64,000 bases of DNA from Candidatus Poribacteria bacterium (GTDB lineage: Bacteria > Poribacteria > WGA-4E > PCPOR2b). The notes beneath the pieces were generated by a model. The model saw only the letters and a list, made by a program, of their open reading frames with translations, ran no database searches and was not told where the DNA came from. The DNA is taken from assembly GCA_028819845.1 (NCBI GenBank), contig JAPPKS010000027.1, positions 248,001 to 312,000 on the forward strand. The letters run 5' to 3'. Positions 1 through 64,000 of the stretch are shown here, piece by piece. Within the stretch, counting starts at the first letter, position 1; each line of letters starts with the position of its first letter. Position numbers and translations under genes: made by a program.

Positions 1-1092
1 AACCTTATGCGAGCTTTGAAGGCAGGCGGCGCGGAACTTGCCTTGTGCGCTTCAAATCCACTGAGCACCCAAGATGCTGTTGCTGCGTCCCTCGTGGCAC
101 ATGAGGACATCTCTGTCTTTGCAATAAAAGGCGAGGACAATGACACCTACTACCAACACATTGATGCAGCTGTAAACTTTCAGCCGTTAATTACAATGGA
201 TGACGGCGCCGACTTAGTTTCACAACTCCATTCTGAAAACACGAACCCCGCTCACGTCGAAAAGGTGCTCGCTGGGACAGAGGAGACGACAACTGGGGTG
301 ATTCGGCTCAAAAGCATGGCTGCTGAAGGTGTTCTTCGGTACCCAATCATCGCCGTCAATGACGCCAAGACAAAGCACTTCTTCGACAATCGGTACGGTA
401 CGGGGCAAAGTACATTGGACGGCATAATTCGTGCGACCAATTTGCTAATCGCCGGAACAACTGTTGTCGTTGTCGGTTACGGTTGGTGCGGCCGTGGATT
501 TGCCAACAGGGTGCGAGGGTTAGGAGCGAACGTCATCGTCACTGAGGTTGACCCATTGAGTGCATTAGAAGCAGTGATGGATGGATTCCGGGTCATGCCG
601 ATGATTGATGCGGCTGCGGAGGCGGATCTTGTTGTTACATTGACGGGGGATATTCATGTGTTGCGCCGCGAACATTTTGAGGTGATGAAGGACGGCGCAA
701 TTATTTGTAACTCGGGACACTTTAACGTTGAGATTGATATCCCAGCGCTTAAAGATTTGAGCATTGATGTGAGAACAGCCCGCGAATATGTCGAGGAATA
801 TACTTTGAAAGATGGGCGTAGACTTTGTTTGCTTGGTGAAGGGCGGTTAATCAATCTAGCCTCGGCTGAAGGCCATCCCGCAAGTGTCATGGATATGAGT
901 TTTGCTAATCAGGCATTGTCCGCCGAGTACATCGTCCGGAACGAGTCGGAAATGGAAAACCGTGTTTACCTCGTACCGCCGGCACTTGATGCCTCCGTCG
1001 CCCAGCTAAAATTACAAGCACTCGGCGTTACTATTGATGAGTTGACTGAAGAACAGCATACTTACCTAAATTCCTGGACGATGGGCACTTAA
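1..1092 (+). CDS. ahcY: Adenosylhomocysteinase, 5' end cut by the window edge
   Basis: S-adenosylhomocysteine hydrolase splits S-adenosylhomocysteine into adenosine and homocysteine in the cytoplasmic methyl cycle, using tightly bound NAD. The reading frame is open from base 1, so the ATG at base 7 is internal and roughly the first 50 residues of the family lie outside the window. The early segment with the NPLSTQD motif matches the substrate domain. A glycine-rich GYGWCGRG loop near codon 155 marks the Rossmann NAD domain, and [10 protein letters not shown] follows further on. The protein ends in SWTMGT and lacks the Lys/Tyr tail of the longer eukaryotic and proteobacterial enzymes, so it looks like the shorter archaeal/Thermotoga type. 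A PfkB kinase follows closely. Confidence 0.93.
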
Positions 1093-1130
1093 GAATCAAG
1101 TCATGCGCGTATCTTGAGGATATCCGACTG

Positions 1131-1349
1131 ATGAAGAAATCGGAGCTATGGGAAAGTATAATATTGCTTTTTGCGGCGATTTTATTGTTGCCAATCTGGT
1201 TATTGCAGTCCGATCCTTCACGACTATCTGAAGGTATGTTTCGGCTCGGTCAAATTCTCCAAGGAGTTTTGTTGGTGACACTCGTCGTTATCTTGGTTCG
1301 CCGCGTTCGCCGCGTCGTGTATGCGCTGAGGAACAAAAATCGTCGATGA
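1131..1349 (+). CDS. Small membrane protein, two predicted helices
   Basis: A 72-residue protein of unknown function. Residues about 9-27 and 42-58 are hydrophobic and suggest two membrane helices, followed by a strongly basic tail (RRVRRVV then RNKNRR) likely to lie in the cytoplasm. A GAGGA sequence lies about 10 bases before the ATG. The gene sits 38 bases after ahcY and about 80 bases before the PfkB kinase on the same strand, so co-transcription is likely. I do not recognise a family. The reading frame could be a chance ORF, but the two-helix, basic-tail pattern favours a real protein. Confidence 0.5.
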   Translation: MKKSELWESIILLFAAILLLPIWLLQSDPSRLSEGMFRLGQILQGVLLVTLVVILVRRVRRVVYALRNKNRR

Positions 1350-1363
1350 ACTTGCGTTCATAG

Positions 1364-1391
1364 GCTTTCGAAAGCTTCGAAATCTCGAAAG
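1364..1391. repeat. Iterated TTCGAAA motif before the PfkB gene
   Basis: A 12-base palindrome GCTTTCGAAAGC (1364-1375) is followed by TTCGAAA (1376-1382) and TCGAAAG (1385-1391), giving three near copies about 9 bases apart. CTTTCGA (1365-1371) can also pair with TCGAAAG (1385-1391). It lies 40 bases upstream of the kinase start. It could be a repressor operator or a small RNA hairpin, and the sequence does not decide between them. Confidence 0.35.
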
Positions 1392-1430
1392 TTAAAACCA
1401 AAAGGGCGTGCCAATCTGAAAGGTTGATTG

Positions 1431-2336
1431 ATGAGTATTTTGGTTGTTGGATCGGTTGGACTGGATTCAGTGGAAACATCCGCCGGTAAAGTCGAGAACG
1501 CACTAGGTGGATCGGCAATCTATTTTTCGGTGGCAGCAAGTTTTTTTCACAATCCTATTCGCTTAATGGCTGTCATCGGCGATGATTTTCCTCAAGAACA
1601 CATTCACTTCCTTCAATCACGCGCAATTGATTTAACCGGGTTGGAGCTGATTCAAGGCGGCAAAACTTTTCGTTGGGGCGGGCGTTATACGGATGATCCG
1701 AACGCTGCGCTTACACTTTTCACTCATTTGAATGTCTATGGCGACTTTAATCCGAAGTTGCCCGCAAATCATAAAGATACACACTTCGTGTTTTTAGCGA
1801 ATATCAATCCTGAACTACAGTTGAGCGTCCTCCAGCAAACAACGGATGCAAAGTTAATTGTTTGCGATACAATGAATCTCTGGATTAATAATAGCCGGGA
1901 TGCACTCATCCGAACCTTGAGCAAGGTTGATATACTGATTATCAACGATAGCGAAGCCCGTCTTTTAACGGATGAAAGCAATCTTATACGCGCCGCGAAG
2001 GCAATCCTAACTTATGGACCGAACCGAGTGATTATTAAGAAGGGTGAACACGGGGCGGTTTCTTTGACGGACTCCACTTTCTTTTCCGCGCCGGCTTACC
2101 CACTGCAAATCGTGTCGGATCCAACCGGTGCCGGCGATAGTTTCGCAGGCGGATTCTTGGGTTATTTGGCGTCTACAGGCGATACGTCAGAGCATACTAT
2201 TCGCAAAGCCATAATATACGGGACGGTCATCGCCTCATTCAACGTTGAGGATTTCAGTCTAAACCGACAACGCTCCCTGACCCCCGCAGAAATCAACCAA
2301 CGCTATTCTGAAATTCAGAAATCGGTACAGTTATAA
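1431..2336 (+). CDS. PfkB-family carbohydrate/nucleoside kinase
   Basis: A ribokinase/PfkB-fold kinase of 301 residues that phosphorylates a sugar or nucleoside with ATP in the cytoplasm. The N-terminal segment SILVVGSVGLDS and the GGSAIYFS glycine pair fit the family's substrate side. The C-terminal signature DPTGAGDSFAGGF begins near residue 230 and contains the anion hole (GAGD) and the catalytic Asp near residue 236. I chose the ATG at 1431 rather than the TTG three bases earlier because an AAAGG ribosome site lies 7 bases before it. The substrate is not readable. The position just after ahcY makes adenosine a reasonable guess, because AhcY releases adenosine, but this is inference only. 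Confidence 0.85.
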   Translation: MSILVVGSVGLDSVETSAGKVENALGGSAIYFSVAASFFHNPIRLMAVIGDDFPQEHIHFLQSRAIDLTGLELIQGGKTFRWGGRYTDDPNAALTLFTHLNVYGDFNPKLPANHKDTHFVFLANINPELQLSVLQQTTDAKLIVCDTMNLWINNSRDALIRTLSKVDILIINDSEARLLTDESNLIRAAKAILTYGPNRVIIKKGEHGAVSLTDSTFFSAPAYPLQIVSDPTGAGDSFAGGFLGYLASTGDTSEHTIRKAIIYGTVIASFNVEDFSLNRQRSLTPAEINQRYSEIQKSVQL

Positions 2337-2628
2337 ACCTGCAAAACCGATTTGCCAACTAGGTCTTCACCAGTGCCAGCACGCTACACGCACCTATAGC
2401 GACTATCTGCCTACCATTATGCTGCGCCGAGTTTTAGCGCGGAAGTTCGGGAGGATTTCAGATAATCGCTGCCACAGGGTAGATTTAGAATAATTTCAGA
2501 CCAATCTCGCCGTCAAATTTGCCAAGGGTATGCTCAGTAAAATTTCGCATTTCTACTTTTCTTGGTGAAGATGCTTACTAGTGGCAATTCCTACGCTTTC
2601 ACATGAGTCAAGAAATTTAAGGTGAACT

Positions 2629-3282
2629 GTGGTAAAAGACGGTTTGTTAATTACTTTTGAGGGTATGGAAGGTTCAGGAAAAACGACGCAAATTCAACGG
2701 CTGTCCGCGGTTCTCAGTCAAGCGGGCTATGCCGTGTGCGTTACACGTGAACCGGGCGGGACACCCATATCGGAGGAAATTCGCGGCATCTTCTTGAATC
2801 CCAATCACAACGAAATGGAATCAACGACGGAGTTGCTATTGATTGCCGCGGCGCGGGCGCAACATGTGTCCGAGGTTATTTTACCCGCATTGGATGGTGG
2901 GAAGATTGTTATCTCCGATCGATACTCGGACGCAACGGTCGTTTACCAAGGCTATCGGTGCGGATTGGATTTGAATCTGATTCATAAGCTAAATCGTATC
3001 GCGGCACACGGCTTGTCACCGGAACGCACCTTTGTGTTAGATTTGCCGGTAGAAATCGGCTTAAAACGTGTGCAGCAGAGAAGGAGTGCGATGAATCGTT
3101 TGGATTTAGAGGATTTCGAATCTCACAATCGAATCCGCGAAGCCTATCTTGCGATCGCAAGTCAAGAGCCTGATCGCATTACCATAATTGATGCCGAAGC
3201 AAACGTGGATAGCATACATGAATTGATTAAGTCGGAAGTAGACGACTTATTGCGAACGAAGGGAGTGGAACGTAAACTGTAA
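2629..3282 (+). CDS. tmk: Thymidylate kinase
   Basis: dTMP kinase phosphorylates dTMP to dTDP for DNA synthesis. The 217-residue length is typical. The P-loop (EGMEGSGKTTQ, residues 11-21) is intact, the SDRYSDATVVYQG segment matches the family's DRY and YQG signature, and a basic LID-like stretch lies near residue 150. The start is GTG with an AAGGTGA ribosome site a few bases upstream. The next gene, holB, begins 26 bases later, a common tmk-holB pairing. Two further Tmk-like proteins occur at 53877 and 54739. This copy has the canonical motifs and is the likely housekeeping enzyme. Confidence 0.95.
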   Translation: MVKDGLLITFEGMEGSGKTTQIQRLSAVLSQAGYAVCVTREPGGTPISEEIRGIFLNPNHNEMESTTELLLIAAARAQHVSEVILPALDGGKIVISDRYSDATVVYQGYRCGLDLNLIHKLNRIAAHGLSPERTFVLDLPVEIGLKRVQQRRSAMNRLDLEDFESHNRIREAYLAIASQEPDRITIIDAEANVDSIHELIKSEVDDLLRTKGVERKL

Positions 3283-3308
3283 GATTTCGTTCCATTGATT
3301 CACCGCCT

Positions 3309-4265
3309 ATGCGGTCACCTATCATTGGCCACGAACAAATAATAGAACAACTGCTCCATGCCATTGAATCGAATCGTGTGGCAGGAGCATATCTGTTCGC
3401 AGGACCCGCAAATGTCGGCAAAGAAACCGTCGCCCTGTACTTTGCGAAGTCAATTAACTGCACGGCGTTGGAACAGGGGCCGTGCAACTCCTGTTTGTCT
3501 TGTCGCAAAATCGATAACGGAAACCATCCGGATATGCAGATAATAAATCCATTGGGCGCATGGATGAAAATAGATCAGATTCGCGAATTGCAAAAACGGA
3601 TTGTCTACCGGCCGCTTGAGGGGAATCGAAAAGTATATATACTGAATGAAGTAGATTGCATGAATCTGGAGGCGGCGAATTGCCTACTCAAAACTTTAGA
3701 AGAACCGCCAGCGGCATCGGTGTTAGTGTTGATTACTTCGAATTTAGATGCGTTATTGCCTACGATTCGATCCCGGTGCCAGATTATTGACTTTCACCTG
3801 CTTACCATTCCTGAACTTTCTGAGTACCTTGTGCGACAATTCAACCTTGAGGAACACAAAGCTTTTCACATCGCCTCGTTATCACGCGGCGCAGTTGGAA
3901 ATGCGTTGACCCGATTGAGAGAAAAAGAAGATATTTCTTATGAGGAAATCCCGGAGATTATAGAGTCTAGCGACCGATTGGCGGCTTTTCGCATAGCCGA
4001 GAAGTTCAATCGGGATCCGGATGCGCTTGAACAACTTGTATCTTGGTATCGAGATTTGTTACTGTTGCACCAAGGCGCCCCGGTGGATTCACTGACTCAT
4101 ATCTTTCATGCGCAGCGTCTGCAGCAACTGACGTCCCGATATTCACGGTTGAAACTGCAAACAGCTATTAAAACAGTTTTTGAAACCAGGGAATTGCTTA
4201 AACGTAACGTCAACAGCACGTTGGCACTAGAAGTGATGGTTTTGAAGTTGTTGCCCCGTACATGA
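3309..4265 (+). CDS. holB: DNA polymerase III delta-prime subunit
   Basis: Clamp-loader subunit of the replicative polymerase, 318 residues. The AAA+ fold is clear. A Zn-binding set of four cysteines lies at about 51, 59, 62 and 65, and the SRC arginine-finger motif is at about 155-157. The Walker-A-like loop reads G-P-A-N-V-G-K-E, with Glu replacing the usual Ser/Thr after Lys. Delta-prime does not need ATP binding in well-studied clamp loaders, so this is tolerable. LLKTLEEPP, typical of the gamma/tau/delta-prime group, is present. It is 26 bases downstream of tmk and about 100 bases before the TPR gene. Confidence 0.93.
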   Translation: MRSPIIGHEQIIEQLLHAIESNRVAGAYLFAGPANVGKETVALYFAKSINCTALEQGPCNSCLSCRKIDNGNHPDMQIINPLGAWMKIDQIRELQKRIVYRPLEGNRKVYILNEVDCMNLEAANCLLKTLEEPPAASVLVLITSNLDALLPTIRSRCQIIDFHLLTIPELSEYLVRQFNLEEHKAFHIASLSRGAVGNALTRLREKEDISYEEIPEIIESSDRLAAFRIAEKFNRDPDALEQLVSWYRDLLLLHQGAPVDSLTHIFHAQRLQQLTSRYSRLKLQTAIKTVFETRELLKRNVNSTLALEVMVLKLLPRT

Positions 4266-4372
4266 AACATCGCATTCGCAGCTGAAAATTTCACAGCGGA
4301 CGTGTCTCACCCGGCTAACCCTGCAATCGAATCCAATGACCGAGGGTAAACGCCGCGTTGAGGAGAATTTTC

Positions 4373-6619
4373 TTGATTGGAAAATTGTTGATTTGTGCCC
4401 AATTTATTTTTACTGTGTTAATGCCACTGGCCGTCTCTGCCCAAAACCAAGATGTGCAGGAAGATGTCGAGGCTGTCCAGTCTGCCCATGACCTCTTCTA
4501 CATTCGGAAATATTCAGAGGCGATTGCGGCTTATAAGCCCCTTTTGAAAACACCACTTCGTCCGAATACGAGAGATGCAATCCGCATAAATATGGGACGC
4601 TGCTATGTACATCTCGGCGAAGATGCGCTTGCCGCCCAAACTTTCCGCGCCATTATTGATGATAATCCAAGCGGTTCATACGCGAGCCAGGCGGTCCACC
4701 AAATAGGAAATCTCTATATCCAGAGGTATCAATACAATGATGCAATTCGATCGTGCAATGACCTCGTACAGAAATATCCGAAATCTCACGCAGCAGAAAT
4801 TGCGCGCTACTTAATCGCACAGTATTTGAACTCCGGCGGCATGGTCGATAAGGCAATTCAGAATTACCGCGGGTTTTTGAATGATTATCCGAATTCTGTT
4901 TACCATGTCAGCGCGCTGCACAGCCTCGTTCGGCTATACCTCGTGAGAGACCGGCACGACGAGGCACACGAATTACTTCAAGATTATCTCCGCCAAAATT
5001 CCGGCGATACAGACTTGATGGAGCAACTGGCAGACCTATATAAACAACAGGGTAAACATAGTGAGGCGTTTAGCCTTTACCATGCGGCGCTTGAGCACAA
5101 TCCGAACGATATTAATCTCTTAAAAAAAATTGGTGAATTACACGCGGAGCGCGGCGAACGTAATCAAGCCGTTCACGAGTGGTCGAAAATCATCGAGAAT
5201 GGTTCAATTCAACCACACCGATACCAACAACTAGGTGAAATCTATGTTTCTAATCAGATGTATGATGAGGCGATTGAAGTATATCAGACTGCACTGATAC
5301 GCGATACAACAAGCGTTTCCCTCTATACTAAGCTTGCTGATGTTTACAAAATTCAGGGTCAAATCGAAAACGCAATCAACACCTATCTACGGGCGTTGAA
5401 TGCGGTTGATATTGGGTATAGCAGTCGTGACAGACTCATTGAGAACATCGCCGAAATTTATGAAGGAGAGCAACAGGATCGCTTATTTGCGAAGATTGCT
5501 GCACGCCTAAAAACCGAACGCCGGAAAAGTCCTCAGAATCCGAAGCTAGTTTTGGCATTGGGCGAAATTTACTTTCATCAAGGGAATTTGGATTTAGCGC
5601 TTGAGAGTTTTTCCCGAATTCATCAGGTTTATCCGCCGGATCGCGGTCGATACTTGGAGAAATATGCGCACATTTTGGAACGGCAAAAGCATCCTAAAGC
5701 CGTTGATTATTACGAAAAAATCATCTCGCTTTTTCCGGATAGCGTTATGGCTTGGACCGCAAAGATGAAGGTGGCGCGGATTTACGTAACGATGGCACGC
5801 TGGCAGGATGCACTAGCGGTTTTGAACCAGATGGCGCAGCGGCACGAGGATGTAAACACGCTGCTCCTCTTGGGACATGTATGGTTACATGGCATCCATG
5901 ATGTTGCGGTGGCGATGAAAACTTACCAATCGTTAATGAGTCAACCATTGACATCTGCACAAGAGACTGAAGTTCAACTGCGATTGGCAGAATGCCAAAT
6001 TCTACAAGGTCAGCACAATCTGGCTCAGAATGTACTGCGCCCAATGGCTGGAGGACATGGCAAATTTAAAGCTGAAGCCCAAAAGTTAATTGGAGATTCA
6101 TTACTCCTTCAGGAACGCTTTGAGGATGCAGTTAAGGCGTACCATACCGTGTTGGAAATTGCCGCGTTCCATCCCGCGAGCAATGACGCTCTGGATCGAA
6201 TCGTCCTAATCAACTCCAATTCAGATTTTAACCGCGAACCACTCAAGCGTTACGTTAAAACATTGCATGCATACCTGAAAGGGCAAACGGATGACGCATT
6301 AAAGCAAGGTGCAGAAACGATCGACTTATACCCTCATGCGCTAATCATTGATGAGTTGAGGCTGTTATTCGGAGATATTTATCTGAATCAAGGTGACCAC
6401 ACTAGCGCGATCGATGCGTATCACCAGGTTGTCAATTTCGAGAGTCCACGCGCGCCGGAAGCACAGTCTAAGATTGCCGATATCTATCGCTGGCGACTAG
6501 GGGACGTTAGAAAAGCGATGCAAATGTATTCTACGTTGATAGATAGTCATCCGGAAAGCGTCGTTGTCGCCTATGCGCGTCAACAGATCAATGAGATGCA
6601 GAAGATGCTATCGGAATGA
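4373..6619 (+). CDS. Large exported tetratricopeptide-repeat protein
   Basis: A protein of about 748 residues composed mostly of TPR-type helical repeats from about residue 30 to the end, with many A..Y..AL..P spacings such as EAIEVYQTALIRD. The N-terminus (IGKLLICAQFIFTVLMPLAVSA) is a signal peptide with probable cleavage after VSA. I chose the TTG at 4373 because AGGAGA lies 6 bases upstream; a TTG at 4358 is also in frame but has no good ribosome site. Such proteins act as periplasmic scaffolds or outer-membrane assembly factors. No catalytic domain is visible and no partner can be assigned. It is convergent with the MFS gene, 34 bases from its end. Confidence 0.85.
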   Translation: MIGKLLICAQFIFTVLMPLAVSAQNQDVQEDVEAVQSAHDLFYIRKYSEAIAAYKPLLKTPLRPNTRDAIRINMGRCYVHLGEDALAAQTFRAIIDDNPSGSYASQAVHQIGNLYIQRYQYNDAIRSCNDLVQKYPKSHAAEIARYLIAQYLNSGGMVDKAIQNYRGFLNDYPNSVYHVSALHSLVRLYLVRDRHDEAHELLQDYLRQNSGDTDLMEQLADLYKQQGKHSEAFSLYHAALEHNPNDINLLKKIGELHAERGERNQAVHEWSKIIENGSIQPHRYQQLGEIYVSNQMYDEAIEVYQTALIRDTTSVSLYTKLADVYKIQGQIENAINTYLRALNAVDIGYSSRDRLIENIAEIYEGEQQDRLFAKIAARLKTERRKSPQNPKLVLALGEIYFHQGNLDLALESFSRIHQVYPPDRGRYLEKYAHILERQKHPKAVDYYEKIISLFPDSVMAWTAKMKVARIYVTMARWQDALAVLNQMAQRHEDVNTLLLLGHVWLHGIHDVAVAMKTYQSLMSQPLTSAQETEVQLRLAECQILQGQHNLAQNVLRPMAGGHGKFKAEAQKLIGDSLLLQERFEDAVKAYHTVLEIAAFHPASNDALDRIVLINSNSDFNREPLKRYVKTLHAYLKGQTDDALKQGAETIDLYPHALIIDELRLLFGDIYLNQGDHTSAIDAYHQVVNFESPRAPEAQSKIADIYRWRLGDVRKAMQMYSTLIDSHPESVVVAYARQQINEMQKMLSE

Positions 6620-6653
6620 GAAATTTGGTAGGACGAGGAACCCGCTGGAGAGG

Positions 6654-7799
6654 TTAGCTGATGCGGCATTCCGGTGCCCGCAGCCGTTTCAATCCTTCAA
6701 GGAAGAGGCAGAATGCAATTACGCCGGCGCAAAGCAGATAGGGACTCTTGATCCCCAAAGTCGAATCTGCAAATACCCCACCCAGAACGGGGCCCAACAA
6801 GATTCCACTCCCAAGTATTGCTTCGTGCCATCCACTTTTGTCACCCTTGCTTTCCTCCTCATGTAAACTGTAATACAAACTGCTGAAATAGGTAACGGCT
6901 GCACACACTGCTAAAGATGCAAAAGCGAACGCCCAAATTACGGCGTGGGTCCAACACCACATTCCCACAAACCCCATCACTGCTAGTAATTGCACACATA
7001 CCAGAGGGGTTAACCGGTAATGCCATCGCGTCGAGTTATCCGTGCCGAACCAAAGAAACGTTAAGGTTTGCACACCACCCAGCGTCAACATAAGATTGCC
7101 GAACATCTTTGCAGAGATGCCCATTTCTAGCGTTAATTTTGGTGCGATGCGCCTCAAGACGCCCAAGCAAAACCACGATGCAAAGTTAGAAATCCGCGCA
7201 ATCTGCAAAAAAATGCGTTGCGTTGTAGGAGGCGGCTGTGTTTCCTCCCATGTGTTTTCGAGACTTGAGGTAGGCTTTGCAGGGTTTTCTACGTGTAGAT
7301 GCTTCTTCGCCTGGGCGTTAATGGTGAACCAATTTAGCAGGCTGAAACCGCCGGCAAGATAGAATGGAATAACCGGATTTTTTCCCCGATACAGGTAACT
7401 CGAAGTTACAGGTCCGGCTGTAATACCGGTACTCCAAAACAGGTTGAAGAGCCGCAGCCGCTTAATCAAATGCCTGCCGCTTCCTCGTTCAGCAAGCCAC
7501 GCTTCGTACGCTGGCCAAAATAACGCTTGGCTCACGCCAACGCATGGAAAAACCAACGCTAGATGCAGCTTACGGAAACAGAACGGAAGCGAAAAGCTAA
7601 GGATCGCGAGTAACAGGCACCCCGCGGCGAGATTGTGGGTTCGGTTAATTCGATCGGAGAGCCGTCCGAAGGGAATGGCAAGAATAACGTAGATGCCGGT
7701 GCTAATCGCAGTGAGCGTACCTAAAAAGGTTGAAGTGAGATGGAGGTAGCTTGAATAGAATGCGGTATTTGTGAAAACCGCGCTAAAACAGAAATCCAT
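6654..7799 (-). CDS. Major facilitator superfamily transporter
   Basis: An inner-membrane transporter of at least 381 residues with about 12 hydrophobic segments. The loop between helices 2 and 3 reads GRLSDRINR, a match to the MFS signature G-x-x-x-D-R. The substrate cannot be deduced. The start is uncertain. The ATG at 7799 is preceded by CCCTCCTT, the opposite of a ribosome site, and falls inside the probable first helix. The frame stays open upstream for about 17 codons with plausible residues (RKYSAYLPALL). A GAAAGGA ribosome-like site at 7846-7852 suggests initiation near 7833-7841, where only ATC or CTG codons are available. Confidence 0.82.
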   Translation of the reverse strand: MDFCFSAVFTNTAFYSSYLHLTSTFLGTLTAISTGIYVILAIPFGRLSDRINRTHNLAAGCLLLAILSFSLPFCFRKLHLALVFPCVGVSQALFWPAYEAWLAERGSGRHLIKRLRLFNLFWSTGITAGPVTSSYLYRGKNPVIPFYLAGGFSLLNWFTINAQAKKHLHVENPAKPTSSLENTWEETQPPPTTQRIFLQIARISNFASWFCLGVLRRIAPKLTLEMGISAKMFGNLMLTLGGVQTLTFLWFGTDNSTRWHYRLTPLVCVQLLAVMGFVGMWCWTHAVIWAFAFASLAVCAAVTYFSSLYYSLHEEESKGDKSGWHEAILGSGILLGPVLGGVFADSTLGIKSPYLLCAGVIAFCLFLEGLKRLRAPECRIS

Positions 7800-7989
7800 A
7801 AGGAGGGCGGGAAGGTAGGCGCTATATTTTCGCAGTACGATGTCATCCTTTCACGAACTCAAATGGTATACACCAAATCGGGAGTACACAACGAGATTAG
7901 CTGCCGTCTCCAATGTTTACCGAGAGCACATAATGCGAGCGCGATAAAATTTAAGCTGTGCAATGCGAGGCGAATTCAGTCGGCAGTTG

Positions 7990-10900
7990 CTACTTGTCCG
8001 TTTTCTCGATCGGTTCTTCGCTGATACCTCCTTCACCTTGCTCTTGTTCAATTGCCGTACTATTGTTGTTGGAACGCCACTCCTTTGCCTGTTCTTCTAA
8101 CCTGCGGAGATCGTTCGGATTTTTGATATCAATAATGTGGGGCGTGATAATGATTACAATCTCAGAGTTTTCCGTCGCGGTTTCTGTTCTTCTGAACAAA
8201 TTGCCCAAAAATGGAATATCCCCCAAGACCGGCATTTTACTTTCAATTTTCTGTTGTTTTTGCTTAATCATTCCCCCTACCACAATTCTCTGTCCGTCCT
8301 CCACGTCAATGTAAGCGCTGATTGAGCTATCTTCCGTGATTGGCGCGTTGAAGTCTGTAAACTCAATAAAGTTACTGGCTTGGATTTGCACAATCTCCAA
8401 CCCTATGGTGCGTTTACCGTCTGGTCCCGCTTTAGACTTCGCAATGTGGGGCTTAATCGTGATGTTGATACCGACAGGCGGCGTAATGAAATCGTAATTG
8501 AACAACGGCTGATTGACCGTTTCACCCAAAAGGCTTCTGGTATCAACACTCTGTAGATACGGTATCGAACGCCCGCGGCTCCACGTCGCCTCTTGGTTAT
8601 CCCGCGTTAGCAGTGAAGGGGTCGATAACGTCTTCACTTTGTTTTCCCGCATTAGTGTGTGAAGAAGCGCCATGTATTCTTTTGTCGCCACGCTGTAGGT
8701 GAAACCACTAATTTCCTGATCAAGAGCGAATTTAGTATCTAGACCCCCGACGAGGGGATTGCCAGCGCGCAGTTCTTCACCGAATAGCCTGTTCTCTTGG
8801 GCAGTCAATTCAAGGCCTAGTTTCGTGGTTTCATCCAACGTCACCTCAAGAATCTGGATGTCGATCCAGACTTGACCGCGCACGAAGTCAAGGCCGCGAA
8901 TCAGGGCTTCAACATCCGGCAGATAGCGCTGAGCCGTGGTTACGATGAGCGAATTGGTGTCTGGGTCCGCAAAGACGGTGACTTTACCGCGCAGCGAATT
9001 GATATCTTTCTGTTCACCGCGTCCACCGCGCGTGAAGTAGCGTCTCCAACTGAAACCTTGGCGGTCATCATCACCTTCCCATACTTCGCTTAACACATCC
9101 TTTATCTGTTCTGCGTTGGCGTATTCAAGCCGGATGGGTTTTGTAATTTCTTTCTGCGCTTCCGGTGTCGGCACATCAATCTGCTTAATCACCTCCCAAA
9201 TGAGTTCGAAATTACGCTGTGTCGCGGTTGAGATGAAGACTGCATTCAGCGTGGGGTATGCCTCAGCTGTCACATTTCCGGCAAGCGCGCTCCGATTTTG
9301 GTTCGGTTGATTAGGCATCCACCACACGCGCGATGTACCGCTACCCTGGCGGTATAGGTTGTTGATAATGGTCTCGACATTCTCGGCGTCTGCATATTCC
9401 AAGAAATAAGGCCGTGTGGCCCATTCTTGGTCCGGCATGCTCACGTCAAGGCGTTTAATGAGATCCTCAATGGTTTCAAAATTTTGTTCCGCAGTGGAAA
9501 CCATCAATACATTCAAGCGCGCATCCGGTACAAGGTGGACAGGGCCCTGGATACCAAAACCGGATGTATCTGTCCGAGAAAGTTCTTGCCGATCCCACCA
9601 GGATCTGTTTTGGTCCCGCCCCGCGCTGCCGCCTTCAAAGAGATCTTGAAGATTCTGGGCTATTGTCACGGCTTGTGCAAATTTCATAAAGTAGAGTCGA
9701 ATCTCTTCTTGCGGGTCGGACTGGTCGAGTTCTGTAATGAGTTTTTCGATTATCGGGAAGTTTCGCGGATCTGAGGCGATAACCACAGCATTCAAGTGAT
9801 CGCTCGATGCTATATTTACCGTACCGATAATGCCTTGATGTTCCTGTTCAGCAGTCTCTCTGCGTAAACGGCTGCGCCGGTTCTGCCATTCGCGTCTTTC
9901 CCACCTACTCGCGTATCGACCCGGACGACGTCCGGCGGTTTGGCCAGTAATGATTTCTTCGAGCGTTTGAGCGATGTCTTCAGCTATAGCGTGTTTCAAT
10001 CGGAAGATTCGCATTTCTGTTTGGACGCTCGGCGCCGTATCTAATTGCTGGATCAGTTCCCTGAGCACAACAAGATTCGGCTCGGACGCTTTAATGATGA
10101 GCGAATTTGAACTTTCGTCTGCGGCAATCTGGATGCGGCCGCGAATCATGTCAATTCCCGCGCCGCTGTTCTTGGCTTTCTCCATCATCTCACGCATTTC
10201 ATCCGGATTGCTGGTATAGCTCATTTTCCTGAGTATATTTGTAACTTGTTCTTCTTGGCGAAACACTTCGCTTAGGGTTTGTGCTAAGGACCTGGCTGTT
10301 GCATTGGTCAATGGAATTACCTCGACCTTTAGCGGTACGTCCGGATCTTCGTCCGCGACCTGCAAAATGGTAACAATCCTGCGAATATTGGAGGCGAGGT
10401 CGGTGATTATCAACGAATTACTGTTTGCGTCGGCGAAAATGTTTGCCGCACTGTTCAGTAACGGTTTAATACCGCCTACCAACTCCGATGCAGTAGCGCT
10501 ATTCAACTGGATTATGTAGGTTTGGATTTCGTCAGTCGGTTCAATCAGGTTGGGATCTGCAGTTACACGCTTGACCGGCACCTTCATCTGTACTGCTTTA
10601 TTGAATGTGGTGATTAGTACTGTTTTATTGGTACGTATCATTGTTAGATTGTACTGTGATAATACGGTTTTGATTTCCTCCAGCGTTTCCTCAATTGTCA
10701 CGTTTCTGAGATTGGTTAGTGCAAACTTCTTGTCTTTGATGTCGTTTTCGGCGGCGACAATCGTGAGATCGGCTTCCTCGCTGATGAATTTAATTAGGTT
10801 TTGCAAATCTCCACTTGAGAAGTCGAAGTCGAATCTGACGGCTGTTCCGGCTTCATCCCGTTCTGCGACTTGCATCCCCTTCCGATTGTCTTCTTCGCCC

Positions 10901-11004
10901 AAGGCATGCGTTACATACCCGGCGGTGCACGCTGTACCAATTGCCGCTAGTACCAAGAATATGAAGTTTTCTATCCTCTGATTTGTTTCGGAATTCATTT
11001 TCAT
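7990..11004 (-). CDS. gspD: Type II secretion secretin GspD with extra N-domains
   Basis: Outer-membrane secretin forming the exit channel of the type II system; 1004 residues against about 650-700 for a usual GspD. After a hydrophobic N-terminus (about 12-30) comes an N0-like domain (about 56-133). About six N1-like modules follow (about 161-217, 226-322, 329-427, 434-520, 531-610, 621-706), each ending in a pattern like LNAVxIxT followed by IxxLD. The C-terminal secretin domain (about 710-960) starts VWIDIQILEVTLDE and contains VPVLGDIPFLGNLF-type residues (PVLGDIPFLG). Linkers between modules carry W/R/G-rich stretches. It is the last gene of the operon. A usual GspD has N0 plus three N1-type modules, so this periplasmic vestibule would be unusually long. 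Confidence 0.93.
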   Translation of the reverse strand: MKMNSETNQRIENFIFLVLAAIGTACTAGYVTHALGEEDNRKGMQVAERDEAGTAVRFDFDFSSGDLQNLIKFISEEADLTIVAAENDIKDKKFALTNLRNVTIEETLEEIKTVLSQYNLTMIRTNKTVLITTFNKAVQMKVPVKRVTADPNLIEPTDEIQTYIIQLNSATASELVGGIKPLLNSAANIFADANSNSLIITDLASNIRRIVTILQVADEDPDVPLKVEVIPLTNATARSLAQTLSEVFRQEEQVTNILRKMSYTSNPDEMREMMEKAKNSGAGIDMIRGRIQIAADESSNSLIIKASEPNLVVLRELIQQLDTAPSVQTEMRIFRLKHAIAEDIAQTLEEIITGQTAGRRPGRYASRWERREWQNRRSRLRRETAEQEHQGIIGTVNIASSDHLNAVVIASDPRNFPIIEKLITELDQSDPQEEIRLYFMKFAQAVTIAQNLQDLFEGGSAGRDQNRSWWDRQELSRTDTSGFGIQGPVHLVPDARLNVLMVSTAEQNFETIEDLIKRLDVSMPDQEWATRPYFLEYADAENVETIINNLYRQGSGTSRVWWMPNQPNQNRSALAGNVTAEAYPTLNAVFISTATQRNFELIWEVIKQIDVPTPEAQKEITKPIRLEYANAEQIKDVLSEVWEGDDDRQGFSWRRYFTRGGRGEQKDINSLRGKVTVFADPDTNSLIVTTAQRYLPDVEALIRGLDFVRGQVWIDIQILEVTLDETTKLGLELTAQENRLFGEELRAGNPLVGGLDTKFALDQEISGFTYSVATKEYMALLHTLMRENKVKTLSTPSLLTRDNQEATWSRGRSIPYLQSVDTRSLLGETVNQPLFNYDFITPPVGINITIKPHIAKSKAGPDGKRTIGLEIVQIQASNFIEFTDFNAPITEDSSISAYIDVEDGQRIVVGGMIKQKQQKIESKMPVLGDIPFLGNLFRRTETATENSEIVIIITPHIIDIKNPNDLRRLEEQAKEWRSNNNSTAIEQEQGEGGISEEPIEKTDK

Positions 11005-11227
11005 GGAGTACCCCTAGACTGAATTTTAAAATAACTTCAAATGTCTAATCAATGTATGGAATAGCTTTGGATGTTCAGCCCGTCCCTAGTGCAAAGTATG
11101 TATGGCGAAAAACGGAAAACCTTCGGCATTGATTTCTATATCTTACGTTCTGAATTCCTAATGACACAATGAAGAGAGTGCCACATTTACAGTTTACTCG
11201 AGCATCCGCTAATTGCAACTACTATTT

Positions 11228-12058
11228 CTACTTCTTCTCGCCGTCGCGATCGTCATCTTTCTTCTCCTCTTCGTCCTCTCTATCCTCTTTTTCTGCACGT
11301 TCCTTGCCCCGATTCCCTCGACGTTTGCCTCCAGATGCTTCCCTCCGCTTTCGCATCATTTCACGCATAAATTTCCTTCGTTCTTCTGGCGGCAGATGTC
11401 TGAGCTTTCGTTCGACACCTTCAAAATCGCGGCCTCCGCGGCCAAAATTGGAATCTCTTCCCCCCGATTTTTCGGCAGTTTCACGGTTGCCCGTCCGCTG
11501 CTGATGTTTGCGCTCATGACCCCCACCTCCGAGAAACCCTCCTGTTAAAGCTCGAAATTCCTGTGATTTCCCGTGGTGGAAAACCATTACTTTTAGTGGT
11601 TCAATCAACTCAACCTTTGCGCCGGCAAACTCTTGACCAACGCCGACATAATAGACTTGCTGATCAGCATTGCTTCGGATTAAAGCTTTGCTTTCGGCAG
11701 ATTCATGATTGACGACGGTAGCAATAAGTTCAAATGGCGGTCCCGGTTTTTCCTTGCGGTATCCGAGTGGACGGAATAGGTTGTTTTCAGTGATGACCTT
11801 ATAGAATTGAGGGTCAGGGTTCAAATCTACGCCAACGTCTTTTGGTGCTTTATCGTTTTGCTCTTTTCCTCCCATGTCCCGGAATTTTCTCAACCATTTT
11901 TTTCGAAGTTCCGGATCTTTGTGTAAGTCGGATATTGAAATGCCTTGTTTTTCAAGTATCTCCTTCGCAAATGGGGGTATGTCCATCTCGCCGCTTACGG
12001 GCAATATTCTAATGGTGAAAAATGCAAGGGCAATGTATAAAAGCAAGTGTCTTTTCAT
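11228..12058 (-). CDS. gspC: GspC/PilP-like periplasmic protein with charged tail
   Basis: Likely the link between inner-membrane platform and secretin. The protein is about 276 residues with an N-terminal signal peptide or anchor (KRHLLLYIALAFFTIRILPVSG). A GspC/PilP homology region lies at about 90-170, recognisable from NNLFRPLG, ELIATVV, YVGVGQEF and VELIEPLKVMV. No PDZ domain follows. Instead the last 90 or so residues are Arg/Lys/Glu/Asp-rich and low in complexity. I prefer the ATG at 12058. A TTG at 12067 overlapping the previous stop codon is also in frame and would suit translational coupling. The charged tail is unusual and may contact secretin, peptidoglycan or DNA; that is speculation. 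Confidence 0.75.
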   Translation of the reverse strand: MKRHLLLYIALAFFTIRILPVSGEMDIPPFAKEILEKQGISISDLHKDPELRKKWLRKFRDMGGKEQNDKAPKDVGVDLNPDPQFYKVITENNLFRPLGYRKEKPGPPFELIATVVNHESAESKALIRSNADQQVYYVGVGQEFAGAKVELIEPLKVMVFHHGKSQEFRALTGGFLGGGGHERKHQQRTGNRETAEKSGGRDSNFGRGGRDFEGVERKLRHLPPEERRKFMREMMRKRREASGGKRRGNRGKERAEKEDREDEEEKKDDDRDGEKK

Positions 12059-12063
12059 GGCGG

Positions 12064-13593
12064 TCAAAACACCTTTGCAATCATGGACAAATCAGCACTG
12101 AGCACTGTTTCCTTCCTGTCCGCGATGGATATCCTGAGATCTCTGACGAACAACCATCTTGATGACGATTCGATTAATCGAATTAGCTCGACAATTTTAC
12201 CCATTTCGCCTTTGAAGTTCATTTCAACAATATATTTTTCCGGCTGGTAGGTTGAAGGGACTTTTGCCAACACTCCTAGCAGTTCCTCTATACGCTGTTG
12301 AATGTCCGCGACGTATGCGGTGAGTGCAATTAGTTGTTCATCAAAATTGATTGATTCTGCAATCTCGCCTTCAATCATGCCCTGTTCGCTTTCACGCCGA
12401 TTGACCAATTCCCAAAGTTTTAGCCGCAGTTCGCTATCCGGTCTTAACTGAACTCTTACTGTCTGCCGTTTTGAACTAAACCCAAAAAACTTGCCCTGCG
12501 CCACGTCTAACGCGGAAGCAATTTCATTTGCAACAAATCCTCCCTTAAATTCTGCGGCACCTGCCAACTCAAGTTTTAAGTTGTGTTGTATAAATTGGAT
12601 TAGCTGAATACGCACCCGTAAATCGATGACTGCAGGCAATGGAATGAACTGACGATTAGATGGCGTCGGCTGTGCGGCATTTTCACTCTTGCTCGTGGTA
12701 GAAGTCACTAACTGAGAAGCTTGATACGATGGAGAATTTTCTTCGGTTCCGTTAGACAAATTCGATTCTACATCTCGATTTTCCGCGGAAATATCGTTCA
12801 ATTCTCCCTTTGTCTGCGGTTTGTCCGCCGCGGCGTTTTCCATTGCTTCTGATTTCCCCGCATCAGATTTATCATCATTCAGCCATGCATCAAGCATTGC
12901 GTCCGATACCTCCTCATCCATCTCCGCCATTCCGGTATTGCTTTCTTCCTCAATTGCTTTCTGCGGCGCTAGTAACTGTGTTAATTCCTCGTTTAATTCA
13001 CTATTGTATAAATAAACCACGAGACTTCTTTTCACATGAGATGTAATCGCCTCCGTATTCCTGCCCGGTCTAGCCTTCATGTTCAGTTGATAGTTCGGCC
13101 GGAGCCCCGCTTTCCCAGCAAGAATAGCAATTCGCCGTGATATCACCGCCTCAGGCTGCTCTCCCTCAAAAATGGGGCCCCGCACCTTTTTCAACGCATC
13201 TAAACTCTCGAAATCGCCATTCCGATTCTTATGCGCAATTAGGGAATCTGCTTTTCCACCAAGAGCGGGGTGCAAAACTGCCAGATCGGACTCGCGCTGC
13301 GCACGATTAAGGTCGTCTAGGTCAATCTGACTTGAGAGTACATCATATAGGGAATCGGAGATAATCTGTCCCTGAAGACCGACATTCTCCAGAAGTTTTC
13401 CGTCAATTCGTTCGATTATTTCGGAAAGGGAAACCAATTTGCGAGCGGTCTGCAGAGCGCTGCGTTTATCAGCCAACGTTCCTCCTGAAAACCCTTGACG
13501 AGCTAAACGTCCAAGCTGCACGATTAAAATGACGCCAACAACAAAGGCAACAAGCACCAGCAGTACTTTTTCACGCTTGGTAAATTTTTTCAC
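12064..13593 (-). CDS. gspM: GspM/PilO-like protein with a ComEA-type HhH insert
   Basis: Inner-membrane platform protein, 509 residues. The N-terminus TKREKVLLVLVAFVVGVILI is a short cytoplasmic stretch and a membrane helix, as in GspM. The C-terminal domain (about 440-509, EKYIVEMNFKGEMGKIVELI onward) has the PilO/GspM ferredoxin-like pattern. Between them, residues about 90-140 match a ComEA-like helix-hairpin-helix (DDLNRAQRESDLAVL, then HKNRNGDFESLDALKKV), which is not a normal part of GspM or PilO. A Ser/Asn/Glu-rich low-complexity region (about 220-320) separates the halves. The stop abuts the next gene, and the previous gene ends 11 bases upstream. Confidence 0.8.
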   Translation of the reverse strand: MKKFTKREKVLLVLVAFVVGVILIVQLGRLARQGFSGGTLADKRSALQTARKLVSLSEIIERIDGKLLENVGLQGQIISDSLYDVLSSQIDLDDLNRAQRESDLAVLHPALGGKADSLIAHKNRNGDFESLDALKKVRGPIFEGEQPEAVISRRIAILAGKAGLRPNYQLNMKARPGRNTEAITSHVKRSLVVYLYNSELNEELTQLLAPQKAIEEESNTGMAEMDEEVSDAMLDAWLNDDKSDAGKSEAMENAAADKPQTKGELNDISAENRDVESNLSNGTEENSPSYQASQLVTSTTSKSENAAQPTPSNRQFIPLPAVIDLRVRIQLIQFIQHNLKLELAGAAEFKGGFVANEIASALDVAQGKFFGFSSKRQTVRVQLRPDSELRLKLWELVNRRESEQGMIEGEIAESINFDEQLIALTAYVADIQQRIEELLGVLAKVPSTYQPEKYIVEMNFKGEMGKIVELIRLIESSSRWLFVRDLRISIADRKETVLSADLSMIAKVF

Positions 13594-13604
13594 CTACGGT
13601 CACC

Positions 13605-15359
13605 TTATTTTTCGTTGTTGTCGTCTTCTGCCGGTTCAGACTGTTTTTCTACACTTTCTGACCAAATATCCGTGTCTTCTTTCTCAATCTGACCCTCACC
13701 CGGCTGGACGTGCCGCGCTTGAGCAAACAGTCGTGCAGATTGCGGTGACAGGCTGCAAGTCACCTGCACCTGGGATATCTGTTTTTTGTCACGTTCGACA
13801 CTTGTAATCTGTCCGGATTTAATGTCTTTGACCAACCCAGATTGCGCCATGTCGCTGAGCATTTTGCTAATTTCTTGATGGGAGCTAGCTTCAACACTAA
13901 ACACAATCTTCGCTCTATCGGGATCATCAAGATGACTAATGTTCAAAGTTGTCCAAGCGATTTTTGTGCGATTGGCGAAACGAAGGCTAAATTCACGGAA
14001 AATATCCAAGGGCGAATTGCGAGGCGTCAATAGGTCGGTTATTGCCAGATTTTTGACTAATGCATTTTTTGCGCGAGATTCCGCCCCTTTTATACTTCGA
14101 ATCTCGTCGTCCAAGTCATCGATTTTCGATTGGTGGGATGCGCGGCATGTCAACCCACCTAATGCCAAACCGAAGAGCAGCACCGCTCCTGCGGCGATAC
14201 CCAAGAGCATCTGCGACTTTCTTTCCGCTTGCGTGAGCTTAGCTTTTTCTTCTTTTGGAAGGAGATCGAGCGTAATCTGACGAGTTAGGGCATTCACGCC
14301 GAGCCCCAGCGACACTGCTAGACCGCTTCCAAAACCCTCATTAGATTGGCGGTTCGGCTGTAATTCATCCAGAATTTCCAAGGATTGATTGGGGATTGAA
14401 GACCTCAGTGCGTCGAGTGGGTTCCATATACGTGCGGGAATTTGCAGTTGAGCAGCGACGTAAGTCGAAAAGCCGGAGATTCGGGCACCTCCGCCGCATA
14501 ACCAGATTTCACGGACGAGTTCACTCGCCGTCAAATTGAGTTCCCGGCTTGCCGCGCCAATCGACCGTTTCAGTTCAGTAATGAATTCTTTCGCCCATAC
14601 ATAAGTAGGTGTTGCGCTTTGAGACCGCCCGTTTAGCTCAGCGTTACCAATCTTATTACGTTCAGCGCTCCCAAAGTCGTCACCTGTTTCACTTTGGTAG
14701 TAGCGCGTTAATGAATCTCCACCGGTAGGAAAACTCCGCGAAAACTGAAGGAGGTTCCCTCGCATAACACACAAATCCGTCCGGCTTGCCCCAATATCCA
14801 CGACCAATATTCGCTGATCGGACGAATTACCGTTGAGTTCCATGCCCGCCAACACACAAATTGCTAACGTCGAAGGCAACATCGCCCTTGGCAGAAGTCC
14901 AAGTGGTTGCAGATAATCTATCTGTTTTTGTACCGCGTCCCGCCGCGCTGCAATGAGTTCCACGGACACCCCGGTCTCGCCGTCACGACGCACATCATGA
15001 TAATCGAAGACGGCTTGTTCCGGCGAGAATGGCAATTCAGTTTCCGCTTGGATAGCAACAAGACTTGGGAGCTGATCGTCAGTCACGGCATCTGGCAGGT
15101 TAGTTAAACGCCGTGAAGTCACCACCAGCCTGGGAATGGATAAGACGACTGGAATTTTTTTTCGTCCTAGTATTCTCTTCCAGAGTTTCTGCAACGTCTG
15201 TTGAATCGTCTTGTCGTCAATCTCCCCCGTGGGGTTATCTTGCGTGTACTGTTCTATTCCTGCACTAACCAATTGCAGCCCTGCCGGCGTTTGCTCTAGC
15301 TGCGATAATTTAACTGCGCTTGCGCCAATGTCAATGGATACAACCTGATGCTTAGCCAC
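13605..15359 (-). CDS. gspL: GspL as a PilM-PilN fusion
   Basis: Inner-membrane platform protein, 584 residues. The N-terminal two thirds is an actin-like PilM ATPase-fold domain: VVSIDIGASAVKL at the start, ILVVDIGASRTDL near residue 180, and IWLCGGGARISG near 280. One membrane helix follows at about 385-405 (LLGIAAGAVLLFGLALGGL), then a PilN-like periplasmic domain with ISHLDDPDRAKIVFSVEAS. GspL has the same overall layout, cytoplasmic actin-like part plus helix plus ferredoxin-like part, but here the cytoplasmic part looks much closer to PilM. It should recruit the GspE ATPase to the membrane. The gene lies 36 bases after gspK and 11 bases before the gspM-like gene. Confidence 0.87.
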   Translation of the reverse strand: MAKHQVVSIDIGASAVKLSQLEQTPAGLQLVSAGIEQYTQDNPTGEIDDKTIQQTLQKLWKRILGRKKIPVVLSIPRLVVTSRRLTNLPDAVTDDQLPSLVAIQAETELPFSPEQAVFDYHDVRRDGETGVSVELIAARRDAVQKQIDYLQPLGLLPRAMLPSTLAICVLAGMELNGNSSDQRILVVDIGASRTDLCVMRGNLLQFSRSFPTGGDSLTRYYQSETGDDFGSAERNKIGNAELNGRSQSATPTYVWAKEFITELKRSIGAASRELNLTASELVREIWLCGGGARISGFSTYVAAQLQIPARIWNPLDALRSSIPNQSLEILDELQPNRQSNEGFGSGLAVSLGLGVNALTRQITLDLLPKEEKAKLTQAERKSQMLLGIAAGAVLLFGLALGGLTCRASHQSKIDDLDDEIRSIKGAESRAKNALVKNLAITDLLTPRNSPLDIFREFSLRFANRTKIAWTTLNISHLDDPDRAKIVFSVEASSHQEISKMLSDMAQSGLVKDIKSGQITSVERDKKQISQVQVTCSLSPQSARLFAQARHVQPGEGQIEKEDTDIWSESVEKQSEPAEDDNNEK

Positions 15360-15395
15360 AATTGTGCCTTAAGTTAGATGGTGCGAAACGTCAAT

Positions 15396-16955
15396 TCAAT
15401 CCTGCTTCCAATATTTGACGACAACCTGAGGTGCGGACCGATCAATCGCCCCGACACAGGAAGCAAGAATTTTTCCTTGTGAATCGACTCCAGACGATTC
15501 GATGAGAAAGCCGTGCGACCGGTAGGTAATGAGATCTACAATCTGCCGGAACGTGTTTGGATCAATTCCTTCTACATCAAGCAGTTGAGCGGTGTTTGTA
15601 AACGGATTTCCGGTAATTGCATTTTGCACTAATGCCTGATTCTGTTGTCCGCTTGCCGGAGCTGCCTCACGGCGGTTAACAATTGCTTGGGCTTTATTTG
15701 AATCCATCCCCGGCAACAACTGTAAAATCTCGTTGGACGCGGTATTGACGTTAATTAGTCCGCTACGCGTCGCTTCGTCAACGGTGGTGATTCGATCGAC
15801 AATGCTCTTGAACTCATCTGATGTAATTAATTTAACTTCCTTGAGTTTGTCCACATTTTCAAACGCGCCCTCGTTTTCGCGATGTTCTATGATCCGTTCG
15901 GCAATTCCTTGATCGATGCCGTCAAGGGATGCTAAATTGCCTGCATCGGCGGTGTTAATGTTGACCTGTTCTTGGTTGTTCTCATCGCTTTCCTTATCGC
16001 TATTCTCATTGTCGTTCTCAGCGTTTTCCTGGTTGTTTTCCCCATCGCTGTCTTCTACGGTGATTCGATTGCGAATGTTGTCAAAAATCTGATTTGAAAC
16101 GGCTTGAGCGTCTATCAAATCGCCTATTCCCTTGAGCGATCGCTGATGGATTAGCGACTCCGCTTCGCCTTGCGAAAACACCGGCTGGTTATTAGAGCCG
16201 TGGATCTGTGTAATCTGTTGAGCATCTGCACTGTTGACGTTTACCCTGGGTTGCCCGTTAGCGTCGGTGTTTTTGTCAATAGAATAAACTGTCGCATAAT
16301 CAATTAGACCCTTCGTGTTACTTCCTTCCGCCGCACCTTGATTCCGATTTTCGGCGGAGTAACCTTGTGTGAGGCGTCGCCGGCCGTAGAGAATTTCCTG
16401 TGTCATGCCATCAATTCGCGCCACGTCCAGCACTGTCCGATAGGGGCGCCCCTCTACGATTGCGTCTGCAAGCGGCGATTGTTCTGCAGTTTCCGCCACC
16501 TCATAGCCCACAGTACCGAGCAACCCTCGAACGACGTTTACATCCGCCGAATTCAAATTGACTTTAGATTCTTCGTCCGTGATTGTCACTCGATAGGTTA
16601 GCGCGTCCCCAACGTTGCTTGCATTTTCAATCTGCTCTTCCATCTCCTGCGCCCAGTTTTCGCCCAGCGCGTCGTAGGGCGTCGTATCACTGCGCAGTAT
16701 TGCGACTGATTTCTCAAAACCTGCTTTCGCCGCATAGTAGAACTTCGTTCGTTCAACAAAATTAGCCTGCGCTCGTTGTTCGAGGCGGATTGAATAGAGA
16801 AACTGCGTTACTAGCACAGAGAGGATTGTCAATATCCACAGAGTGGCGATCAGTGACAGCCCTAATTCGCAGTTGCATGCCGGGCGGGAGCGGCAATGCG
16901 GGACACCGAATTTGTCTCCTGAGATGTATAGATGTGGTTTCCTAAAATTATTCAT
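15396..16955 (-). CDS. gspK: GspK minor pseudopilin expanded with HhH modules
   Basis: Minor pseudopilin thought to cap the tip of the pseudopilus, 519 residues against about 320 for common GspK. A prepilin segment follows Gly32: LSLIATLWILTILSVLVT. It lacks Glu at position +5, as is usual for GspK. Helix-hairpin-helix modules introduced by VNLNSAD, VNVNSAD, VNINTAD and INVNTAS begin at about residues 132, 238, 331 and 401. A very acidic Asn/Glu linker at about 303-330 separates the second and third. The last module ends near the C-terminus (VVVKYWKQD). One such region is normal in GspK; four is not. It starts 8 bases after the gspJ stop. Confidence 0.85.
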   Translation of the reverse strand: MNNFRKPHLYISGDKFGVPHCRSRPACNCELGLSLIATLWILTILSVLVTQFLYSIRLEQRAQANFVERTKFYYAAKAGFEKSVAILRSDTTPYDALGENWAQEMEEQIENASNVGDALTYRVTITDEESKVNLNSADVNVVRGLLGTVGYEVAETAEQSPLADAIVEGRPYRTVLDVARIDGMTQEILYGRRRLTQGYSAENRNQGAAEGSNTKGLIDYATVYSIDKNTDANGQPRVNVNSADAQQITQIHGSNNQPVFSQGEAESLIHQRSLKGIGDLIDAQAVSNQIFDNIRNRITVEDSDGENNQENAENDNENSDKESDENNQEQVNINTADAGNLASLDGIDQGIAERIIEHRENEGAFENVDKLKEVKLITSDEFKSIVDRITTVDEATRSGLINVNTASNEILQLLPGMDSNKAQAIVNRREAAPASGQQNQALVQNAITGNPFTNTAQLLDVEGIDPNTFRQIVDLITYRSHGFLIESSGVDSQGKILASCVGAIDRSAPQVVVKYWKQD

Positions 16956-16963
16956 TCACCCAT

Positions 16964-17869
16964 TCAGCCGCCCGGTGCTGCGTTGGGGATACTGGGCGGT
17001 TGCTCGTTAAAATTTGCGCTCATTAACAGATATACCATCGTTGATTGGGTCTCGTGCGCAACACCTTGGCGTGGGGCTTGTGTTCTCCGTTGAATGTTAT
17101 TCTCGCTAGAAACGGCAATGGTCACTTCAACTGCCTTTGGAATCATCTCTCCGCTCTCCCATGAATCGTACCATGTTTCTCCGTCAAAATACTTTAGGTC
17201 GAAGGAGACAATCTGATTGATGATTGGCACAATGTCCACCTCTATAGGATTGCCCTCGTCATCTTCGGACGGGATTGTTCCTGTTTCAATCAGCGGTAGC
17301 ACCACCGTTTCAGGATTAAGTGATGCTGTGGTCACCCGTAAAAGCGCCGGCGTCTCATCTGCTTGGCCATTTATGCCTAACATTGCACCGCGTAACTCCA
17401 AACCGCCCTGTTCCCGAATCGGATCTCTACCAATATAGTAGCTGACGCGCTGCACATCGCCGACGAGCGTTTCCCGTATTTCGTCGTCTTCATCTACCAA
17501 TCCTCTCGCCGCGTTCAATTCAGCAAGGAACGGATCGGGGGCCGCATGAGCGAGTGTTACAAAGCTGATCAGATCCCGCTCGCCGGATTCATGTGAATTT
17601 TGCTGCGAAATGAGCGTCAGCGCATCATCTCCCTGCACCGCCTGCAAATTGCTTAAATCTGTGACGATTCGGTCTAACGCAATTCTACACTTCTGGGACA
17701 TTACAATCCGCGATCCTGTTTTCTCGTATACGTCCATCGCCACATTGAAAGCGGTGTAGGTAGAACCGCTGATGATGACAAGAATACTCACGGCGATAAG
17801 CAGTTCAATTAATGTTAGTCCACCCTCATGCGAAACGTTTAACGAGTCTCGTGAATTTGATTTATCCAT
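16964..17869 (-). CDS. gspJ: GspJ-like minor pseudopilin
   Basis: Minor pseudopilin of the type II system, about 301 residues. A class III leader ends SHEGG, followed by LTLIELLIAVSILVIISG with Glu at +5, so a prepilin peptidase should cut after Gly. The long C-terminal domain with an FDLKYFDGETW-like strand is typical of GspJ. I chose the ATG at 17869, which gives a short leader and has GGAAGG five bases upstream. An ATG at 17911 overlaps the gspI end but has no ribosome site. No prepilin peptidase gene lies in this window, so it must be encoded elsewhere. Confidence 0.85.
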   Translation of the reverse strand: MDKSNSRDSLNVSHEGGLTLIELLIAVSILVIISGSTYTAFNVAMDVYEKTGSRIVMSQKCRIALDRIVTDLSNLQAVQGDDALTLISQQNSHESGERDLISFVTLAHAAPDPFLAELNAARGLVDEDDEIRETLVGDVQRVSYYIGRDPIREQGGLELRGAMLGINGQADETPALLRVTTASLNPETVVLPLIETGTIPSEDDEGNPIEVDIVPIINQIVSFDLKYFDGETWYDSWESGEMIPKAVEVTIAVSSENNIQRRTQAPRQGVAHETQSTMVYLLMSANFNEQPPSIPNAAPGG

Positions 17870-17900
17870 TCCGCCCTTCCGTCCACCACGTTTATTGCAT

Positions 17901-18341
17901 CTACCGGCCATTTTGCGGTTGCGGCATCTGTCGATTGGCGATATAGGTAATCATTGATGTTGATTCATCCTTCCCGCGCTCTAGCCACGTGACTGTTACA
18001 TTGACAGCACGAAGCCCTTCCTCGAACTCATCCGATACCACGTCGTGAACTTCCGAGCGCCAACGGTACGGAGAGTTTTCACCAAAGTCTCCCGATTCTT
18101 GACCAATGTCCGGATATCCCTCAAGTTCGATTTGCGCCATGCGGGTTTTGATGAGGTACATGGCAGTCGTCTTATCTTGCGAATTCCTTTGATTGTTTGC
18201 CGCGTTAGAAAATGATTGGAGGAGCACTGGCAATCCGAGTGAAAGAATCGCTAAAGTCACGACAATTTCAATCAAAGTAAATCCGCTGTTGCCGCGCGCC
18301 GACATATGGAGATTCGCAACAAAAACCTTCGGAGGAGTCAT
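17901..18341 (-). CDS. gspI: GspI-like minor pseudopilin
   Basis: Minor pseudopilin, about 146 residues. Leader ARGNSG followed by FTLIEIVVTLAILSLGLP with Glu at +5. The short C-terminal part with YLIKTRMAQIE and VTVTWLERGKD fits GspI, which nucleates the tip complex with GspJ and GspK. The ATG at 18341 is preferred, with a GGGG stretch about 9 bases upstream. A TTG at 18347 and an ATG at 18305 are also in frame. About 160 bases without a gene separate it from gspH, the largest gap inside the operon; I see no promoter or terminator there. Confidence 0.85.
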   Translation of the reverse strand: MTPPKVFVANLHMSARGNSGFTLIEIVVTLAILSLGLPVLLQSFSNAANNQRNSQDKTTAMYLIKTRMAQIELEGYPDIGQESGDFGENSPYRWRSEVHDVVSDEFEEGLRAVNVTVTWLERGKDESTSMITYIANRQMPQPQNGR

Positions 18342-18502
18342 GTACAAAGCCCCAATTTCCTTCCGGAAATTTAGCAGTTTGCTCGTGTGTGTAAGGTGTC
18401 GAACTTAACGAATTCAAGTATCTTCTGTTGGATAGTCAAGTATATATAAAAGATTGCCCGATACGTGGAATGTCTCGCGGCGGTCAATAGAAACCCAAGG
18501 GT

Positions 18503-19219
18503 TTAATCTCTATCGAGGTTGGGTTCCTCGGTATTAACATGTCCCAGTGCTTTAGCCTGTTGACTACTGAGCCCTTCAGTGTGGATGCGCCCTGTAGCGC
18601 CCTCGACAGTGATGGACATCAGTTTGCCCTGCAGATTTTGAATATACAGAGTTGTTTCTTCCGAAGAACCCGTTGGGGAGAAGTAAATATAATCAACACC
18701 GGAGTCTACCTGCCTTGATTGAAAATTATGGTTAGTTCTCATGCGAGATAGGGTCACATTTTTGCCCAGAGACTGCGGAAGGCCGAGGATATTGCTTGTC
18801 CGCGAAATCATTGGGCGGCCCGTCACAGAACTTTCACCTTCCAGTCTTTGCTGATTTATGACCGGTATAACTGTGCTTGAAGGACTGGCGATCGAAGACG
18901 CAGACGGGTCCGTGATTTCGAAAGTGTCGCTGGAAGCGAGCCAGTATTTGTTCAAATCAAAATCAAACACTACGAGATATGGGGACCGTTCTGTAATTGA
19001 CATGTCGCGTGCAAAACGCAGCATGTCTCGCACGCCATGCACTGATGATTTTAAGCGCGATGACGCAGTGAAGCCGCGTAGAGAAGGCATCGCAATCGAA
19101 GATAAAATTACAATCAACGTCAGTACAATCATAATTTCAATTAACGTAAAAGCTGAATCGAAATTACGGGAGCTACTGCGTTTCCTCAATCCAGTTGGTA
19201 ATGTCAGCGTTATACCCAT
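18503..19219 (-). CDS. gspH: GspH-like minor pseudopilin
   Basis: Minor pseudopilin, about 238 residues. The prepilin segment reads FTLIEIMIVLTLIVILSS with Glu at +5. The residue before the cut site is Ala (FDSA) where Gly is usual; some prepilin peptidases accept Ala. The rest has the GspH pattern, including a VRDMLRFARDMSITERSPY region near the N-terminal helix. I chose the ATG at 19219, directly after a GGGAGG sequence within the end of gspG, which gives a 47-base overlap. The frame is open further upstream to 19351, but that would overlap most of gspG and precede the leader by too many residues. Confidence 0.82.
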   Translation of the reverse strand: MGITLTLPTGLRKRSSSRNFDSAFTLIEIMIVLTLIVILSSIAMPSLRGFTASSRLKSSVHGVRDMLRFARDMSITERSPYLVVFDFDLNKYWLASSDTFEITDPSASSIASPSSTVIPVINQQRLEGESSVTGRPMISRTSNILGLPQSLGKNVTLSRMRTNHNFQSRQVDSGVDYIYFSPTGSSEETTLYIQNLQGKLMSITVEGATGRIHTEGLSSQQAKALGHVNTEEPNLDRD

Positions 19220-19619
19220 CACCTCCCTGTTTGCCATCCTTGCCCAATGAATAGAGGTCATAATTGTAACCCGCATGATTACCGGGGTATTGATAAATGT
19301 ATTCATTTCCCCATGAATCCTCGAATTTTGGTTTTTCCACATAGGGTCCATTCCAATTCGCAGGCACGGGATTGGGGGGATTCCATAGCGCCTCTAATCC
19401 TTGTTCAGTCGTTGGATAGTCACCAACTTGAAGCGAGTACAAATTAAGCGCCATCTTCAATCTCTCAATGTCTTGCCTCGATGTAGCAACCTTCGCATTA
19501 TCTATTTGGGGCATCACATTTAAGGCTATAACCCCAGCCAATAGCCCAAGAATTACGATAACGATTAAAAGTTCTATGAGCGTCACACCAGATTCACCTG
19601 CTTTCAATTGTTTCAACAA
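19173..19619 (-). CDS. gspG: Major pseudopilin GspG
   Basis: Main subunit of the pseudopilus that pushes substrates through the secretin; 148 residues, typical length. Leader ends GESG, then VTLIELLIVIVILGLLAG with Glu at +5. The conserved GspG core DYPTTEQGLEALW and the C-terminal DLYSLGKDGKQGGDG loop, which binds calcium in family members, are present. The start is TTG (TTGTTG), with a strong AGGAGGG ribosome site 7 bases before it, consistent with high expression of the major subunit. It follows gspF by about 30 bases. Confidence 0.95.
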   Translation of the reverse strand: MLKQLKAGESGVTLIELLIVIVILGLLAGVIALNVMPQIDNAKVATSRQDIERLKMALNLYSLQVGDYPTTEQGLEALWNPPNPVPANWNGPYVEKPKFEDSWGNEYIYQYPGNHAGYNYDLYSLGKDGKQGGDGYNADITNWIEETQ

Positions 19620-19650
19620 GGTTTGACCCTCCTAATATTCTAGGTTTTCA

Positions 19651-20874
19651 CTATCCAGCCACCAGATTGGTGGCTCCATAAATCGGAAGTATCATTGCGA
19701 CCGCGAGAAACCCTATCACCACACCCATAACCAAGATGACCAAAGGCCCAATTGAACTCGTCAGCCGTTCCAAGTCTTTCTTTATTTCCAAATTGTAATA
19801 TGTTGATAGCTTTGCTAGCATCTGTTCGAGATTGCCTGATTCTTCTCCAACTGTAATCATGTGAGTAACGAGGCGTGGGAAGACATTGGATTCCTGCAAC
19901 TCTTTTGATAAGGTGGAACCCCGTTCAATCCCTTTTTCGGATTCCGTTACCGCACGGGTATAAACTTGATTTCCAATTGAATCCTTGACAACTCGAAGCG
20001 CCGACAGCAATACGACTCCATTTTCGAGGAGGGTTGCCATTGTGCGCGTAAAACGCACAAGAGCAACATTACTATAAACACTTCCGATGAGAGGAAGCCT
20101 GAGTTTCAGGCGATCGGACATTAGGCGGCCGTTTTCTGTACGCACGAATTGCCTAATCCCAAAAACCGCAGCAACACACGCTACCAAAACGATCCACCCG
20201 TACAGGCTAAGAAAATCAGTGGCGGCAATCAGAAACTGGGTCAGATAAGGCAAGTCAACCCCCATGTCTGCGTACATAACAGTGAGTTTGGGAATGACGA
20301 AAATTGTTAACACAGCAAGAGTAATGATGCTAGAAACCAAAAGAATCGCAGGATAAAATAAGGACGAAATGACTTCGTTTCTCAGCAAGCGCTGCCGCTC
20401 GGCAAATTCAGATAGCCGTTCGAGTACAACGCCGAGCACGCCTCCGGTCTCGCCTGCTCTCACCATGTTGACATAGAGATCGGAAAAAACCTTAGGGTGT
20501 TGTGCAAGTGCAGCGTTGAATATCGCGCCATGTTCGACATCGTATTTGACCTGCTCAACAACGCTTCTGAGTTTCGGATTCGTAATCTGTTCGAGGGTGA
20601 TTCCCAAAGCCCGCGGCAAAGTCACATGAGCATTGATGAGCGTTGCCATCTGATAAGTGAAGAATTCAACTTCCGATGCTTTGATTCGTCCACGAAATAG
20701 TGAAAATTGAAACCGCATTTCCTCCATTTCCGAAGCAGTTTCCTCAACAATACTTGTTGCCCAATACCCTTCTGTTTTCAGGTTAGACACAAGTTCGGCT
20801 TTAGAGTTCGCTTCTTGGGTGTTACTTACGGTGTTGCCTGTACTGGTGAGCGCTTCGTAGCGAAATCTTGGCAT
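19651..20874 (-). CDS. gspF: Type II secretion inner-membrane protein GspF
   Basis: Polytopic platform protein that contacts the GspE ATPase; about 407 residues. It begins MPRFRYEAL, the usual GspF N-terminus, has two GspF/T2SF repeats (about 65-190 and 270-395) and membrane segments near 165-190, 210-235 and 375-400. The motif MVRAGETGGVL in the first repeat and MITVGEESGNLEQML in the second are family hallmarks. I chose the ATG at 20874, with GAGAG about 6 bases upstream. An upstream in-frame GTG at 20898 would add eight residues. It follows gspE by 35 bases. Confidence 0.94.
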   Translation of the reverse strand: MPRFRYEALTSTGNTVSNTQEANSKAELVSNLKTEGYWATSIVEETASEMEEMRFQFSLFRGRIKASEVEFFTYQMATLINAHVTLPRALGITLEQITNPKLRSVVEQVKYDVEHGAIFNAALAQHPKVFSDLYVNMVRAGETGGVLGVVLERLSEFAERQRLLRNEVISSLFYPAILLVSSIITLAVLTIFVIPKLTVMYADMGVDLPYLTQFLIAATDFLSLYGWIVLVACVAAVFGIRQFVRTENGRLMSDRLKLRLPLIGSVYSNVALVRFTRTMATLLENGVVLLSALRVVKDSIGNQVYTRAVTESEKGIERGSTLSKELQESNVFPRLVTHMITVGEESGNLEQMLAKLSTYYNLEIKKDLERLTSSIGPLVILVMGVVIGFLAVAMILPIYGATNLVAG

Positions 20875-20909
20875 TGATAACTCTCTTTTTTTTGACACGA
20901 AGTTTTGCG

Positions 20910-22664
20910 CTATACGACTTCCCGCGTGTCAAAATCATCCTCTTGGGTGAGACGCACAATTTCATCGACAGTCGTAAATCCGGCTGCGACCTTTCTCCAT
21001 CCATCTTCGCGCAGCGTTTTCATACCTAACCGCATTGCTGCGCGTCTGAGTTGGCTTGTCGAGGCGCGATGCAGAGTCATTTCTCGTAATTCCTCGCTCA
21101 TCAAGATGACCTCAAAAATGCCGATTCGCCCCTTATATCCCCTCCCTCGGCATTCACTGCAGCCGACAGCGCGCGGAATCACCAATTTTGAATCGACAGC
21201 TAACGACTGGCCGCCGAAAATTTCTCGGATGTAATGCGATTCTGGTTGGTACATGTCACAACAATTTGGACAGACACGCCGAGCGAGCCGCTGCGCGATT
21301 ATTCCTTCCAATGTTGAAGCCACAAGATAGGCGTCCACACCCATGTCAATGAGCCGTGTAATTGCCCCCGGCGCATTGTTCGTATGTAGTGTACTGAACA
21401 CAAGGTGTCCGGTTAACGACGTGTGAATTGCCATCTCTGCTGTCTCATAGTCTCGAATTTCACCCACGAGCACCTTATCCGGATCCTGCCTTAGAATGTG
21501 TCTCAACCCGGCCGCAAATGTGACACCGATATCCGGATTGACCTGAATCTGGTTAATCCCCTCCAACTCATACTCGACCGGTTCTTCAATCGTGATAATC
21601 TTGATATCCTGTGTATTAATCTCTTTCAAACAGGCATATAGTGTTGTTGTTTTCCCGCTTCCCGTCGGTCCCGTTGCCAAGATGATGCCGTGAGGTTTGC
21701 GAATCATTCGGTCAAACTGTTCTAGATTGTCCTCCATTAAACCTAGTTCTTCTAAGCCGTAGGAAATGGATTGCTTGTCCAGGATTCGGAGGACGACGCT
21801 TTCGCCATGGAGCGTCGCAACGGTTGGCACTGTCGAAACACGGAGATCTATCTGGCGGTTTCCTACACTTCGAATTTCCCTGCTTATCTTTCCGTCTTGC
21901 GGTCGGCGCCGCTCTGCGACATTCATTCCCGACATAATCTTGACACGGGATGTAATTGCGGATTGCAGATGCGGCGGCGGCTGCGGTTGTTCCTCCAAAA
22001 CACCGTCAATTCGAAAACGAATCTTTAGTTCACTCGGAAACGGCTCAATGTGAATGTCGCTCGCACCTAAGCGTGCGGCGTCAATTATCATCTGATCAAC
22101 TGCGTGTATCACCGTTGGATCTTGGATTAGGTCCTTCTCATCAATTCCAAAATCTTCTATTGTCTCCCGTTCAAGTGTGGCAACCGCCCCGACCGGCCCC
22201 TTAATACTCTCACTTAGAATTTGGGCTGCCGTCTTGCCGTAGAAGCGGATTATTGCGGCTTCGATGTCTTCTTCGTCCGCGAGGAGCGGTTTTATCTCGC
22301 ACCCTGCAACCAGTCGAATTTCATCGATCAAGACAACATCAAGCGCGTCAGCCATTGCCACGGTTAACGTTTCGTTCTCTAGGCGAATCGGGAAAATCTT
22401 GTTTTTATAAGCAAAGCCTGCGGGAACCTTGGCTGTTGCCTCAGACTCCGGAATAGCTCGCTCCAACAAAACGCAAGGGACATCATACTCAATGCTCTTT
22501 CTGGCAAGTGCAAGCATGCCTTCACCGACGCGCTTTTTCAGCAATTCATCCATCGAAACGCCTGTGTTCTCTACCTCTTCAAAAACCTGCCGATACGTGT
22601 CGTCGGAAATGAGGTGTGAATCAAGCATCGCTTGAGCCAATGATTTAGCTAGTGCATTTTGCAT
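20910..22664 (-). CDS. gspE: Type II secretion ATPase GspE
   Basis: Cytoplasmic hexameric ATPase powering pseudopilus assembly; 584 residues. An N-terminal MshEN/T2SSE_N domain (about 1-150) precedes the ATPase core. The Walker A GPTGSGKTTT lies near residue 330. LRHILRQDPDKVLVGEIRD carries the Walker B region, and STLHTNNAPGAITRL the His box. A four-cysteine zinc motif (CPNC, then CSEC about 40 residues later) lies near 455-500, as in GspE/PilB. It is the first gene of the secretion operon. A modest AGG-containing ribosome site precedes the ATG, and no clear promoter was recognised upstream. Confidence 0.95.
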   Translation of the reverse strand: MQNALAKSLAQAMLDSHLISDDTYRQVFEEVENTGVSMDELLKKRVGEGMLALARKSIEYDVPCVLLERAIPESEATAKVPAGFAYKNKIFPIRLENETLTVAMADALDVVLIDEIRLVAGCEIKPLLADEEDIEAAIIRFYGKTAAQILSESIKGPVGAVATLERETIEDFGIDEKDLIQDPTVIHAVDQMIIDAARLGASDIHIEPFPSELKIRFRIDGVLEEQPQPPPHLQSAITSRVKIMSGMNVAERRRPQDGKISREIRSVGNRQIDLRVSTVPTVATLHGESVVLRILDKQSISYGLEELGLMEDNLEQFDRMIRKPHGIILATGPTGSGKTTTLYACLKEINTQDIKIITIEEPVEYELEGINQIQVNPDIGVTFAAGLRHILRQDPDKVLVGEIRDYETAEMAIHTSLTGHLVFSTLHTNNAPGAITRLIDMGVDAYLVASTLEGIIAQRLARRVCPNCCDMYQPESHYIREIFGGQSLAVDSKLVIPRAVGCSECRGRGYKGRIGIFEVILMSEELREMTLHRASTSQLRRAAMRLGMKTLREDGWRKVAAGFTTVDEIVRLTQEDDFDTREVV

Positions 22665-23008
22665 AAAGGAACCTGCCTATGTAATTTTGCGGCTTATCTA
22701 GCTCCAAATTGCTCTAATTAGACGCAGCAGGTGAGGTGAGGTTTAGGAACTTGTTCGCTCCAAAAATAAAGCGCCAACGTGAAAGATTGAAGGCTGGGCG
22801 CTAGATTGCGAGCCAAATTCGAGACATCGTGTGCTCGTGTACGCCGCGTTACGGAAAATGTATGTGCGGCCGCGATCTCATTGTCGAATTGGATAGAGGC
22901 AGAAATCCCTGCGCAAGTTTGGGCGGTGATTAATGCTAGGTGAGTAGCGGTTCGCATGCGCGATTTTGCCGCGCGAGGAGGTGTATGGGCGGAAAACGCT
23001 TCCTGATA
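22665..23008. other. Intergenic region before gspE
   Basis: About 340 bases between the end of the FG-GAP gene and the start of gspE, both on the minus strand. An open frame for 79 residues (22718-22957, minus) has no recognisable domain or convincing ribosome site. The promoter of the secretion operon should lie here, but no hexamer pair stands out. Confidence 0.5.
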
Positions 23009-24703
23009 TCAATCTTTGGTTTCCCCCTCTTCAACAACAATAAGTTGATTCGGTTTTACGTTGACAAGTCGATCGACAATCCCGCTGGGCCAATTCACTT
23101 CAATCATGTCAACTAGGGGAGTTTGTCCAATACCAAAGATTAGAGACAGTTCGCTCTGTGAACAATAACTACAGCCGCTCTTTACCGTTCGCGTTTGCGT
23201 CCCGGTTTTCGACGTAATCGAAACTTTAACGCCGATACCGTTGCGGTTGCTTTTGGTGCCGATAAATTTCAGTTTTATCCAGTGGTTCTGATTTCCGCCG
23301 TCATTTCGGTATAAATGGGCGGGACCGTTAGACGTGGTGACCAGGATATCCCAATCGCCGTCATTGTCAATGTCTCCGTAGGCGCCTCCGCGTCCGACTA
23401 CCGGTTTCGCTAGGTCATCGCCGACCTTCAGCGCGACATCCCGGAACGTCCCTTTACCGGTGTTACGAAACAGATGGGGCACTTGTGCGTATGTGACCTC
23501 ACTCTGCACGGCGTTGATTTCATTTTCAACGTGTCCGTTCGCCGCAAAAATGTCAAGCCATCCATCAAGATCAAAATCGAAGAAGAAACACGCAAATGTC
23601 AGCGTCAACAGGCTGGCATGTCCAATGTTGGCGATAGGGGCATCATCAATAAAAATCTCTCCTTCGTTATTGTAGAGATTCATCATCTCATTAGAAAAAT
23701 TGCCAATTACCAAACTTTCCCTGCCGCTGCCGTCATAATCGCCCGCATCAATGCCCATTGCACCGGTTGCAACACCATTCTCGCTAAACGCGATGCCCAC
23801 GTTTAGTCCCGTTTCGATAAAAGTTCCGTCGCCATTGTTGTGATAGAGCTTATTGGGCTGCGTATCGTTTGCCTCAAAAATATCCGGCAATCCATCAGAA
23901 TTGTAATCGAAAATACAGACGCCTAGCGACTTGCTGGTCGGATCTTCAATCCTGGAAATCCGTGACACATCAGCAAAGGTGCCATCGCCCCGGTTTCTAA
24001 ACAAGCGGCTCGATTGCCCTTGATAGGACTCGGGCGTACAATATGCCTTGTTCGTACCGTCTAGGGTGCAGAAAATATCTGTTTCAATGGTCCACTCCAC
24101 ATAATTGGCTACGTATAAATCGAGATAGCCGTCTTTGTCATAATCGAACCATGCACAACTAGTTCCGAAACCGGGGTTGTCAATGCCTGCTTGCTCTGTC
24201 ACATCAAGAAAGGTTGCATCGCCCTGATTTTGGAACAACCGATCCGCCTCGAGACAACTGACATAGAGGTCGTCATCGCCGTCGTTATCGTAGTCGGCAG
24301 CCGCGACGCCGATCCCGTAAATTTCCACGGAAAGCCCGGCGCTCGCCGTGACATCCGAAAACGTCCCGTCAAGGTTGTTACGATAAAGCGCCATAGCCTG
24401 CCGCTTTCCGGTCGGGTGGCCTTCCCAATCTTTACAGGTAACCAATACAATGTCAACCCAACCATCGTTGTCGTAGTCAGTGAATGCGCAACCGGATCCC
24501 ATAGTTTCCGGCAGGTACTTTTTGCCAAATGCTCCTGTATTGTGAACAAAATCGATACCGGCGGCTTCGGTAATCTCGACAAATTCGGGAAGCGCATTTG
24601 CAGAATTGGGATTCTGCACGAAGACGGCAAGATTCAGCAAAACGCAAATGAGAAATATTTCCCGCGTTTTCAGTGGTTTAGTCGATTGTAGGATAACTTT
24701 CAA
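23009..24703 (-). CDS. Exported FG-GAP/VCBS repeat protein with ASPIC/UnbV domain
   Basis: A secreted or surface protein of 564 residues of the CRTAC1-like group. An N-terminal signal segment (about 15-38, IFLICVLLNLAVFV) is followed by a beta-propeller with seven Ca-binding loops of the D-x-D-x-D-G-x-x-D type, such as DYDNDGWVD and DFDLDGWLD. One loop (DYDGSGRES) is degenerate. The C-terminus has an ASPIC/UnbV domain (about 480-555) ending VNWPSGIVDRL, with a Cys pair in SGCSYCSQ. The start is TTG, 5 bases after the xylF stop, so translation is probably coupled. Family roles are mostly unknown; adhesion or ligand binding is likely. Confidence 0.85.
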   Translation of the reverse strand: MKVILQSTKPLKTREIFLICVLLNLAVFVQNPNSANALPEFVEITEAAGIDFVHNTGAFGKKYLPETMGSGCAFTDYDNDGWVDIVLVTCKDWEGHPTGKRQAMALYRNNLDGTFSDVTASAGLSVEIYGIGVAAADYDNDGDDDLYVSCLEADRLFQNQGDATFLDVTEQAGIDNPGFGTSCAWFDYDKDGYLDLYVANYVEWTIETDIFCTLDGTNKAYCTPESYQGQSSRLFRNRGDGTFADVSRISRIEDPTSKSLGVCIFDYNSDGLPDIFEANDTQPNKLYHNNGDGTFIETGLNVGIAFSENGVATGAMGIDAGDYDGSGRESLVIGNFSNEMMNLYNNEGEIFIDDAPIANIGHASLLTLTFACFFFDFDLDGWLDIFAANGHVENEINAVQSEVTYAQVPHLFRNTGKGTFRDVALKVGDDLAKPVVGRGGAYGDIDNDGDWDILVTTSNGPAHLYRNDGGNQNHWIKLKFIGTKSNRNGIGVKVSITSKTGTQTRTVKSGCSYCSQSELSLIFGIGQTPLVDMIEVNWPSGIVDRLVNVKPNQLIVVEEGETKD

Positions 24704-24708
24704 CGGCT

Positions 24709-25740
24709 TTACTTTTTCTTGTAGATATCTTCTCGCTTGTGAAACCCATCGTCGATGACCACGTCAAGATTATCTTTATCCACTTGGATTGGGGTTAAGA
24801 GGATGGCGGGGACTTCCGTTTTATCGTTGTTTACCGTTTGAGTTGCTTGCGGGATTGCATCCCCTTTGGCTAGAGCAACCGCTGCTTCTGCAGCCGTAAT
24901 TGCGATTAGGTGTATCGGCTTGTAAACGGTCATGGCTTGCGTCCCTGCGAGAATGCGTTGGCACGCGGCTTTCTCCGCATCTTGCCCGGAAACTGGCACT
25001 TTACCCGCCAGTTTTTGTGCGTCCAGTGCTTGGATAACCCCGCCTGCGGTGCCGTCGTTTGAGGCTACGACCGCATCAATTCGGTTATCATGACGCGTCA
25101 AAACCTGCTCGGTCTTTTTTAGCGCATCCCGTGCGTCCCAATCAATCGCCCACTGTTTTGCAACAACCCTTATTTCCCCACGATCTATGAGCGGTTGCAG
25201 CGCCCGCATCTGTCCTTTTCTCAGAAGATGCGCGTTGTTGTCTGTCGGGGCGCCGCCAAGCAAAAAGTAGTTCCCTTTAGGAATCTTACGAGCAATATAT
25301 TCCGCCTGCAAATAGCCGACCTGTTCATTGTCGAAGGAGATATAAAGATCCACATCACTCTTCATAATCAGCCGGTCATAAGCCAAGACCTTGACCCCTT
25401 CTTTGTGAGCGATTTCTACAATTTGCGCTGCGGCAACGCCGTCTTTCGGGATTACAACTAAAACATCAACGCCCTGCGTGATCATGTTCTCCGCTTGCTC
25501 ATTTTGCCTGCGCGCATCTCCGTCCGCGTGCTGTACAATCACCTCTGCGCCCAGCACTTTCGCACGTTTCATGAAGATATCTCGGTCTTTTCGCCAACGT
25601 TCAACCCGCAACGAGTCCATTGACAGCCCAATTTTGATGCCATCTCCGACTGTCTGCTGCCGTTCATTTTCACCGCCGTAACTCATGAAGCCTGCCATGA
25701 AAAAAACGGCAGCAAAGAAGATTCTAATTTTGCCAATCAT
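24709..25740 (-). CDS. xylF: XylF-like sugar-binding protein of an ABC importer
   Basis: Periplasmic binding protein of 343 residues, type-1 fold, closest in pattern to D-xylose-binding XylF: IGLSMDSLRVERWRKDRD at the start, ADGDARRQNEQAENMI, VKVLAYDRLI, and SNDGTAGGVIQAL. A signal peptide covers about 1-22, without a lipobox Cys. GGAGG precedes the ATG. No permease or ATPase gene is next to it. Instead it lies between a CsgG-like gene and an FG-GAP gene, so either its importer is encoded elsewhere or it works as a sensor. The ligand is a guess from family; another pentose is equally possible. Confidence 0.82.
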   Translation of the reverse strand: MIGKIRIFFAAVFFMAGFMSYGGENERQQTVGDGIKIGLSMDSLRVERWRKDRDIFMKRAKVLGAEVIVQHADGDARRQNEQAENMITQGVDVLVVIPKDGVAAAQIVEIAHKEGVKVLAYDRLIMKSDVDLYISFDNEQVGYLQAEYIARKIPKGNYFLLGGAPTDNNAHLLRKGQMRALQPLIDRGEIRVVAKQWAIDWDARDALKKTEQVLTRHDNRIDAVVASNDGTAGGVIQALDAQKLAGKVPVSGQDAEKAACQRILAGTQAMTVYKPIHLIAITAAEAAVALAKGDAIPQATQTVNNDKTEVPAILLTPIQVDKDNLDVVIDDGFHKREDIYKKK

Positions 25741-25775
25741 CTTATCCTCCGGCAGCTTCGCCGCGAATGCTAGCC

Positions 25776-27029
25776 CTAATTCGCTGTCTGGGTCTCCGAT
25801 GGTGAGGGCTGTGTCCGTTCGACTTTATCCCCTTTCTTAATTGTGCCCGAACCTTCGATGATTCGGACTCGGGAGAGACGGTCGGTTTTGATTTCAACAA
25901 CCTCGACTTTACCAATCATTTTGGGGACATTGCCAAGTATTTCTTTAGTGTTTGGATCAATTAACGCCTCGCCCTCCGTATAAACCGCTAGTTGCTGCAT
26001 CACCAAAACACCCTTGGACGAGCCAGCGTTAATATAGGCATCTTCGGGATCGTCCGGATTGACATAAATGACATCTGCTTTAAGAGGACCGTGGTGTTTA
26101 CCCGAGGCGATTTCCTTTGAACCCTCTTCCTGTGAAGGCGTGGTTCCCGGCATGACGAATTCGGGACCGATGGTATCGCCGAGGGCCAGCACCACCTTCG
26201 TTAATGCCTCGTCAGTGGCAAGCCCGAATAAGGTCCTATCGTATTCTGGGCTGGGAAATTTTATCTGGTTCAGCTTCATGTAGCTAACGATTGGGCGGGG
26301 TTTTTTATCGGGATTCGGCATCTGCCCAAGTTGAAACTCCGTTCCCTGTTCGCTAACAACCGCTTCTAAGGCGGCAATCTTTGCGCCGCCAAGTTGGTGC
26401 CTTTTGGTCGCAGCAATTTTGCGCGTTGTGATTTCATCTCCGGAACTGCCGTAGAATTTCATTTTCAGGTGAACGGTAGCGCTATAATAATATCCTACAA
26501 GTTGTGCGCCGCCGACGAACCCCGCAGCCATATTAAACCCGCTTCCTGCTGCCCCTTTAAGTGTCTGAAAACGCGTTGCCTTGGCTCTCTCTTGTTTGAA
26601 CTTCCGTATGTCCCCAACAATAAAAGCATCCAAGTTTAACGCTTTCGCCAACTGTGACCGCTTCTCAGCCTTTGACCGAACGTCTTTTCGAGATAATCCT
26701 AATTCCGCCATGGCATCTTTGATTTCCGCATTGGAAACCGGTTCGTACACTTGAGTCTGTTTAAGTTTGCGGTTCAAAAGATATGGGAATCCTTCTTTCA
26801 AATTCCACTTTGTTCGACCCTTACCAGTGCCAAATATCCCAAATGGATTTGGGATGCAGCCGCAACCGGTGGCGGAATCGAATCGGCTGTGGTCTTCAAA
26901 ATGTAAGACCGCAACTCGCTTTGATGCAGCGATGCCATCCAGTACGGGCACAGTTGCCAACAAAAACATTATTGCTGCGTACCTGTTTATCTTTGAGACG
27001 GGATTTAAGCAAGCACTAAAGGCGTTCAT
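25776..27029 (-). CDS. CsgG-like outer-membrane/periplasmic protein
   Basis: A protein of 417 residues with an N-terminal hydrophobic export segment (about 18-34). A CsgG/LpoB-like region (about 37-245) follows, from RVAVLHFEDHSRF through LAKALNLDAFIVGDI and an amphipathic stretch. The C-terminal part (about 310-405) has GKVEVVEIKTDRLSRVRIIEG and GDKVERT, resembling the FlgT-type SH3-like domain. A Cys pair (GCGC) lies near residue 57. AAGGAGG lies about 12 bases before the ATG. It heads a three-gene operon with XylF and an FG-GAP protein. A pore or envelope-assembly role is inferred from family only. Confidence 0.72.
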   Translation of the reverse strand: MNAFSACLNPVSKINRYAAIMFLLATVPVLDGIAASKRVAVLHFEDHSRFDSATGCGCIPNPFGIFGTGKGRTKWNLKEGFPYLLNRKLKQTQVYEPVSNAEIKDAMAELGLSRKDVRSKAEKRSQLAKALNLDAFIVGDIRKFKQERAKATRFQTLKGAAGSGFNMAAGFVGGAQLVGYYYSATVHLKMKFYGSSGDEITTRKIAATKRHQLGGAKIAALEAVVSEQGTEFQLGQMPNPDKKPRPIVSYMKLNQIKFPSPEYDRTLFGLATDEALTKVVLALGDTIGPEFVMPGTTPSQEEGSKEIASGKHHGPLKADVIYVNPDDPEDAYINAGSSKGVLVMQQLAVYTEGEALIDPNTKEILGNVPKMIGKVEVVEIKTDRLSRVRIIEGSGTIKKGDKVERTQPSPSETQTAN

Positions 27030-27332
27030 AGTTTGTGTGTACCTCCTTGCGGTGGTTTAGGTGACGCTTGGGCAGACTTAATCCATCGGTACAGAATCTG
27101 ATAATTAACTTGAAGGCATTCCATCGTTTTTGACCCATTAACCACATTTGCCTAGTTTGAAATCTGACAGAAGCCCTTGCTCAACAAGCAACACGCGTTG
27201 AATCGCACCGTGGATGTCAGATATTTTACTTGTTGGTAGAATCTGTGTCAAGTAGATTGCGTGAATGGCGGCGTGGCGCGTAATGGCCGGGCCGATGTGT
27301 TGGCGGCCATGTGTACCAGGTTTGCGCAAATT

Positions 27333-27458
27333 TTAATCGGTTGTCGGCAAGCCGACAGTCTCTGCTGCTTCGCACAATGCAAGCCGTGTAAGGGCATTTT
27401 CAATCTCGACGACTTGCACGGCGTATGCTCCTGAAATAGTGACCCAACCTTCATTACG
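27333..27458 (-). pseudogene. Possible C-terminal remnant of a lost gene
   Basis: On the minus strand, between an in-frame TAG (27459-27461) and a TAA (27333-27335), lie 41 codons reading like a natural protein C-terminus: EGWVTISGAYAVQVVEIEN, then ALTRLALCEAAETVGLP. The composition resembles the last helix of Gfo/Idh-type oxidoreductases, but I cannot name the family firmly. There is no start codon with a ribosome site, and no matching upstream frame was found. It may be the leftover of a deleted gene or chance. Confidence 0.25.
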
Positions 27459-27476
27459 CTACCCTGTGGAAAACGG

Positions 27477-27506
27477 TTGACAGCGAAAAGAAACGACTGA
27501 TATAAT
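27477..27506 (+). promoter_or_regulatory. Near-consensus sigma-70 promoter
   Basis: TTGACA (27477-27482), 18 bases, then TATAAT (27501-27506). Both hexamers are perfect. It points at the serine hydrolase gene, leaving a leader of about 115 bases. Confidence 0.75.
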
Positions 27507-27628
27507 GGCGCTTCCTTGGTCGGATGAACGCCTACATCGGCATAAACGCGGTGGACGTACTTTGGCGGTTCGGTTGGATGCCGAGAGGCGTTTTCATAAG
27601 TCGCCCGCAGCGGTTTAAGGAGGTTTAG

Positions 27629-28786
27629 ATGTCCATCCAAGCAGAAGGTTCGGGCTTGTTAATCCCGTCACGCGATGTCGACCGCTATTATCCCCCTCCG
27701 GAGTCAATGGGCGAATGGCGTTACGCCGAAGATGCTGATCAGGTTCGCGATGCGGCGGGCATTGACCCGGACAAACTCGATCTCGTTCTCCAGAGCCAAG
27801 CCTTTCATTACGGCGGCGACCAGTGGTCGGTAGTAATCATTCGGCACGGCTATCTAGTCCGTGAGTATCACACTTTCAATATCCCAATTCCCACGCGCTT
27901 CAACATTTGGTCGGGGACCAAGTCCTTCACGGGTACGGCGTGGGGGCTTTTGCTTGAGGCTAGCCGCCGAAGCGAATTGCCGAACGGGGGGAAAGTGGAG
28001 CTAGATAGCCCGGCATACCCGTTCATCCCCGACGGGTATCCGCTTACCGATTCCCGCAAAGAGCATATCACGATACGACATTTGCTTACTATGACTTCAG
28101 GAGTAGCCGGACATTCTTCAGGCTGCGTCGGCATGCCGATGGAAAAGGGGCAGGGCGCTTTTGAACACGTGCTTGGGAGATGCCCGAATCGACACGGTTA
28201 TTGGGCAGATGCATTGGCGGCCGATCCAGGGACGCATTGGGAATACAGCGACCTCGGGTTGCAGCATCTTTCGCTGGCGTTTGCTAACATTATGGGCGTC
28301 GAAATGAGAGATTACATGCAGGACCGAGTCTTTGCGCCGATCGGCATAGAAGAATTGAGTTGGAATTTACTGGGCGGCCGCGGGTTCATCGGACCTCACA
28401 CGAACGGGGATAGCGGAATTTATATTTCGTCGCGAGAGTTGGCGCGTTTCGGTTATCTTGCGCTCCACAACGGGATGTGGGACGGGCAGCAACTCATCCC
28501 TGCGTGGTGGATGGAACTCGCCACCAAAACCTCTCAATCAATGAATCCCGACTATGGCTACACGTGGTGGGTGAATAGCGAGGGGACAGGTTGGCCGAAT
28601 CTACCCATGATGGCGGGTTTGCCGAGGGATGCCTTTGCGTTAAGGGGTTACAACGCGAATAATTGCTATGTTATACCTTCGCTCGATCTGGTCGTCGCAC
28701 GCGTTGGAACGGGGCCGGTCGGATGGAACGATCAGGGGTTAATCGGCGCAATCACCGATACGATTATTCCGGTTGAGGACAGATAA
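27629..28786 (+). CDS. Beta-lactamase-family serine hydrolase
   Basis: A class C beta-lactamase/penicillin-binding-fold hydrolase, 385 residues. The nucleophile motif S-x-x-K is S95-G-T-K98. The second motif is Y206-S-D208, where Y-x-N is usual. LLTMTSGV and the C-terminal DLVVARVGTG strand fit the family, which includes esterases and peptidases as well as lactamases. No clear signal peptide is seen, so a cytoplasmic esterase-type enzyme is plausible. AAGGAGG lies 5 bases before the ATG and a near-consensus promoter lies 120 bases upstream. The next gene, a hydroxypyruvate isomerase homologue, follows after 100 bases. The substrate is unknown. Confidence 0.85.
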   Translation: MSIQAEGSGLLIPSRDVDRYYPPPESMGEWRYAEDADQVRDAAGIDPDKLDLVLQSQAFHYGGDQWSVVIIRHGYLVREYHTFNIPIPTRFNIWSGTKSFTGTAWGLLLEASRRSELPNGGKVELDSPAYPFIPDGYPLTDSRKEHITIRHLLTMTSGVAGHSSGCVGMPMEKGQGAFEHVLGRCPNRHGYWADALAADPGTHWEYSDLGLQHLSLAFANIMGVEMRDYMQDRVFAPIGIEELSWNLLGGRGFIGPHTNGDSGIYISSRELARFGYLALHNGMWDGQQLIPAWWMELATKTSQSMNPDYGYTWWVNSEGTGWPNLPMMAGLPRDAFALRGYNANNCYVIPSLDLVVARVGTGPVGWNDQGLIGAITDTIIPVEDR

Positions 28787-28886
28787 GCCAACATTCGGTT
28801 TCTCTCCGGCGTAAAGTTAAACCGCCGTTATTTGCGTGAAAATCTCTAGGCGTCTGCAACTGTTACCGTAACTGAAAGGAGCATTC

Positions 28887-29654
28887 ATGAATTCAATCAA
28901 ACAGTCCATCGTTTTCAGCTGTTTCTCGCGCGGCGGTGCGACGCCGGAACAGGTGATTCGCGAGGCAGCAAAAATCGGATATAAGTCCGTCGAGATGCTT
29001 GGTCAAGAACACTGGGATCTTGTTTGGGAGCATGGAATGCGTGTTGCCATAATCGTTGGACATAAATCGCTCCCCGACGGACTGAATAAACGCGAAAATC
29101 ACAATCGGATTGAGCAGGAATTGCTGGCGAATATTGAGCTCGCCGCTGCTAATGACATCCCCGGACTCATCTGTTTGCCAGGCAACCGAGAGGGGAAATC
29201 GGACGAAGAGGGTCGGGATAATACCATTGAGGGGCTGCTGCGCGTTGTAAAATCGGCGGAGGAAAAAGGCGTCAACCTTTGCCTCGAGTTGCTTAACAGC
29301 AAAGTAGATCATCCAGACGTTCAGTCCGACAGTACCGCGTGGGGTGTGTCGGTTTGTAAAGGCGCAAATTCGCCCCGGGTTAAATTGCTTTACGACATCT
29401 ACCACATGCAGATTATGGAGGGGGATCTCATCCGCACGATTCGGGACAACATTGAGTATATCGGACATTTTCATACAGCGGGGAATCCGGGGCGTAAAGA
29501 CCTTGACGACGCACAGGAGATTTACTATCCGGGGGTTGCGCGCGCGATTGCGGAAACCGGATACAATCTCTATGTGGGCCATGAGTTCAGTCCGAAAGGC
29601 GATGCCTTCCATTCAATGAAAGCAGCGTTTGATAGGTGCAACGTTACGGTTTGA
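28887..29654 (+). CDS. Hydroxypyruvate isomerase-like TIM-barrel enzyme
   Basis: A cytoplasmic sugar isomerase of the AP-endonuclease-2/xylose isomerase-like fold, 255 residues. The likely metal and catalytic residues are all present: E134 in CLELLN, D170 and H173 in YDIYHMQIMEGD, H196 in HFHTAG, and E233 in GHEFSP. The YDIYHMQIMEGD and HTAGNPGR segments are characteristic of the Hyi group, which interconverts hydroxypyruvate and tartronate semialdehyde. Related enzymes act on other ketoses, so the substrate is not certain. An AAAGGAGC ribosome site precedes the ATG. Confidence 0.85.
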   Translation: MNSIKQSIVFSCFSRGGATPEQVIREAAKIGYKSVEMLGQEHWDLVWEHGMRVAIIVGHKSLPDGLNKRENHNRIEQELLANIELAAANDIPGLICLPGNREGKSDEEGRDNTIEGLLRVVKSAEEKGVNLCLELLNSKVDHPDVQSDSTAWGVSVCKGANSPRVKLLYDIYHMQIMEGDLIRTIRDNIEYIGHFHTAGNPGRKDLDDAQEIYYPGVARAIAETGYNLYVGHEFSPKGDAFHSMKAAFDRCNVTV

Positions 29655-29703
29655 TGGAGTAACCTGCCACGCAAAATAGGCTGGGGACATTCGTAGAGAT
29701 TGC

Positions 29704-29785
29704 CTGAACTGTGATTTGTGTGATTAACTGATGGGCTATGATTGAGGGAGTACGTGTCGAAATGCGGACATGGCGCCTACGGCGC
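29704..29785 (+). repeat. Dispersed intergenic repeat, copy 1
   Basis: Begins CTGAACTGTGATT, continues with a GATT..CTGATGGGC segment and GGGAGTACGTGTCG, and ends CCTACGGCG. It aligns over its length with copies at 33842, 34733, 45682 and 45906. Its 3' part is the most diverged. Confidence 0.7.
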
Positions 29786-29828
29786 GTTGAATTCCAATTC
29801 TCGACGGTATGTCAATGGCCGCCTCTAG

Positions 29829-29849
29829 CTCCCCCTTAGTAAGGGGGAG
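29829..29849. repeat. Perfect hairpin between converging genes
   Basis: CTCCCCCTT and AAGGGGGAG form a 9-bp stem around a 3-base loop. No T-run follows on either side, so it is not a classic intrinsic terminator. It may still end both converging transcripts or be a small palindromic repeat. Confidence 0.5.
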
Positions 29850-29990
29850 GATTAATCCGATGCACTCTGGCGAGCTGTTGAATAAGAATCGGTCACCAGC
29901 ATCATTCCCGTCCTAGCAAACTCCCCAACCTACAAGAGCTAAGCATTGCAAATCCGTTAATACCTTCGTCCTCAGGATCTATTTTCCTAG

Positions 29991-32141
29991 TTAGAACTTA
30001 CACTTCAGCCGGTACGGATTCTGATAGCCTACCTTCAATGCGTTTCCGTTTCGATAAATGAGGAAATCGCCCGGCATCTCTGTGAAGTCGGGCGGTTCTT
30101 GCATGGCTTCATTGGACAAACCCGTCACGTGCAAACAGAATCGTTCCGGGTTCATCGGATGTTCGCCAAGGACGATTAAGGCTTGATTGGGGTTGTCCAT
30201 CACAATTTCTCCCGCGCCGATTCGGTCCGCGCCAAAACTAAGGGAGTCAAGCCCATATTCTATAATGAGTGGATTATTCTGCGGGTTGCCAACCAATACA
30301 AGGTTGTGCGCCTTTAGCAACTCAGCATTGACTTCGTCAGGCGTGAGGATTTCTACAGGAACCCTAAACCGCTGGCTGCGATCAAAGTTCGGGTCGGCGC
30401 TAACTATCTGGCTCGCATGGCGCGCTCGCTTTTCCAGATAGGGCTTCAATGCTTCGGCAACAGATTTCAATTCCGATGGCGCAATCACTAGCCGTTTTCC
30501 GTGGCGAAATGCCTCTAACCATCTATCCTCTCCAAACGGAAACGAAAACCCGAGGTCGATGGGTTTGCACCTATTCACCGTTGAGGCTTTGAAAACCTTC
30601 CTCTCCGGATCGATTTCTATTTCCAAAGGCTTCCCGCGACATCGAAACACCAGGTGATTCATCCGCTCTCGAATGAAGATTTTGCGGTGTATTTCTTCTG
30701 CCTCGGTTCGCAATAGCACTACAAGCGGCGCCTGATACAGGTCTCCTGTCTGATCCAGCCATACCTCTACTGAATAGCCGTCGCCGTCCGCCTTGACGGC
30801 TGTTTTCTCGTACCAAAACTGCATTGCACCGACCCCTTCGACCCACTGCTCCCAAAACCATTCGAACGGAATACCTGATTCGTCGCTGGTCAATTGGTAG
30901 AAATCTTTCATTGTGAAGGGGCGGTCTTGCGGCAGAGGTCCGGTACTCAATCGAGCGAGGGAGCGATAAAACGAATCATCGCCGATAATTTGATGCCACA
31001 TCCACAATATCCAATAATCTCGTGTGCCAAACAAATGCTCGCTGTGTCCGAGCCATGGATTCCTAATTCGCCACAACAAATACATACGCAAGCGTTTTTC
31101 CAAGTCCGCTGCCAACCAGCCTTCCGGCGTCTCCTCTCGACTCGCCTGAAACAGGAGCAGGATATAGTTCCCGAGCATCCAGAGGCCTCCCAAGTCCGTG
31201 CCGGATAATGCTCCCCAATGCCGCAGAATCTCTTCCCTCGCAAACCATTGCATCGTCAACCATTTTCGCGGGTAGTTCTCTATCAGGTGCCGCGAAAAAA
31301 ATGTGATGTATGGCATTGCGTGGTTGGGTTGAAAAAAGTGCGCCGTCTCTCCCAGTTGGATGTGGCGCGGCACAGAAGCCGTGCCGCCAACTTTATCCGT
31401 CCATTCTAACCATTCATTCAACGGGTTCATGATTTTATTAACGGATGTGCCGTCTTGATCGAGGCTGAAAAACGTAAGTTTGTGGCTGTCGATGTTTCGC
31501 TCAATTTTATGATACTTCCCGCCGATGACTGTTATTCCCCAATTCGCCCTCGGCCGCCTGTGCGGCTGGCGGGAATCCCAACTGTAAGTCACCTTGCCAT
31601 TCTGTTCTGCTACCTCCGGATCGCCTGGATATAAAAACAGCATCCACCCTGATGGGGCGCGCATCTTCAAGAGGTATGGGACATCCGGGTAATAGTTCGG
31701 CACAGCGGCATAAACACAGTATGGATACCATCCGGCGTGCGGGCTGATGAAGACCCCTTCCTCGCCGATGTATCCGTCGTAGCGTGACTCCACGCCAGCG
31801 ATGAATTCACCGTGGTAGTTGATTGTAATTGTGAGTTCACCGTCATGCTGCAATGGCCGTTTTAGATAAATGTTAAGGACGCTTCCGTCCCCGTGTTGGT
31901 CAATATCTTTGGTATCCCGATCGAAAGCCAGCGCCTCGCCCGCTGCCTTCACCTCAGTAACCTCTAGCGTTGGATGCAAGGCGAATGTCACTTTGTCTAA
32001 CGCCTTCATCAGACTGCTAATGGTTACATCAACCTGACAAGCCAATCGGTGGTTTTCAGGAAAGAGTTCTCCTTTTATATCATAGAAAATTATGTCGAAT
32101 ATTCCGTCACAGCGGATTATCGGTACATCCGTCAAAATCAT
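29991..32141 (-). CDS. M1 aminopeptidase-like protein without zinc ligands
   Basis: A 716-residue protein with the layout of M1 metallopeptidases: an N-terminal beta-rich domain (about 1-190, with LTITINYHGEF and GWYPYC) and a thermolysin-like central part. Where M1 enzymes have H-E-x-x-H-x-W, this protein reads R-E-E-I-L-R-H-W, and the N-E-x-x-A position is M-L-G-N-Y. The zinc site is therefore gone and proteolysis is unlikely; a binding or scaffolding role is inferred. No signal peptide is apparent. AAGGAGA precedes the ATG. It follows an ECF sigma gene and a small coupled gene, so may be controlled by that sigma factor. Confidence 0.72.
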   Translation of the reverse strand: MILTDVPIIRCDGIFDIIFYDIKGELFPENHRLACQVDVTISSLMKALDKVTFALHPTLEVTEVKAAGEALAFDRDTKDIDQHGDGSVLNIYLKRPLQHDGELTITINYHGEFIAGVESRYDGYIGEEGVFISPHAGWYPYCVYAAVPNYYPDVPYLLKMRAPSGWMLFLYPGDPEVAEQNGKVTYSWDSRQPHRRPRANWGITVIGGKYHKIERNIDSHKLTFFSLDQDGTSVNKIMNPLNEWLEWTDKVGGTASVPRHIQLGETAHFFQPNHAMPYITFFSRHLIENYPRKWLTMQWFAREEILRHWGALSGTDLGGLWMLGNYILLLFQASREETPEGWLAADLEKRLRMYLLWRIRNPWLGHSEHLFGTRDYWILWMWHQIIGDDSFYRSLARLSTGPLPQDRPFTMKDFYQLTSDESGIPFEWFWEQWVEGVGAMQFWYEKTAVKADGDGYSVEVWLDQTGDLYQAPLVVLLRTEAEEIHRKIFIRERMNHLVFRCRGKPLEIEIDPERKVFKASTVNRCKPIDLGFSFPFGEDRWLEAFRHGKRLVIAPSELKSVAEALKPYLEKRARHASQIVSADPNFDRSQRFRVPVEILTPDEVNAELLKAHNLVLVGNPQNNPLIIEYGLDSLSFGADRIGAGEIVMDNPNQALIVLGEHPMNPERFCLHVTGLSNEAMQEPPDFTEMPGDFLIYRNGNALKVGYQNPYRLKCKF

Positions 32142-32173
32142 GGTATGTTTCTCCTTGTATGAACTGGAACGGT

Positions 32174-32467
32174 TTAAGACCGATGATTTAATGTAGCGAA
32201 CCGGGAGATGTCGGGAGATGACGCTCTCTGCATTACGGGCGGCGGAAAAAAATTGGACTCGGCCGGCATGATTGGTTCATCATCGTGTTTATCCAATCGG
32301 GCTGATTCGATACAGTCGGGTTTAGGTAAAAAAAGATTCTGACGGGTTATCGATGGTGCGGGCGGCGGGCGGCCTTTGCCGCGAATCTGTACAAAAAGCC
32401 TATCCACAAAACCGGCATCGGGCGTTTTTCGGGGTAAACGCCGGAGAATTTGGTCTAAATTCGCCAC
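32174..32467 (-). CDS. Small protein translationally coupled to the ECF sigma gene
   Basis: A 97-residue protein starting at GTG 32467, 4 bases after the sigma-factor stop (32472-32474). The end of the sigma gene supplies GAGGAG, 7 bases before this GTG, which argues strongly for coupled translation. The N-terminal NLDQILRRLPRKTPDAGF and VDRLFVQIRGK resemble the segment that often opens or links anti-sigma factors. There is no zinc motif and no membrane helix, and the remainder is Pro- and Ser-rich. It may be a short anti-sigma factor or a truncated one. Function is inferred from position. Confidence 0.55.
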   Translation of the reverse strand: MANLDQILRRLPRKTPDAGFVDRLFVQIRGKGRPPPAPSITRQNLFLPKPDCIESARLDKHDDEPIMPAESNFFPPPVMQRASSPDISRFATLNHRS

Positions 32468-32471
32468 GGTC

Positions 32472-33026
32472 TCACTCCTCAATGTAAGGCTGAAGTTTTC
32501 GCTGCAACAGGTGACGTGCGGCGTTAATCCGCGAAGCAACGGTTCCGATTGGGCGCTCAAGAATTTCCGATATCTCATGGTAAGACAGCCCCTCGAGAAA
32601 GTAGAAGATTACGACTTCTTTCAAGTGATCAGGGAGTGCTTCCACCGCTTCCTCAACCCTTTCTCGAATCTCGTGCTCCTGAAGATTTCTGTCCGGCTGC
32701 ATCGCCATGCCATCCTCAGAAATCTCAAGTTCGTCAATCGGTTCACTTTCCGGTGGACGTCTATGAATCTTTTTGTAGGAGCAGCGCCGTGCAATCTGAT
32801 AGAGCCAGGTCGAAAAACGAGAGCGGCCTTCAAAGCTAGCGAGGCCTTGGTAACATGCCAAGAATGCGTCCATCGCGGCTTCCTCGGCGTCCTGATGGTT
32901 TCCAATAATCTGAAAGCAGACATTTAAGATTCGCTCGTTGTACCGCTGGACTAATTGCCGAAAGGCGTGTTCAGCCCCACGCTGTGCGTGCCGCACTAAG
33001 ATATCGTCGGAAATTTCCATTTTCAT
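32472..33026 (-). CDS. ECF-family RNA polymerase sigma factor
   Basis: Alternative sigma factor of 184 residues. Region 2 (about 10-85) includes the core-binding helix with DAEEAAMDAFLACYQ and the -10 recognition segment SRFSTWLYQIARRCSY. Region 4 (about 125-180) has a helix-turn-helix, EGLSYHEISEILERPIGTV followed by ASRINAAR. The linker between them is acidic (ESEPIDELEISED). It is the first gene of a probable operon with a short coupled protein and a zinc-less M1-like protein. No partner with a membrane-spanning anti-sigma domain is nearby, so the signal is unknown. Confidence 0.92.
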   Translation of the reverse strand: MKMEISDDILVRHAQRGAEHAFRQLVQRYNERILNVCFQIIGNHQDAEEAAMDAFLACYQGLASFEGRSRFSTWLYQIARRCSYKKIHRRPPESEPIDELEISEDGMAMQPDRNLQEHEIRERVEEAVEALPDHLKEVVIFYFLEGLSYHEISEILERPIGTVASRINAARHLLQRKLQPYIEE

Positions 33027-33304
33027 TCCATTAAAACAGAGAGGTATCTCAATGCTCTAATAGAGTCAAATCTCTTGAAATTTATTCGCATTTTTTTGTA
33101 TTGGAAGGTTTCTTGATGTGATTTTGAGAAGGAGGGAGGAGCGCAATCAGATAATGATTCTTAAACGCTGCACTCGAGGGAAGAGAACGACAACGGAACT
33201 GCAACCCAGCTATCATCAGGAACATTCGGATTTATAGTCGTCAGTTTTCATGATTAGGGCGATTCACCATTTTTTAAAATCGCAAAGTTTTGCGGTCGGC
33301 GAGT

Positions 33305-33518
33305 GTGTCCCCACTAGCGAGATTGTGTCCCCGTGGACACTCCCTTCCATACGCGAGATTTCAATTGATTTGCGCATCTGAAGAATGCTTGAAATCCCGC
33401 TCAGACACTGGATCCGCGGCACGTCCGGCGCCCTGCGCAATGCGACGGTCTCGACATGCCGAAAAGTGTCCTTTTGTGCCCTTTTGTGTCCTAAATCGAG
33501 GTTTCAATTTTCGGACAC
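33305..33518. repeat. Cluster of GTGTCC boxes
   Basis: GTGTCC occurs at 33305, 33325, 33466 and 33486 and its complement GGACAC at 33335 and 33513. Two of them form the palindrome GTGTCCCCGTGGACAC (33325-33340), and GTGTCC-TTTT-GTGCCC-TTTT-GTGTCC runs with a 10-base period at 33466-33491. The 10-base phasing would put boxes on one face of the helix. It could be an operator array or the end of a degraded mobile element. Confidence 0.4.
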
Positions 33519-33624
33519 TTCGCATTCATCAGGTTGCACGCCCGAATTAAGTTCTGATTAAATGCTGCGGTGCTAGTTGCCATTCCAGATTCGTTGGACG
33601 ACAAATACCGATTTACGCTCATAC

Positions 33625-33661
33625 AAAAAAAGCGAGGGTGGACGTTGTACAGCGCCCTCGC
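33625..33661 (-). terminator. Intrinsic terminator, minus strand
   Basis: Read on the minus strand, GCGAGGG (33661-33655) pairs with CCCTCGC (33638-33632), followed by seven T. The loop itself has a near-palindromic core CGCTGTACAACG. It is about 280 bases downstream of the LamG gene and should end its transcript. Confidence 0.65.
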
Positions 33662-33841
33662 CTCGCTGTAGATACATTTTAGAATTTTAAATCAAACAGT
33701 CCAGAATCTTGTAAAATTATACGGAATAGTTATTTTGCTTGTCAAGAAAATCTACAATGGTTTGCACAATAAACAGTAAAAAGCGGCCTGTGGCGAGTGG
33801 TTATACCATTTTGCCTAAAGCACGGCGCGTTGTGCGGTTGT

Positions 33842-33920
33842 TTGAATCGTGATTAGTGTGATTGAATGACGGGCAATGAACAAGGGAGTATGTGCCGCGA
33901 TTCGGAGATGGTGGTTACCG
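33842..33920 (+). repeat. Dispersed intergenic repeat, copy 2
   Basis: Reads TTGAATCGTGATTAGTGTG at its start, then GATTGAATGAC and GGGAGTATGTGCCGCGAT, ending in GTTACCG. It lies just downstream of the LamG gene. Confidence 0.7.
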
Positions 33921-33941
33921 AACCGGGAAGAAGTAAAATAT

Positions 33942-34715
33942 TCAACGTGTGTCCTGTATTATATTGTTACGTGAGATTAAGCCGTTTTTGATATTTCCCC
34001 ATGAAGTTGCGAGTTTGTGATTAGGGGCGACGGCGAGTACAGTTGCAAGCCCACGGGTCATGACGGAGCGGATGTCGCGTTCGGCGAGCGGGATGTTGAA
34101 TATCGCAAACTCGTCAATAAGCCCGTGAAACCTATCCGGCCCGCCAATTACGAGACTAGGGGTATCTTCAGGCGGGACGTATGTTGTCGATTTATTCAAC
34201 GATGCAAACAATTCGCCATCAAGATAGATTGACATTAGATTGCCGCGCCTGCTATGCACAAACGCCCAGTGCCGCCAGACATCTTTGACCTGACTATCCA
34301 ATTCGGCAGCCAATTCAACGAATGGCGATCCGAACCGCCACCGTACACTGTCGTCCCAAGGCAATAACACGCCGATAGTCCAATTTGGATTGTCGAAGTC
34401 TGGCGTGGAGTCGAATAGTCGTGCGTTACGAAAGTCAATAATCTTTGTCCAGGCCGTAACCGTTATTTCCTCTGTTGGCATTTGATGAGGCAAATCCCTG
34501 ATCCTTGACAGCTGGTTTGTGCTAAAATCCAAGCATTTTCCAAACCTGCCGTCTGCCCATGACCGATCTCCTAAAACTGATGAACGCATGCCCGCTTCGT
34601 TGTAGGTGTACCAACCTTTGCCCTCGTTGAAAAGCCAGACGCCGACCACCAAATCGTTAGACGCGTGGGCGGTGATTGCCGCGATAAAGCAGATTGTGCT
34701 AGTCAGCGCTTTCAT
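33942..34715 (-). CDS. Exported LamG/concanavalin-like protein
   Basis: A 257-residue protein with a signal peptide (MKALTSTICFIAAITAHA) and one LamG-type jelly-roll domain (about 22-230). Typical strands are present: VGVWLFNEGKG, EITVTAWTKI, WRHWAFVHSRRGNLMSIYLDG and GLIDEFAIFNIPL. Such domains bind carbohydrate or protein outside the cell. The C-terminal 30 residues are not part of the domain. AAGGGA lies 6 bases before the ATG. Copies of the dispersed repeat flank the gene on both sides (33842 and 34733). The ligand is unknown. Confidence 0.82.
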   Translation of the reverse strand: MKALTSTICFIAAITAHASNDLVVGVWLFNEGKGWYTYNEAGMRSSVLGDRSWADGRFGKCLDFSTNQLSRIRDLPHQMPTEEITVTAWTKIIDFRNARLFDSTPDFDNPNWTIGVLLPWDDSVRWRFGSPFVELAAELDSQVKDVWRHWAFVHSRRGNLMSIYLDGELFASLNKSTTYVPPEDTPSLVIGGPDRFHGLIDEFAIFNIPLAERDIRSVMTRGLATVLAVAPNHKLATSWGNIKNGLISRNNIIQDTR

Positions 34716-34732
34716 TGGGTATCCCTTAATTA

Positions 34733-34814
34733 TCTGAACTGTGATTTTTGAGATTGAATGATTGGCTGCGATAAAGAGAGTATGTGTCGCGATTCGGAGA
34801 TCGCTCCTACCGGG
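34733..34814 (+). repeat. Dispersed intergenic repeat, copy 3
   Basis: Starts CTGAACTGTGATTTTTGAG, continues GATTGAATGATTGGC and GAGAGTATGTGTCGCGAT, and ends TCGGAGATCGCTCCTACCG. The final part contains a short inverted repeat (GCGAT..GATCGC). It lies between the LamG and RNase J genes and is the best-preserved copy. Confidence 0.75.
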
Positions 34815-34829
34815 ATTGAGCGCTTACGA

Positions 34830-36500
34830 TTAGACGCGCATGACAACGGGGAGCACCATGGGGCGGCGTTTTGTGCGTTTTGAGAAGAAACGGCGGAGGA
34901 CTATACGGATTTCCTCTTGCACGGTCTCCGTTTCACTTTTGACTTCTTCGCTAAGTGCGTCTATGGAATTGATGACGATTTCTTTGGCTTCGTCTATGAG
35001 CGGTTTTGAATCGTCCATGTAAACAAAGCCGCGCGAAACCATGTCGGGGCCCGCGACGATTTTGCCGGTGTTGCGATCGAGCACAACAATCGGGATGACC
35101 ATGCCGTCCTGCGAGAGCGCCTGCCGATCATGCAACACCATGTCCTCAACTCCCATTTCCAGCTTGCCATCAACGAAAACGCGTCCCGATTGAACGCGCG
35201 CTTGGATGCCGCAGAAGTCGGGGTTTAGGAGTAGCTGATCGCCGTTTTCAGCCACTGTGATATTTTCGTAGGGAATTCCAATCTCCTCAGCGATTTCGGC
35301 ATGATGAACAAGATGGCTGTATTCACCGTGCATCGGCACAAAAAATTTGGGGCGCACGAGGTTAATCATCAACTTGAGATCTTCCCGTGCGCCGTGTCCG
35401 GACACATGGACATCGGCGTTTTTCTCGTGGTGGACGCGTGCGCCTCGCCGAAGTAGGTGATTAATCATGTGCCCGACCGACCGCTCATTGCCCGGGATGA
35501 TACGGGCGGACAGTACCACTGTGTCCTGGGGTTCAATATTCAGAAATGCGTGATTGTTCATCGCCATCAACGCCATAGCGGAACGCGGTTCGCCTTGGCT
35601 GCCAGTGCTCAAGACCACGACCTCGTGGGGCCGAAACTGCTTCACCTCTCGAGGATCGATGAGGAGGTCTGGGGGCACGGTTAAGTAACCTAACTCTGAA
35701 GCGATTCGAATGTTGTTTACCATGGAACGTCCGGTGACGGCTATGAGGCGGCGATGAAGTACGGCGAGATCGATGAATTGCTGGATGCGGTGTAAGCTAG
35801 ATGAAAAGGTTGATAGGAAGAGGCGGCGGTCAACGCTCTGAAAAATTGCGTCCATGTCTGAGTAAATGGCGCGCTCAGAGGGCGTGAAACCGGGGCGGTC
35901 AGCATTGGTGCTATCCGAAACCAGCAACAGCACACCTTTTTCTCCAAGGATAGCAAGTTTGTGTATTTCAGTGCGGCGATTGTCGACGGGAGTGAGGTCA
36001 AACTTAAAGTCGGCGGTATGTACGATTGTACCGACCGGGGAATGAAGGGCGACTGATACTGTGCCGGGAATACTATGCGCCACATGGATGAATTCAAGCG
36101 TGAAGCATCCAAGTTTCAAAGGGCGATCCGGATTGATGACGCTGAGTTGGGCATTCTTTAAGACGTCGTACTCCTGCAATCTACGCTGCGCGAGCGCTAG
36201 CGTGAGTTCGGTGCCGTAGACCGGGATGTTTATTTGGCGCAGCAGAAACGCGAGTGCACCGGTATGATCTTCGTGCGCGTGTGTGACCACGATTCCGCGG
36301 ATTTTGCGCCGATTCTCGATTAGGTATGTTATATCGGGTACAACCAAATCTACGCCCGGAGTGTCTGCCTCGGGAAACATTATGCCAGCGTCAATGATGA
36401 TGAGGTCGTCGGCGTACTCATAGGTCATCATGTTCAAGCCGAACTCTCCCAGACCGCCGATGGGAGTGATAAGTACGCCTTCATTTTGGGTTTCAGACAT
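34830..36500 (-). CDS. rnj: Ribonuclease J
   Basis: Metallo-beta-lactamase/beta-CASP nuclease of 556 residues, combining 5'-3' exonuclease and endonuclease activity in mRNA decay and rRNA maturation. The zinc motif H74-A-H76-E-D78-H79 is intact. HVAHSIPGTVSVAL and DFKFD follow in the lactamase part, STGSQGEPRSAM in the beta-CASP part, and HVSGHGAREDLKLM near 365. The C-terminal domain (about 450-556) with PDMVSRGFVYM is the RNase J dimerisation region. GAGGAGG precedes the ATG. RNase J often replaces or complements RNase E outside the Enterobacteria. Confidence 0.95.
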   Translation of the reverse strand: MSETQNEGVLITPIGGLGEFGLNMMTYEYADDLIIIDAGIMFPEADTPGVDLVVPDITYLIENRRKIRGIVVTHAHEDHTGALAFLLRQINIPVYGTELTLALAQRRLQEYDVLKNAQLSVINPDRPLKLGCFTLEFIHVAHSIPGTVSVALHSPVGTIVHTADFKFDLTPVDNRRTEIHKLAILGEKGVLLLVSDSTNADRPGFTPSERAIYSDMDAIFQSVDRRLFLSTFSSSLHRIQQFIDLAVLHRRLIAVTGRSMVNNIRIASELGYLTVPPDLLIDPREVKQFRPHEVVVLSTGSQGEPRSAMALMAMNNHAFLNIEPQDTVVLSARIIPGNERSVGHMINHLLRRGARVHHEKNADVHVSGHGAREDLKLMINLVRPKFFVPMHGEYSHLVHHAEIAEEIGIPYENITVAENGDQLLLNPDFCGIQARVQSGRVFVDGKLEMGVEDMVLHDRQALSQDGMVIPIVVLDRNTGKIVAGPDMVSRGFVYMDDSKPLIDEAKEIVINSIDALSEEVKSETETVQEEIRIVLRRFFSKRTKRRPMVLPVVMRV

Positions 36501-36580
36501 TACTTTCGATTTCCTCCTCGGTTTTATGACGAATGATGAACCCTTGCGAATTATGATATTCGTTGTGAAATCCGCGCGGG

Positions 36581-39133
36581 TTACACGACGATGTTAATCA
36601 GCCGGTTCGGTACGACGATCACTTTGCGTATGGTTTTCCCGGCAACATGGGTTTGGATGCGTTCGTCCGCAAGCGCGGCAGTTTCAGCTTCTTCGCGGCC
36701 CGCCTCCACGGGCAGTTGAATGCGGCTGCGCAGCTTTCCGTTGACTTGGACGACGATTGTTACCTGTTCCCGGATGAGCGCTTTTGGATCATATTTTGGC
36801 CATGACGCCTTCGCGACCAGATCGGTGTTGCCTAGACGTTCCCACAGTTCTTCGGCGATGTGCGGCGCGTACGGGAAAAGCAACCGGAGAAAGGTGCTTA
36901 TCGACTCTTTGGGCAACGTACGGGATTGCGTCGCGGTGTTGACAAACACCATCATCTGGCTAATGGCCGTGTTTAACTTGTCTATGGATTCTGTGTCCTC
37001 CGTTACGACTTTGATGGTCTGGTGCAATGCTTTCCACAATGCTTCATCGCTGTCGCCGGGAGCGTCCGTTAATTTCTTACTCAATTCCCCCGTGTGTTGG
37101 TCAATGACCAGCCTCCAGACGCGGTTGAGGAAGCGGTAAACGCCTTCTACGCCGGCGGTCTGCCACGGCGTACTGACGCTCAAAGGACCGATGAAAAGTT
37201 CGTAGAGCCGCACCGCATCCGCACCGTATTGGTCAATGACATCGTCTGGGTTCACGACGTTGAATTTGGACTTGCTCATCTTCTCAAGCTGAGTATTGAC
37301 AGGTCTATCAGATGCCTTAACGAACCATTTTTCGCCCTTTTTCTCGACGTCGTGAGGATAGTAGTATTTTCCGTTATCGTCCTGATAGGATTCAGCAAGA
37401 ATTGTCCCCTGATTGAAGAGGTTTTGAAACGGTTCGTTCGTGGACACAAGTCCGCAGTCGAACAACACTTTGTGCCAGAACCGTGCGTAGAGAAGATGCA
37501 ATACAGCGTGCTCGGCGCCGCCGATGTATAGGTCAACCGGCAGCCAGTACTGTTCCGCTTCGGCAGACCACGGCGCGTCGCGGTTCTGCGTATCGATATA
37601 CCGCAAATAGTACCAACAGGAACCTGCCCATTGCGGCATAGTATTGGTTTCTCGCATTCCAACACGCCCGTCAGGGAGGGACACCGTAAGCCAGTCATCC
37701 TCCGCACGGGCAAGGGGAGGTTTACCGTCGGGCGTGGGCCGGTATTCATCAATTGATGGAAGTTCCACGGGAAGCCCGCCTTCAGGAATGGTAGCAATGG
37801 TTCCGTCTTCGAGATGCGCAATTGGGAATGGCTCGCCCCAGTAACGCTGGCGGGAAAATAGCCAGTCGCGCAAGCGATACTGCACCTGCCGCTTGCCTTT
37901 GTTTTGCTGTTCAAGCCATTCAATCATTTTTTCTTTTGCGTCCGCGCCACCCAAGCCGTTGAGGAAACCGCTGTTCACACAGATACCGTCGTCGGTGAAT
38001 GGTACAACCTCAATCGGGTTCTCGCCGCCACTGATGACTTCGACGATGGGGATGTTAAACGCGGCAGCAAATTCGTGATCGCGTTCATCGTGCCCCGGCA
38101 CAGCCATGATGGCGCCAGTGCCGTAGGAAATCAGCACATAGTCGGCGATCCAAATTGGAATTGCGGCATTGTTGCAGGGATTGATTGCGTAGGCGCCCGT
38201 GAAAACCCCTGTCTTTTCTGTCGCGAGATCGGTTCGCTGAAGGTCGGATTTGTTCTTGGTTTCTGCGATGTACGCCTTGACCGCGTCCTTTCGGTCATCG
38301 GACACAATCTGTGAAACGATCGGGTGTTCGGGAGCAAAGACACAGTATGTGGCACCGAAGAGTGTGTCCGGCCGGGTTGTGAACACCGTAAAAGTGAGAT
38401 GGGTGTCCTTTATGGAGAATTGTATATCTGCGCCCTCCGATTTTCCGATCCAATTCCGTTGCATCTCTTTGAGACCTTCGGGCCAATCTAGTTGATTCAG
38501 GTCTTCGAGTAACCGCTCGGCATAGGCTGTAATTTTCAGCATCCATTGGCGCATGTGACGCCTTTCAATGGGGTCGCCGGTTTCGATGTATTTCCCGTCT
38601 TTTACCTCTTCGTTGGCGAGGACTGTGCCGAGCGCAGGACACCAATTAACGGGTACATCTTCAAGGTATGCGAGGCCATTCTCGTAGAGTTTGAGGAAAA
38701 TCCACTGCGTCCATCTGTAATATTCAGGGGCGGAGGTGTTAATTTCCCGACTCCAGTCATATGAGAATCCGAGCCGCTTGATTTGCCTGCGGAACATGTC
38801 CACCATTTTTTCGGTGATTGCCGCGGGGTGTACGTTCCCGCGTTCAGCGGCGCGTTCCGCCGGAAGCCCAAACGCGTCCCAACCCATCGGGTGGAGGACA
38901 TTGTAGCCCTGCATTCGCCGCATGTTGGCGATGACGTCAGTCGCAAGATACCCCTTGGGATGGCCGACATGCAAGCCGGAGCCTGAAACGTACGGGAACA
39001 TGCCTAGTATGTAAAATTTTGGTTTTCCTTTCCATGCCTCGGGGTCGTTGGGTATGCGAAAGGTCTCACGTTTCTCCCAAATGCTCTGCCATTTCGGTTC
39101 AATGGCGGCGGGATTGTACATGTGTTTTGGCAT
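36581..39133 (-). CDS. leuS: Leucyl-tRNA synthetase
   Basis: Class I aminoacyl-tRNA synthetase charging tRNA-Leu, 850 residues. The HIGH motif is H55-V-G-H58 in [13 protein letters not shown]. The editing domain (about 220-420) includes [12 protein letters not shown] and [19 protein letters not shown]. The KMSKS loop ([13 protein letters not shown]) lies near residue 617. The C-terminal anticodon-binding part ends with [15 protein letters not shown]. All catalytic features are conserved. AAGGAGCG lies 7 bases before the ATG. A repeat-derived palindrome sits just upstream (39210-39250). Confidence 0.97.
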
Positions 39134-39209
39134 TAAGGCGCTCCTTAATTCAACTCGTAAATATTAGGCGCTTCGTTGCGGAATTATCCCAGAATTCAAC
39201 CGGGATAAT

Positions 39210-39250
39210 GTAGGTTGGCGAAGCCGCGATTTGGAAATCGCTCCTACGGG
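39210..39250. repeat. Palindromic segment sharing the end of the dispersed repeat
   Basis: GCGATTTGGAAATCGC is a perfect inverted repeat, followed by TCCTACGGG and preceded by GTAGG, which can pair with CCTAC. The right half matches the end of the dispersed repeat. It lies between PhyH and leuS. Confidence 0.55.
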
Positions 39251-39261
39251 TGCATGGGTTG

Positions 39262-40020
39262 TTATTCGTAAAGCTCTGCGCGGTTTCGTCCGAGACGGCC
39301 TGGACACAGACGCCTCATTTCGGGCGGCATTCGCTCGTATGTTTCGGGCCAAACCGGCTGATGGCATCCTTCAGCCCAATTGTTGAACCAGCGTGGGCAG
39401 TAACCTGAATTCAGCCCGACCCGAATTTCGTCGGATGTGGTGTTGGCGCGCGACATGTGGAATAGTCCGGCATGCCACAACATCACGGTACCGGGACGTC
39501 CGGTGATAGGCTTGATTAGCGGACTGTCGGGCGTAATTTCCGGCGGCGGACCGTGCAAGCGCGTGCGGTGGCTCAGCGGCACGACGCCAGTTGCACCGTT
39601 TTCTTCGGTGAACTCCGTCAACATCCACATACCGTTAATCATCCACGGCACACTCGGCACCCTAGCGAAAGTGCTGGCGGAATCAACGTGCAACGGTCCG
39701 TGCGGCGCACCGGGCCAAGTTGGCTTGGAACACGCATCGGGGATTCGACAGTTTGGCCCCAGAAAATGCTCTGCGATTGCGACCACGTCGGGATGGCCGG
39801 AACAGTTCCATACACGGTCGTCAAGGTTCAGCATCCCAAACAGTGTCTGATAGTATTCGTCACCAATCTTGAAAGAATTCCACTGCGGGTCTGCGTGCAA
39901 TTCGAGGAATCGCTCAGCCATGCTCAGCGCCATGTCCTCGGGAATGCGGTTTTCCAATATACAGTAGCCGTAGACGGTTAGGTGATCAATCGCGGCGTTA
40001 AGGTCGGTAGTCGTAGACAT
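39262..40020 (-). CDS. Phytanoyl-CoA dioxygenase (PhyH) family protein, copy 1
   Basis: A Fe(II)/2-oxoglutarate-dependent oxygenase of about 252 residues. The iron triad is visible: H-V-D in GPLHVDSAS (near 112-114) and the distal His in LWHAGLFHMSRANTT, with the 2-oxoglutarate-binding Arg in DEIRVGLNSGY. The N-terminal HLTVYGYCILENRIP is the family opening. I chose the ATG at 40020; an ATG at 40035 is also in frame, and GGGGG precedes the internal start by about 8 bases. The substrate is unknown. A promoter candidate lies about 245 bases upstream. Confidence 0.87.
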   Translation of the reverse strand: MSTTTDLNAAIDHLTVYGYCILENRIPEDMALSMAERFLELHADPQWNSFKIGDEYYQTLFGMLNLDDRVWNCSGHPDVVAIAEHFLGPNCRIPDACSKPTWPGAPHGPLHVDSASTFARVPSVPWMINGMWMLTEFTEENGATGVVPLSHRTRLHGPPPEITPDSPLIKPITGRPGTVMLWHAGLFHMSRANTTSDEIRVGLNSGYCPRWFNNWAEGCHQPVWPETYERMPPEMRRLCPGRLGRNRAELYE

Positions 40021-40263
40021 TTGCTCTACCCCCATTATGATGGAGAAGACGGGAAGACGGGGAAATGCTTGTACTCGCCTTCTCGTTTTCTCCCCCTCTC
40101 GTTTTCACTCCTTTAGCCATCCTAAGGAGTTTCACGTGATGCTGAGATTCGTTTCTTGAAGTTAGCCTAGCTTGCGGCGGGTATGCTATGCATGCTGGCG
40201 CATATCGCCTGCTTGCCGGCTCATGCGTCATTTTCGATTGACTCGCGCCAAGTTCAAAATACT

Positions 40264-40293
40264 ATTATACCTATATAGCGGGTAACAATGCAA
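40264..40293 (-). promoter_or_regulatory. Promoter candidate for the PhyH gene
   Basis: Minus strand TTGCAT (40293-40288), 18 bases, TATAAT (40269-40264). It implies a leader of about 240 bases, long for this arrangement. Confidence 0.5.
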
Positions 40294-40445
40294 AAAAACA
40301 TAAAAACGCGCATCAGCAAGGCGTTACGCCAATCACGTCGTTGTTAATGCGTCCTTGGCTATCGTGATTCGGCCGAAGCTGTCGTCAGTTGGGCGGCGAA
40401 TTGTCGAGATCGCAGCGGATTTATGAATCCCAGAATTTAATTATA

Positions 40446-40474
40446 TTGAAAATAATAGCCTTTCCGCATATAAT
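40446..40474 (+). promoter_or_regulatory. Sigma-70 promoter for the TPR/FG-GAP gene
   Basis: TTGAAA (40446-40451), 17 bases, TATAAT (40469-40474). The predicted start lies about 40 bases before the ATG at 40520. Confidence 0.65.
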
Positions 40475-40519
40475 ATCATCTCAAACGAAGACTCAAGATG
40501 CCCGCACTGAAAGAAAATT

Positions 40520-42901
40520 ATGGCGAAATTAAAGTTCCCCAAAACTGAACCATCTCCACATAGCGGTGAGTTGAATACATCTGATGGATTGCGGCAAACG
40601 GCATTCGTTTCCTGTAGAGTGGTTTTTGGAGTTTTTATAGTCCTCTGGACGATGGGTGTTGGCATGGGAAGTTCGCCTGCCGCAGGTGAAAATTCCTCTG
40701 GCGAAAAAAGTTCAGCATCGGCGGCTCCGACAGCGGCGGTATCAATGCCTGCGGTGAAGTCTTCCCCTACTGCACCGCCGGGGCACAAACGGATGCTGAA
40801 ATTGCTGCAGCAGATAGCGGATGAAACGCCGGACGAAAACTCCTTCTTGGGAGATGCAAAAGCACGCACGCTACGTAAGCAGATTGCCGAGTTTCCAGCA
40901 GGAACATCCGATCGGACGAAATGGATGGCTTATATGCAATTGGGGCACGAATTACTCCACTTGGGGCATGAACTAGAAGGAATTGAATATCTTGAGCGCG
41001 CACTTCACCTCACGCGGACACAACAGGATGCGGTTCCGGTGGAGGTGTTGAATCATACTCACTATCGTCTTGGCGTGGCTTACATGCGGCGCGGCGAAAC
41101 AGAGAATTGCTGCCTACGCAACAGACCGGAGAGCTGTATTTTACCACTACGAGGCGGCGGAATTCATACGCAGCAAGAATCTTCCCTAAAAGCGATTGCA
41201 TTTTTCGGGGAGGTGCTCCAACGAACACCGCAACGGGCGTCACTTCATCTGGGCGCCCAATGGTTGATAAACATTGCGTATATGACAATCGGGGGCTATC
41301 CCGATCGGGTGCCCGAGTCTTATCTTATTCCGCCAATAGCCTTTGAGTCGGAGGAAGAATTTCCGCGCTTTGCGAATGTTGCGCCGAGACTGGGGCTGGA
41401 TACGTTTGATTTGTCAGGCGGTGCGGTTATCGACGATTTTGACAATGATGACTACCTTGATATTGTGACATCGACGTGGGATACCGACGGTCAGCTTCGT
41501 TTTTTCAGAAACAACCAGGACGGGACGTTCACGGAACGGACGATGGAAGCCGGGCTGATAGGACTATACGGCGGGTTGAACATGGTTCAAGCGGACTATG
41601 ACAACGATGGGGATACTGATATCCTCGTTCTACGCGGCGCATGGATTGAGAACGAAGGACAACACCCGAACTCCTTATTACGCAACAATGGGGCGGGCAC
41701 ATTCACGGATGTCACTTTCGAATCGGGTCTGGGTGCGGCGTATTATCCCAGCGGTACAGCGTCTTGGGGCGATTACGACAATGACGGTTATCTCGATTTG
41801 TACATTGGCAACGAATCTTCCAAAGCGCTGCGTGCGCCGTGCCAACTGTTTCGCAACAACGGCGACGGGACATTCACCGATCTGGCTGCTAAGGCGGGCG
41901 TACGGAATTATCGGTTCTCGAAATCGGCAATCTGGGGCGACTACGATGGCGATGGTTGGCTAGATTTGTACATATCCAATTATAAAGGCGGGAATCGACT
42001 ATATCACAACAATAGGGACGGCACATTTACGAATGTCGCGCGAAAACTGAATGTTGACCTGCCCGAGGTCAGTTTTCCTGCTTGGTTTTGGGACTTTGAC
42101 AATGACGGGCGACTTGATTTGTATGTGTCGGCATATTCCGCCAACATCGAACACCTTGCGGCGAGTTGGCTGGATATTCCGGTGGAAACAGAATTTGCGT
42201 GTCTTTACCGCGGGAACAGTACCGGGGGATTTGATGAAGTCGCACGGCAATATAACTTGATTCGCCCCACAGCGCCGATGGGGTCTAACTTCGGCGATTT
42301 GGACAACGACGGCTTCCTCGATTTTTATCTTGGCACCGGATACCCGGACTATGAGAATATCATGCCGAACGTGATGTGCCGGAATCAGGGCGGGAAACGG
42401 TTCGTAGATGTGAGTGTTGCCGGCGGGTTCAGCCACGTGCAGAAAGGGCACGGGGCGGTCTTCGCTGATCTTGACAACGACGGCGATCAGGATGTATTTG
42501 AGCAGATGGGCGGTGCACTGCCGGGCGACGCATACAATAACGTGTTGTATGAAAATCCGGGTTTCGATAATCATTGGATTACGATAAAACTCATAGGCGT
42601 TCGATCGAACCGATCGGCAATCGGCGTGCGCATCTGTGCAAAAGTCGTCGAAAACGGGGATGGCCGATCCATCTACAAGCACGTTAACAGCGGCGGCACT
42701 TTTGGTGCGAACCCGTTACGGCAAGCCATCGGGTTAGGGAGTGCATCGAACATTGAGCACTTAGAGATATTTTGGCCAACTACCGGCAACACGCAGACAT
42801 TTCACAATGTCGCGTCGAATCAGTTTATCCAGATAGTAGAGGGGGAGGACCGATACACGACAATCAGCCTGAATAAGCCGAAACTTTCGGGAGGCGACTA
42901 A
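40520..42901 (+). CDS. Exported TPR plus FG-GAP/ASPIC-UnbV protein
   Basis: A 793-residue envelope protein. A hydrophobic export segment lies at about 30-50 (VVFGVFIVLWTMGVG), then a Ser/Ala/Pro linker. A helical TPR-like region (about 90-255, with LERALHLTRTQQD and YRLGVAYMRRGE) follows. The beta-propeller then carries seven Ca-binding loops such as DFDNDDYLD, DYDNDGYLD and DLDNDGDQD. A C-terminal ASPIC/UnbV domain (about 690-780) ends IEHLEIFWPTTG. It shares the propeller-ASPIC core with the gene at 23009 but adds the TPR part. Its ligands are unknown. It has its own promoter. Confidence 0.85.
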   Translation: MAKLKFPKTEPSPHSGELNTSDGLRQTAFVSCRVVFGVFIVLWTMGVGMGSSPAAGENSSGEKSSASAAPTAAVSMPAVKSSPTAPPGHKRMLKLLQQIADETPDENSFLGDAKARTLRKQIAEFPAGTSDRTKWMAYMQLGHELLHLGHELEGIEYLERALHLTRTQQDAVPVEVLNHTHYRLGVAYMRRGETENCCLRNRPESCILPLRGGGIHTQQESSLKAIAFFGEVLQRTPQRASLHLGAQWLINIAYMTIGGYPDRVPESYLIPPIAFESEEEFPRFANVAPRLGLDTFDLSGGAVIDDFDNDDYLDIVTSTWDTDGQLRFFRNNQDGTFTERTMEAGLIGLYGGLNMVQADYDNDGDTDILVLRGAWIENEGQHPNSLLRNNGAGTFTDVTFESGLGAAYYPSGTASWGDYDNDGYLDLYIGNESSKALRAPCQLFRNNGDGTFTDLAAKAGVRNYRFSKSAIWGDYDGDGWLDLYISNYKGGNRLYHNNRDGTFTNVARKLNVDLPEVSFPAWFWDFDNDGRLDLYVSAYSANIEHLAASWLDIPVETEFACLYRGNSTGGFDEVARQYNLIRPTAPMGSNFGDLDNDGFLDFYLGTGYPDYENIMPNVMCRNQGGKRFVDVSVAGGFSHVQKGHGAVFADLDNDGDQDVFEQMGGALPGDAYNNVLYENPGFDNHWITIKLIGVRSNRSAIGVRICAKVVENGDGRSIYKHVNSGGTFGANPLRQAIGLGSASNIEHLEIFWPTTGNTQTFHNVASNQFIQIVEGEDRYTTISLNKPKLSGGD

Positions 42902-43006
42902 AGTTGGGTGCGCAAGGTGCGAGACGTGGCGGGTAGGCTTGAGCGGCAGAAACCGGGTGGTAATCGTGTTTGACTTTTGTCCGAAATTCGATTAAGCTGA
43001 TATGCG

Positions 43007-44620
43007 ATGAAACGGCTTGGATCTTCACTCCCACGCTCCTCACCCCAAAAACGGTTTTTCGGCGCGGAATCGCTATCGATCTTAAGCGTTCTGATCTGTG
43101 TTGGCGGCATCGCCTTCTTTGCAGCAAAATATACTTACGCCATTCCAAACACCCCGCTCCATTTTGACGGTTGGGTCGATTCTGCTCTAGAGAAATTGGA
43201 AACTGATGGCGTAACCGGCGGTTTTCATCGGCACACGCGACCCCGGACACGTTGGGAGGTTGCGGAAGCGATTGCACGTGCGGACGAGCGAATTGCTGAA
43301 GGGCGAGTGGACCCGTCGCAAATCCACGTTCATTTGCTTGATAAGTTAAAGCTTGAGTTTGAGCGGGAACTGGCCATCCTATCCGCACCGAAAACCGGAC
43401 ATGGATTGCGTATGCGCGGGGCGGCACAGATGCGCACACCGAGAACGGATTCACAGATTTCGCCTGCGGTCGAAGGGGCGTTCCATTATCACGTAAGCAG
43501 GCGGATTACACTGTATCAAGAATTCGAGGCTGGGAAGTTTACGGAAAAATATCCCATTGAATCAAGATCCGCTTCCAGACGCTTAAAGTCGTGGCACAGC
43601 GGTTACTCTGCGGATTTCAAACGAGTTTACTTACGATTCCCTGTCTCTAAAATTGATGTCTTAATTGGCCGCGACCAAATCTTTTGGGGTACGGGAAATC
43701 GGGGCGCGGTTGGAATTTCTGACAACTCACCGCCGTTTGACCTCATCCTGTTAACGGGACGGTTTGGGCGGGTGAAAGGCACGGCGTTCACGGCGCAGTT
43801 GGATCAGATGTGGCATGATCAGGACGGCCCTACGCGGCGGTACCTCGCAAATCGGTATCTTGCAGGGCACCGTCTGGATTGGCAGGTGAACGACCGAATC
43901 GAAGTCGGTATTTCCGAGTTGATTCTGTACGGCGGCAATGCAAGAGATGTTGAATGGCAATACCTGAATCCGATTCTGCCGTATTATGCGAGCCAATACA
44001 ACGCCGATACTGACGATAATGTGATGTTCCTGTTCGAAGGAGCGATTCGCCCCATTGATGGTGCGCGATTGTACGGTGAGTGGTTGATTGATGATTTTCA
44101 GTACGCGGATACCAACGATCCAAACGCAGTTGCGTGGCTGGCGGGAGTGGAATGCAACGGTCTGCTCGCATCAAAAAAACTGAGCGTTCGTAGCGAGTAC
44201 GCCCGCGTGAATCGTTGGGCGTATACGCACCTCGTGCAAGAGAACCAATTCACGCATTTCGGATCATTTATCGGCCATCGTATCGGCACCGATGCGGATA
44301 CCTTCTATCTGGGGGGCGAATACCTAATTGACGCCGATACGTTTTTCGCCGTCTTCTACGAATTCGAGCGTCAAGGCGAGGCAGATGTTCAAGACCGCTT
44401 TCGTAATGAAGATTCTGAATCGATTCCGTATCCGTCCGGTGTGGTTGAGCGGCGAGACGGTGCGGGATTTCGGCTTGTTTATGAACCGCTCCGATCGTGG
44501 CAACTGAATCTTACTTATCAACATGTGATTACGCGAAATAAAGCGCATCAGAACGGTGTGCGCAAACGGAGCAATGAGTTGGAATTACAGTTGCATTATT
44601 TGCGTGAATTTAGCTTATGA
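43007..44620 (+). CDS. Outer-membrane protein with SLH-like domain and Wzi-like barrel
   Basis: A 537-residue envelope protein. A long basic N-terminus and a hydrophobic export segment (about 25-42) come first. Residues about 50-95 (GWVDSALEKLETDGVTGG, then TRPRTRWEVAEAIARADERI) match an S-layer-homology-type domain that tethers outer-membrane proteins to the cell wall. The remainder is aromatic-rich beta structure resembling the Wzi capsule-assembly barrel, with LIGRDQIFWGTGNRGA and WQYLNPILPYY. It ends in alternating residues and Leu (LHYLREFSL), with no C-terminal Phe. It may act in surface polysaccharide attachment or as a porin. It follows the FG-GAP gene by 105 bases. Confidence 0.72.
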   Translation: MKRLGSSLPRSSPQKRFFGAESLSILSVLICVGGIAFFAAKYTYAIPNTPLHFDGWVDSALEKLETDGVTGGFHRHTRPRTRWEVAEAIARADERIAEGRVDPSQIHVHLLDKLKLEFERELAILSAPKTGHGLRMRGAAQMRTPRTDSQISPAVEGAFHYHVSRRITLYQEFEAGKFTEKYPIESRSASRRLKSWHSGYSADFKRVYLRFPVSKIDVLIGRDQIFWGTGNRGAVGISDNSPPFDLILLTGRFGRVKGTAFTAQLDQMWHDQDGPTRRYLANRYLAGHRLDWQVNDRIEVGISELILYGGNARDVEWQYLNPILPYYASQYNADTDDNVMFLFEGAIRPIDGARLYGEWLIDDFQYADTNDPNAVAWLAGVECNGLLASKKLSVRSEYARVNRWAYTHLVQENQFTHFGSFIGHRIGTDADTFYLGGEYLIDADTFFAVFYEFERQGEADVQDRFRNEDSESIPYPSGVVERRDGAGFRLVYEPLRSWQLNLTYQHVITRNKAHQNGVRKRSNELELQLHYLREFSL

Positions 44621-44749
44621 GAACCGGCTATTGTAATTCTTTGTATTGTTGCGCGGCAGTGTTCTATGGGACCTAAATTTGATACAAGACCTCATCCTTA
44701 ACGGTAGTACATCATCCCAAATGCTTTTCAACGATGGAGGGGAACTACA

Positions 44750-45658
44750 ATGAAATACGATAAAGAGAATAGGACGTTTGACTGTGCACCGACGCTAACG
44801 GATTCACAGGTGCTTGAATTTTGCCGCAGTGGGTATGTGATTTTGGAGGGTGTGGTGCCCGATGAAATCAATCTGCGGGCAATTGAATATTTGGAAGGTA
44901 GGCTACCGGCTAATCCGAGTTATATTCCTGAAGGGATGACAACTGAAGATTTGGAGCGAATTCGCAACGCCACGAATAGCACGCTTCTGCTTGAGGATTG
45001 GTTTATTGAACATGCGTTGCTCAATCCGCAATTGACGGGTGTGTTGCGGTCGCTGCTAGGGCGGCACATCGGCTTGCCAATACTAGTTAGCCATCACCGC
45101 GCTCAGTGTCCGGGGCCGCCTCAGAATTGGCATCAAGACCACGACTGCATATTTGGGCCCGAGGTTAACTTTGTCGAAGTGTTCTACTACCCACAGGATA
45201 CCCCAGTGGAATTAGGACCTACCGGGATTGTGCCGGAGTCGCATCTGCGTCCTCAGCCGTGGCATGCAGGGGACAAAGGAATTGCGACCGCTGCCCCGGC
45301 GGGATCTCTGATTGTTCATCATCAAAGTATTTTGCACCGCAAAGGAGAATCCACAATAGAGGGCGTCCGCCACATGCTAAAATATAATTACTGGCGAACC
45401 GTGCCGCCGAAGCGGGATTGGATCATCGAGCCCGATTTCGACTTTCAGACGGCTTATTACGGAGGGCATCAGTTATCCAGATACATTGCGCATATGTTCT
45501 ATTGGCTATCCGGCAAGGGAGACGAATTTCGATTAATCGGCGGTCAAGCGTGGCCGCACGTGCATTCTCGCCAAATTGCGAGGTCCTACGGGTTTGAGGA
45601 AACCGAAGGGTACCTTCCCAATTGGACGCAAACGTGGGGATATGAGTATACCGATTGA
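44750..45658 (+). CDS. Phytanoyl-CoA dioxygenase (PhyH) family protein, copy 2
   Basis: Fe(II)/2-oxoglutarate oxygenase, 302 residues. The iron ligands are H-Q-D in NWHQDHDCIFG (near residue 126) and a distal His in HHQSILHRKGES, with the 2-oxoglutarate Arg in GVRHMLKYNYWR. The opening CRSGYVILEGVVPDEI is typical. A GGAGGGG ribosome site lies about 7 bases before the ATG. It has an intact catalytic set, unlike the copy at 48021. The substrate is unknown. Two partial copies of the dispersed repeat follow downstream. Confidence 0.87.
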   Translation: MKYDKENRTFDCAPTLTDSQVLEFCRSGYVILEGVVPDEINLRAIEYLEGRLPANPSYIPEGMTTEDLERIRNATNSTLLLEDWFIEHALLNPQLTGVLRSLLGRHIGLPILVSHHRAQCPGPPQNWHQDHDCIFGPEVNFVEVFYYPQDTPVELGPTGIVPESHLRPQPWHAGDKGIATAAPAGSLIVHHQSILHRKGESTIEGVRHMLKYNYWRTVPPKRDWIIEPDFDFQTAYYGGHQLSRYIAHMFYWLSGKGDEFRLIGGQAWPHVHSRQIARSYGFEETEGYLPNWTQTWGYEYTD

Positions 45659-45681
45659 TGAGATTGTGGTAATGGAGACTG

Positions 45682-45735
45682 GTTGAACTGTGATTCGTGT
45701 GATTAAATGATGGGGTGTGATTAGGGGAGCAGGTA
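45682..45735 (+). repeat. Dispersed intergenic repeat, copy 4 (5' part)
   Basis: TTGAACTGTGATTCGTGTG then GATTAAATGATGGGG and a TGATTAGGGGAGC segment, after which similarity stops. It is the left half of the repeat. Confidence 0.65.
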
Positions 45736-45905
45736 ACCATTTGATTGTCGAGAGGTTTCAACGCTGAAGACTATCGCCTTCGCTATTCGCTCAGTTGATC
45801 GTTGGGTTTCGCTACATGTAATGGACAAAGTGCAATGTTTAGTGTTCCGGACGGTTAACACTATCGGGACGATTTTGGTAATACCCGCTCTACCCTACCT
45901 ACAAG

Positions 45906-45954
45906 AACCGTGATTGAGGGAGTGTGTGTCGCGATTCGGAGATCGCTCCTACCG
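45906..45954 (+). repeat. Dispersed intergenic repeat, copy 5 (3' part)
   Basis: Starts near ACCGTGATTGAGGGAGTG, continues TGTGTCGCGATTCGGAG and ends ATCGCTCCTACCG. It is the right half of the repeat, 170 bases from the left half at 45682. Confidence 0.7.
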
Positions 45955-46000
45955 AGCCCGCAAAAACAAACACCTACTCTTTAAGGATAAGCACTTCGGA

Positions 46001-47677
46001 TTAAAGGGAGTCTAGCTCTTCTTGAAGCAGTTGTTTATCGTAGATTCCCGTGTAGATACCGTTGCGTTTGAGTAGTGTGTCGTGGGTACCGCGTTCCACG
46101 ATTTCGCCATTCTTCATTACGATGATGAGGTCGGCTGACTTGACGGTGGATATACGGTGAGAAATGACAATGGTGGTACGATTCTCCATGACCTCCTTTA
46201 AGCGATTGAGGATGATGTCTTCCGTGTGCGTGTCTACATTGGCAAAGGCGCTGTCCAAGATGAGGATTTTCGGATGGATTGCAATGGCTCGTGCGAGCGC
46301 AGTCCGTTGTCTCTGCCCTCCAGAAATAGTGATTCCCCGCTCACCCAAGTAAGTGTCTAACCCATCGGGAAACTCTTCCATTTGTTCCTGTAAATCGGCA
46401 ATACGCACGACGCCATTAACCTCGGCGCCGCCGGCATTTTCCGCACCGTAAGCGATGTTATTTCGCAGCGTACCAGAAAATAGGAACGGTTCCTGTTCAA
46501 CGACACCGATATTTGACCGGAGCACATGCAGGGGAATGTCCTGTACGTCCACGCCATCAATGAAAATTGTCCCCCGGTCGGCTTCGTAGAGGCGGGGGAT
46601 TAGGTTGACAAGGGTTGTTTTGCCGCAACCCGTGGGACCTACAATGGCGACCGTCTGTCCCCGATCGACTTTCAGATTAATGTTTTTAAGGACCGGCGTG
46701 CCGTCAGGATATGAAAAACTGAGGTTTCTAAATTCAATGCCGCCCTGAATCGCCTCTATTCCGTGCCTAGCGTTCACGCCATCGTATATTTCTGGTTGTT
46801 CATCAAGAATTTTACTTATTCTTTCCATCGAAGCTGCGCCCCGTTCAAAAGCGTTAACAACGAAGCCGAGTCGAATCATCGGACGGACCAGAAGTATTAA
46901 GTATGCAAGGAGCGCCACAAATTCTCCGAATGTAATCTGTCCTTCAATGACGCGGATTCCGCCCAAATAGAGGAGAGCGACATGACCAATTCCCGGCAGA
47001 CACCGGAACAGTGGGAAGAACACGGAGAAGAGACGAATTTGCGCGCGGTTGCGATCGACAAATGTCCGGTTGAGATCGCGGAACTTGTCAATTTCGCTCT
47101 TTTCAAGAGTGTATGCTTTGACAACGCGCACGCCGGACAGATTTTCTTGCAATTTGGTATTCATCGTTGAAAACGACTCCTGAATCCGTTCGTAACTTCT
47201 GTAGATACGCTTTCCTAGTTCTCGTATCAGGAGTGCGAGAATCGGGTATGGGAGCACCGCAAGCAGAGTCAAGGTCGCATCAATTCTTAGCATTATGACG
47301 AACGCCATGGCAAAAAAGACGATTCCATCCGCCGTGAACATGATTGCATTGCTGAGCACCATGCGGACTGCATTAATGTCGCTTGTGGCTCTCGCCATCA
47401 AATCGCCGGTATCGACACGATTGTAGTAAGCCGCCGACAGTTTCTGTAGGTGGGTGAAGAAATCGTTTCGCAGGTGGTATTCGATTCTCCTAGCGACGCC
47501 GTTAATGATACGGCGTTGTGCGAAGAGGATTGCACCGCCGCCAAGGGCGACTGTGAAAATGAGGAGAGCATAGAGAAAAACCTTGCGCGGCGTAATGGAT
47601 TTCTCAAAGTCATCGAAGACCAACTCCAGAATTTTAGGGCTTACCAGTAGAAGCCCGTTCGTTACTAGAACTAGCAT
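46001..47677 (-). CDS. ABC exporter with fused membrane and ATPase domains
   Basis: A half-transporter of the MsbA/LmrA type, at least 558 residues: six-helix membrane domain (to about 300) and ATP-binding domain. The Walker A GPTGCGKTTL lies near residue 346, the Q-loop in VEQEPFLFSG, the signature ISGGQRQR near 448, and the H-loop in VISHRIS. It probably exports lipid or a drug-like molecule. The ATG at 47677 falls inside the first helix and lacks a ribosome site. The frame continues upstream for 37 codons with plausible sequence (RSLLRLNKYVVHYRLQIIF) but contains no ATG, GTG or TTG. A CTG at 47773 is the best alternative start. Confidence 0.88.
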   Translation of the reverse strand: MLVLVTNGLLLVSPKILELVFDDFEKSITPRKVFLYALLIFTVALGGGAILFAQRRIINGVARRIEYHLRNDFFTHLQKLSAAYYNRVDTGDLMARATSDINAVRMVLSNAIMFTADGIVFFAMAFVIMLRIDATLTLLAVLPYPILALLIRELGKRIYRSYERIQESFSTMNTKLQENLSGVRVVKAYTLEKSEIDKFRDLNRTFVDRNRAQIRLFSVFFPLFRCLPGIGHVALLYLGGIRVIEGQITFGEFVALLAYLILLVRPMIRLGFVVNAFERGAASMERISKILDEQPEIYDGVNARHGIEAIQGGIEFRNLSFSYPDGTPVLKNINLKVDRGQTVAIVGPTGCGKTTLVNLIPRLYEADRGTIFIDGVDVQDIPLHVLRSNIGVVEQEPFLFSGTLRNNIAYGAENAGGAEVNGVVRIADLQEQMEEFPDGLDTYLGERGITISGGQRQRTALARAIAIHPKILILDSAFANVDTHTEDIILNRLKEVMENRTTIVISHRISTVKSADLIIVMKNGEIVERGTHDTLLKRNGIYTGIYDKQLLQEELDSL

Positions 47678-48020
47678 GAAGCTGAAGATGATTTGAAGCC
47701 GGTAGTGGACGACGTATTTATTTAGGCGAAGTAAACTACGAATCGGAGCCGCTCCAGTTTTGGTTTGATTCAGTTCAACGTGTGCCTACTAACATCAGCT
47801 TTTCAGCGGAGGTTTTGGCGTTCATGATGGGTGCGTGATGAGAATGTCGAATGTGGAAGAATCTTGGACATACTGACACGACTATAACCACGTGCTAAAA
47901 GAATAACTTCATTTGGGGGCGATGTCAAGTCTGTGGTATAATGTTTAAGAACAAGACAGCATGCAGGTTACCTCAACAATGTTGCTAGACACAATGAATA
48001 AGCATAGGAGTAGGAAAAAA
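47678..48020. other. Divergent region between ABC exporter and PhyH-like gene
   Basis: The first 100 or so bases probably encode the N-terminus of the ABC exporter on the minus strand. The rest carries the promoter of the PhyH-like gene (47913-47942) and its leader. No other gene is seen. Confidence 0.5.
47913..47942 (+). promoter_or_regulatory. Extended -10 promoter for the PhyH-like gene
   Basis: TTGGGG (47913-47918), 18 bases, TATAAT (47937-47942), with TGG directly before the -10 giving an extended -10. It places the start near 47949, so the ATG at 47961 would leave almost no leader, supporting the start at 48021. Confidence 0.6.
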
Positions 48021-48884
48021 ATGACGGAGATTGAACAGTACGAATTTGACCGGCAGGGCTTTCTGGTACTGCGAAATTTTCTGACTGATGAAGAGGTCGG
48101 CCGATTACGACTGGCAATTGATACATTGGAACAGCATGCTATAGCGCATTACCAATTAGCGCCGCGCAAAAGCGGGAATTTTGGCAGCGAGTATCATTTC
48201 AACGCAGAGCGCGGGTACCACGTCACGGGCGGCCACGAGTACGGTCAGACATTCATAATTGAAGATTTTTTCAATTTCGATTTGGCGTTCGATTTCCTCG
48301 TTAACCATCCCAAAACCAATTCCTATATTTCCAGCCTTGTGCAGGAAGAAATCGGCATCAACAACTCCGAGTTACGCATACGATATCCCGGCAATTGCAG
48401 CAGTACCCATGGCGGCGGATATTGCCGAAGTTACAAATACCGATACTCGGTGAATGCAAAGGGGATTGATTGCATGATGGTGCGTTTTATCTATTTCACG
48501 CACGATGTTAGCAACATGGACGGAGCCTTTTGTGTCGAGGCCGGTTCTCATAAGTCGGAGTTTGCAGTGCCTTATCAATGCCATGTAGACGACGATCCCG
48601 GCATGATTGGACTGGAAGTGAACTCGGGCGACGCCATAGTGTTTACCGAAAACTTGCGGCACGGCGGATTTACTAACCGGTCGTGCGAACCCCGTAAGAC
48701 GTTACACGTGGGCTATGGTCCGGGTTGGATGATGTCACAGAACATTGCTACTTGGGACGAACTGCAGTATATCCAACCGACGACGTGGGCGCGCTACGAT
48801 GAAGACCAGCGTAAATTATTTCAACCGTGGCTCAGGCAAACACCGGACGTGGCTCAGGCAAACACCGGAGTATCAGAACGCTGA
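48021..48884 (+). CDS. PhyH-like protein with altered iron motif, copy 3
   Basis: A PhyH-superfamily protein of about 287 residues. The opening EFDRQGFLVLRNFLTDEEV is typical. The distal His and 2-oxoglutarate Arg appear in NLRHGGFTN and CEPRKTLHVGYG. The first metal motif should be H-x-D but reads H-G-G (SSTHGGG), so the Asp ligand is missing. I chose the ATG at 48021, with TAGGA 5 bases and AGGAG 10 bases upstream; an ATG at 47961 has no ribosome site. A 22-bp tandem duplication (48826-48869) has shifted the frame of the last 11 residues. It may be a halogenase-like, altered or inactive enzyme. Confidence 0.75.
   Translation: MTEIEQYEFDRQGFLVLRNFLTDEEVGRLRLAIDTLEQHAIAHYQLAPRKSGNFGSEYHFNAERGYHVTGGHEYGQTFIIEDFFNFDLAFDFLVNHPKTNSYISSLVQEEIGINNSELRIRYPGNCSSTHGGGYCRSYKYRYSVNAKGIDCMMVRFIYFTHDVSNMDGAFCVEAGSHKSEFAVPYQCHVDDDPGMIGLEVNSGDAIVFTENLRHGGFTNRSCEPRKTLHVGYGPGWMMSQNIATWDELQYIQPTTWARYDEDQRKLFQPWLRQTPDVAQANTGVSER
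48826..48869. repeat. 22-bp perfect tandem duplication inside the PhyH-like gene
   Basis: The unit starting CGTGGCTCAGGCAAACACC occurs twice back to back (48826-48847 and 48848-48869). As 22 is not a multiple of three, the second copy is read in another frame. Removing one unit would restore a C-terminus ending TPEYQNADR. Confidence 0.92.
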
Positions 48885-49077
48885 TAGATAGTAATCCAAA
48901 GCAACACGATGAGAAATCGGAATATTCTCACCAATGCTAGACCAGCCTGCGACGTTCAAAAGCTGTTTAACACGCAAACCCTACCTCATTTTCACGTTGT
49001 TCGTTGTGGTTCATGCCTGCTGACTCATCCAGCTTGCAGTTCTTCGCTATACGCGCGCAACGCTGATGCACCCGCTC

Positions 49078-49776
49078 TCAACCGTTGATTTCATCGTCTT
49101 TTGGACTCGCCTGATTTCCGCCTGACACGTACAGGAAAAAGATGGTGCCAATGATAGCAATGATAATCCAGAGTATTCCCCATGCCACGGTTGGAATCAT
49201 AGGGGTGAGTTCTTCATGGAGCATGCGTGCATCTGAGCGCGCTCCGCTGCGATCCAAAACGTCACTCTTGATGTCTAGGATTGCATAGAGACAACTGGTG
49301 AAACCGATAACCCGAAGAACCCAGTCGTTGATGGACTCCGAGAGTAAGCCGCCGACGAGAATAAGCCCGCCACCGAACGCAATTCCGAATAGACGGATGA
49401 ACCAGTTTCCTCCGTAGACGATCGAAACGAGAATCATACCAGAACCGATTGCTACGCTGAGCAGCTTGTCAAGGTGTGTACGTGCAGCAATTACCAGAAT
49501 TAATCCGCCCCAAACGAGACTTCCGAGATAACCGGCTGAAAGCGTCCAGAATCGCGAGCCGCCTATCGTGAGGGTATGCCCGCCTTCTTGGGGCACGACG
49601 ACGATTTCTTCAATGCGCCCGCCCGTTGCTAACGCTGCAATGCCATGACTGAGTTCGTGCAAAAAGACCACAAGAATTTTTAGCGGATATACGACTGGTG
49701 TATTCCAGAGCACGCCGACGAGAATAAAGATTAGGACCCAACTCAGTCGCATCCTTTTGAAAATTTTTCTTATCAA
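49078..49776 (-). CDS. M50-type membrane metallopeptidase-like protein
   Basis: A 232-residue integral membrane protein with about six hydrophobic segments. H40-E-L-S-H44 within the second segment is the H-E-x-x-H zinc motif of site-2-protease-like M50B peptidases. The pattern (HELSHGIAALATGG, then SAGYLGSLVWGG) matches small M50B-type proteins. A third ligand is not obvious. The start is TTG, with GGGGAG 6 bases upstream. It may take part in regulated intramembrane proteolysis, but no sigma or anti-sigma partner is adjacent. Confidence 0.72.
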   Translation of the reverse strand: MIRKIFKRMRLSWVLIFILVGVLWNTPVVYPLKILVVFLHELSHGIAALATGGRIEEIVVVPQEGGHTLTIGGSRFWTLSAGYLGSLVWGGLILVIAARTHLDKLLSVAIGSGMILVSIVYGGNWFIRLFGIAFGGGLILVGGLLSESINDWVLRVIGFTSCLYAILDIKSDVLDRSGARSDARMLHEELTPMIPTVAWGILWIIIAIIGTIFFLYVSGGNQASPKDDEING

Positions 49777-49860
49777 TGCTGTCTCCCCGAATACTCCGCC
49801 GCAAGGTCTTGGGTATGTCTGCGTTTGCCGGTCGATTCAAGGTGCAATAAAGGTTTTCGG

Positions 49861-49889
49861 TTGATATTCAGGCGATGATGTGCTATATT
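49861..49889 (+). promoter_or_regulatory. Sigma-70 promoter for aroC
   Basis: TTGATA (49861-49866), 17 bases, TATATT (49884-49889), about 120 bases before the aroC GTG. Confidence 0.55.
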
Positions 49890-50008
49890 TCCCAATGTAT
49901 TGCAAGTCAAATTTCGTGAATAGAGTAAATTATCTTCCAAGTTATGTCAAGCAGGAATTAGGGAATCAATCAATGCGGAACTCAATCAGTTAGATTGGAG
50001 GTATCACG

Positions 50009-51091
50009 GTGGGAAATACCTTCGGTCATCTTTTTCGTATCACGACGTGGGGCGAATCACACGGCGATGCCATTGGCGTTGTGGTTGATGGATGCCCGCC
50101 GCAACTGAAAATCGACGCTACTGCCATTCAGGCGGAACTCAATCGACGCCGTCCGGGACAGAGCTATCTTACAACTCCACGACAAGAATCGGATGCGGTG
50201 CAGATTTTATCAGGCGTATTTGAGGGCCAGACGCTTGGGACTCCAATCTCAATGCTGGTATGGAACAAGGATGCGAAGCCTTCAGCCTACAAGCACCTCA
50301 AGGACATTTATCGACCGTCACATGCGGACTTCGCCTATCGTCAGAAGTACGGCATCCACAACTGGCAGGGAGGCGGCCGGGCGAGCGCACGCGAAACGAT
50401 TGGACGAGTCGCGGCGGGCGCAATTGCAAAACAGATATTGCGTGAGCAGTGCGGCACGGAAATTCTCGCGTACGTAAAACAGATTCAAACAATCGCCGCC
50501 GATGTCGATTCGGATAAGGTGACCCTTGATGCGATTGAATCCAGCATTGTTAGATGTCCAGACTACGAGGCTAGTGAGCAGATGGAGCGACGCATTGATG
50601 AAGCGCGGCGAGACGGCGATTCGCTCGGGGGGATTATTGAGTCGGTGTCGCGGAACGTCCCGATTGGACTGGGAGAGCCGGTGTTTGACAAACTCAAGGC
50701 AGATTTGGGCAAGGCGATGATGTCCCTGCCGGCAACAATGGGTTTCCAAATCGGGTCGGGTTTTGAAGGCGTGACAATGACCGGAGCGCAGCATAACGAT
50801 TTATTTTACACTGATAAAGGGCGTATCCGCACGCGGACGAACAATTCTGGCGGCACGCAAGGTGGCATTTCAAATGGCGAGAATATCCGTCTGCAGGTGG
50901 CTTTTAAACCGACGGCGACAATCCGCAAGGAACAGGAAACGGTGGACATCCATGGCAACCCGGTTGTTTTGTCCGCACGCGGGCGGCATGATCCGTGTGT
51001 GCTGCCTCGTGCCGTGTCGATAGTGGAGGCAATGGTTTCGCTAGTACTGGTCGATCACTTCTTGCGACAGCGTGCTAAGAAATTTGAATAA
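50009..51091 (+). CDS. aroC: Chorismate synthase
   Basis: Last step of the shikimate pathway, converting EPSP to chorismate using reduced FMN; 360 residues. The signatures [28 protein letters not shown] and [17 protein letters not shown] are present, as is the C-terminal [12 protein letters not shown] with its conserved His and Arg. The start is GTG with GGAGG 7 bases upstream; this places the family's usual GNTFGHLFR opening right at the start. The next gene begins about 20 bases later. No other aromatic-pathway gene lies in the window. Confidence 0.97.
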
Positions 51092-51112
51092 TAGGTAAAT
51101 ACGTTCATTAAA

Positions 51113-51376
51113 TTGATATCATTAACGGCGCTTCAATGGCGCGTGGAAGCGGAATGGTTTCGCGTTGCCGCCGCTTTGTCAATCTGCGTCAATATGATTC
51201 TCGCCGCCACCATTGGAGCAGTCATTCAGATGCTTTTGAAGCGGATACGGATTGGCAGTGCTTTTGCGACAGGGTTATTCGTCTTGACCTTAATCGATAT
51301 AATACGTACTTATCTTCATCATAGCGCATGCCTATCTCTATTGAGTTGGAAACCGGCTGTTGACCGTTGGCAATAG
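51113..51376 (+). CDS. Possible small membrane protein
   Basis: An 87-residue frame starting at TTG with two hydrophobic stretches (about 16-40 and 46-64). It fills the gap between aroC and the ROK kinase on the same strand. The ribosome site is weak and no family is recognised, so it may be a chance frame. Confidence 0.3.
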   Translation: MISLTALQWRVEAEWFRVAAALSICVNMILAATIGAVIQMLLKRIRIGSAFATGLFVLTLIDIIRTYLHHSACLSLLSWKPAVDRWQ

Positions 51377-51388
51377 GAGCGGAGCGAA

Positions 51389-52426
51389 ATGAATAATACA
51401 CGAGCACGATTCCCGGAAATGCTCTCTTCCAATGAATATGTCGTCGGTGTAGATATGGGCGGCACAAAGATTTTGGCGTCGGTCGTGAATGCGGCGGGAA
51501 GAATAATATCTCAATCGAAAACCGCTACGAAGGCAGATAAGGGTCCGCATGAAGTGATAAATCGGATTGCTCAGTGTATCCGAAATGCGATTGATCGAAC
51601 GGGGATGGAATCCCCTCAGATTCAGGCAATAGGGATTGGCGCACCGGGACCGCTAGATCCGGATACAGGTGTTGTTATCTTTGCCCCGAACCTCGGCTGG
51701 TCGAATGTACCTCTCAAGGCAAAACTTGAAGCAAGTATGGGTATTCCGACATTCGTCGAAAACGATGTCAATCTATGTACATTAGGGGAGTCGGCTTCCG
51801 GGGTTGGGCTTGGGGTCAAATCCCTCGTTGGGATTTTCGTTGGTACCGGAATCGGCGGCGGGATAATTTTAGATGGCAAGCTGTTCCGTGGCGCAAGTGA
51901 TACAGCCGGTGAAGTGGGTCACATTATCGTCAAATCAGACGGTCCGCGCTGCGGTTGCGGAAACCTAGGGTGTTTGGAAGCTGTTGCGAGCCGTACAGCC
52001 ATTACGCGGCAGCTACGAAAAGCGATACTCAAAAATGGGAAGAGGAGCATTTTGCTAAAGTTGAACGGCGGAAATTTAGGTTTGATTCGCAGCAGTACCT
52101 TAGCAAAAGCAGTACGCCGCGGTGACAAGTTGACGGCGAAAGTGATGCGCCGAGCTCAGAATTATCTGGGTATCGGGGTTGCTTCAATCATAAATTTCTT
52201 AAACCCCGAGATGATCGTGCTGGGGGGAGGACTTATCGAAGCGATGGGAGACGGTTTTCTGGATGGCATCCGCAGCACGACGGCGAAACACGTATTGCCG
52301 AGTACGATGGACGGTGTCCAAATCGTAGGCGCTGAACTCGGCGACAACGCGGGCGTCATCGGCGGCGCAGTTTTGGCGCGCCAGATGTTAGGAGAAGACA
52401 TAACGCCGCCGCAGCGTGACGTTTAG
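51389..52426 (+). CDS. ROK-family sugar kinase, glucokinase-like
   Basis: Cytoplasmic sugar kinase of 345 residues. The ATP-binding loop G-V-D-M-G-G-T-K (20-27) is intact. The catalytic region ENDVNLCTLGE and VGTGIGGGIILDGKL follow, then EVGHI and the ROK zinc motif C-G-C-G-N-L-G-C-L-E near residue 188. There is no helix-turn-helix domain, so it is an enzyme rather than a ROK repressor. GGAGCGGAGCG precedes the ATG. Glucose is the commonest substrate of this group, but N-acetylmannosamine and others are possible. Confidence 0.9.
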   Translation: MNNTRARFPEMLSSNEYVVGVDMGGTKILASVVNAAGRIISQSKTATKADKGPHEVINRIAQCIRNAIDRTGMESPQIQAIGIGAPGPLDPDTGVVIFAPNLGWSNVPLKAKLEASMGIPTFVENDVNLCTLGESASGVGLGVKSLVGIFVGTGIGGGIILDGKLFRGASDTAGEVGHIIVKSDGPRCGCGNLGCLEAVASRTAITRQLRKAILKNGKRSILLKLNGGNLGLIRSSTLAKAVRRGDKLTAKVMRRAQNYLGIGVASIINFLNPEMIVLGGGLIEAMGDGFLDGIRSTTAKHVLPSTMDGVQIVGAELGDNAGVIGGAVLARQMLGEDITPPQRDV

Positions 52427-52459
52427 GCTGAGGCTATATGATTTGCCGATTGATGGCAA

Positions 52460-52488
52460 TTGCAATACCATCTGGAATGTGGTACATT
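52460..52488 (+). promoter_or_regulatory. Promoter candidate for the first coiled-coil gene
   Basis: TTGCAA (52460-52465), 17 bases, TACATT (52483-52488), about 65 bases before the ATG at 52554. Confidence 0.4.
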
Positions 52489-52553
52489 ATTCCCGTAAGT
52501 CAATATGATATGCAGAATGGTGTTTTGTCGCGCACCAAAAAGGAAGTATCAAA

Positions 52554-53072
52554 ATGGACTGGAATGTCACCTTGCAATTAGCCGTATTGTTAATTGCTTA
52601 TATAGGTGGAATTGGTACTATCGGCTATTACATCACCAATGCGCTGGGAAAGCGGGTTGATGATTGCGGCAAACGAATAGAGGATGTCAGCGTCTCACTT
52701 GGCAATCGGATAGACGATAGCAGCAGGTACACAACGGATCTCGGTGACTCACTTGGCAAACGGATTAAGGATGTCGGTGACTCACTCGGCAAACGGATTG
52801 AGGATGTCGGTGACTCACTCGGCAAACGGATAGACGATAGCAACAAGCACACATCGGATCTCGGTGACTCGCTCGGCAGTCGGATAGACGATTTGCGTAG
52901 TGATATGGCATCTCAACTTAGCGCTTTTCGAGAAGAAATGAAATTAATGCGAGAGGAACTGAAAGAAATCCGAGAAGAAATCCGTGGCGACATGAGAGAA
53001 ATCCGAGATGAGATGCGGAAGAATAATGAGTTGCTCATAACTCACATAAGCGACCATACGCTACATAACTAA
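52554..53072 (+). CDS. Membrane-anchored hendecad coiled-coil protein, copy A
   Basis: A 172-residue protein of unknown function. Residues about 5-28 (VTLQLAVLLIAYIGGIGTIGY) form one membrane helix. From about 31 to 125 come 11-residue repeats of the form D-S-L-G-K-R-I-x-D-V-G, then a heptad-type charged coil (EEMKLMREELKEIREEI) to the end, HISDHTLHN. The 11-residue period suggests a right-handed coiled coil, likely oligomeric and extending from the membrane. AGGAAG lies about 9 bases before the ATG. The neighbour at 53153 is a paralogue. I do not recognise a named family. Confidence 0.8.
   Translation: MDWNVTLQLAVLLIAYIGGIGTIGYYITNALGKRVDDCGKRIEDVSVSLGNRIDDSSRYTTDLGDSLGKRIKDVGDSLGKRIEDVGDSLGKRIDDSNKHTSDLGDSLGSRIDDLRSDMASQLSAFREEMKLMREELKEIREEIRGDMREIRDEMRKNNELLITHISDHTLHN
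52743..52841 (+). repeat. Three 33-base direct repeats within copy A
   Basis: Units at 52743, 52776 and 52809 each begin GGTGACTCAC and continue GGCAAACGGAT. Each encodes one 11-residue repeat. Near-identity at DNA level points to recent expansion or recombination. Confidence 0.85.
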
Positions 53073-53152
53073 TCCGTGCACATCCTTCTCTTAAAAGGAC
53101 AGAATTTTGTGCGGGATAGAATATTATCGCGCACCAAGCAGGGGAAATCGAA

Positions 53153-53671
53153 ATGGACTGGAATGTCACCTTGCAATTAGCCGTACTTGTTATTGCTTAC
53201 ATCGGTGGAATTGGTACTATCGGTTATTACATCACAAACGCGTTGGGAAAGCGGGTTGATGATTGCGGCAAGCGGATAGACGATCTCGGCAACTCACTCG
53301 GCAAGCGGATAGATGATCTCGGCAACTCACTTGGCAAACGGGTTGAGGATGTCGGTGACTCACTCGGCAAACGGATAGACGATAGCAACAAGCACACATC
53401 GGATCTCGGTGACTCGCTCGGCAGTCGGATAGAGGATTTGCGTAGTGATATGGCAACTCAATTTAGCGTTTTTCGAGAAGAAATGAAAGTAATGCGCGAG
53501 GAAATAAAAGAAACGCGTGAGGATTTGAAAGAAATCCGAGAAGAATCCCGCGAAGAAATGAAAGAAATCCGAGAAGACATCCGTGGAGACATGAGAGAAA
53601 TCCGAGATGAGATGCGGAAGAACAATGAGCTACTCATAACTCACATTAGCGACCACACCCTACATAACTGA
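53153..53671 (+). CDS. Membrane-anchored hendecad coiled-coil protein, copy B
   Basis: A 172-residue paralogue of the previous gene, 80 bases downstream. The first 38 residues, with the membrane helix, and the last 28 residues are nearly identical to copy A. The middle differs: more N-S-L-G-K-R-I-D-D-L-G units here and an extra REDLKEIREESREEMKEI stretch, yet the total length is the same. The promoter-proximal bases (TCGCGCACCAAG before the ribosome site) are also shared, so the duplication included upstream DNA. Expression from the copy A promoter or its own is possible. Confidence 0.8.
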   Translation: MDWNVTLQLAVLVIAYIGGIGTIGYYITNALGKRVDDCGKRIDDLGNSLGKRIDDLGNSLGKRVEDVGDSLGKRIDDSNKHTSDLGDSLGSRIEDLRSDMATQFSVFREEMKVMREEIKETREDLKEIREESREEMKEIREDIRGDMREIRDEMRKNNELLITHISDHTLHN

Positions 53672-53876
53672 ACCTATCTTGTACTTCTCTAAGCAGGCTA
53701 GCGTAACGAATCAATTTGGCCAATGTCGGATGCGCATTGACACAGGAGCGAAACTGATGCCGTTTTGCTCGTTGAAAAGCAATTAAAATTTTCGTGAGTG
53801 CGGTAATAGGAGGTCGATGGTTCAATGCAATTTGGGTAGTACCAGTAACAGGCAGAATTGAGAGTAGGAGGAAAAG

Positions 53877-54590
53877 ATGAACATGTTAAAACAACCTCAT
53901 CCGTATCCCGGAAGGCTCTTTGTGGTTGAGGGAATTGACGGTTCAGGAAAGAGCACACAATTAGACCTTTTGCGAAAGTGGTTAGTGTCCGAAGGCTATA
54001 GTGTGTTTTACACGGAATGGAATTCCTCTCCCCTCGTGAAGCAGACTACCCGGAAAGGAAAAAAGAGGAATTTGCTAACCCCGACGACATTCAGCATTAT
54101 GCACGCGACTGACTTCGCTGATCGGTTGGCAAATATGATTATTCCGCCACTAGAAGCAGGGATGATTGTGATGTCTGACCGTTATGCTTTTACGGCATTT
54201 GCGCGAGATGTTTCCCGTGGAGTCCATCCGGACTGGGTAAGAAATCTGTATTCCTTCGCTGTGAAACCAGACATAGCGTTTTATTTCAAAGTTTCGATTG
54301 ATGTGTCCATTAAGCGAATTAGGATAGGGCGCGGAAAGCTCAAATTTTACGAGGCGGGAATGGATCTCGGTTTAAGTGAAGATTCGACGACCAGTTTCAA
54401 AATCTTCCAGGGCCGCGTTCTCAAAGAATACGATCGATTGGCGACTGAATATGGATTGACAGTGGTTGACGGCAGCGGACCAATTGACAAACAGCAGGAA
54501 CTTGTACGTGAAGTTGTACGGAAGGCATTGATTGACTATGATAAGCATCATCAACCCATGGGGCTTGAGCGATTTCAGAAGGAAACGTAA
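53877..54590 (+). CDS. Thymidylate-kinase-like protein A
   Basis: A P-loop kinase of the dTMP kinase superfamily, 237 residues. The Walker A G19-I-D-G-S-G-K-S-T27 is intact, and SDRYAFTAFARD corresponds to the D-R-Y motif of dTMP kinase without the usual Y-Q-G. Distinctive segments are TEWNSSPLVK, HATDFADRLANMIIPPLEAG and YEAGMDLGLSED, all shared with the next gene. AGGAGG lies 6 bases before the ATG. It differs from the canonical tmk at 2629, so its substrate may be another nucleotide or not a nucleotide at all. Confidence 0.8.
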   Translation: MNMLKQPHPYPGRLFVVEGIDGSGKSTQLDLLRKWLVSEGYSVFYTEWNSSPLVKQTTRKGKKRNLLTPTTFSIMHATDFADRLANMIIPPLEAGMIVMSDRYAFTAFARDVSRGVHPDWVRNLYSFAVKPDIAFYFKVSIDVSIKRIRIGRGKLKFYEAGMDLGLSEDSTTSFKIFQGRVLKEYDRLATEYGLTVVDGSGPIDKQQELVREVVRKALIDYDKHHQPMGLERFQKET

Positions 54591-54738
54591 CCTCTGGTTC
54601 TCCCGTTCTTCATGAACTCATCGGTTTGGGAAGTTAATGAGAATTGTACGTTTAGACCATCGCCCAAGAGGCGTTGAAAAAGTTTTTTGGCTGTAGATGG
54701 CGCTATCGACTTGGACCCAACTGCGCAAGGAAAAACAG

Positions 54739-55470
54739 ATGAAAGATCGGATGTTCTACGGTAATGGTATGCCGTACCTTGATGTGAGCGATTTGTCCGG
54801 CAGATTAATTGTAATTGAAGGTACTGACGCGGTTGGCAGATCGACACATATTGAGGGCGTCGATAGCCTAGGCAAGCCGACGTTGAGCGACAATTTGACG
54901 AAATGGCTTGAGGTGAAAGGTTATGGCGTGGTGAATACCGGATGGACGCGCTCGCCGTTATTGGGCCCAGCAATTGACTCAGTGAAGAAAGGCAATACCT
55001 TAAACCAGATTACTTTCAGTGTCTTGTATGCCGCTGATTTTGCCGATCGACTGGAAAATGTGATAATTCCGGCGCTCAAAGGCGGATTTATCGTTCTTGC
55101 GGACCGTTATATGTACACTGCCTTTGCACGGCATATCGTACGCGGCATCAATCCAAACTGGCTTCGCGAAGTTTATGGCTTTGCGCTAATACCGGATCTG
55201 GTAATCTACTTGAGGATTGGCGTCGAGGATTTGATTCGGCGTACTTTTGAATCCGGGCGCAGCATGAGCTACTGGGAATCGGGCATGGATATTGGACTCT
55301 CAGGGGATGTGTATGAGAGCTTTGTGCGGTATCAAACTCGAATCATTCAAGAATTTGACAGAATGACCGACGAATTTGGTTTTACAGTGGTTGACGCGTC
55401 TCGCAGCATTGAAGCGGTGAACCAAGACCTTAAGACTGAGATTGAAAAATTCCTCGCCGCTTCTGGGTAA
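54739..55470 (+). CDS. Thymidylate-kinase-like protein B with two degenerate P-loops
   Basis: A paralogue of the preceding kinase, about 243 residues, sharing TGWTRSPLLG, YAADFADRLENVIIPALKGG, ADRYMYTAFARH and WESGMDIGLSGD. The P-loop is doubled. EGTDAVGRSTHI (residues 27-38) has Arg for Lys, and directly after it EGVDSLGKPTLS (39-50) has Pro for Ser after Lys. Both departures suggest weak or absent catalysis. I chose the ATG at 54739, with AAGGAA 6 bases upstream, over an ATG at 54697. It may pair with protein A as a regulatory subunit. Confidence 0.78.
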   Translation: MKDRMFYGNGMPYLDVSDLSGRLIVIEGTDAVGRSTHIEGVDSLGKPTLSDNLTKWLEVKGYGVVNTGWTRSPLLGPAIDSVKKGNTLNQITFSVLYAADFADRLENVIIPALKGGFIVLADRYMYTAFARHIVRGINPNWLREVYGFALIPDLVIYLRIGVEDLIRRTFESGRSMSYWESGMDIGLSGDVYESFVRYQTRIIQEFDRMTDEFGFTVVDASRSIEAVNQDLKTEIEKFLAASG

Positions 55471-55485
55471 ATGACTACTTTGCGG

Positions 55486-56622
55486 CTATGTTCTATCGTT
55501 GCAGTCTGTGTGCGGTATCAAGCGTTGTTCGGCCATGCGAATTACCTCTCCTACCTCAATCTCCTTCATACACCCGTCCCCGCCAAATTTACAGGAGGTT
55601 CCCATACACGGCGGACAATCTGGCATCCGCCGAATTGTGCAGCAGTGGGAACCCACCGGCCCGAAACGCTCTGGATTGCCGGGTCCGTATAAGCCAATCG
55701 TCTGAGTTCCTACTGCGGCGGCGAGGTGCATGGGACCGCTGTCGTTCCCAATAAACAGATTGCATCGCTCCAGAATGCCTGCGAGTTGAGATAGGTTTGT
55801 TGATCCGGCGACGCTGGTAGATTCCCCATCCATGTGTTTTTGAACACCTGCAATTGCGGAAACCTCAGACTTCACTCCGACAAAAAGTATTTGGGCGTTC
55901 TTGCGCGCAACAAGCCAATCTGCAACCGCCGCATATCGTTCAGGGCGCCAGCGCTTGAGTTTGATTGGGGAACCGGGATGGATGGCAACCAAGGGGAGAT
56001 CGTTGACGATATTCGCGCTGTTAAGAAACTCATCGGTCCACTGCCTATCAGCCAGCGACAGTCGAAATATCGGCGCCCTGTGCGGCGTTGGAATGCGCGC
56101 GGTACGAAGGATGTCAAGGTTACGGTCCAATTGGTGCGAACCGGTGAACGCAAAAATCCCGAGTTTATTTTCAGTTTGCAGCGATGCGAGATCGAGGCGA
56201 TAAAACGTCCCTTTTAACAGTGCGAAAAGGACTGTCAGCCAGTCGCCTCGCAGGTCAATTAGCAAATCGTATTTTTTGCGGCGGAGGTTACGGAATAGTT
56301 GAAATGCATACCTCATTAGCACCGGTTGATTCGATCGAGAGAAAAATCGGGCATCGTACCGAATGGTTTTGTTCACATCGGGATGGTTTTGCAAGACTAG
56401 AACGCCTGGTCTGCCGACGAGCGCATGGATTTGCGCATGCGGATAGGCGCTGCGCAGGTTTGAGAATACAGGCGTGGCGAGCAGCATATCGCCTAGGTGA
56501 TCTAACTTTACGACAAGGATTCGGCGGGGTTTGAAGTCAGCAGGCAATACATTTCGGTAGAGAATATGTTGAATAATAAAGGAACTCACAATCGTTGCGA
56601 ATTCAATTGCCCTTTGGAACAT
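55486..56622 (-). CDS. Glycosyltransferase family 9 (heptosyltransferase-like)
   Basis: A GT-B fold transferase of 378 residues, related to LPS heptosyltransferases WaaC/WaaF. The N-terminal ILVVKLDHLGDMLLATPVF is a clear family motif. AIHPGSPIKLKRWRPERYA opens the second Rossmann half, and FIGNDSGPMHLAAAVGTQT is the nucleotide-sugar binding region. It is probably peripheral to the inner membrane and builds a lipopolysaccharide or other surface glycan. Four Cys near 325-350 (CPPCMGTSCKFGGDGC) are common in this subgroup. No other LPS genes adjoin it. Confidence 0.9.
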   Translation of the reverse strand: MFQRAIEFATIVSSFIIQHILYRNVLPADFKPRRILVVKLDHLGDMLLATPVFSNLRSAYPHAQIHALVGRPGVLVLQNHPDVNKTIRYDARFFSRSNQPVLMRYAFQLFRNLRRKKYDLLIDLRGDWLTVLFALLKGTFYRLDLASLQTENKLGIFAFTGSHQLDRNLDILRTARIPTPHRAPIFRLSLADRQWTDEFLNSANIVNDLPLVAIHPGSPIKLKRWRPERYAAVADWLVARKNAQILFVGVKSEVSAIAGVQKHMDGESTSVAGSTNLSQLAGILERCNLFIGNDSGPMHLAAAVGTQTIGLYGPGNPERFGPVGSHCCTIRRMPDCPPCMGTSCKFGGDGCMKEIEVGEVIRMAEQRLIPHTDCNDRT

Positions 56623-56646
56623 GTGAATTCAACCGTATTTGCGGCC

Positions 56647-58725
56647 TCAAAACCAGTTTCGATTTAATATTTTGTCGCGGAGATTGACGGGTACAACGTC
56701 ATAGTGTGCCAGCTCCATTGTGAACGTTCCGCGTCCTTGCGTCATCGAACGCAAATCGGTTGTATATTTGAATGTCTCCGCTAGTGGAACGTACGCATTG
56801 AGAACTTCTGACAATCCGCGGCTCTCGGTTTCGTTTATTTGCGCGCGCCGTGCGCTGAGATCGCCAATTACTTTTCCGATGAACTCACTGGACACAATGA
56901 CTTGCATTCTCATGATGGGCTCTAGCAAAAGCGGTTGTGCTTTCTTGAGCGCATTCTCGAATGCGACGACAGCAGCGGCTTCAAACCCGATTTCCGATGA
57001 ATCGGTTTCATGGTATGAACCGCCGGTGAGCGCGACTTTGATGTCTTGCATTGGGACGCCGGCTAAAACGCCGTTGTTCATTGCGCCTTTGAGCGCGCCT
57101 TCAATCGCGGTGATGAATTGCCTCGGGATTTGCAGGTCGCTACTTTCATTGACGAACTGAAATCCCTGTTTTCTGGGTAACGGCTCTACGCGCAGCGCAA
57201 CATCCCCGTAAATGCCTTCCTCCTCCGTTTTGTGGATGAACTTTCCCTGTGCTTCAGCAACCGCACCGATGGTCTCCCGATAGGCAACCTGTAACTGACT
57301 GACGCGGGCGTTTACGCCAAACTCTCGAATCATCCGATCTGCCAAGATTTCCAGATGAAGTTCGCCCATGCCGGAGATTACTCTCTGCCCTGTTTCTTTG
57401 TCGATCGCGACCGAGAACGTCGGATCTTCTTCCATTAAGACTTGAAGCGTCTCTTCAAGTTTGTCCTTGTCGCTTTGGGATGTGGGTTCGATTGCGACGG
57501 AGATAACGGGATCCGGGAAATTTATCGATTCCAACAAAATCGGATGCCTAGCATGAGTCAGCGTGTCACCGGTAGTGGTTTTTTTCAAGCCTACAAGGGC
57601 GACGATGTCTCCTGCATGCATTTCATCGCAGACCAATTGCTTGTTGGCGTGCATTTCCAAAATTCGGGTCACACGCTCTCTTGAATTCTTTGCCACGTTG
57701 TAGAGCACATCACCGCGCTTGAGCGTGCCAGAGTAGATACGGCAGTAAATGATCTTATCCACATTCGGATCGCTGGCGATTTTGAACGCCAAAGCCGAGA
57801 ACGGGGCGTTATCTTTTGCTTCGCGGGTATCCGATTTTTCTGTTTTCGGGTGTGTTCCCTCAATCGGAGGCACATCAAGCGGCGAAGGTAAAAATTGGAT
57901 GACGGCATCAAGCAAGGGTTGCACGCCTTGGTTTTTTAGGGCGGTACCGCATAAAACAGGACAGAATGCATTTTTTAGCGTACCGGTGCGAATCCCGTTT
58001 AGCAACTCGGCTTCAGTAATTTCAGCACCTTCGACGTATTTCTCAAGCAGGAAATCATCCTCTCCGGCGATAATTTCAATCATGGCCTCACGCGCCTCAC
58101 GCGCTTCTGATTGGAGTTCCGAAGGAATCTCCTGTGAATCGAACGTCCACCCTTGATCGTCAACGTTCCAGTGGATAGCTTCCATGTGGATTAGATCGAT
58201 AACGCCGGAAAACTGGCTTTCAGATCCGATTGGCAATTGTATCAACAAGGGGTTAGCGTTTAGCACCTCTTCCATCATCTTTATGACACGGCAGAAATTT
58301 GCGCCGACCCGATCCATCTTGTTTACAAATGCGACGCGAGGAATGCGGTACCGATCTGCCTGATGCCAAACAGTTTCGGATTGAGGTTCAACACCGCCAA
58401 CGGCACAGAAAAGTGCGATGGCGCCATCGAGCACACGGAGAGAGCGCTCGACTTCGACAGTGAAATCAACATGGCCTGGGGTGTCAATCAGATGAATGGC
58501 GTGATTTTGCCACAAACAGGTTGTGGCTGCGGCCGTGATGGTAATGCCGTGTTCGCGTTCCTGCACCATCCAATCCATCTCAGCCGTGCCGTCATCTACT
58601 TTGCCAATCTTGTGTTTCTTGCCCGTGTAGAATAAAATTCGTTCTGTGGTGGTGGTTTTGCCGGCGTCAATGTGCGCCATGATACCGATATTACGCACTC
58701 GTTCGATCGCGTATTCCCGTGCCAT
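56647..58725 (-). CDS. fusA: Elongation factor G
   Basis: Translational GTPase that moves tRNAs and mRNA through the ribosome; 692 residues, full length. G1 A17-H-I-D-A-G-K-T-T, G3 [17 protein letters not shown] and G4 NKMDR are all present, followed by domains II-V. The domain IV loop [16 protein letters not shown] and the C-terminal [16 protein letters not shown] are typical. It is not next to rpsL/rpsG/tuf, so it is outside the usual str operon; it may be the sole copy or a second EF-G. A good promoter lies upstream (58781-58809). Confidence 0.96.
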
Positions 58726-58780
58726 ATGAGGTTCTCATGTGATTGGTTATGCATTGTCCAAATTTTCTACTTTCAAAGGA

Positions 58781-58809
58781 AGTATATCACGGCAAGGGTT
58801 AAAAGACAA
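58781..58809 (-). promoter_or_regulatory. Sigma-70 promoter for fusA
   Basis: Minus strand TTGTCT (58809-58804), 17 bases, TATACT (58786-58781), about 55 bases before the fusA ATG. Confidence 0.6.
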
Positions 58810-58822
58810 TTGCAAAAAGACG

Positions 58823-58852
58823 TTGACTCCCGCGCTGCCAATCTGCTAAACT
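58823..58852 (+). promoter_or_regulatory. Promoter candidate for the M48 protease
   Basis: TTGACT (58823-58828), 18 bases, TAAACT (58847-58852). It points away from the fusA promoter, with the two -35 boxes 13 bases apart. Confidence 0.45.
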
Positions 58853-58919
58853 GGTGGCATTGAATTGTGGTAAATAGACGACCTTGATTGGACGAAATGG
58901 GTAGAAACGGGCCGGTTTT

Positions 58920-60146
58920 ATGAATCTATACCTAGCAATTATTCTCACCGCACTATTTGGGGAATTTGTGCTCCGCAGCGCAGCGCGTTACCTAAACCTA
59001 AATTCGCTGGATAAGATGTTGCCAAGTGAATTTAGCGGATTTTATGACGAGGAAAAATACAGCCAGTCGCAGGAGTACACAAAGGCGAAGGCGAAATTTG
59101 CGTATTTTTCTTCCAGCTTCGATGTGGTGTTGATTGCCGCCTTTATTGTGCTGGGTGGATTCAATCTGGTGGACCAATTTGTGTGGGGACTGGAACTTAA
59201 CCCAATTTTCACCGGTCTTGCATTCTTTGGTTTACTGTATTTTGCCCAAGACATCATCTCAATTCCGTTCGTTCTCTATCACAATTTTGTCATAGAAGAA
59301 CGATTTGGGTTCAATAAGATGACCGCAAAGATATTTGTGCTGGATAAAGTGAAGAGCTACGGTTTGGTTATCATTTTGGGTTCGATTTTACTGGGAGGGA
59401 TTTTGTTCTTCTTTGAAATTGCGGGCACGTATGCGTGGCTGTATGCCTGGGCATTTGTATCGTTTTTCATCATTGCCGCACAACCGCTGTTCACAACAGT
59501 CATTGCGCCGCTGTTCAACAAGTTTACTCCCTTGGATGAAGGTGATTTGAAAAGCGGTATCCAGCATTACGCCGATAAGGTGGGATTTGCACTCAAAGAG
59601 ATTTGTGTTATGGATGGGTCCAAGCGTTCAGCGCACTCGAACGCCTATTTTAGCGGTTTTCTCAAGAAGCGGATTGCACTCTTTGACACGCTGATGGACA
59701 AGCATTCTGTTGAGGAGATGGTCGCCATCATTGCCCATGAGGTCGGCCATTACAAGAGAAGGCATGTCCTGAAGGGCATGATATTGTCCATTATTCATAC
59801 GGGAATCCTGCTATTTCTTCTGTCTCTGTTTGTGGAAAACCGCGGGCTGTTTGATGCATTTCGCATGGAATCCGTTTCGGTGTATGCGGGTCTCGTGTTT
59901 TTTTCTATCCTATATTCACCAATTGAGTTGGTGCTATCTATCGTCATGAACGCCATATCCCGCAAGCACGAGTATGAAGCCGATGCGTTTGCAGCCGAGA
60001 CAACCGGTTCGGCTGAACCCTTGATATTAGCACTGAAACATTTATCGGTCGCCAACCTTGGAAACCTCACGCCTCACGCCTTTACTGTGTTCCTGAATTA
60101 CAGCCACCCACCGGTGCTTCAACGTATTGCGGCATTGCGGCATTGA
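58920..60146 (+). CDS. M48-family CAAX-type membrane protease
   Basis: An integral membrane zinc peptidase of 408 residues, related to Ste24/CAAX protease and HtpX. The zinc motif H-E-V-G-H is in IAHEVGHYKRRH (near 273), and the third ligand Glu in RKHEYEADAFA (near 350). The N-terminal half has several membrane segments and EERFGFNKMTAKIFV, typical of the Ste24 group. YKRRH and SHPPVLQRIAAL near the end also match. In bacteria its role is usually membrane protein quality control. It is divergent from fusA. Confidence 0.93.
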   Translation: MNLYLAIILTALFGEFVLRSAARYLNLNSLDKMLPSEFSGFYDEEKYSQSQEYTKAKAKFAYFSSSFDVVLIAAFIVLGGFNLVDQFVWGLELNPIFTGLAFFGLLYFAQDIISIPFVLYHNFVIEERFGFNKMTAKIFVLDKVKSYGLVIILGSILLGGILFFFEIAGTYAWLYAWAFVSFFIIAAQPLFTTVIAPLFNKFTPLDEGDLKSGIQHYADKVGFALKEICVMDGSKRSAHSNAYFSGFLKKRIALFDTLMDKHSVEEMVAIIAHEVGHYKRRHVLKGMILSIIHTGILLFLLSLFVENRGLFDAFRMESVSVYAGLVFFSILYSPIELVLSIVMNAISRKHEYEADAFAAETTGSAEPLILALKHLSVANLGNLTPHAFTVFLNYSHPPVLQRIAALRH

Positions 60147-60463
60147 TTGGTTGGCGCGTAATTCTTGCAGCCACCAGTAATTTCTCGCAGGGCAACCGTG
60201 CTGATTGCGCGCTTTTAGTCATCAACCTGAAGTATGGTGTGTGTATTCTCTAGCAGGATATCCATTTACACGACCTCAAATTCGTTTGATGTGCAGGCGT
60301 AGGGATGAGAAAAGTGGGTGAGCATTTGTAGCGGACGTGTGGAACAAGAATCAGGCAACCGGTAAGAATCTGCTGAGATGAGGACACTCATGCGAAATTT
60401 ACCAAGGGCATCACAAATGCGCGGAAAGCATTGTGATGAGTATGCTGTGGGTATTTAGGAACA
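60147..60463. other. Convergent intergenic region
   Basis: About 315 bases between the M48 protease and the converging repeat-rich gene. No gene, promoter or clear terminator was recognised. Confidence 0.5.
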
Positions 60464-61645
60464 TTATTTTGGATTCCCGTTTTTGTCCAATGTAAAAAAA
60501 CGACCGTTCCCATGTTGATCGATACCCAAGCCCGTTTTAGGGTTTTCAAAAACATCATGGACTCGCACCTGCCCGCCGAAATCACTAGAACCCAATAAGA
60601 CCGCCGTATTACCAAGTTTGCCAGAAATTTCAAAATACCCATTGCCATTTTTTGCGCCTAAGACGGCTTTTAATTTGCCATCCGTACCCGATAACGTGAG
60701 ATTTCCCGCGCTCGTATTTCCGTCGAGACTGCGAGCACCTAACATTGCGATCGCGTTTTCAATGTTATCGAAGACCCTTATTTTTCCGCCAAAATTGTTA
60801 CCTTCTTCTAAGGACGCCTGGATTTTACCATTGTTGCTATAGACACCGACTGTTCCACCAATTTCGTCAACCGCTAAGCTCGCTCTTGTGTTACCGCCTT
60901 TGTCTTGGACGGTTACTGTCCCGCCATGTGCGCTGTCAGTTAAAACCGCCCTAGGGTTAAAATCGTTATCTGAGATGATCACAGCCCCACCAAGTTCGCC
61001 AAAACCGATGCCAATGTTGCCTTTATGCCCAGCCATGGCTAAATTAGCACCATGTTCCTTGACATTGAGTTTAGTTTGAGTTTTGTTATCCTTAATAATT
61101 TCGATATTGCCCCCATCTATTCCATTTGTTAAAACAAGACCACTCTTCGCGTCTTTATTGAGAATAGTTATCAATCCGTCTCCTTCGCCGTTGATTAAGG
61201 TTATTTCAGATTTGCTGTGCTCGCCACCTATAAGCTTAATGCTTCCGCCCATTCCCGTAGTGGTTAAATCGATAGCTTTTCCGTTATGACCATTGAGAAA
61301 GATTCCAAAGTTGTACACAGAAATTCTAAAGTCCACTTCCTTGTATTTGCTGGGGAGTGATTCATCTGCCCGATAGGAACTAGTGAGCAAAATACCTTGA
61401 TTCCTACTGTAGCTACGATCAAAGATTGCTATATAACCTGATGCATCCCGTTGATCGGGAGAATTACCTAATCGGATAGTCTCGTTTCCGTCGGGACCTA
61501 ATACAACCAAACCCGTGCACTCGATTTCACCAAATTTATCTCTTTGTGCTATGAGGTTAGGCATGAAAATACTAGATGCTATCATGCCGATTAACATCAA
61601 TGCACCGCCCAGCGCGATGTAGCCAAATTTGTGGGAAAATTTCAT
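60464..61645 (-). CDS. Membrane-anchored beta-repeat protein, likely solenoid
   Basis: A 393-residue protein. Residues about 8-30 (YIALGGALMLIGMIASSIF) form an uncleaved signal anchor. From about 40 onward come repeats of roughly 20-24 residues, each with a G-G-x-V/I-x-V/I-x-D pair and an x-A-x-L ending, for example GGTVTVQDKGGNTRASLAVD followed by EIGGTVGVYSNNGKIQASL. Alternating Gly and branched residues suggest a beta-helix or solenoid facing the periplasm. No catalytic motif is seen. AAAGGAA precedes the ATG. Function unknown; a structural or adhesive role is possible. Confidence 0.78.
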   Translation of the reverse strand: MKFSHKFGYIALGGALMLIGMIASSIFMPNLIAQRDKFGEIECTGLVVLGPDGNETIRLGNSPDQRDASGYIAIFDRSYSRNQGILLTSSYRADESLPSKYKEVDFRISVYNFGIFLNGHNGKAIDLTTTGMGGSIKLIGGEHSKSEITLINGEGDGLITILNKDAKSGLVLTNGIDGGNIEIIKDNKTQTKLNVKEHGANLAMAGHKGNIGIGFGELGGAVIISDNDFNPRAVLTDSAHGGTVTVQDKGGNTRASLAVDEIGGTVGVYSNNGKIQASLEEGNNFGGKIRVFDNIENAIAMLGARSLDGNTSAGNLTLSGTDGKLKAVLGAKNGNGYFEISGKLGNTAVLLGSSDFGGQVRVHDVFENPKTGLGIDQHGNGRFFTLDKNGNPK

Positions 61646-61725
61646 GAAGATTTCCTTTCTTTGTGTAAAGTAATTAAGACTTTTGGTTCATGACTTCCTG
61701 GCTTTTTGTAAGAATTTAAAAACTG

Positions 61726-62472
61726 TTATCGCTTCTCGGTCTTTACCAAGATAGCGATGTAGGTTGGGGTTGAGTCGCTTGCGTCAATGTAGCATTCAAC
61801 CGTCCATCCGGTTCCGTGAATGATTTGTTCCATTTCTGGTTTTGAAACGTAGAGGATATCGAACCACGGCGTAGCGTATTGCCTGTATCTTACGCGTATT
61901 CTGAGTTGACCTCCCATCCGCCCCCTGTCCCGGTTGAATTGGTGGTAGGCTAAATGGCAAGGTACTGTTGTTTGATATGCATTCTGTGTCTCAGCAATAA
62001 TCTTTGCTGCTGAACTTGTCATTTTATGAAACCTTTTCAACAACCATCTTGCCCGTGTAATACTTCCGACCAAGCCGAAATTGTGTCCCATCATGAGCAG
62101 CGTGTCGAAGGTGCCGATTTGGGAATTTAGTCGGGTAACTGGCACCACAACAGCGTTTTTTAGCCCGCGTTGCCGGCAAACTTGAATGGCTAAAGGTGAA
62201 TTGTCAACGCCTAATACATCAAACCCACGCTCCTGAAGATAGATAGCGTGCCGCCCCGCGCCGCAGCCGATATCCAAAACGCGTCCCGTGACATGGTCCA
62301 TTGCGACTTGTTGATGTTCCGCCCAGTCATCAAATTCAGCGAGGTAGGTCAACGGGCCCAACCGGCTTGTACCGATGAAGCCGTCATCCCGCTCCACAAT
62401 TTCGACAATTTCCTGACCGTTATAATAATCCAAAATCAGGTGCCCGTAGGCATCTTGGGCGTCTTTTAGCAT
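61726..62472 (-). CDS. SAM-dependent methyltransferase
   Basis: A class I methyltransferase of 248 residues. Motif I V-L-D-I-G-C-G-A-G-R-H lies at about 65-75, with the acidic motif II residue in VLGVDNSPLAI and motif IV near FDTLLMMGHNFGLV. The HNFG segment and the C-terminal ETQNAYQTTVPCHLAYHQFN suggest a small-molecule rather than a nucleic-acid substrate. An AAAGGAAAG ribosome site precedes the ATG, and a promoter lies about 120 bases upstream. The substrate is unknown. Confidence 0.87.
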   Translation of the reverse strand: MLKDAQDAYGHLILDYYNGQEIVEIVERDDGFIGTSRLGPLTYLAEFDDWAEHQQVAMDHVTGRVLDIGCGAGRHAIYLQERGFDVLGVDNSPLAIQVCRQRGLKNAVVVPVTRLNSQIGTFDTLLMMGHNFGLVGSITRARWLLKRFHKMTSSAAKIIAETQNAYQTTVPCHLAYHQFNRDRGRMGGQLRIRVRYRQYATPWFDILYVSKPEMEQIIHGTGWTVECYIDASDSTPTYIAILVKTEKR

Positions 62473-62592
62473 ATAATCTTTCCTTTACGGAGTGGGTATT
62501 ACCGTCGTAATCAGTTTTCGAAATTGACCAAATTAGCGCAAGTGTTCTAGAAAAATCCTATTTGTCTTCGCATAATACCAGTATAATTGGGA

Positions 62593-62622
62593 ATTATATC
62601 ATAAGTATACGCATGTTATCAA
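62593..62622 (-). promoter_or_regulatory. Sigma-70 promoter for the methyltransferase gene
   Basis: Minus strand TTGATA (62622-62617), 18 bases, TATAAT (62598-62593), about 120 bases before the ATG at 62472. Confidence 0.6.
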
Positions 62623-62698
62623 GTCTGTGTTTGGTCAAGTAATAAAAAAAAGCAAACAAGGGAACGTGGATAAATGGGAGGCGGGTGGAACATGTTAG

Positions 62699-63766
62699 CT
62701 ACTCGAATGTGTTCGGAAGTGCGGAACGAATAACATCCTGGTACTTCTTTTCCCAAGAGTGGAGATCCGCCGGATCTGAGGGTTCAAGTTTGGCGATTTC
62801 GGTTAGAAGGACATCGGCGTTGGCATTGCCAACCTGGAGGTTTTGAATTTTGGGAAGCACCTCAACAGCTGTACCACGAACATCAACGGATAAATTCAAT
62901 ACCCGTGTTCCAACAAGTCCATAGGCGGGGAGACTGCCGTGAAGCCGAGCTGAGACAACGGTATGCGCGAGGGAATATTGCCGCAACAGCGTGTAGGAAT
63001 CACCGTGATACCAGAGATCTTCTTGGGGAATGGCATCGCGGAGGGCGGTATATTCGCTATAGCCGTGACAGTTTGCCTTTACGTTGTGACCGTTCTCTTT
63101 GAGCGCTATATAAAAGCTGCGCCACTGGGACGCGAACAGTTCCCGCCTTCTACGGCGAGGTACGCGTTTTCCATCAGCCCGCTTTGCGGCGTGGCGTAGC
63201 GCTGGCGGTACCAACAGCAGATACGGCCGGACATTCATGGGTTCAATCTGCCACATCTTGGCTGCCCAAATCGACGGGCACGGCAGGTAGGTATTTGGAA
63301 TGTTAAGGGCGTTTAGCAAGGCGTGGGCATACGCATCTCGCACGGTGAAGCAGAGACTTGGGCCGACCCGCTGCCGAATGATTCGCTGTGTTTTTTTGCT
63401 GCGAATACAATGTGCGACATATTCGTTGATGTTTATGTTTGGGTGCGAAAAACCGGCGCCGCCTGCCATAGTAAAGATTTTCCGCCTCCAGCGAACGATA
63501 AAATCGCGCCACATGGCATCATCGTACCAGTGTTTCCAGTCGTTGTAATTATTATATTGCGGCATCCCGCCATAGACGAGAAACGGTGCATTGCGGACTA
63601 ATTCTTCGTGTTTCCGGAAGCCGTTTGGGTTAAAGCGGTCAATGAGCACCCAAACTTGGGGCCCCAGTACTCTTTCGAAGAGATATTGGAGCCCAACGCC
63701 GATGAAGGTGTCTCCCGGGTTTGAATGCGTGCGTCCGGTCGTTGTAATAAGCGGGATGTGCATCAT
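62699..63766 (-). CDS. Polysaccharide pyruvyl transferase family protein
   Basis: A 355-residue protein of the pyruvyl transferase family (CsaB/WcaK-like), which adds pyruvate ketals to cell-wall or exopolysaccharide sugars. The N-terminal NPGDTFIGVGLQYLFERV and the C-terminal VVSARLHGSLPAYGLVGTRV, with the conserved Arg-Leu-His, define it. An internal CFTVRDAYAHALLNAL is also typical. Pyruvylated glycans are the usual ligands for SLH domains, so a link to the SLH-like protein at 43007 is conceivable. It follows gpmI by 70 bases. The ribosome site is weak. Confidence 0.85.
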   Translation of the reverse strand: MMHIPLITTTGRTHSNPGDTFIGVGLQYLFERVLGPQVWVLIDRFNPNGFRKHEELVRNAPFLVYGGMPQYNNYNDWKHWYDDAMWRDFIVRWRRKIFTMAGGAGFSHPNININEYVAHCIRSKKTQRIIRQRVGPSLCFTVRDAYAHALLNALNIPNTYLPCPSIWAAKMWQIEPMNVRPYLLLVPPALRHAAKRADGKRVPRRRRRELFASQWRSFYIALKENGHNVKANCHGYSEYTALRDAIPQEDLWYHGDSYTLLRQYSLAHTVVSARLHGSLPAYGLVGTRVLNLSVDVRGTAVEVLPKIQNLQVGNANADVLLTEIAKLEPSDPADLHSWEKKYQDVIRSALPNTFE

Positions 63767-63836
63767 GTTTTTTGCACACTCTGCGAACGGAATGGCGTGT
63801 GGATTAATCGTAGACGATATTCGGCGGCGCGAAACA

Positions 63837-64000
63837 TTAGATTAGGGATTGCCCGGTCATCTCGGCGGGTTGATCCAAACCGAGCAATCTTAATGCGGTG
63901 GGCGCAATGTCCGCAAGCCGGCCGCCAGTTCTCAAGCGGCATCCCTTGAAGCGATTATCGACAACGCTGAGGGCGACATCGTACATTGTGTGTGCGGTAT
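63837..64000 (-). CDS. gpmI: 2,3-bisphosphoglycerate-independent phosphoglycerate mutase, C-terminus only
   Basis: Only the last 54 residues are inside the window; the start lies beyond base 64000. They read [20 protein letters not shown], then [19 protein letters not shown], then [13 protein letters not shown] before [13 protein letters not shown] and QPAEMTG are hallmark C-terminal residues of the cofactor-independent mutase, a glycolytic enzyme that interconverts 3- and 2-phosphoglycerate with Mn ions. The stop is 70 bases before the pyruvyl transferase start on the same strand, so the two may share a transcript. Confidence 0.88.

Follow-up and report, generated by a model that had tools for sequence, protein, structure and literature searches.

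A type II secretion system (T2SS) operon of a Candidatus Poribacteria bacterium encodes helix-hairpin-helix (HhH) modules in two of its proteins, four in the pseudopilus-tip protein GspK and one, degenerate, in the platform protein GspM; these are likely to be structural modules with a packing role in tip and platform, in which the DNA-contact signature of the fold has been lost. Since the DNA-gripping residues are missing, the modules most likely pack parts of the machine and do not handle DNA.

The source genome comprises 35 contigs (4.6 Mb), and its nearest named relatives are all Candidatus Poribacteria. The window, meaning the whole stretch of 64,000 nt that was analysed, contains one T2SS operon, which is complete and lies on the minus strand:

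20910..22664, minus strand: gspE, the sole T2SSE-family ATPase match in the genome (E 1.4e-130)
19651-20898, minus strand: GspF, part of the T2SS operon
19173-19619, minus strand: GspG, part of the T2SS operon
between GspG and GspJ, minus strand: GspH and GspI, part of the T2SS operon
16964-17911, minus strand: GspJ, part of the T2SS operon
15396..16955, minus strand: gspK, 519 aa, the minor pseudopilin at the pseudopilus tip, carrying four HhH/SAM-like modules (HHH_3, T2SSK, NF037980 and XcpX fold matches)
13605..15359, minus strand: gspL, lying between gspK and gspM, with a PilM-like domain and a membrane and periplasmic part (PilM_2 9.4e-31, weak PilN match)
12064..13593, minus strand: gspM-like, encoding a PilO-like platform protein of the inner membrane, 509 aa (T2SSM_b and XpsM matched weakly; PilO and Amuc_1100 fold matches)
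11228-12067, minus strand: GspC-like protein, part of the T2SS operon
7990-11004, minus strand: secretin GspD, 1004 aa, with six Secretin_N stretches (Pfam)

GspD is long, and three is the usual number of Secretin_N stretches in this protein. Among the GspL relatives (L037, L040, L042 and L043) several have long acidic low-complexity C-terminal extensions; the window GspL has none.

The window GspK is a GspK both by family and by fold. It matches Pfam HHH_3 (3.3e-32) and T2SSK (5.3e-16; 59.2 bits, above the Pfam cut-off of 24.2), the ComEA HhH region model TIGR00426 (1.2e-21) and the T2SS_GspK model NF037980 (3.6e-27); the last match, at 95.7 bits, falls under the NCBIfam equivalog cut-off of 130, as is to be expected in a divergent phylum whose GspK has additional modules. 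The protein starts with a prepilin-like N-terminal helix, GLSLIATLWILTILSVL, with no Glu at +5, and its gene sits in the order gspG-H-I-J-K-L-M. E. coli GspK has two Pfam insert domains, T2SSK_1st (3e-31) and T2SSK. The first of these (PF21687) was not found in the window GspK up to E 1, which marks an insert variant only, and all 17 aligned relatives have HHH_3 together with T2SSK. E. coli GspK as a single sequence has diverged too far for alignment with the Poribacterial profile, and the two are tied through Pfam T2SSK instead. Pfam T2SSK also matches the ComEA of the same genome (7e-4), which makes the domain usual in GspK a distant relative of HhH in its own right; the PsbU profile matches 11 of 17 GspK proteins.

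The earlier note had described four GspK modules opening with VNxNxAD/S, and all four are found, mutually related by profile comparison (hhalign):

16386..16565, minus strand: module A, VNLNSAD, residues 131-190; profile match to B, C and D with E 3e-7 to 5e-8 (5e-8 to C); GxG in 0/48 relatives
16059..16250, minus strand: module B, VNVNSAD, residues 236-299; profile match to C with E 7e-13; GxG in 2/48
15783..15968, minus strand: module C, VNINTAD, hairpin GID, residues 330-391; best HHH_3 stretch 327-390; Asp at the second hairpin Gly position in 47/48
15519..15758, minus strand: module D, INVNTAS, hairpin GMD, residues 400-479; profile match to C with E 7e-16; Asp in 47/48

This four-module layout is conserved throughout the alignment. 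Structure models of GspK and GspM are of moderate confidence (pLDDT about 67, pTM 0.50-0.56). The best solved match of the GspK AlphaFold model (mean pLDDT 67) is the ordinary tip protein, XcpX/GspK (9a1f_T, E 8e-4), and ComEA (8dss_B) is matched locally (rmsd 1.8, probability 1.0, E 0.1). In the model the four modules take up the position of the E. coli insert domains between the pilin strands, and module D continues directly into the C-terminal strands (predicted at 483-490 and 496-505), much as the second insert domain does in ordinary GspK.

Published experiments point to the importance of the second hairpin glycine. In Vibrio cholerae ComEA, either G60V or G60E leaves the cells non-transformable, whereas G60A is tolerated; K63, which corresponds to K164 of Bacillus subtilis, is essential (PMC3879209; PMC9747964). 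At least one GxG hairpin is present in 29 of 30 stand-alone Poribacteria ComEAs, and both in 23, whereas GxG occurs in only 3/192 GspK modules and 0/18 GspM inserts. GxD is found in its place in module C (43/48) and module D (46/48), the Asp occupying the position changed in G60E, so that these modules resemble a ComEA variant in which uptake is abolished. Mean net charge, which is not a measure of surface electrostatics, is 0.1 for ComEA and -0.9 for the GspM inserts; GspK modules A to D average -2.8, -5.2, -5.5 and -8.2. The K164-equivalent Lys is lost in module C and kept in module D and GspM, and Poribacterial ComEA mostly has Met there; because ComEA itself mostly does without this Lys, the residue does not discriminate and was set aside as an indicator of DNA binding. 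The idea, also raised in the earlier note, that the modules handle DNA is thus not supported at the level of sequence: they lack the GxG hairpin and, judged by net charge only, a basic surface, and the canonical uptake proteins are encoded elsewhere.

Those proteins are a stand-alone canonical ComEA (SLBB plus HhH, 219 aa), a separate gene on contig C30, and ComEC on contig C31, both away from the operon. Across the phylum, a ComEA-type HhH match is present in 85/85 genomes (some of these matches are GspK, yet stand-alone copies over the cut-off occur across families) and ComEC in 80/85, and both are kept in genomes with and without the GspM insert. PilT or PilB was not found in this genome or in nearly all genomes of the order, which keep ComEA and ComEC, and nearly all of them, like this one, have just one T2SSE-family ATPase; here it lies in the T2SS operon. 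A second secretin (835 aa; G000:C15, L165:8516-12401) adjoins a protein that is PilM/PilN-like by eye and has no Pfam match. This locus was considered as a separate pilus and rejected, since beside its secretin neither a filament ATPase nor pilins could be recognised.

If DNA uptake uses a type IV filament in this organism, the T2SS is therefore the sole motor in sight, which keeps alive, at low probability, a reading in which the HhH modules bind DNA and the T2SS doubles as an uptake pseudopilus feeding ComEA and ComEC, the GspK tip serving as DNA receptor and the GspM module passing it on in the periplasm, together a non-canonical relay for DNA or DNA-protein. It would draw on the single ATPase of a genome that retains ComEC and ComEA, and on the Lys kept in module D and GspM, which also count among the points against packing. 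There are precedents as well: Acinetobacter baumannii requires XcpV and XcpW, minor pseudopilins of the T2SS, for transformation, although that role is reported to be independent of the T2SS platform (PMC8811193), and the GspK-like tip pilin ComZ of Thermus binds DNA (PMC6561018). We nevertheless consider this reading improbable, given the acidic modules with GxD in C and D where GxG is gone, the large family (f3) that has no GspM insert and still has ComEA and ComEC, and the occurrence of ComEC also in bacteria not known for DNA uptake.

The GspM protein reaches neither the T2SSM nor the XpsM family cut-off, giving weak matches only, and its assignment rests on operon position and a PilO-like fold, the model resembling PilO (5uvr) and Amuc_1100. 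Its HhH region is marginal in the window protein by itself: HHH_3 gives E 0.046 and 14.3 bits, short of the cut-off of 27, and the comE model 9.2e-5 at residues 93-139. As the HHH_3 value is non-significant, relatives are required, and the orthologous GspM proteins of four class-level relatives exceed the HHH_3 cut-off (45.0, 43.0, 27.7 and 27.7 bits). The earlier note had the span right, at around 90-140; comparison with relatives that lack the insert sets it at about 75-139. The GspM features are:

13177..13371, minus strand: GspM insert, residues 75-139, a degenerate HhH with core 93-139 (comE 9.2e-5; presence or absence by family; orthologues above the HHH_3 cut-off; hhalign to GspK)
about 12445..12585, minus strand: remnant of a Jag_N-like domain, residues about 337-383 (GFFGFSSK aligned by eye to orthologues; the window protein itself stays under the threshold)

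The Jag_N domain (PF14804) itself is found in GspM of families f6 and f8 (E 3e-15 and 1e-16; L119:529-2022 and L120:5646-6962), and the window and f3 proteins have only a GFLGxGxK-type remnant of it left. It is unexpected in a T2SS platform protein, being otherwise known from the RNA-binding regulator KhpB/Jag.

In GspM of the window type LHPAL replaces the hairpin GxG. A chance or low-complexity match with no HhH present would explain both the low score of the window protein alone and the fold search with the GspM model, in which Foldseek listed no ComEA among the top 50. We find this hardly credible with four orthologues above the cut-off. The insert of the window clade also matches GspK by hhalign with E 4e-7 and a score of 48.9, the best of 100 column shuffles reaching under half of that (24.1), and the insert-free GspM proteins of families f3, f9 and f10 give no match. 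By these sequence comparisons the HhH features of GspK and GspM are real, homologous and above chance.

Our GspM survey covered the phylum of the window (85 genomes). Families f1, f2, f4, f5, f6 and f8 have the insert, f7 has a degenerate form of it, and f3, f9 and f10 have none. Placed on a GspL tree, a quick tree with some long branches, this distribution takes three changes if the degenerate state is counted and fits one gain and one clean loss. A single origin of the insert near the base of the class, followed by its loss in one large family, f3, is thus probable.

As to its source, the four outgroup sequences of the GspM insert give an hhalign score of 83.3 (E 1.6e-15) with the B end of GspK plus module C, against 60.7 for module C alone and 64.9 for ComEA, the match to GspK extending about 20 residues further upstream into the end of module B. 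Since the combined B-end and C match beats either C alone or ComEA, derivation of the GspM insert from GspK is favoured by the profile scores, though not proved. The module might instead have been captured from ComEA and have since decayed, whatever its present role, in keeping with outgroup inserts that match ComEA about as well as they match module C alone. We think this rather unlikely in view of the upstream extension and of the outgroup hairpins, which read GxD in 3/4 inserts, as in GspK, and GxG in none. In a tree built from these short modules, ComEA, B, C and D stand apart from one another and from the GspM modules, but the last are left unplaced, so the tree does not settle their origin.

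In the structural reading that we prefer, an ordinary T2SS operon would have had its normal GspK insert enlarged by tandem expansion to four HhH/SAM-like modules, and a sister module would have been placed in the periplasmic stalk of GspM. The modules retain the HhH fold without its GxG phosphate-binding hairpins. Those of GspK would give the pseudopilus a bulky cap at its tip, where substrate or secretin is met, and through that of GspM the platform may dock to the nascent tip or to platform subunits next to it. The earlier note had offered a shared structural packing module as its other suggestion. The shared module is supported by the homology of the GspM insert to the B end and C of GspK and by the best GspK fold match being XcpX/GspK; we infer the packing interaction itself, be the partner of GspK GspM or another protein.

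A fold usually annotated as DNA-binding, and automatically named ComEA-like, has thus been multiplied in a pseudopilus tip and is shared with the assembly platform. We know of no close definition of the contact between tip and platform in the T2SS, and the modules offer a testable clue to their meeting. They also carry a warning that HhH matches alone are insufficient to call DNA uptake. With a single filament ATPase, ComEA and ComEC, Poribacteria are useful for asking whether a T2SS serves DNA uptake. Our literature search found no paper joining GspK or GspM with helix-hairpin-helix.

Poribacterial GspK shares with ordinary GspK (XcpX of Pseudomonas aeruginosa, GspK of E. coli) the N-terminal pilin helix, a helical insert between pilin strands, T2SSK and the place in the operon. 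It differs in having four HhH/SAM-like modules with acidic linkers, not T2SSK_1st plus T2SSK, and in matching HHH_3/ComEA more strongly than T2SSK. With the ComEA DNA receptor it has in common the VNINTA opening, paired HhH motifs and the local structural match noted above, but its modules lack GxG hairpins, are acidic and are part of a pseudopilin. The GspM protein resembles GspM/PilO in its N-terminal membrane helix, coiled coil, C-terminal ferredoxin-like fold and operon position; E. coli GspM has 153 aa, in contrast to the 509 aa, the HhH insert and, in relatives, the Jag_N domain found here. In the photosystem, the HhH-fold subunit PsbU plays a structural part. Together with Pasteurella ComE1, which binds fibronectin via its HhH motifs (PMC2601033), it exemplifies an extracytoplasmic HhH fold with protein contacts, as we propose for GspK and GspM; both, unlike GspK and GspM, lie outside any secretion system, and ComE1 binds DNA as well.

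Follow-up and report, generated by a model that had tools for sequence, protein, structure and literature searches.

The question raised by this locus is why a kinase-like gene should carry two imperfect P-loops in immediate succession, next to a paralog with a normal one, and which of its features, if any, marks it as the altered partner of a two-subunit enzyme. The window, by which we mean the whole 64,000-nucleotide stretch of DNA that was analyzed, comes from a Poribacteria genome that is 96.6% complete and whose nearest named relatives are Candidatus Poribacteria. Gene B (54739..55470, + strand) encodes a Tmk-fold protein of 243 residues (assigned from its translation; PF02223, E 9.5e-20) whose Walker A is of the Arg type and whose loop is doubled, residues 27–50 reading EGTDAVGRSTHI and then directly EGVDSLGKPTLS (54817–54888), as the initial annotation had noted. 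Loop 1 (54817..54852, +) lies at the predicted P-loop position and, like other B proteins, has Arg in place of the Walker Lys, while loop 2 (54853..54888, +) is a 36-base tandem copy of loop 1 that is predicted to bulge from helix 1. The upstream partner of B, gene A (53877..54590, +), is a paralog that carries the loop EGIDGSGKSTQL and has a canonical Walker A (GIDGSGKST). The description of B as having Arg for Lys in one loop and Pro for Ser in the other, beside a paralog with a normal P-loop, was thus correct by translation. BLASTP aligned B with A at 42% identity over the aligned part with a single gap, the 12 residues of B that constitute the second loop. A second in-frame ATG for B is present at 54697; M1 of B is invariant in a 55-row alignment.

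The Arg substitution is old and family-wide. A contig scan of genomes yielded 101 relatives, and the best 80 of these loci were kept; counts for B are based on n=81 (the best 80 of 101 plus the window) and those for A on n=78 from the same sample, L029, L035 and L078 being without a full-length A. The best 80 of the 101 loci are mostly labeled Nitrospirota, the other labels being Deltaproteobacteria, Proteobacteria, Binataceae, Ignavibacteriae, Bacteroidota, Firestonebacteria, Armatimonadetes, Verrucomicrobiae and Poribacteria (MAGs), and three of the Poribacteria loci (L017, L018, L072) coincide with the genes of the phylum genomes G012, G009 and G014 and were counted once. For alignment, rows similar at a ratio of at least 0.93 were removed, leaving 55 of the 81 B and 47 of the 78 A proteins, with 45 B proteins in a further alignment (A3). 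In the 81 B proteins (best 80 of 101 plus the window) the Walker A motif invariably reads GR and never the canonical GxxxxGK[ST], whereas all 78 readable A proteins of the same sample have GKST. The presence of Arg in every B protein of this sample indicates that the change from Lys characterizes the family and is not a local defect. Two more B genes of the phylum (in G114 and G115) have the Arg and are without the insertion. In the 55 aligned B rows the loop 1 columns D30, G33 and R34 are invariant, as are the DRY motif and the P-loop Asp, and the FADR arginine is nearly so. Every one of the 81 loci (best 80 of 101 plus the window) has A, complete or in fragments, immediately upstream of B and on its strand. 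With the start taken at the first Met that lies 15–32 residues ahead of the loop, A and B have overlapping frames in 72 of 78 loci (e.g. L025; median overlap 53 bases), which suggests translational coupling in most lineages; in the window the two are separated by a 148-base gap.

By sequence, A and B belong to a Tmk-like subfamily that is closest, among solved structures, to Sulfolobus tokodaii ST1543, deposited as a dTMP kinase (PDB 2plr, 4nzy, 4rzx, 5h70). In profile searches against the PDB this protein was the best match of both, at 1.9e-56 for B (next 1.5e-19) and 1.6e-75 for A (next 4.3e-18), which places both closer to it than to the structures of ordinary Tmk, and like A and B it has the TAYARD signature after DRY, i.e. 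ARD after DRYxYTA; in window B the ARD position reads ARH. Unlike window B, ST1543 has one Lys-type P-loop, GSGKSS, with no insertion in the aligned chain. With ordinary bacterial Tmk (TIGR00041), A and B have in common the fold, the DRY motif and the phosphate-binding Arg. In ordinary Tmk, a Tyr-Gln pair after the DRY motif serves in thymine recognition. This pair is absent from all 78 A and all 81 B proteins (best 80 of 101 loci plus the window): A has Arg-Asp in 78 of 78, as does ST1543, and in each of the 81 B proteins Arg is combined with a second residue that is Asp, Asn, His, Ala or Ser. Ordinary bacterial Tmk, by comparison, lacks the Walker Arg of B and has Tyr-Gln in place of the Arg-Asp of A and the corresponding residues of B. 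Might A and B nevertheless simply be redundant dTMP kinases? Both match the Pfam family Thymidylate_kin (PF02223; 71.5 bits for B and 81.2 for A, against a gathering threshold of 27 bits), both come just under the TIGR00041 dTMP kinase equivalog cut-off of 83.25 bits (80.4 for B and 81.8 for A), and their closest solved structure bears that name. We nevertheless consider redundancy very unlikely, in view of those same scores under the cut-off, the replaced base-recognition residues, and the ordinary Tmk-like gene that the window genome already has (2629..3282, +), which retains YQ (as YQG) after its DRY motif.

In contrast to the Arg, the doubled loop is a young, local and lineage-specific insertion, separate from it in origin. 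It was looked for in the best 80 of 101 loci and in 84 genomes of the phylum. Loop 2 was found in 3 of the 81 B proteins (best 80 of 101 plus the window), those of the window and of two species of the Poribacteria genus g5, and is an insertion relative to the other 78. Six of the 84 phylum genomes have a B gene, three of these six with the insertion, and an A-type match was found in all six, in G114 on another contig. The nearest relatives of window B are doubled as well, while the remaining B proteins have a loop that is single and, with its Arg, not intact, which argues against a defect confined to the window. The initial proposal of an altered partner subunit is supported in part, by the Arg, which is constant in the 81 B proteins of the sample beside a canonical A on the same strand; the doubled loop, as a later insertion in three of them, is not the alteration.

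The 36-base tandem duplication itself was borne out. The two DNA copies are identical at 24/36 and 28/36 bases in the two g5 genes (shuffle p 5e-5 for each), which makes a tandem-duplication origin firm, and at 16/36 in the window (shuffle p 0.012), where the protein copies still give a shuffle p of 5e-5. Among the 12-residue segments of B that lie clear of loop 2, loop 1 is the best match to it (BLOSUM score 26, next 14). In a tree built without the insert, the three inserted B proteins group as one clade with moderate support (SH-aLRT 90, below the 95 mark), and their matching A genes do so at 85. The copied unit has a repeated AT(T/C)-GA(A/G)-GG at either end, suggestive of slippage or unequal recombination. 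Gene conversion from A was considered as the source of loop 2 and set aside as less probable, because in g5 the DNA of loop 2 resembles loop 1 more than the A loop (24 vs 18 and 28 vs 20 of 36 bases). In the window the corresponding identities are 16/36 to loop 1 vs 17/36 to the A loop, and at the protein level loop 2 scores slightly higher against the A loop than against loop 1 in all three genes (29 vs 26, and 34 vs 33 twice).

Since the duplication, loop 2 looks constrained within g5 and strongly divergent between g5 and the window, on small numbers of changes. Between the two g5 species it has undergone five synonymous and no nonsynonymous changes (p ~0.001 for five of five silent, if three quarters of changes would alter the protein). 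Between the window and g5, 12 nonsynonymous changes have accumulated and 7 of its 12 residues differ, so that its pN is 0.44 vs 0.15 for the rest of the gene (Fisher p 0.0005), while loop 1 keeps the family consensus. One could suppose that window B is a decaying or broken gene, given how strongly its loop 2 differs from that of g5. This is scarcely credible for a gene whose open frame is intact, which is 74% identical to its relatives, retains the invariant residues of the family and has a pN/pS of 0.23 over its whole length (window vs L017). Purifying selection thus appears to act on B as a whole.

The pattern in loop 2 also bears on the idea that a Lys-type Walker A was restored by the duplication to a family without one and that loop 2 is now the working P-loop, with loop 1 bulging out. 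In g5 the second loop is a canonical GxxxxGKST (GTNESGKST) and continues into helix 1, its base differences between species are all silent, and the residues common to loop 2 of both genera include the Walker A G, G, K and T, for which the chance is about 0.01 for a set of residues picked after the fact. The window version, GVDSLGKPT, has Pro for Ser, and the constancy of loop 1 as well as the high pN of loop 2 are difficult to reconcile with this idea. AlphaFold models of the window and g5 B proteins (mean pLDDT 86.9 and 85.5) both show a strand at residues 22–27, a P-loop at 28–33, a helix at 34–39, an irregular segment at 40–52 and a helix at 53–59, an order that puts loop 1 in the P-loop position and has loop 2 interrupt helix 1; the alignments behind the models contained the insert in only 3 of 55 and 3 of 45 rows, which biases them toward loop 1 as the P-loop. 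Confidence is low in block 41–50, with a pLDDT of 62 in the window model and 72 in the g5 model, and the best fold match of the B model is again ST1543 (Z 25.8, 34% identity). Most likely, loop 1 still serves as the structural P-loop, and the extra loop is an insertion into helix 1 whose use is uncertain; a working loop 2 seems to us rather improbable.

A different possibility is that B has kinase activity of its own, with Arg standing in for Lys, and that the insertion is close to neutral. Its Walker Arg is strictly conserved, as expected of a working residue, and the DRY motif, P-loop Asp and FADR arginine described above have been kept. On the other hand, Lys is retained at this position by all 78 readable A proteins (best 80 of 101 loci plus the window), and the presence of Lys in every A and Arg in every B of the same gene pair implies that the residues of A and B are not interchangeable. 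A Lys-to-Arg change in Walker A usually cripples phosphotransfer, though the change in B is no proof of a loss of activity. We regard an active B as possible but doubtful.

The gene neighbors suggest a setting for the pair. In counts that rest on a simple open-frame caller, BLAST clusters named in Pfam terms from their representatives and flanks of limited length, and that are dominated by Nitrospirota, a Ppx/GppA cluster was found near the pair in 69 of the 81 loci (best 80 of 101 plus the window), a histidine-phosphatase cluster (PF00300; SixA-like is our label) in 47, a CHAD cluster in 14 and a ROK cluster in 7; looser clustering gave 73 loci for Ppx and 53 for the phosphatase. Ppx neighbors also occur in loci from Poribacteria (L017, L018), Deltaproteobacteria-labeled genomes, Ignavibacteriae, Bacteroidota and Firestonebacteria. 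No Ppx was seen in the stretch examined in 12 of the 81 loci, including the window (L001), another from Poribacteria (L072), both from Armatimonadetes and the one from Verrucomicrobia; the Ppx/GppA gene of the window genome is on another contig. A SixA-PPX-dTMP kinase-CHAD gene cluster is described for biomining archaea in PMC10892726, and a distinct crenarchaeal (Sulfolobus) PPK-type enzyme is mentioned in PMC13318637, which cites Hofmann et al. 2026 (J Biol Chem). Genes of the kinds in this crenarchaeal cluster also surround the bacterial A/B pair. The distinct PPK-type enzyme of Sulfolobus may be the product of a Tmk-like gene, possibly an archaeal relative of A.

Whether the pair substitutes for known polyphosphate kinases was considered in 32 of the 80 pair-bearing genomes, chosen for diversity. 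PPK1 was found in 10 of these 32 and PPK2 in 23, whereas 22 were without PPK1, 9 without PPK2 and 5 without both, in genomes for which completeness was not given. The pair is therefore not simply a replacement for these enzymes, with which it often coexists, and replacement as a rule is unsupported in these 32 genomes. The window genome has no match to PPK1 (PF02503) or PPK2 (PF03976), A and B included, and no PPK family was assigned to A or B in a Pfam scan, whereas PPK2 is present in 76 of 82 genomes of its class. This absence is in favor of a role in polyphosphate metabolism, but one genome proves nothing. Class II PPK2 of Pseudomonas aeruginosa, according to PMC8776046, combines one catalytically inactive and one active domain, and PPK2 folds resemble thymidylate kinase. 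In outline, this combination of inactive and active domains of Tmk-like fold resembles the A/B pair and by analogy could be a precedent for how the pair works, although PPK2 belongs to a different family and has its domains fused, while A and B are separate genes.

We propose, with a probability of about 0.5, that A and B constitute a Tmk-derived kinase pair in polyphosphate or phosphate metabolism, in which A is catalytic, B is an Arg-type partner and loop 2 is a lineage-specific duplication; the link to polyphosphate we infer from the gene neighbors. With its intact Walker A, A is likely the catalytic kinase of the pair. The Walker Lys of B would have changed to Arg ahead of the spread of the family across several phyla, and B probably still binds nucleotide or polyphosphate, transfers phosphate poorly, and shapes or regulates A in a putative A-B complex. 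In the common ancestor of the window and g5 genes, a 36-base duplication of the P-loop codons of B would then have added another loop where helix 1 begins, leaving loop 1 conserved at the structural P-loop position, while loop 2 presumably gained its Lys and has since stayed unchanged as protein between the two g5 species and become strongly different between g5 and the window. A more elaborate version is a long shot: the duplication would have given the altered, Arg-type subunit an extra phosphate-binding loop with a re-created Walker Lys (intact in g5), serving as an additional nest for a polyphosphate chain or as a two-site phosphate switch, with the active Tmk paralog as the other subunit of a polyphosphate kinase.

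Searches of the open-access literature brought up no paper that we recognized as treating either the bacterial A/B pair or a Tmk-like protein whose P-loop is doubled. Few motifs in biology are as strongly conserved as the P-loop, so that a kinase fold which tolerates a second, tandem copy amounts to a natural experiment in the choice between the two. A pair that is found in several phyla, matches dTMP kinase models and combines a canonical with an Arg-substituted member beside polyphosphate genes is a candidate two-subunit phosphate enzyme under the wrong annotation, in Nitrospira as elsewhere.

Within its phylum the pair is patchy, B being present in only the six genomes noted above and in one of nine genomes of the window's own family, a distribution that suggests loss or transfer. 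A ROK-family kinase gene (PF00480; 51389..52426, +) lies upstream of the pair in the window and likewise in the Poribacteria loci L017, L018 and L072, with 61% identity in L017. The order chorismate synthase then ROK is common to the window (50009–52426) and L017 (3–3012), with the Ppx of L017 between the two genes and missing from the window at that point, where tblastn with the L017 protein gave no convincing match to a remnant (best E 2.0). In L017, L018 and L072, A follows ROK, with no frame of at least 90 codons called between them. In the window, the ROK gene and A are separated by two tandem genes (52554–53072 and 53153–53671) for coiled-coil-like proteins of 172 residues, each with an N-terminal hydrophobic stretch, that are identical to each other at 101 of 172 positions.
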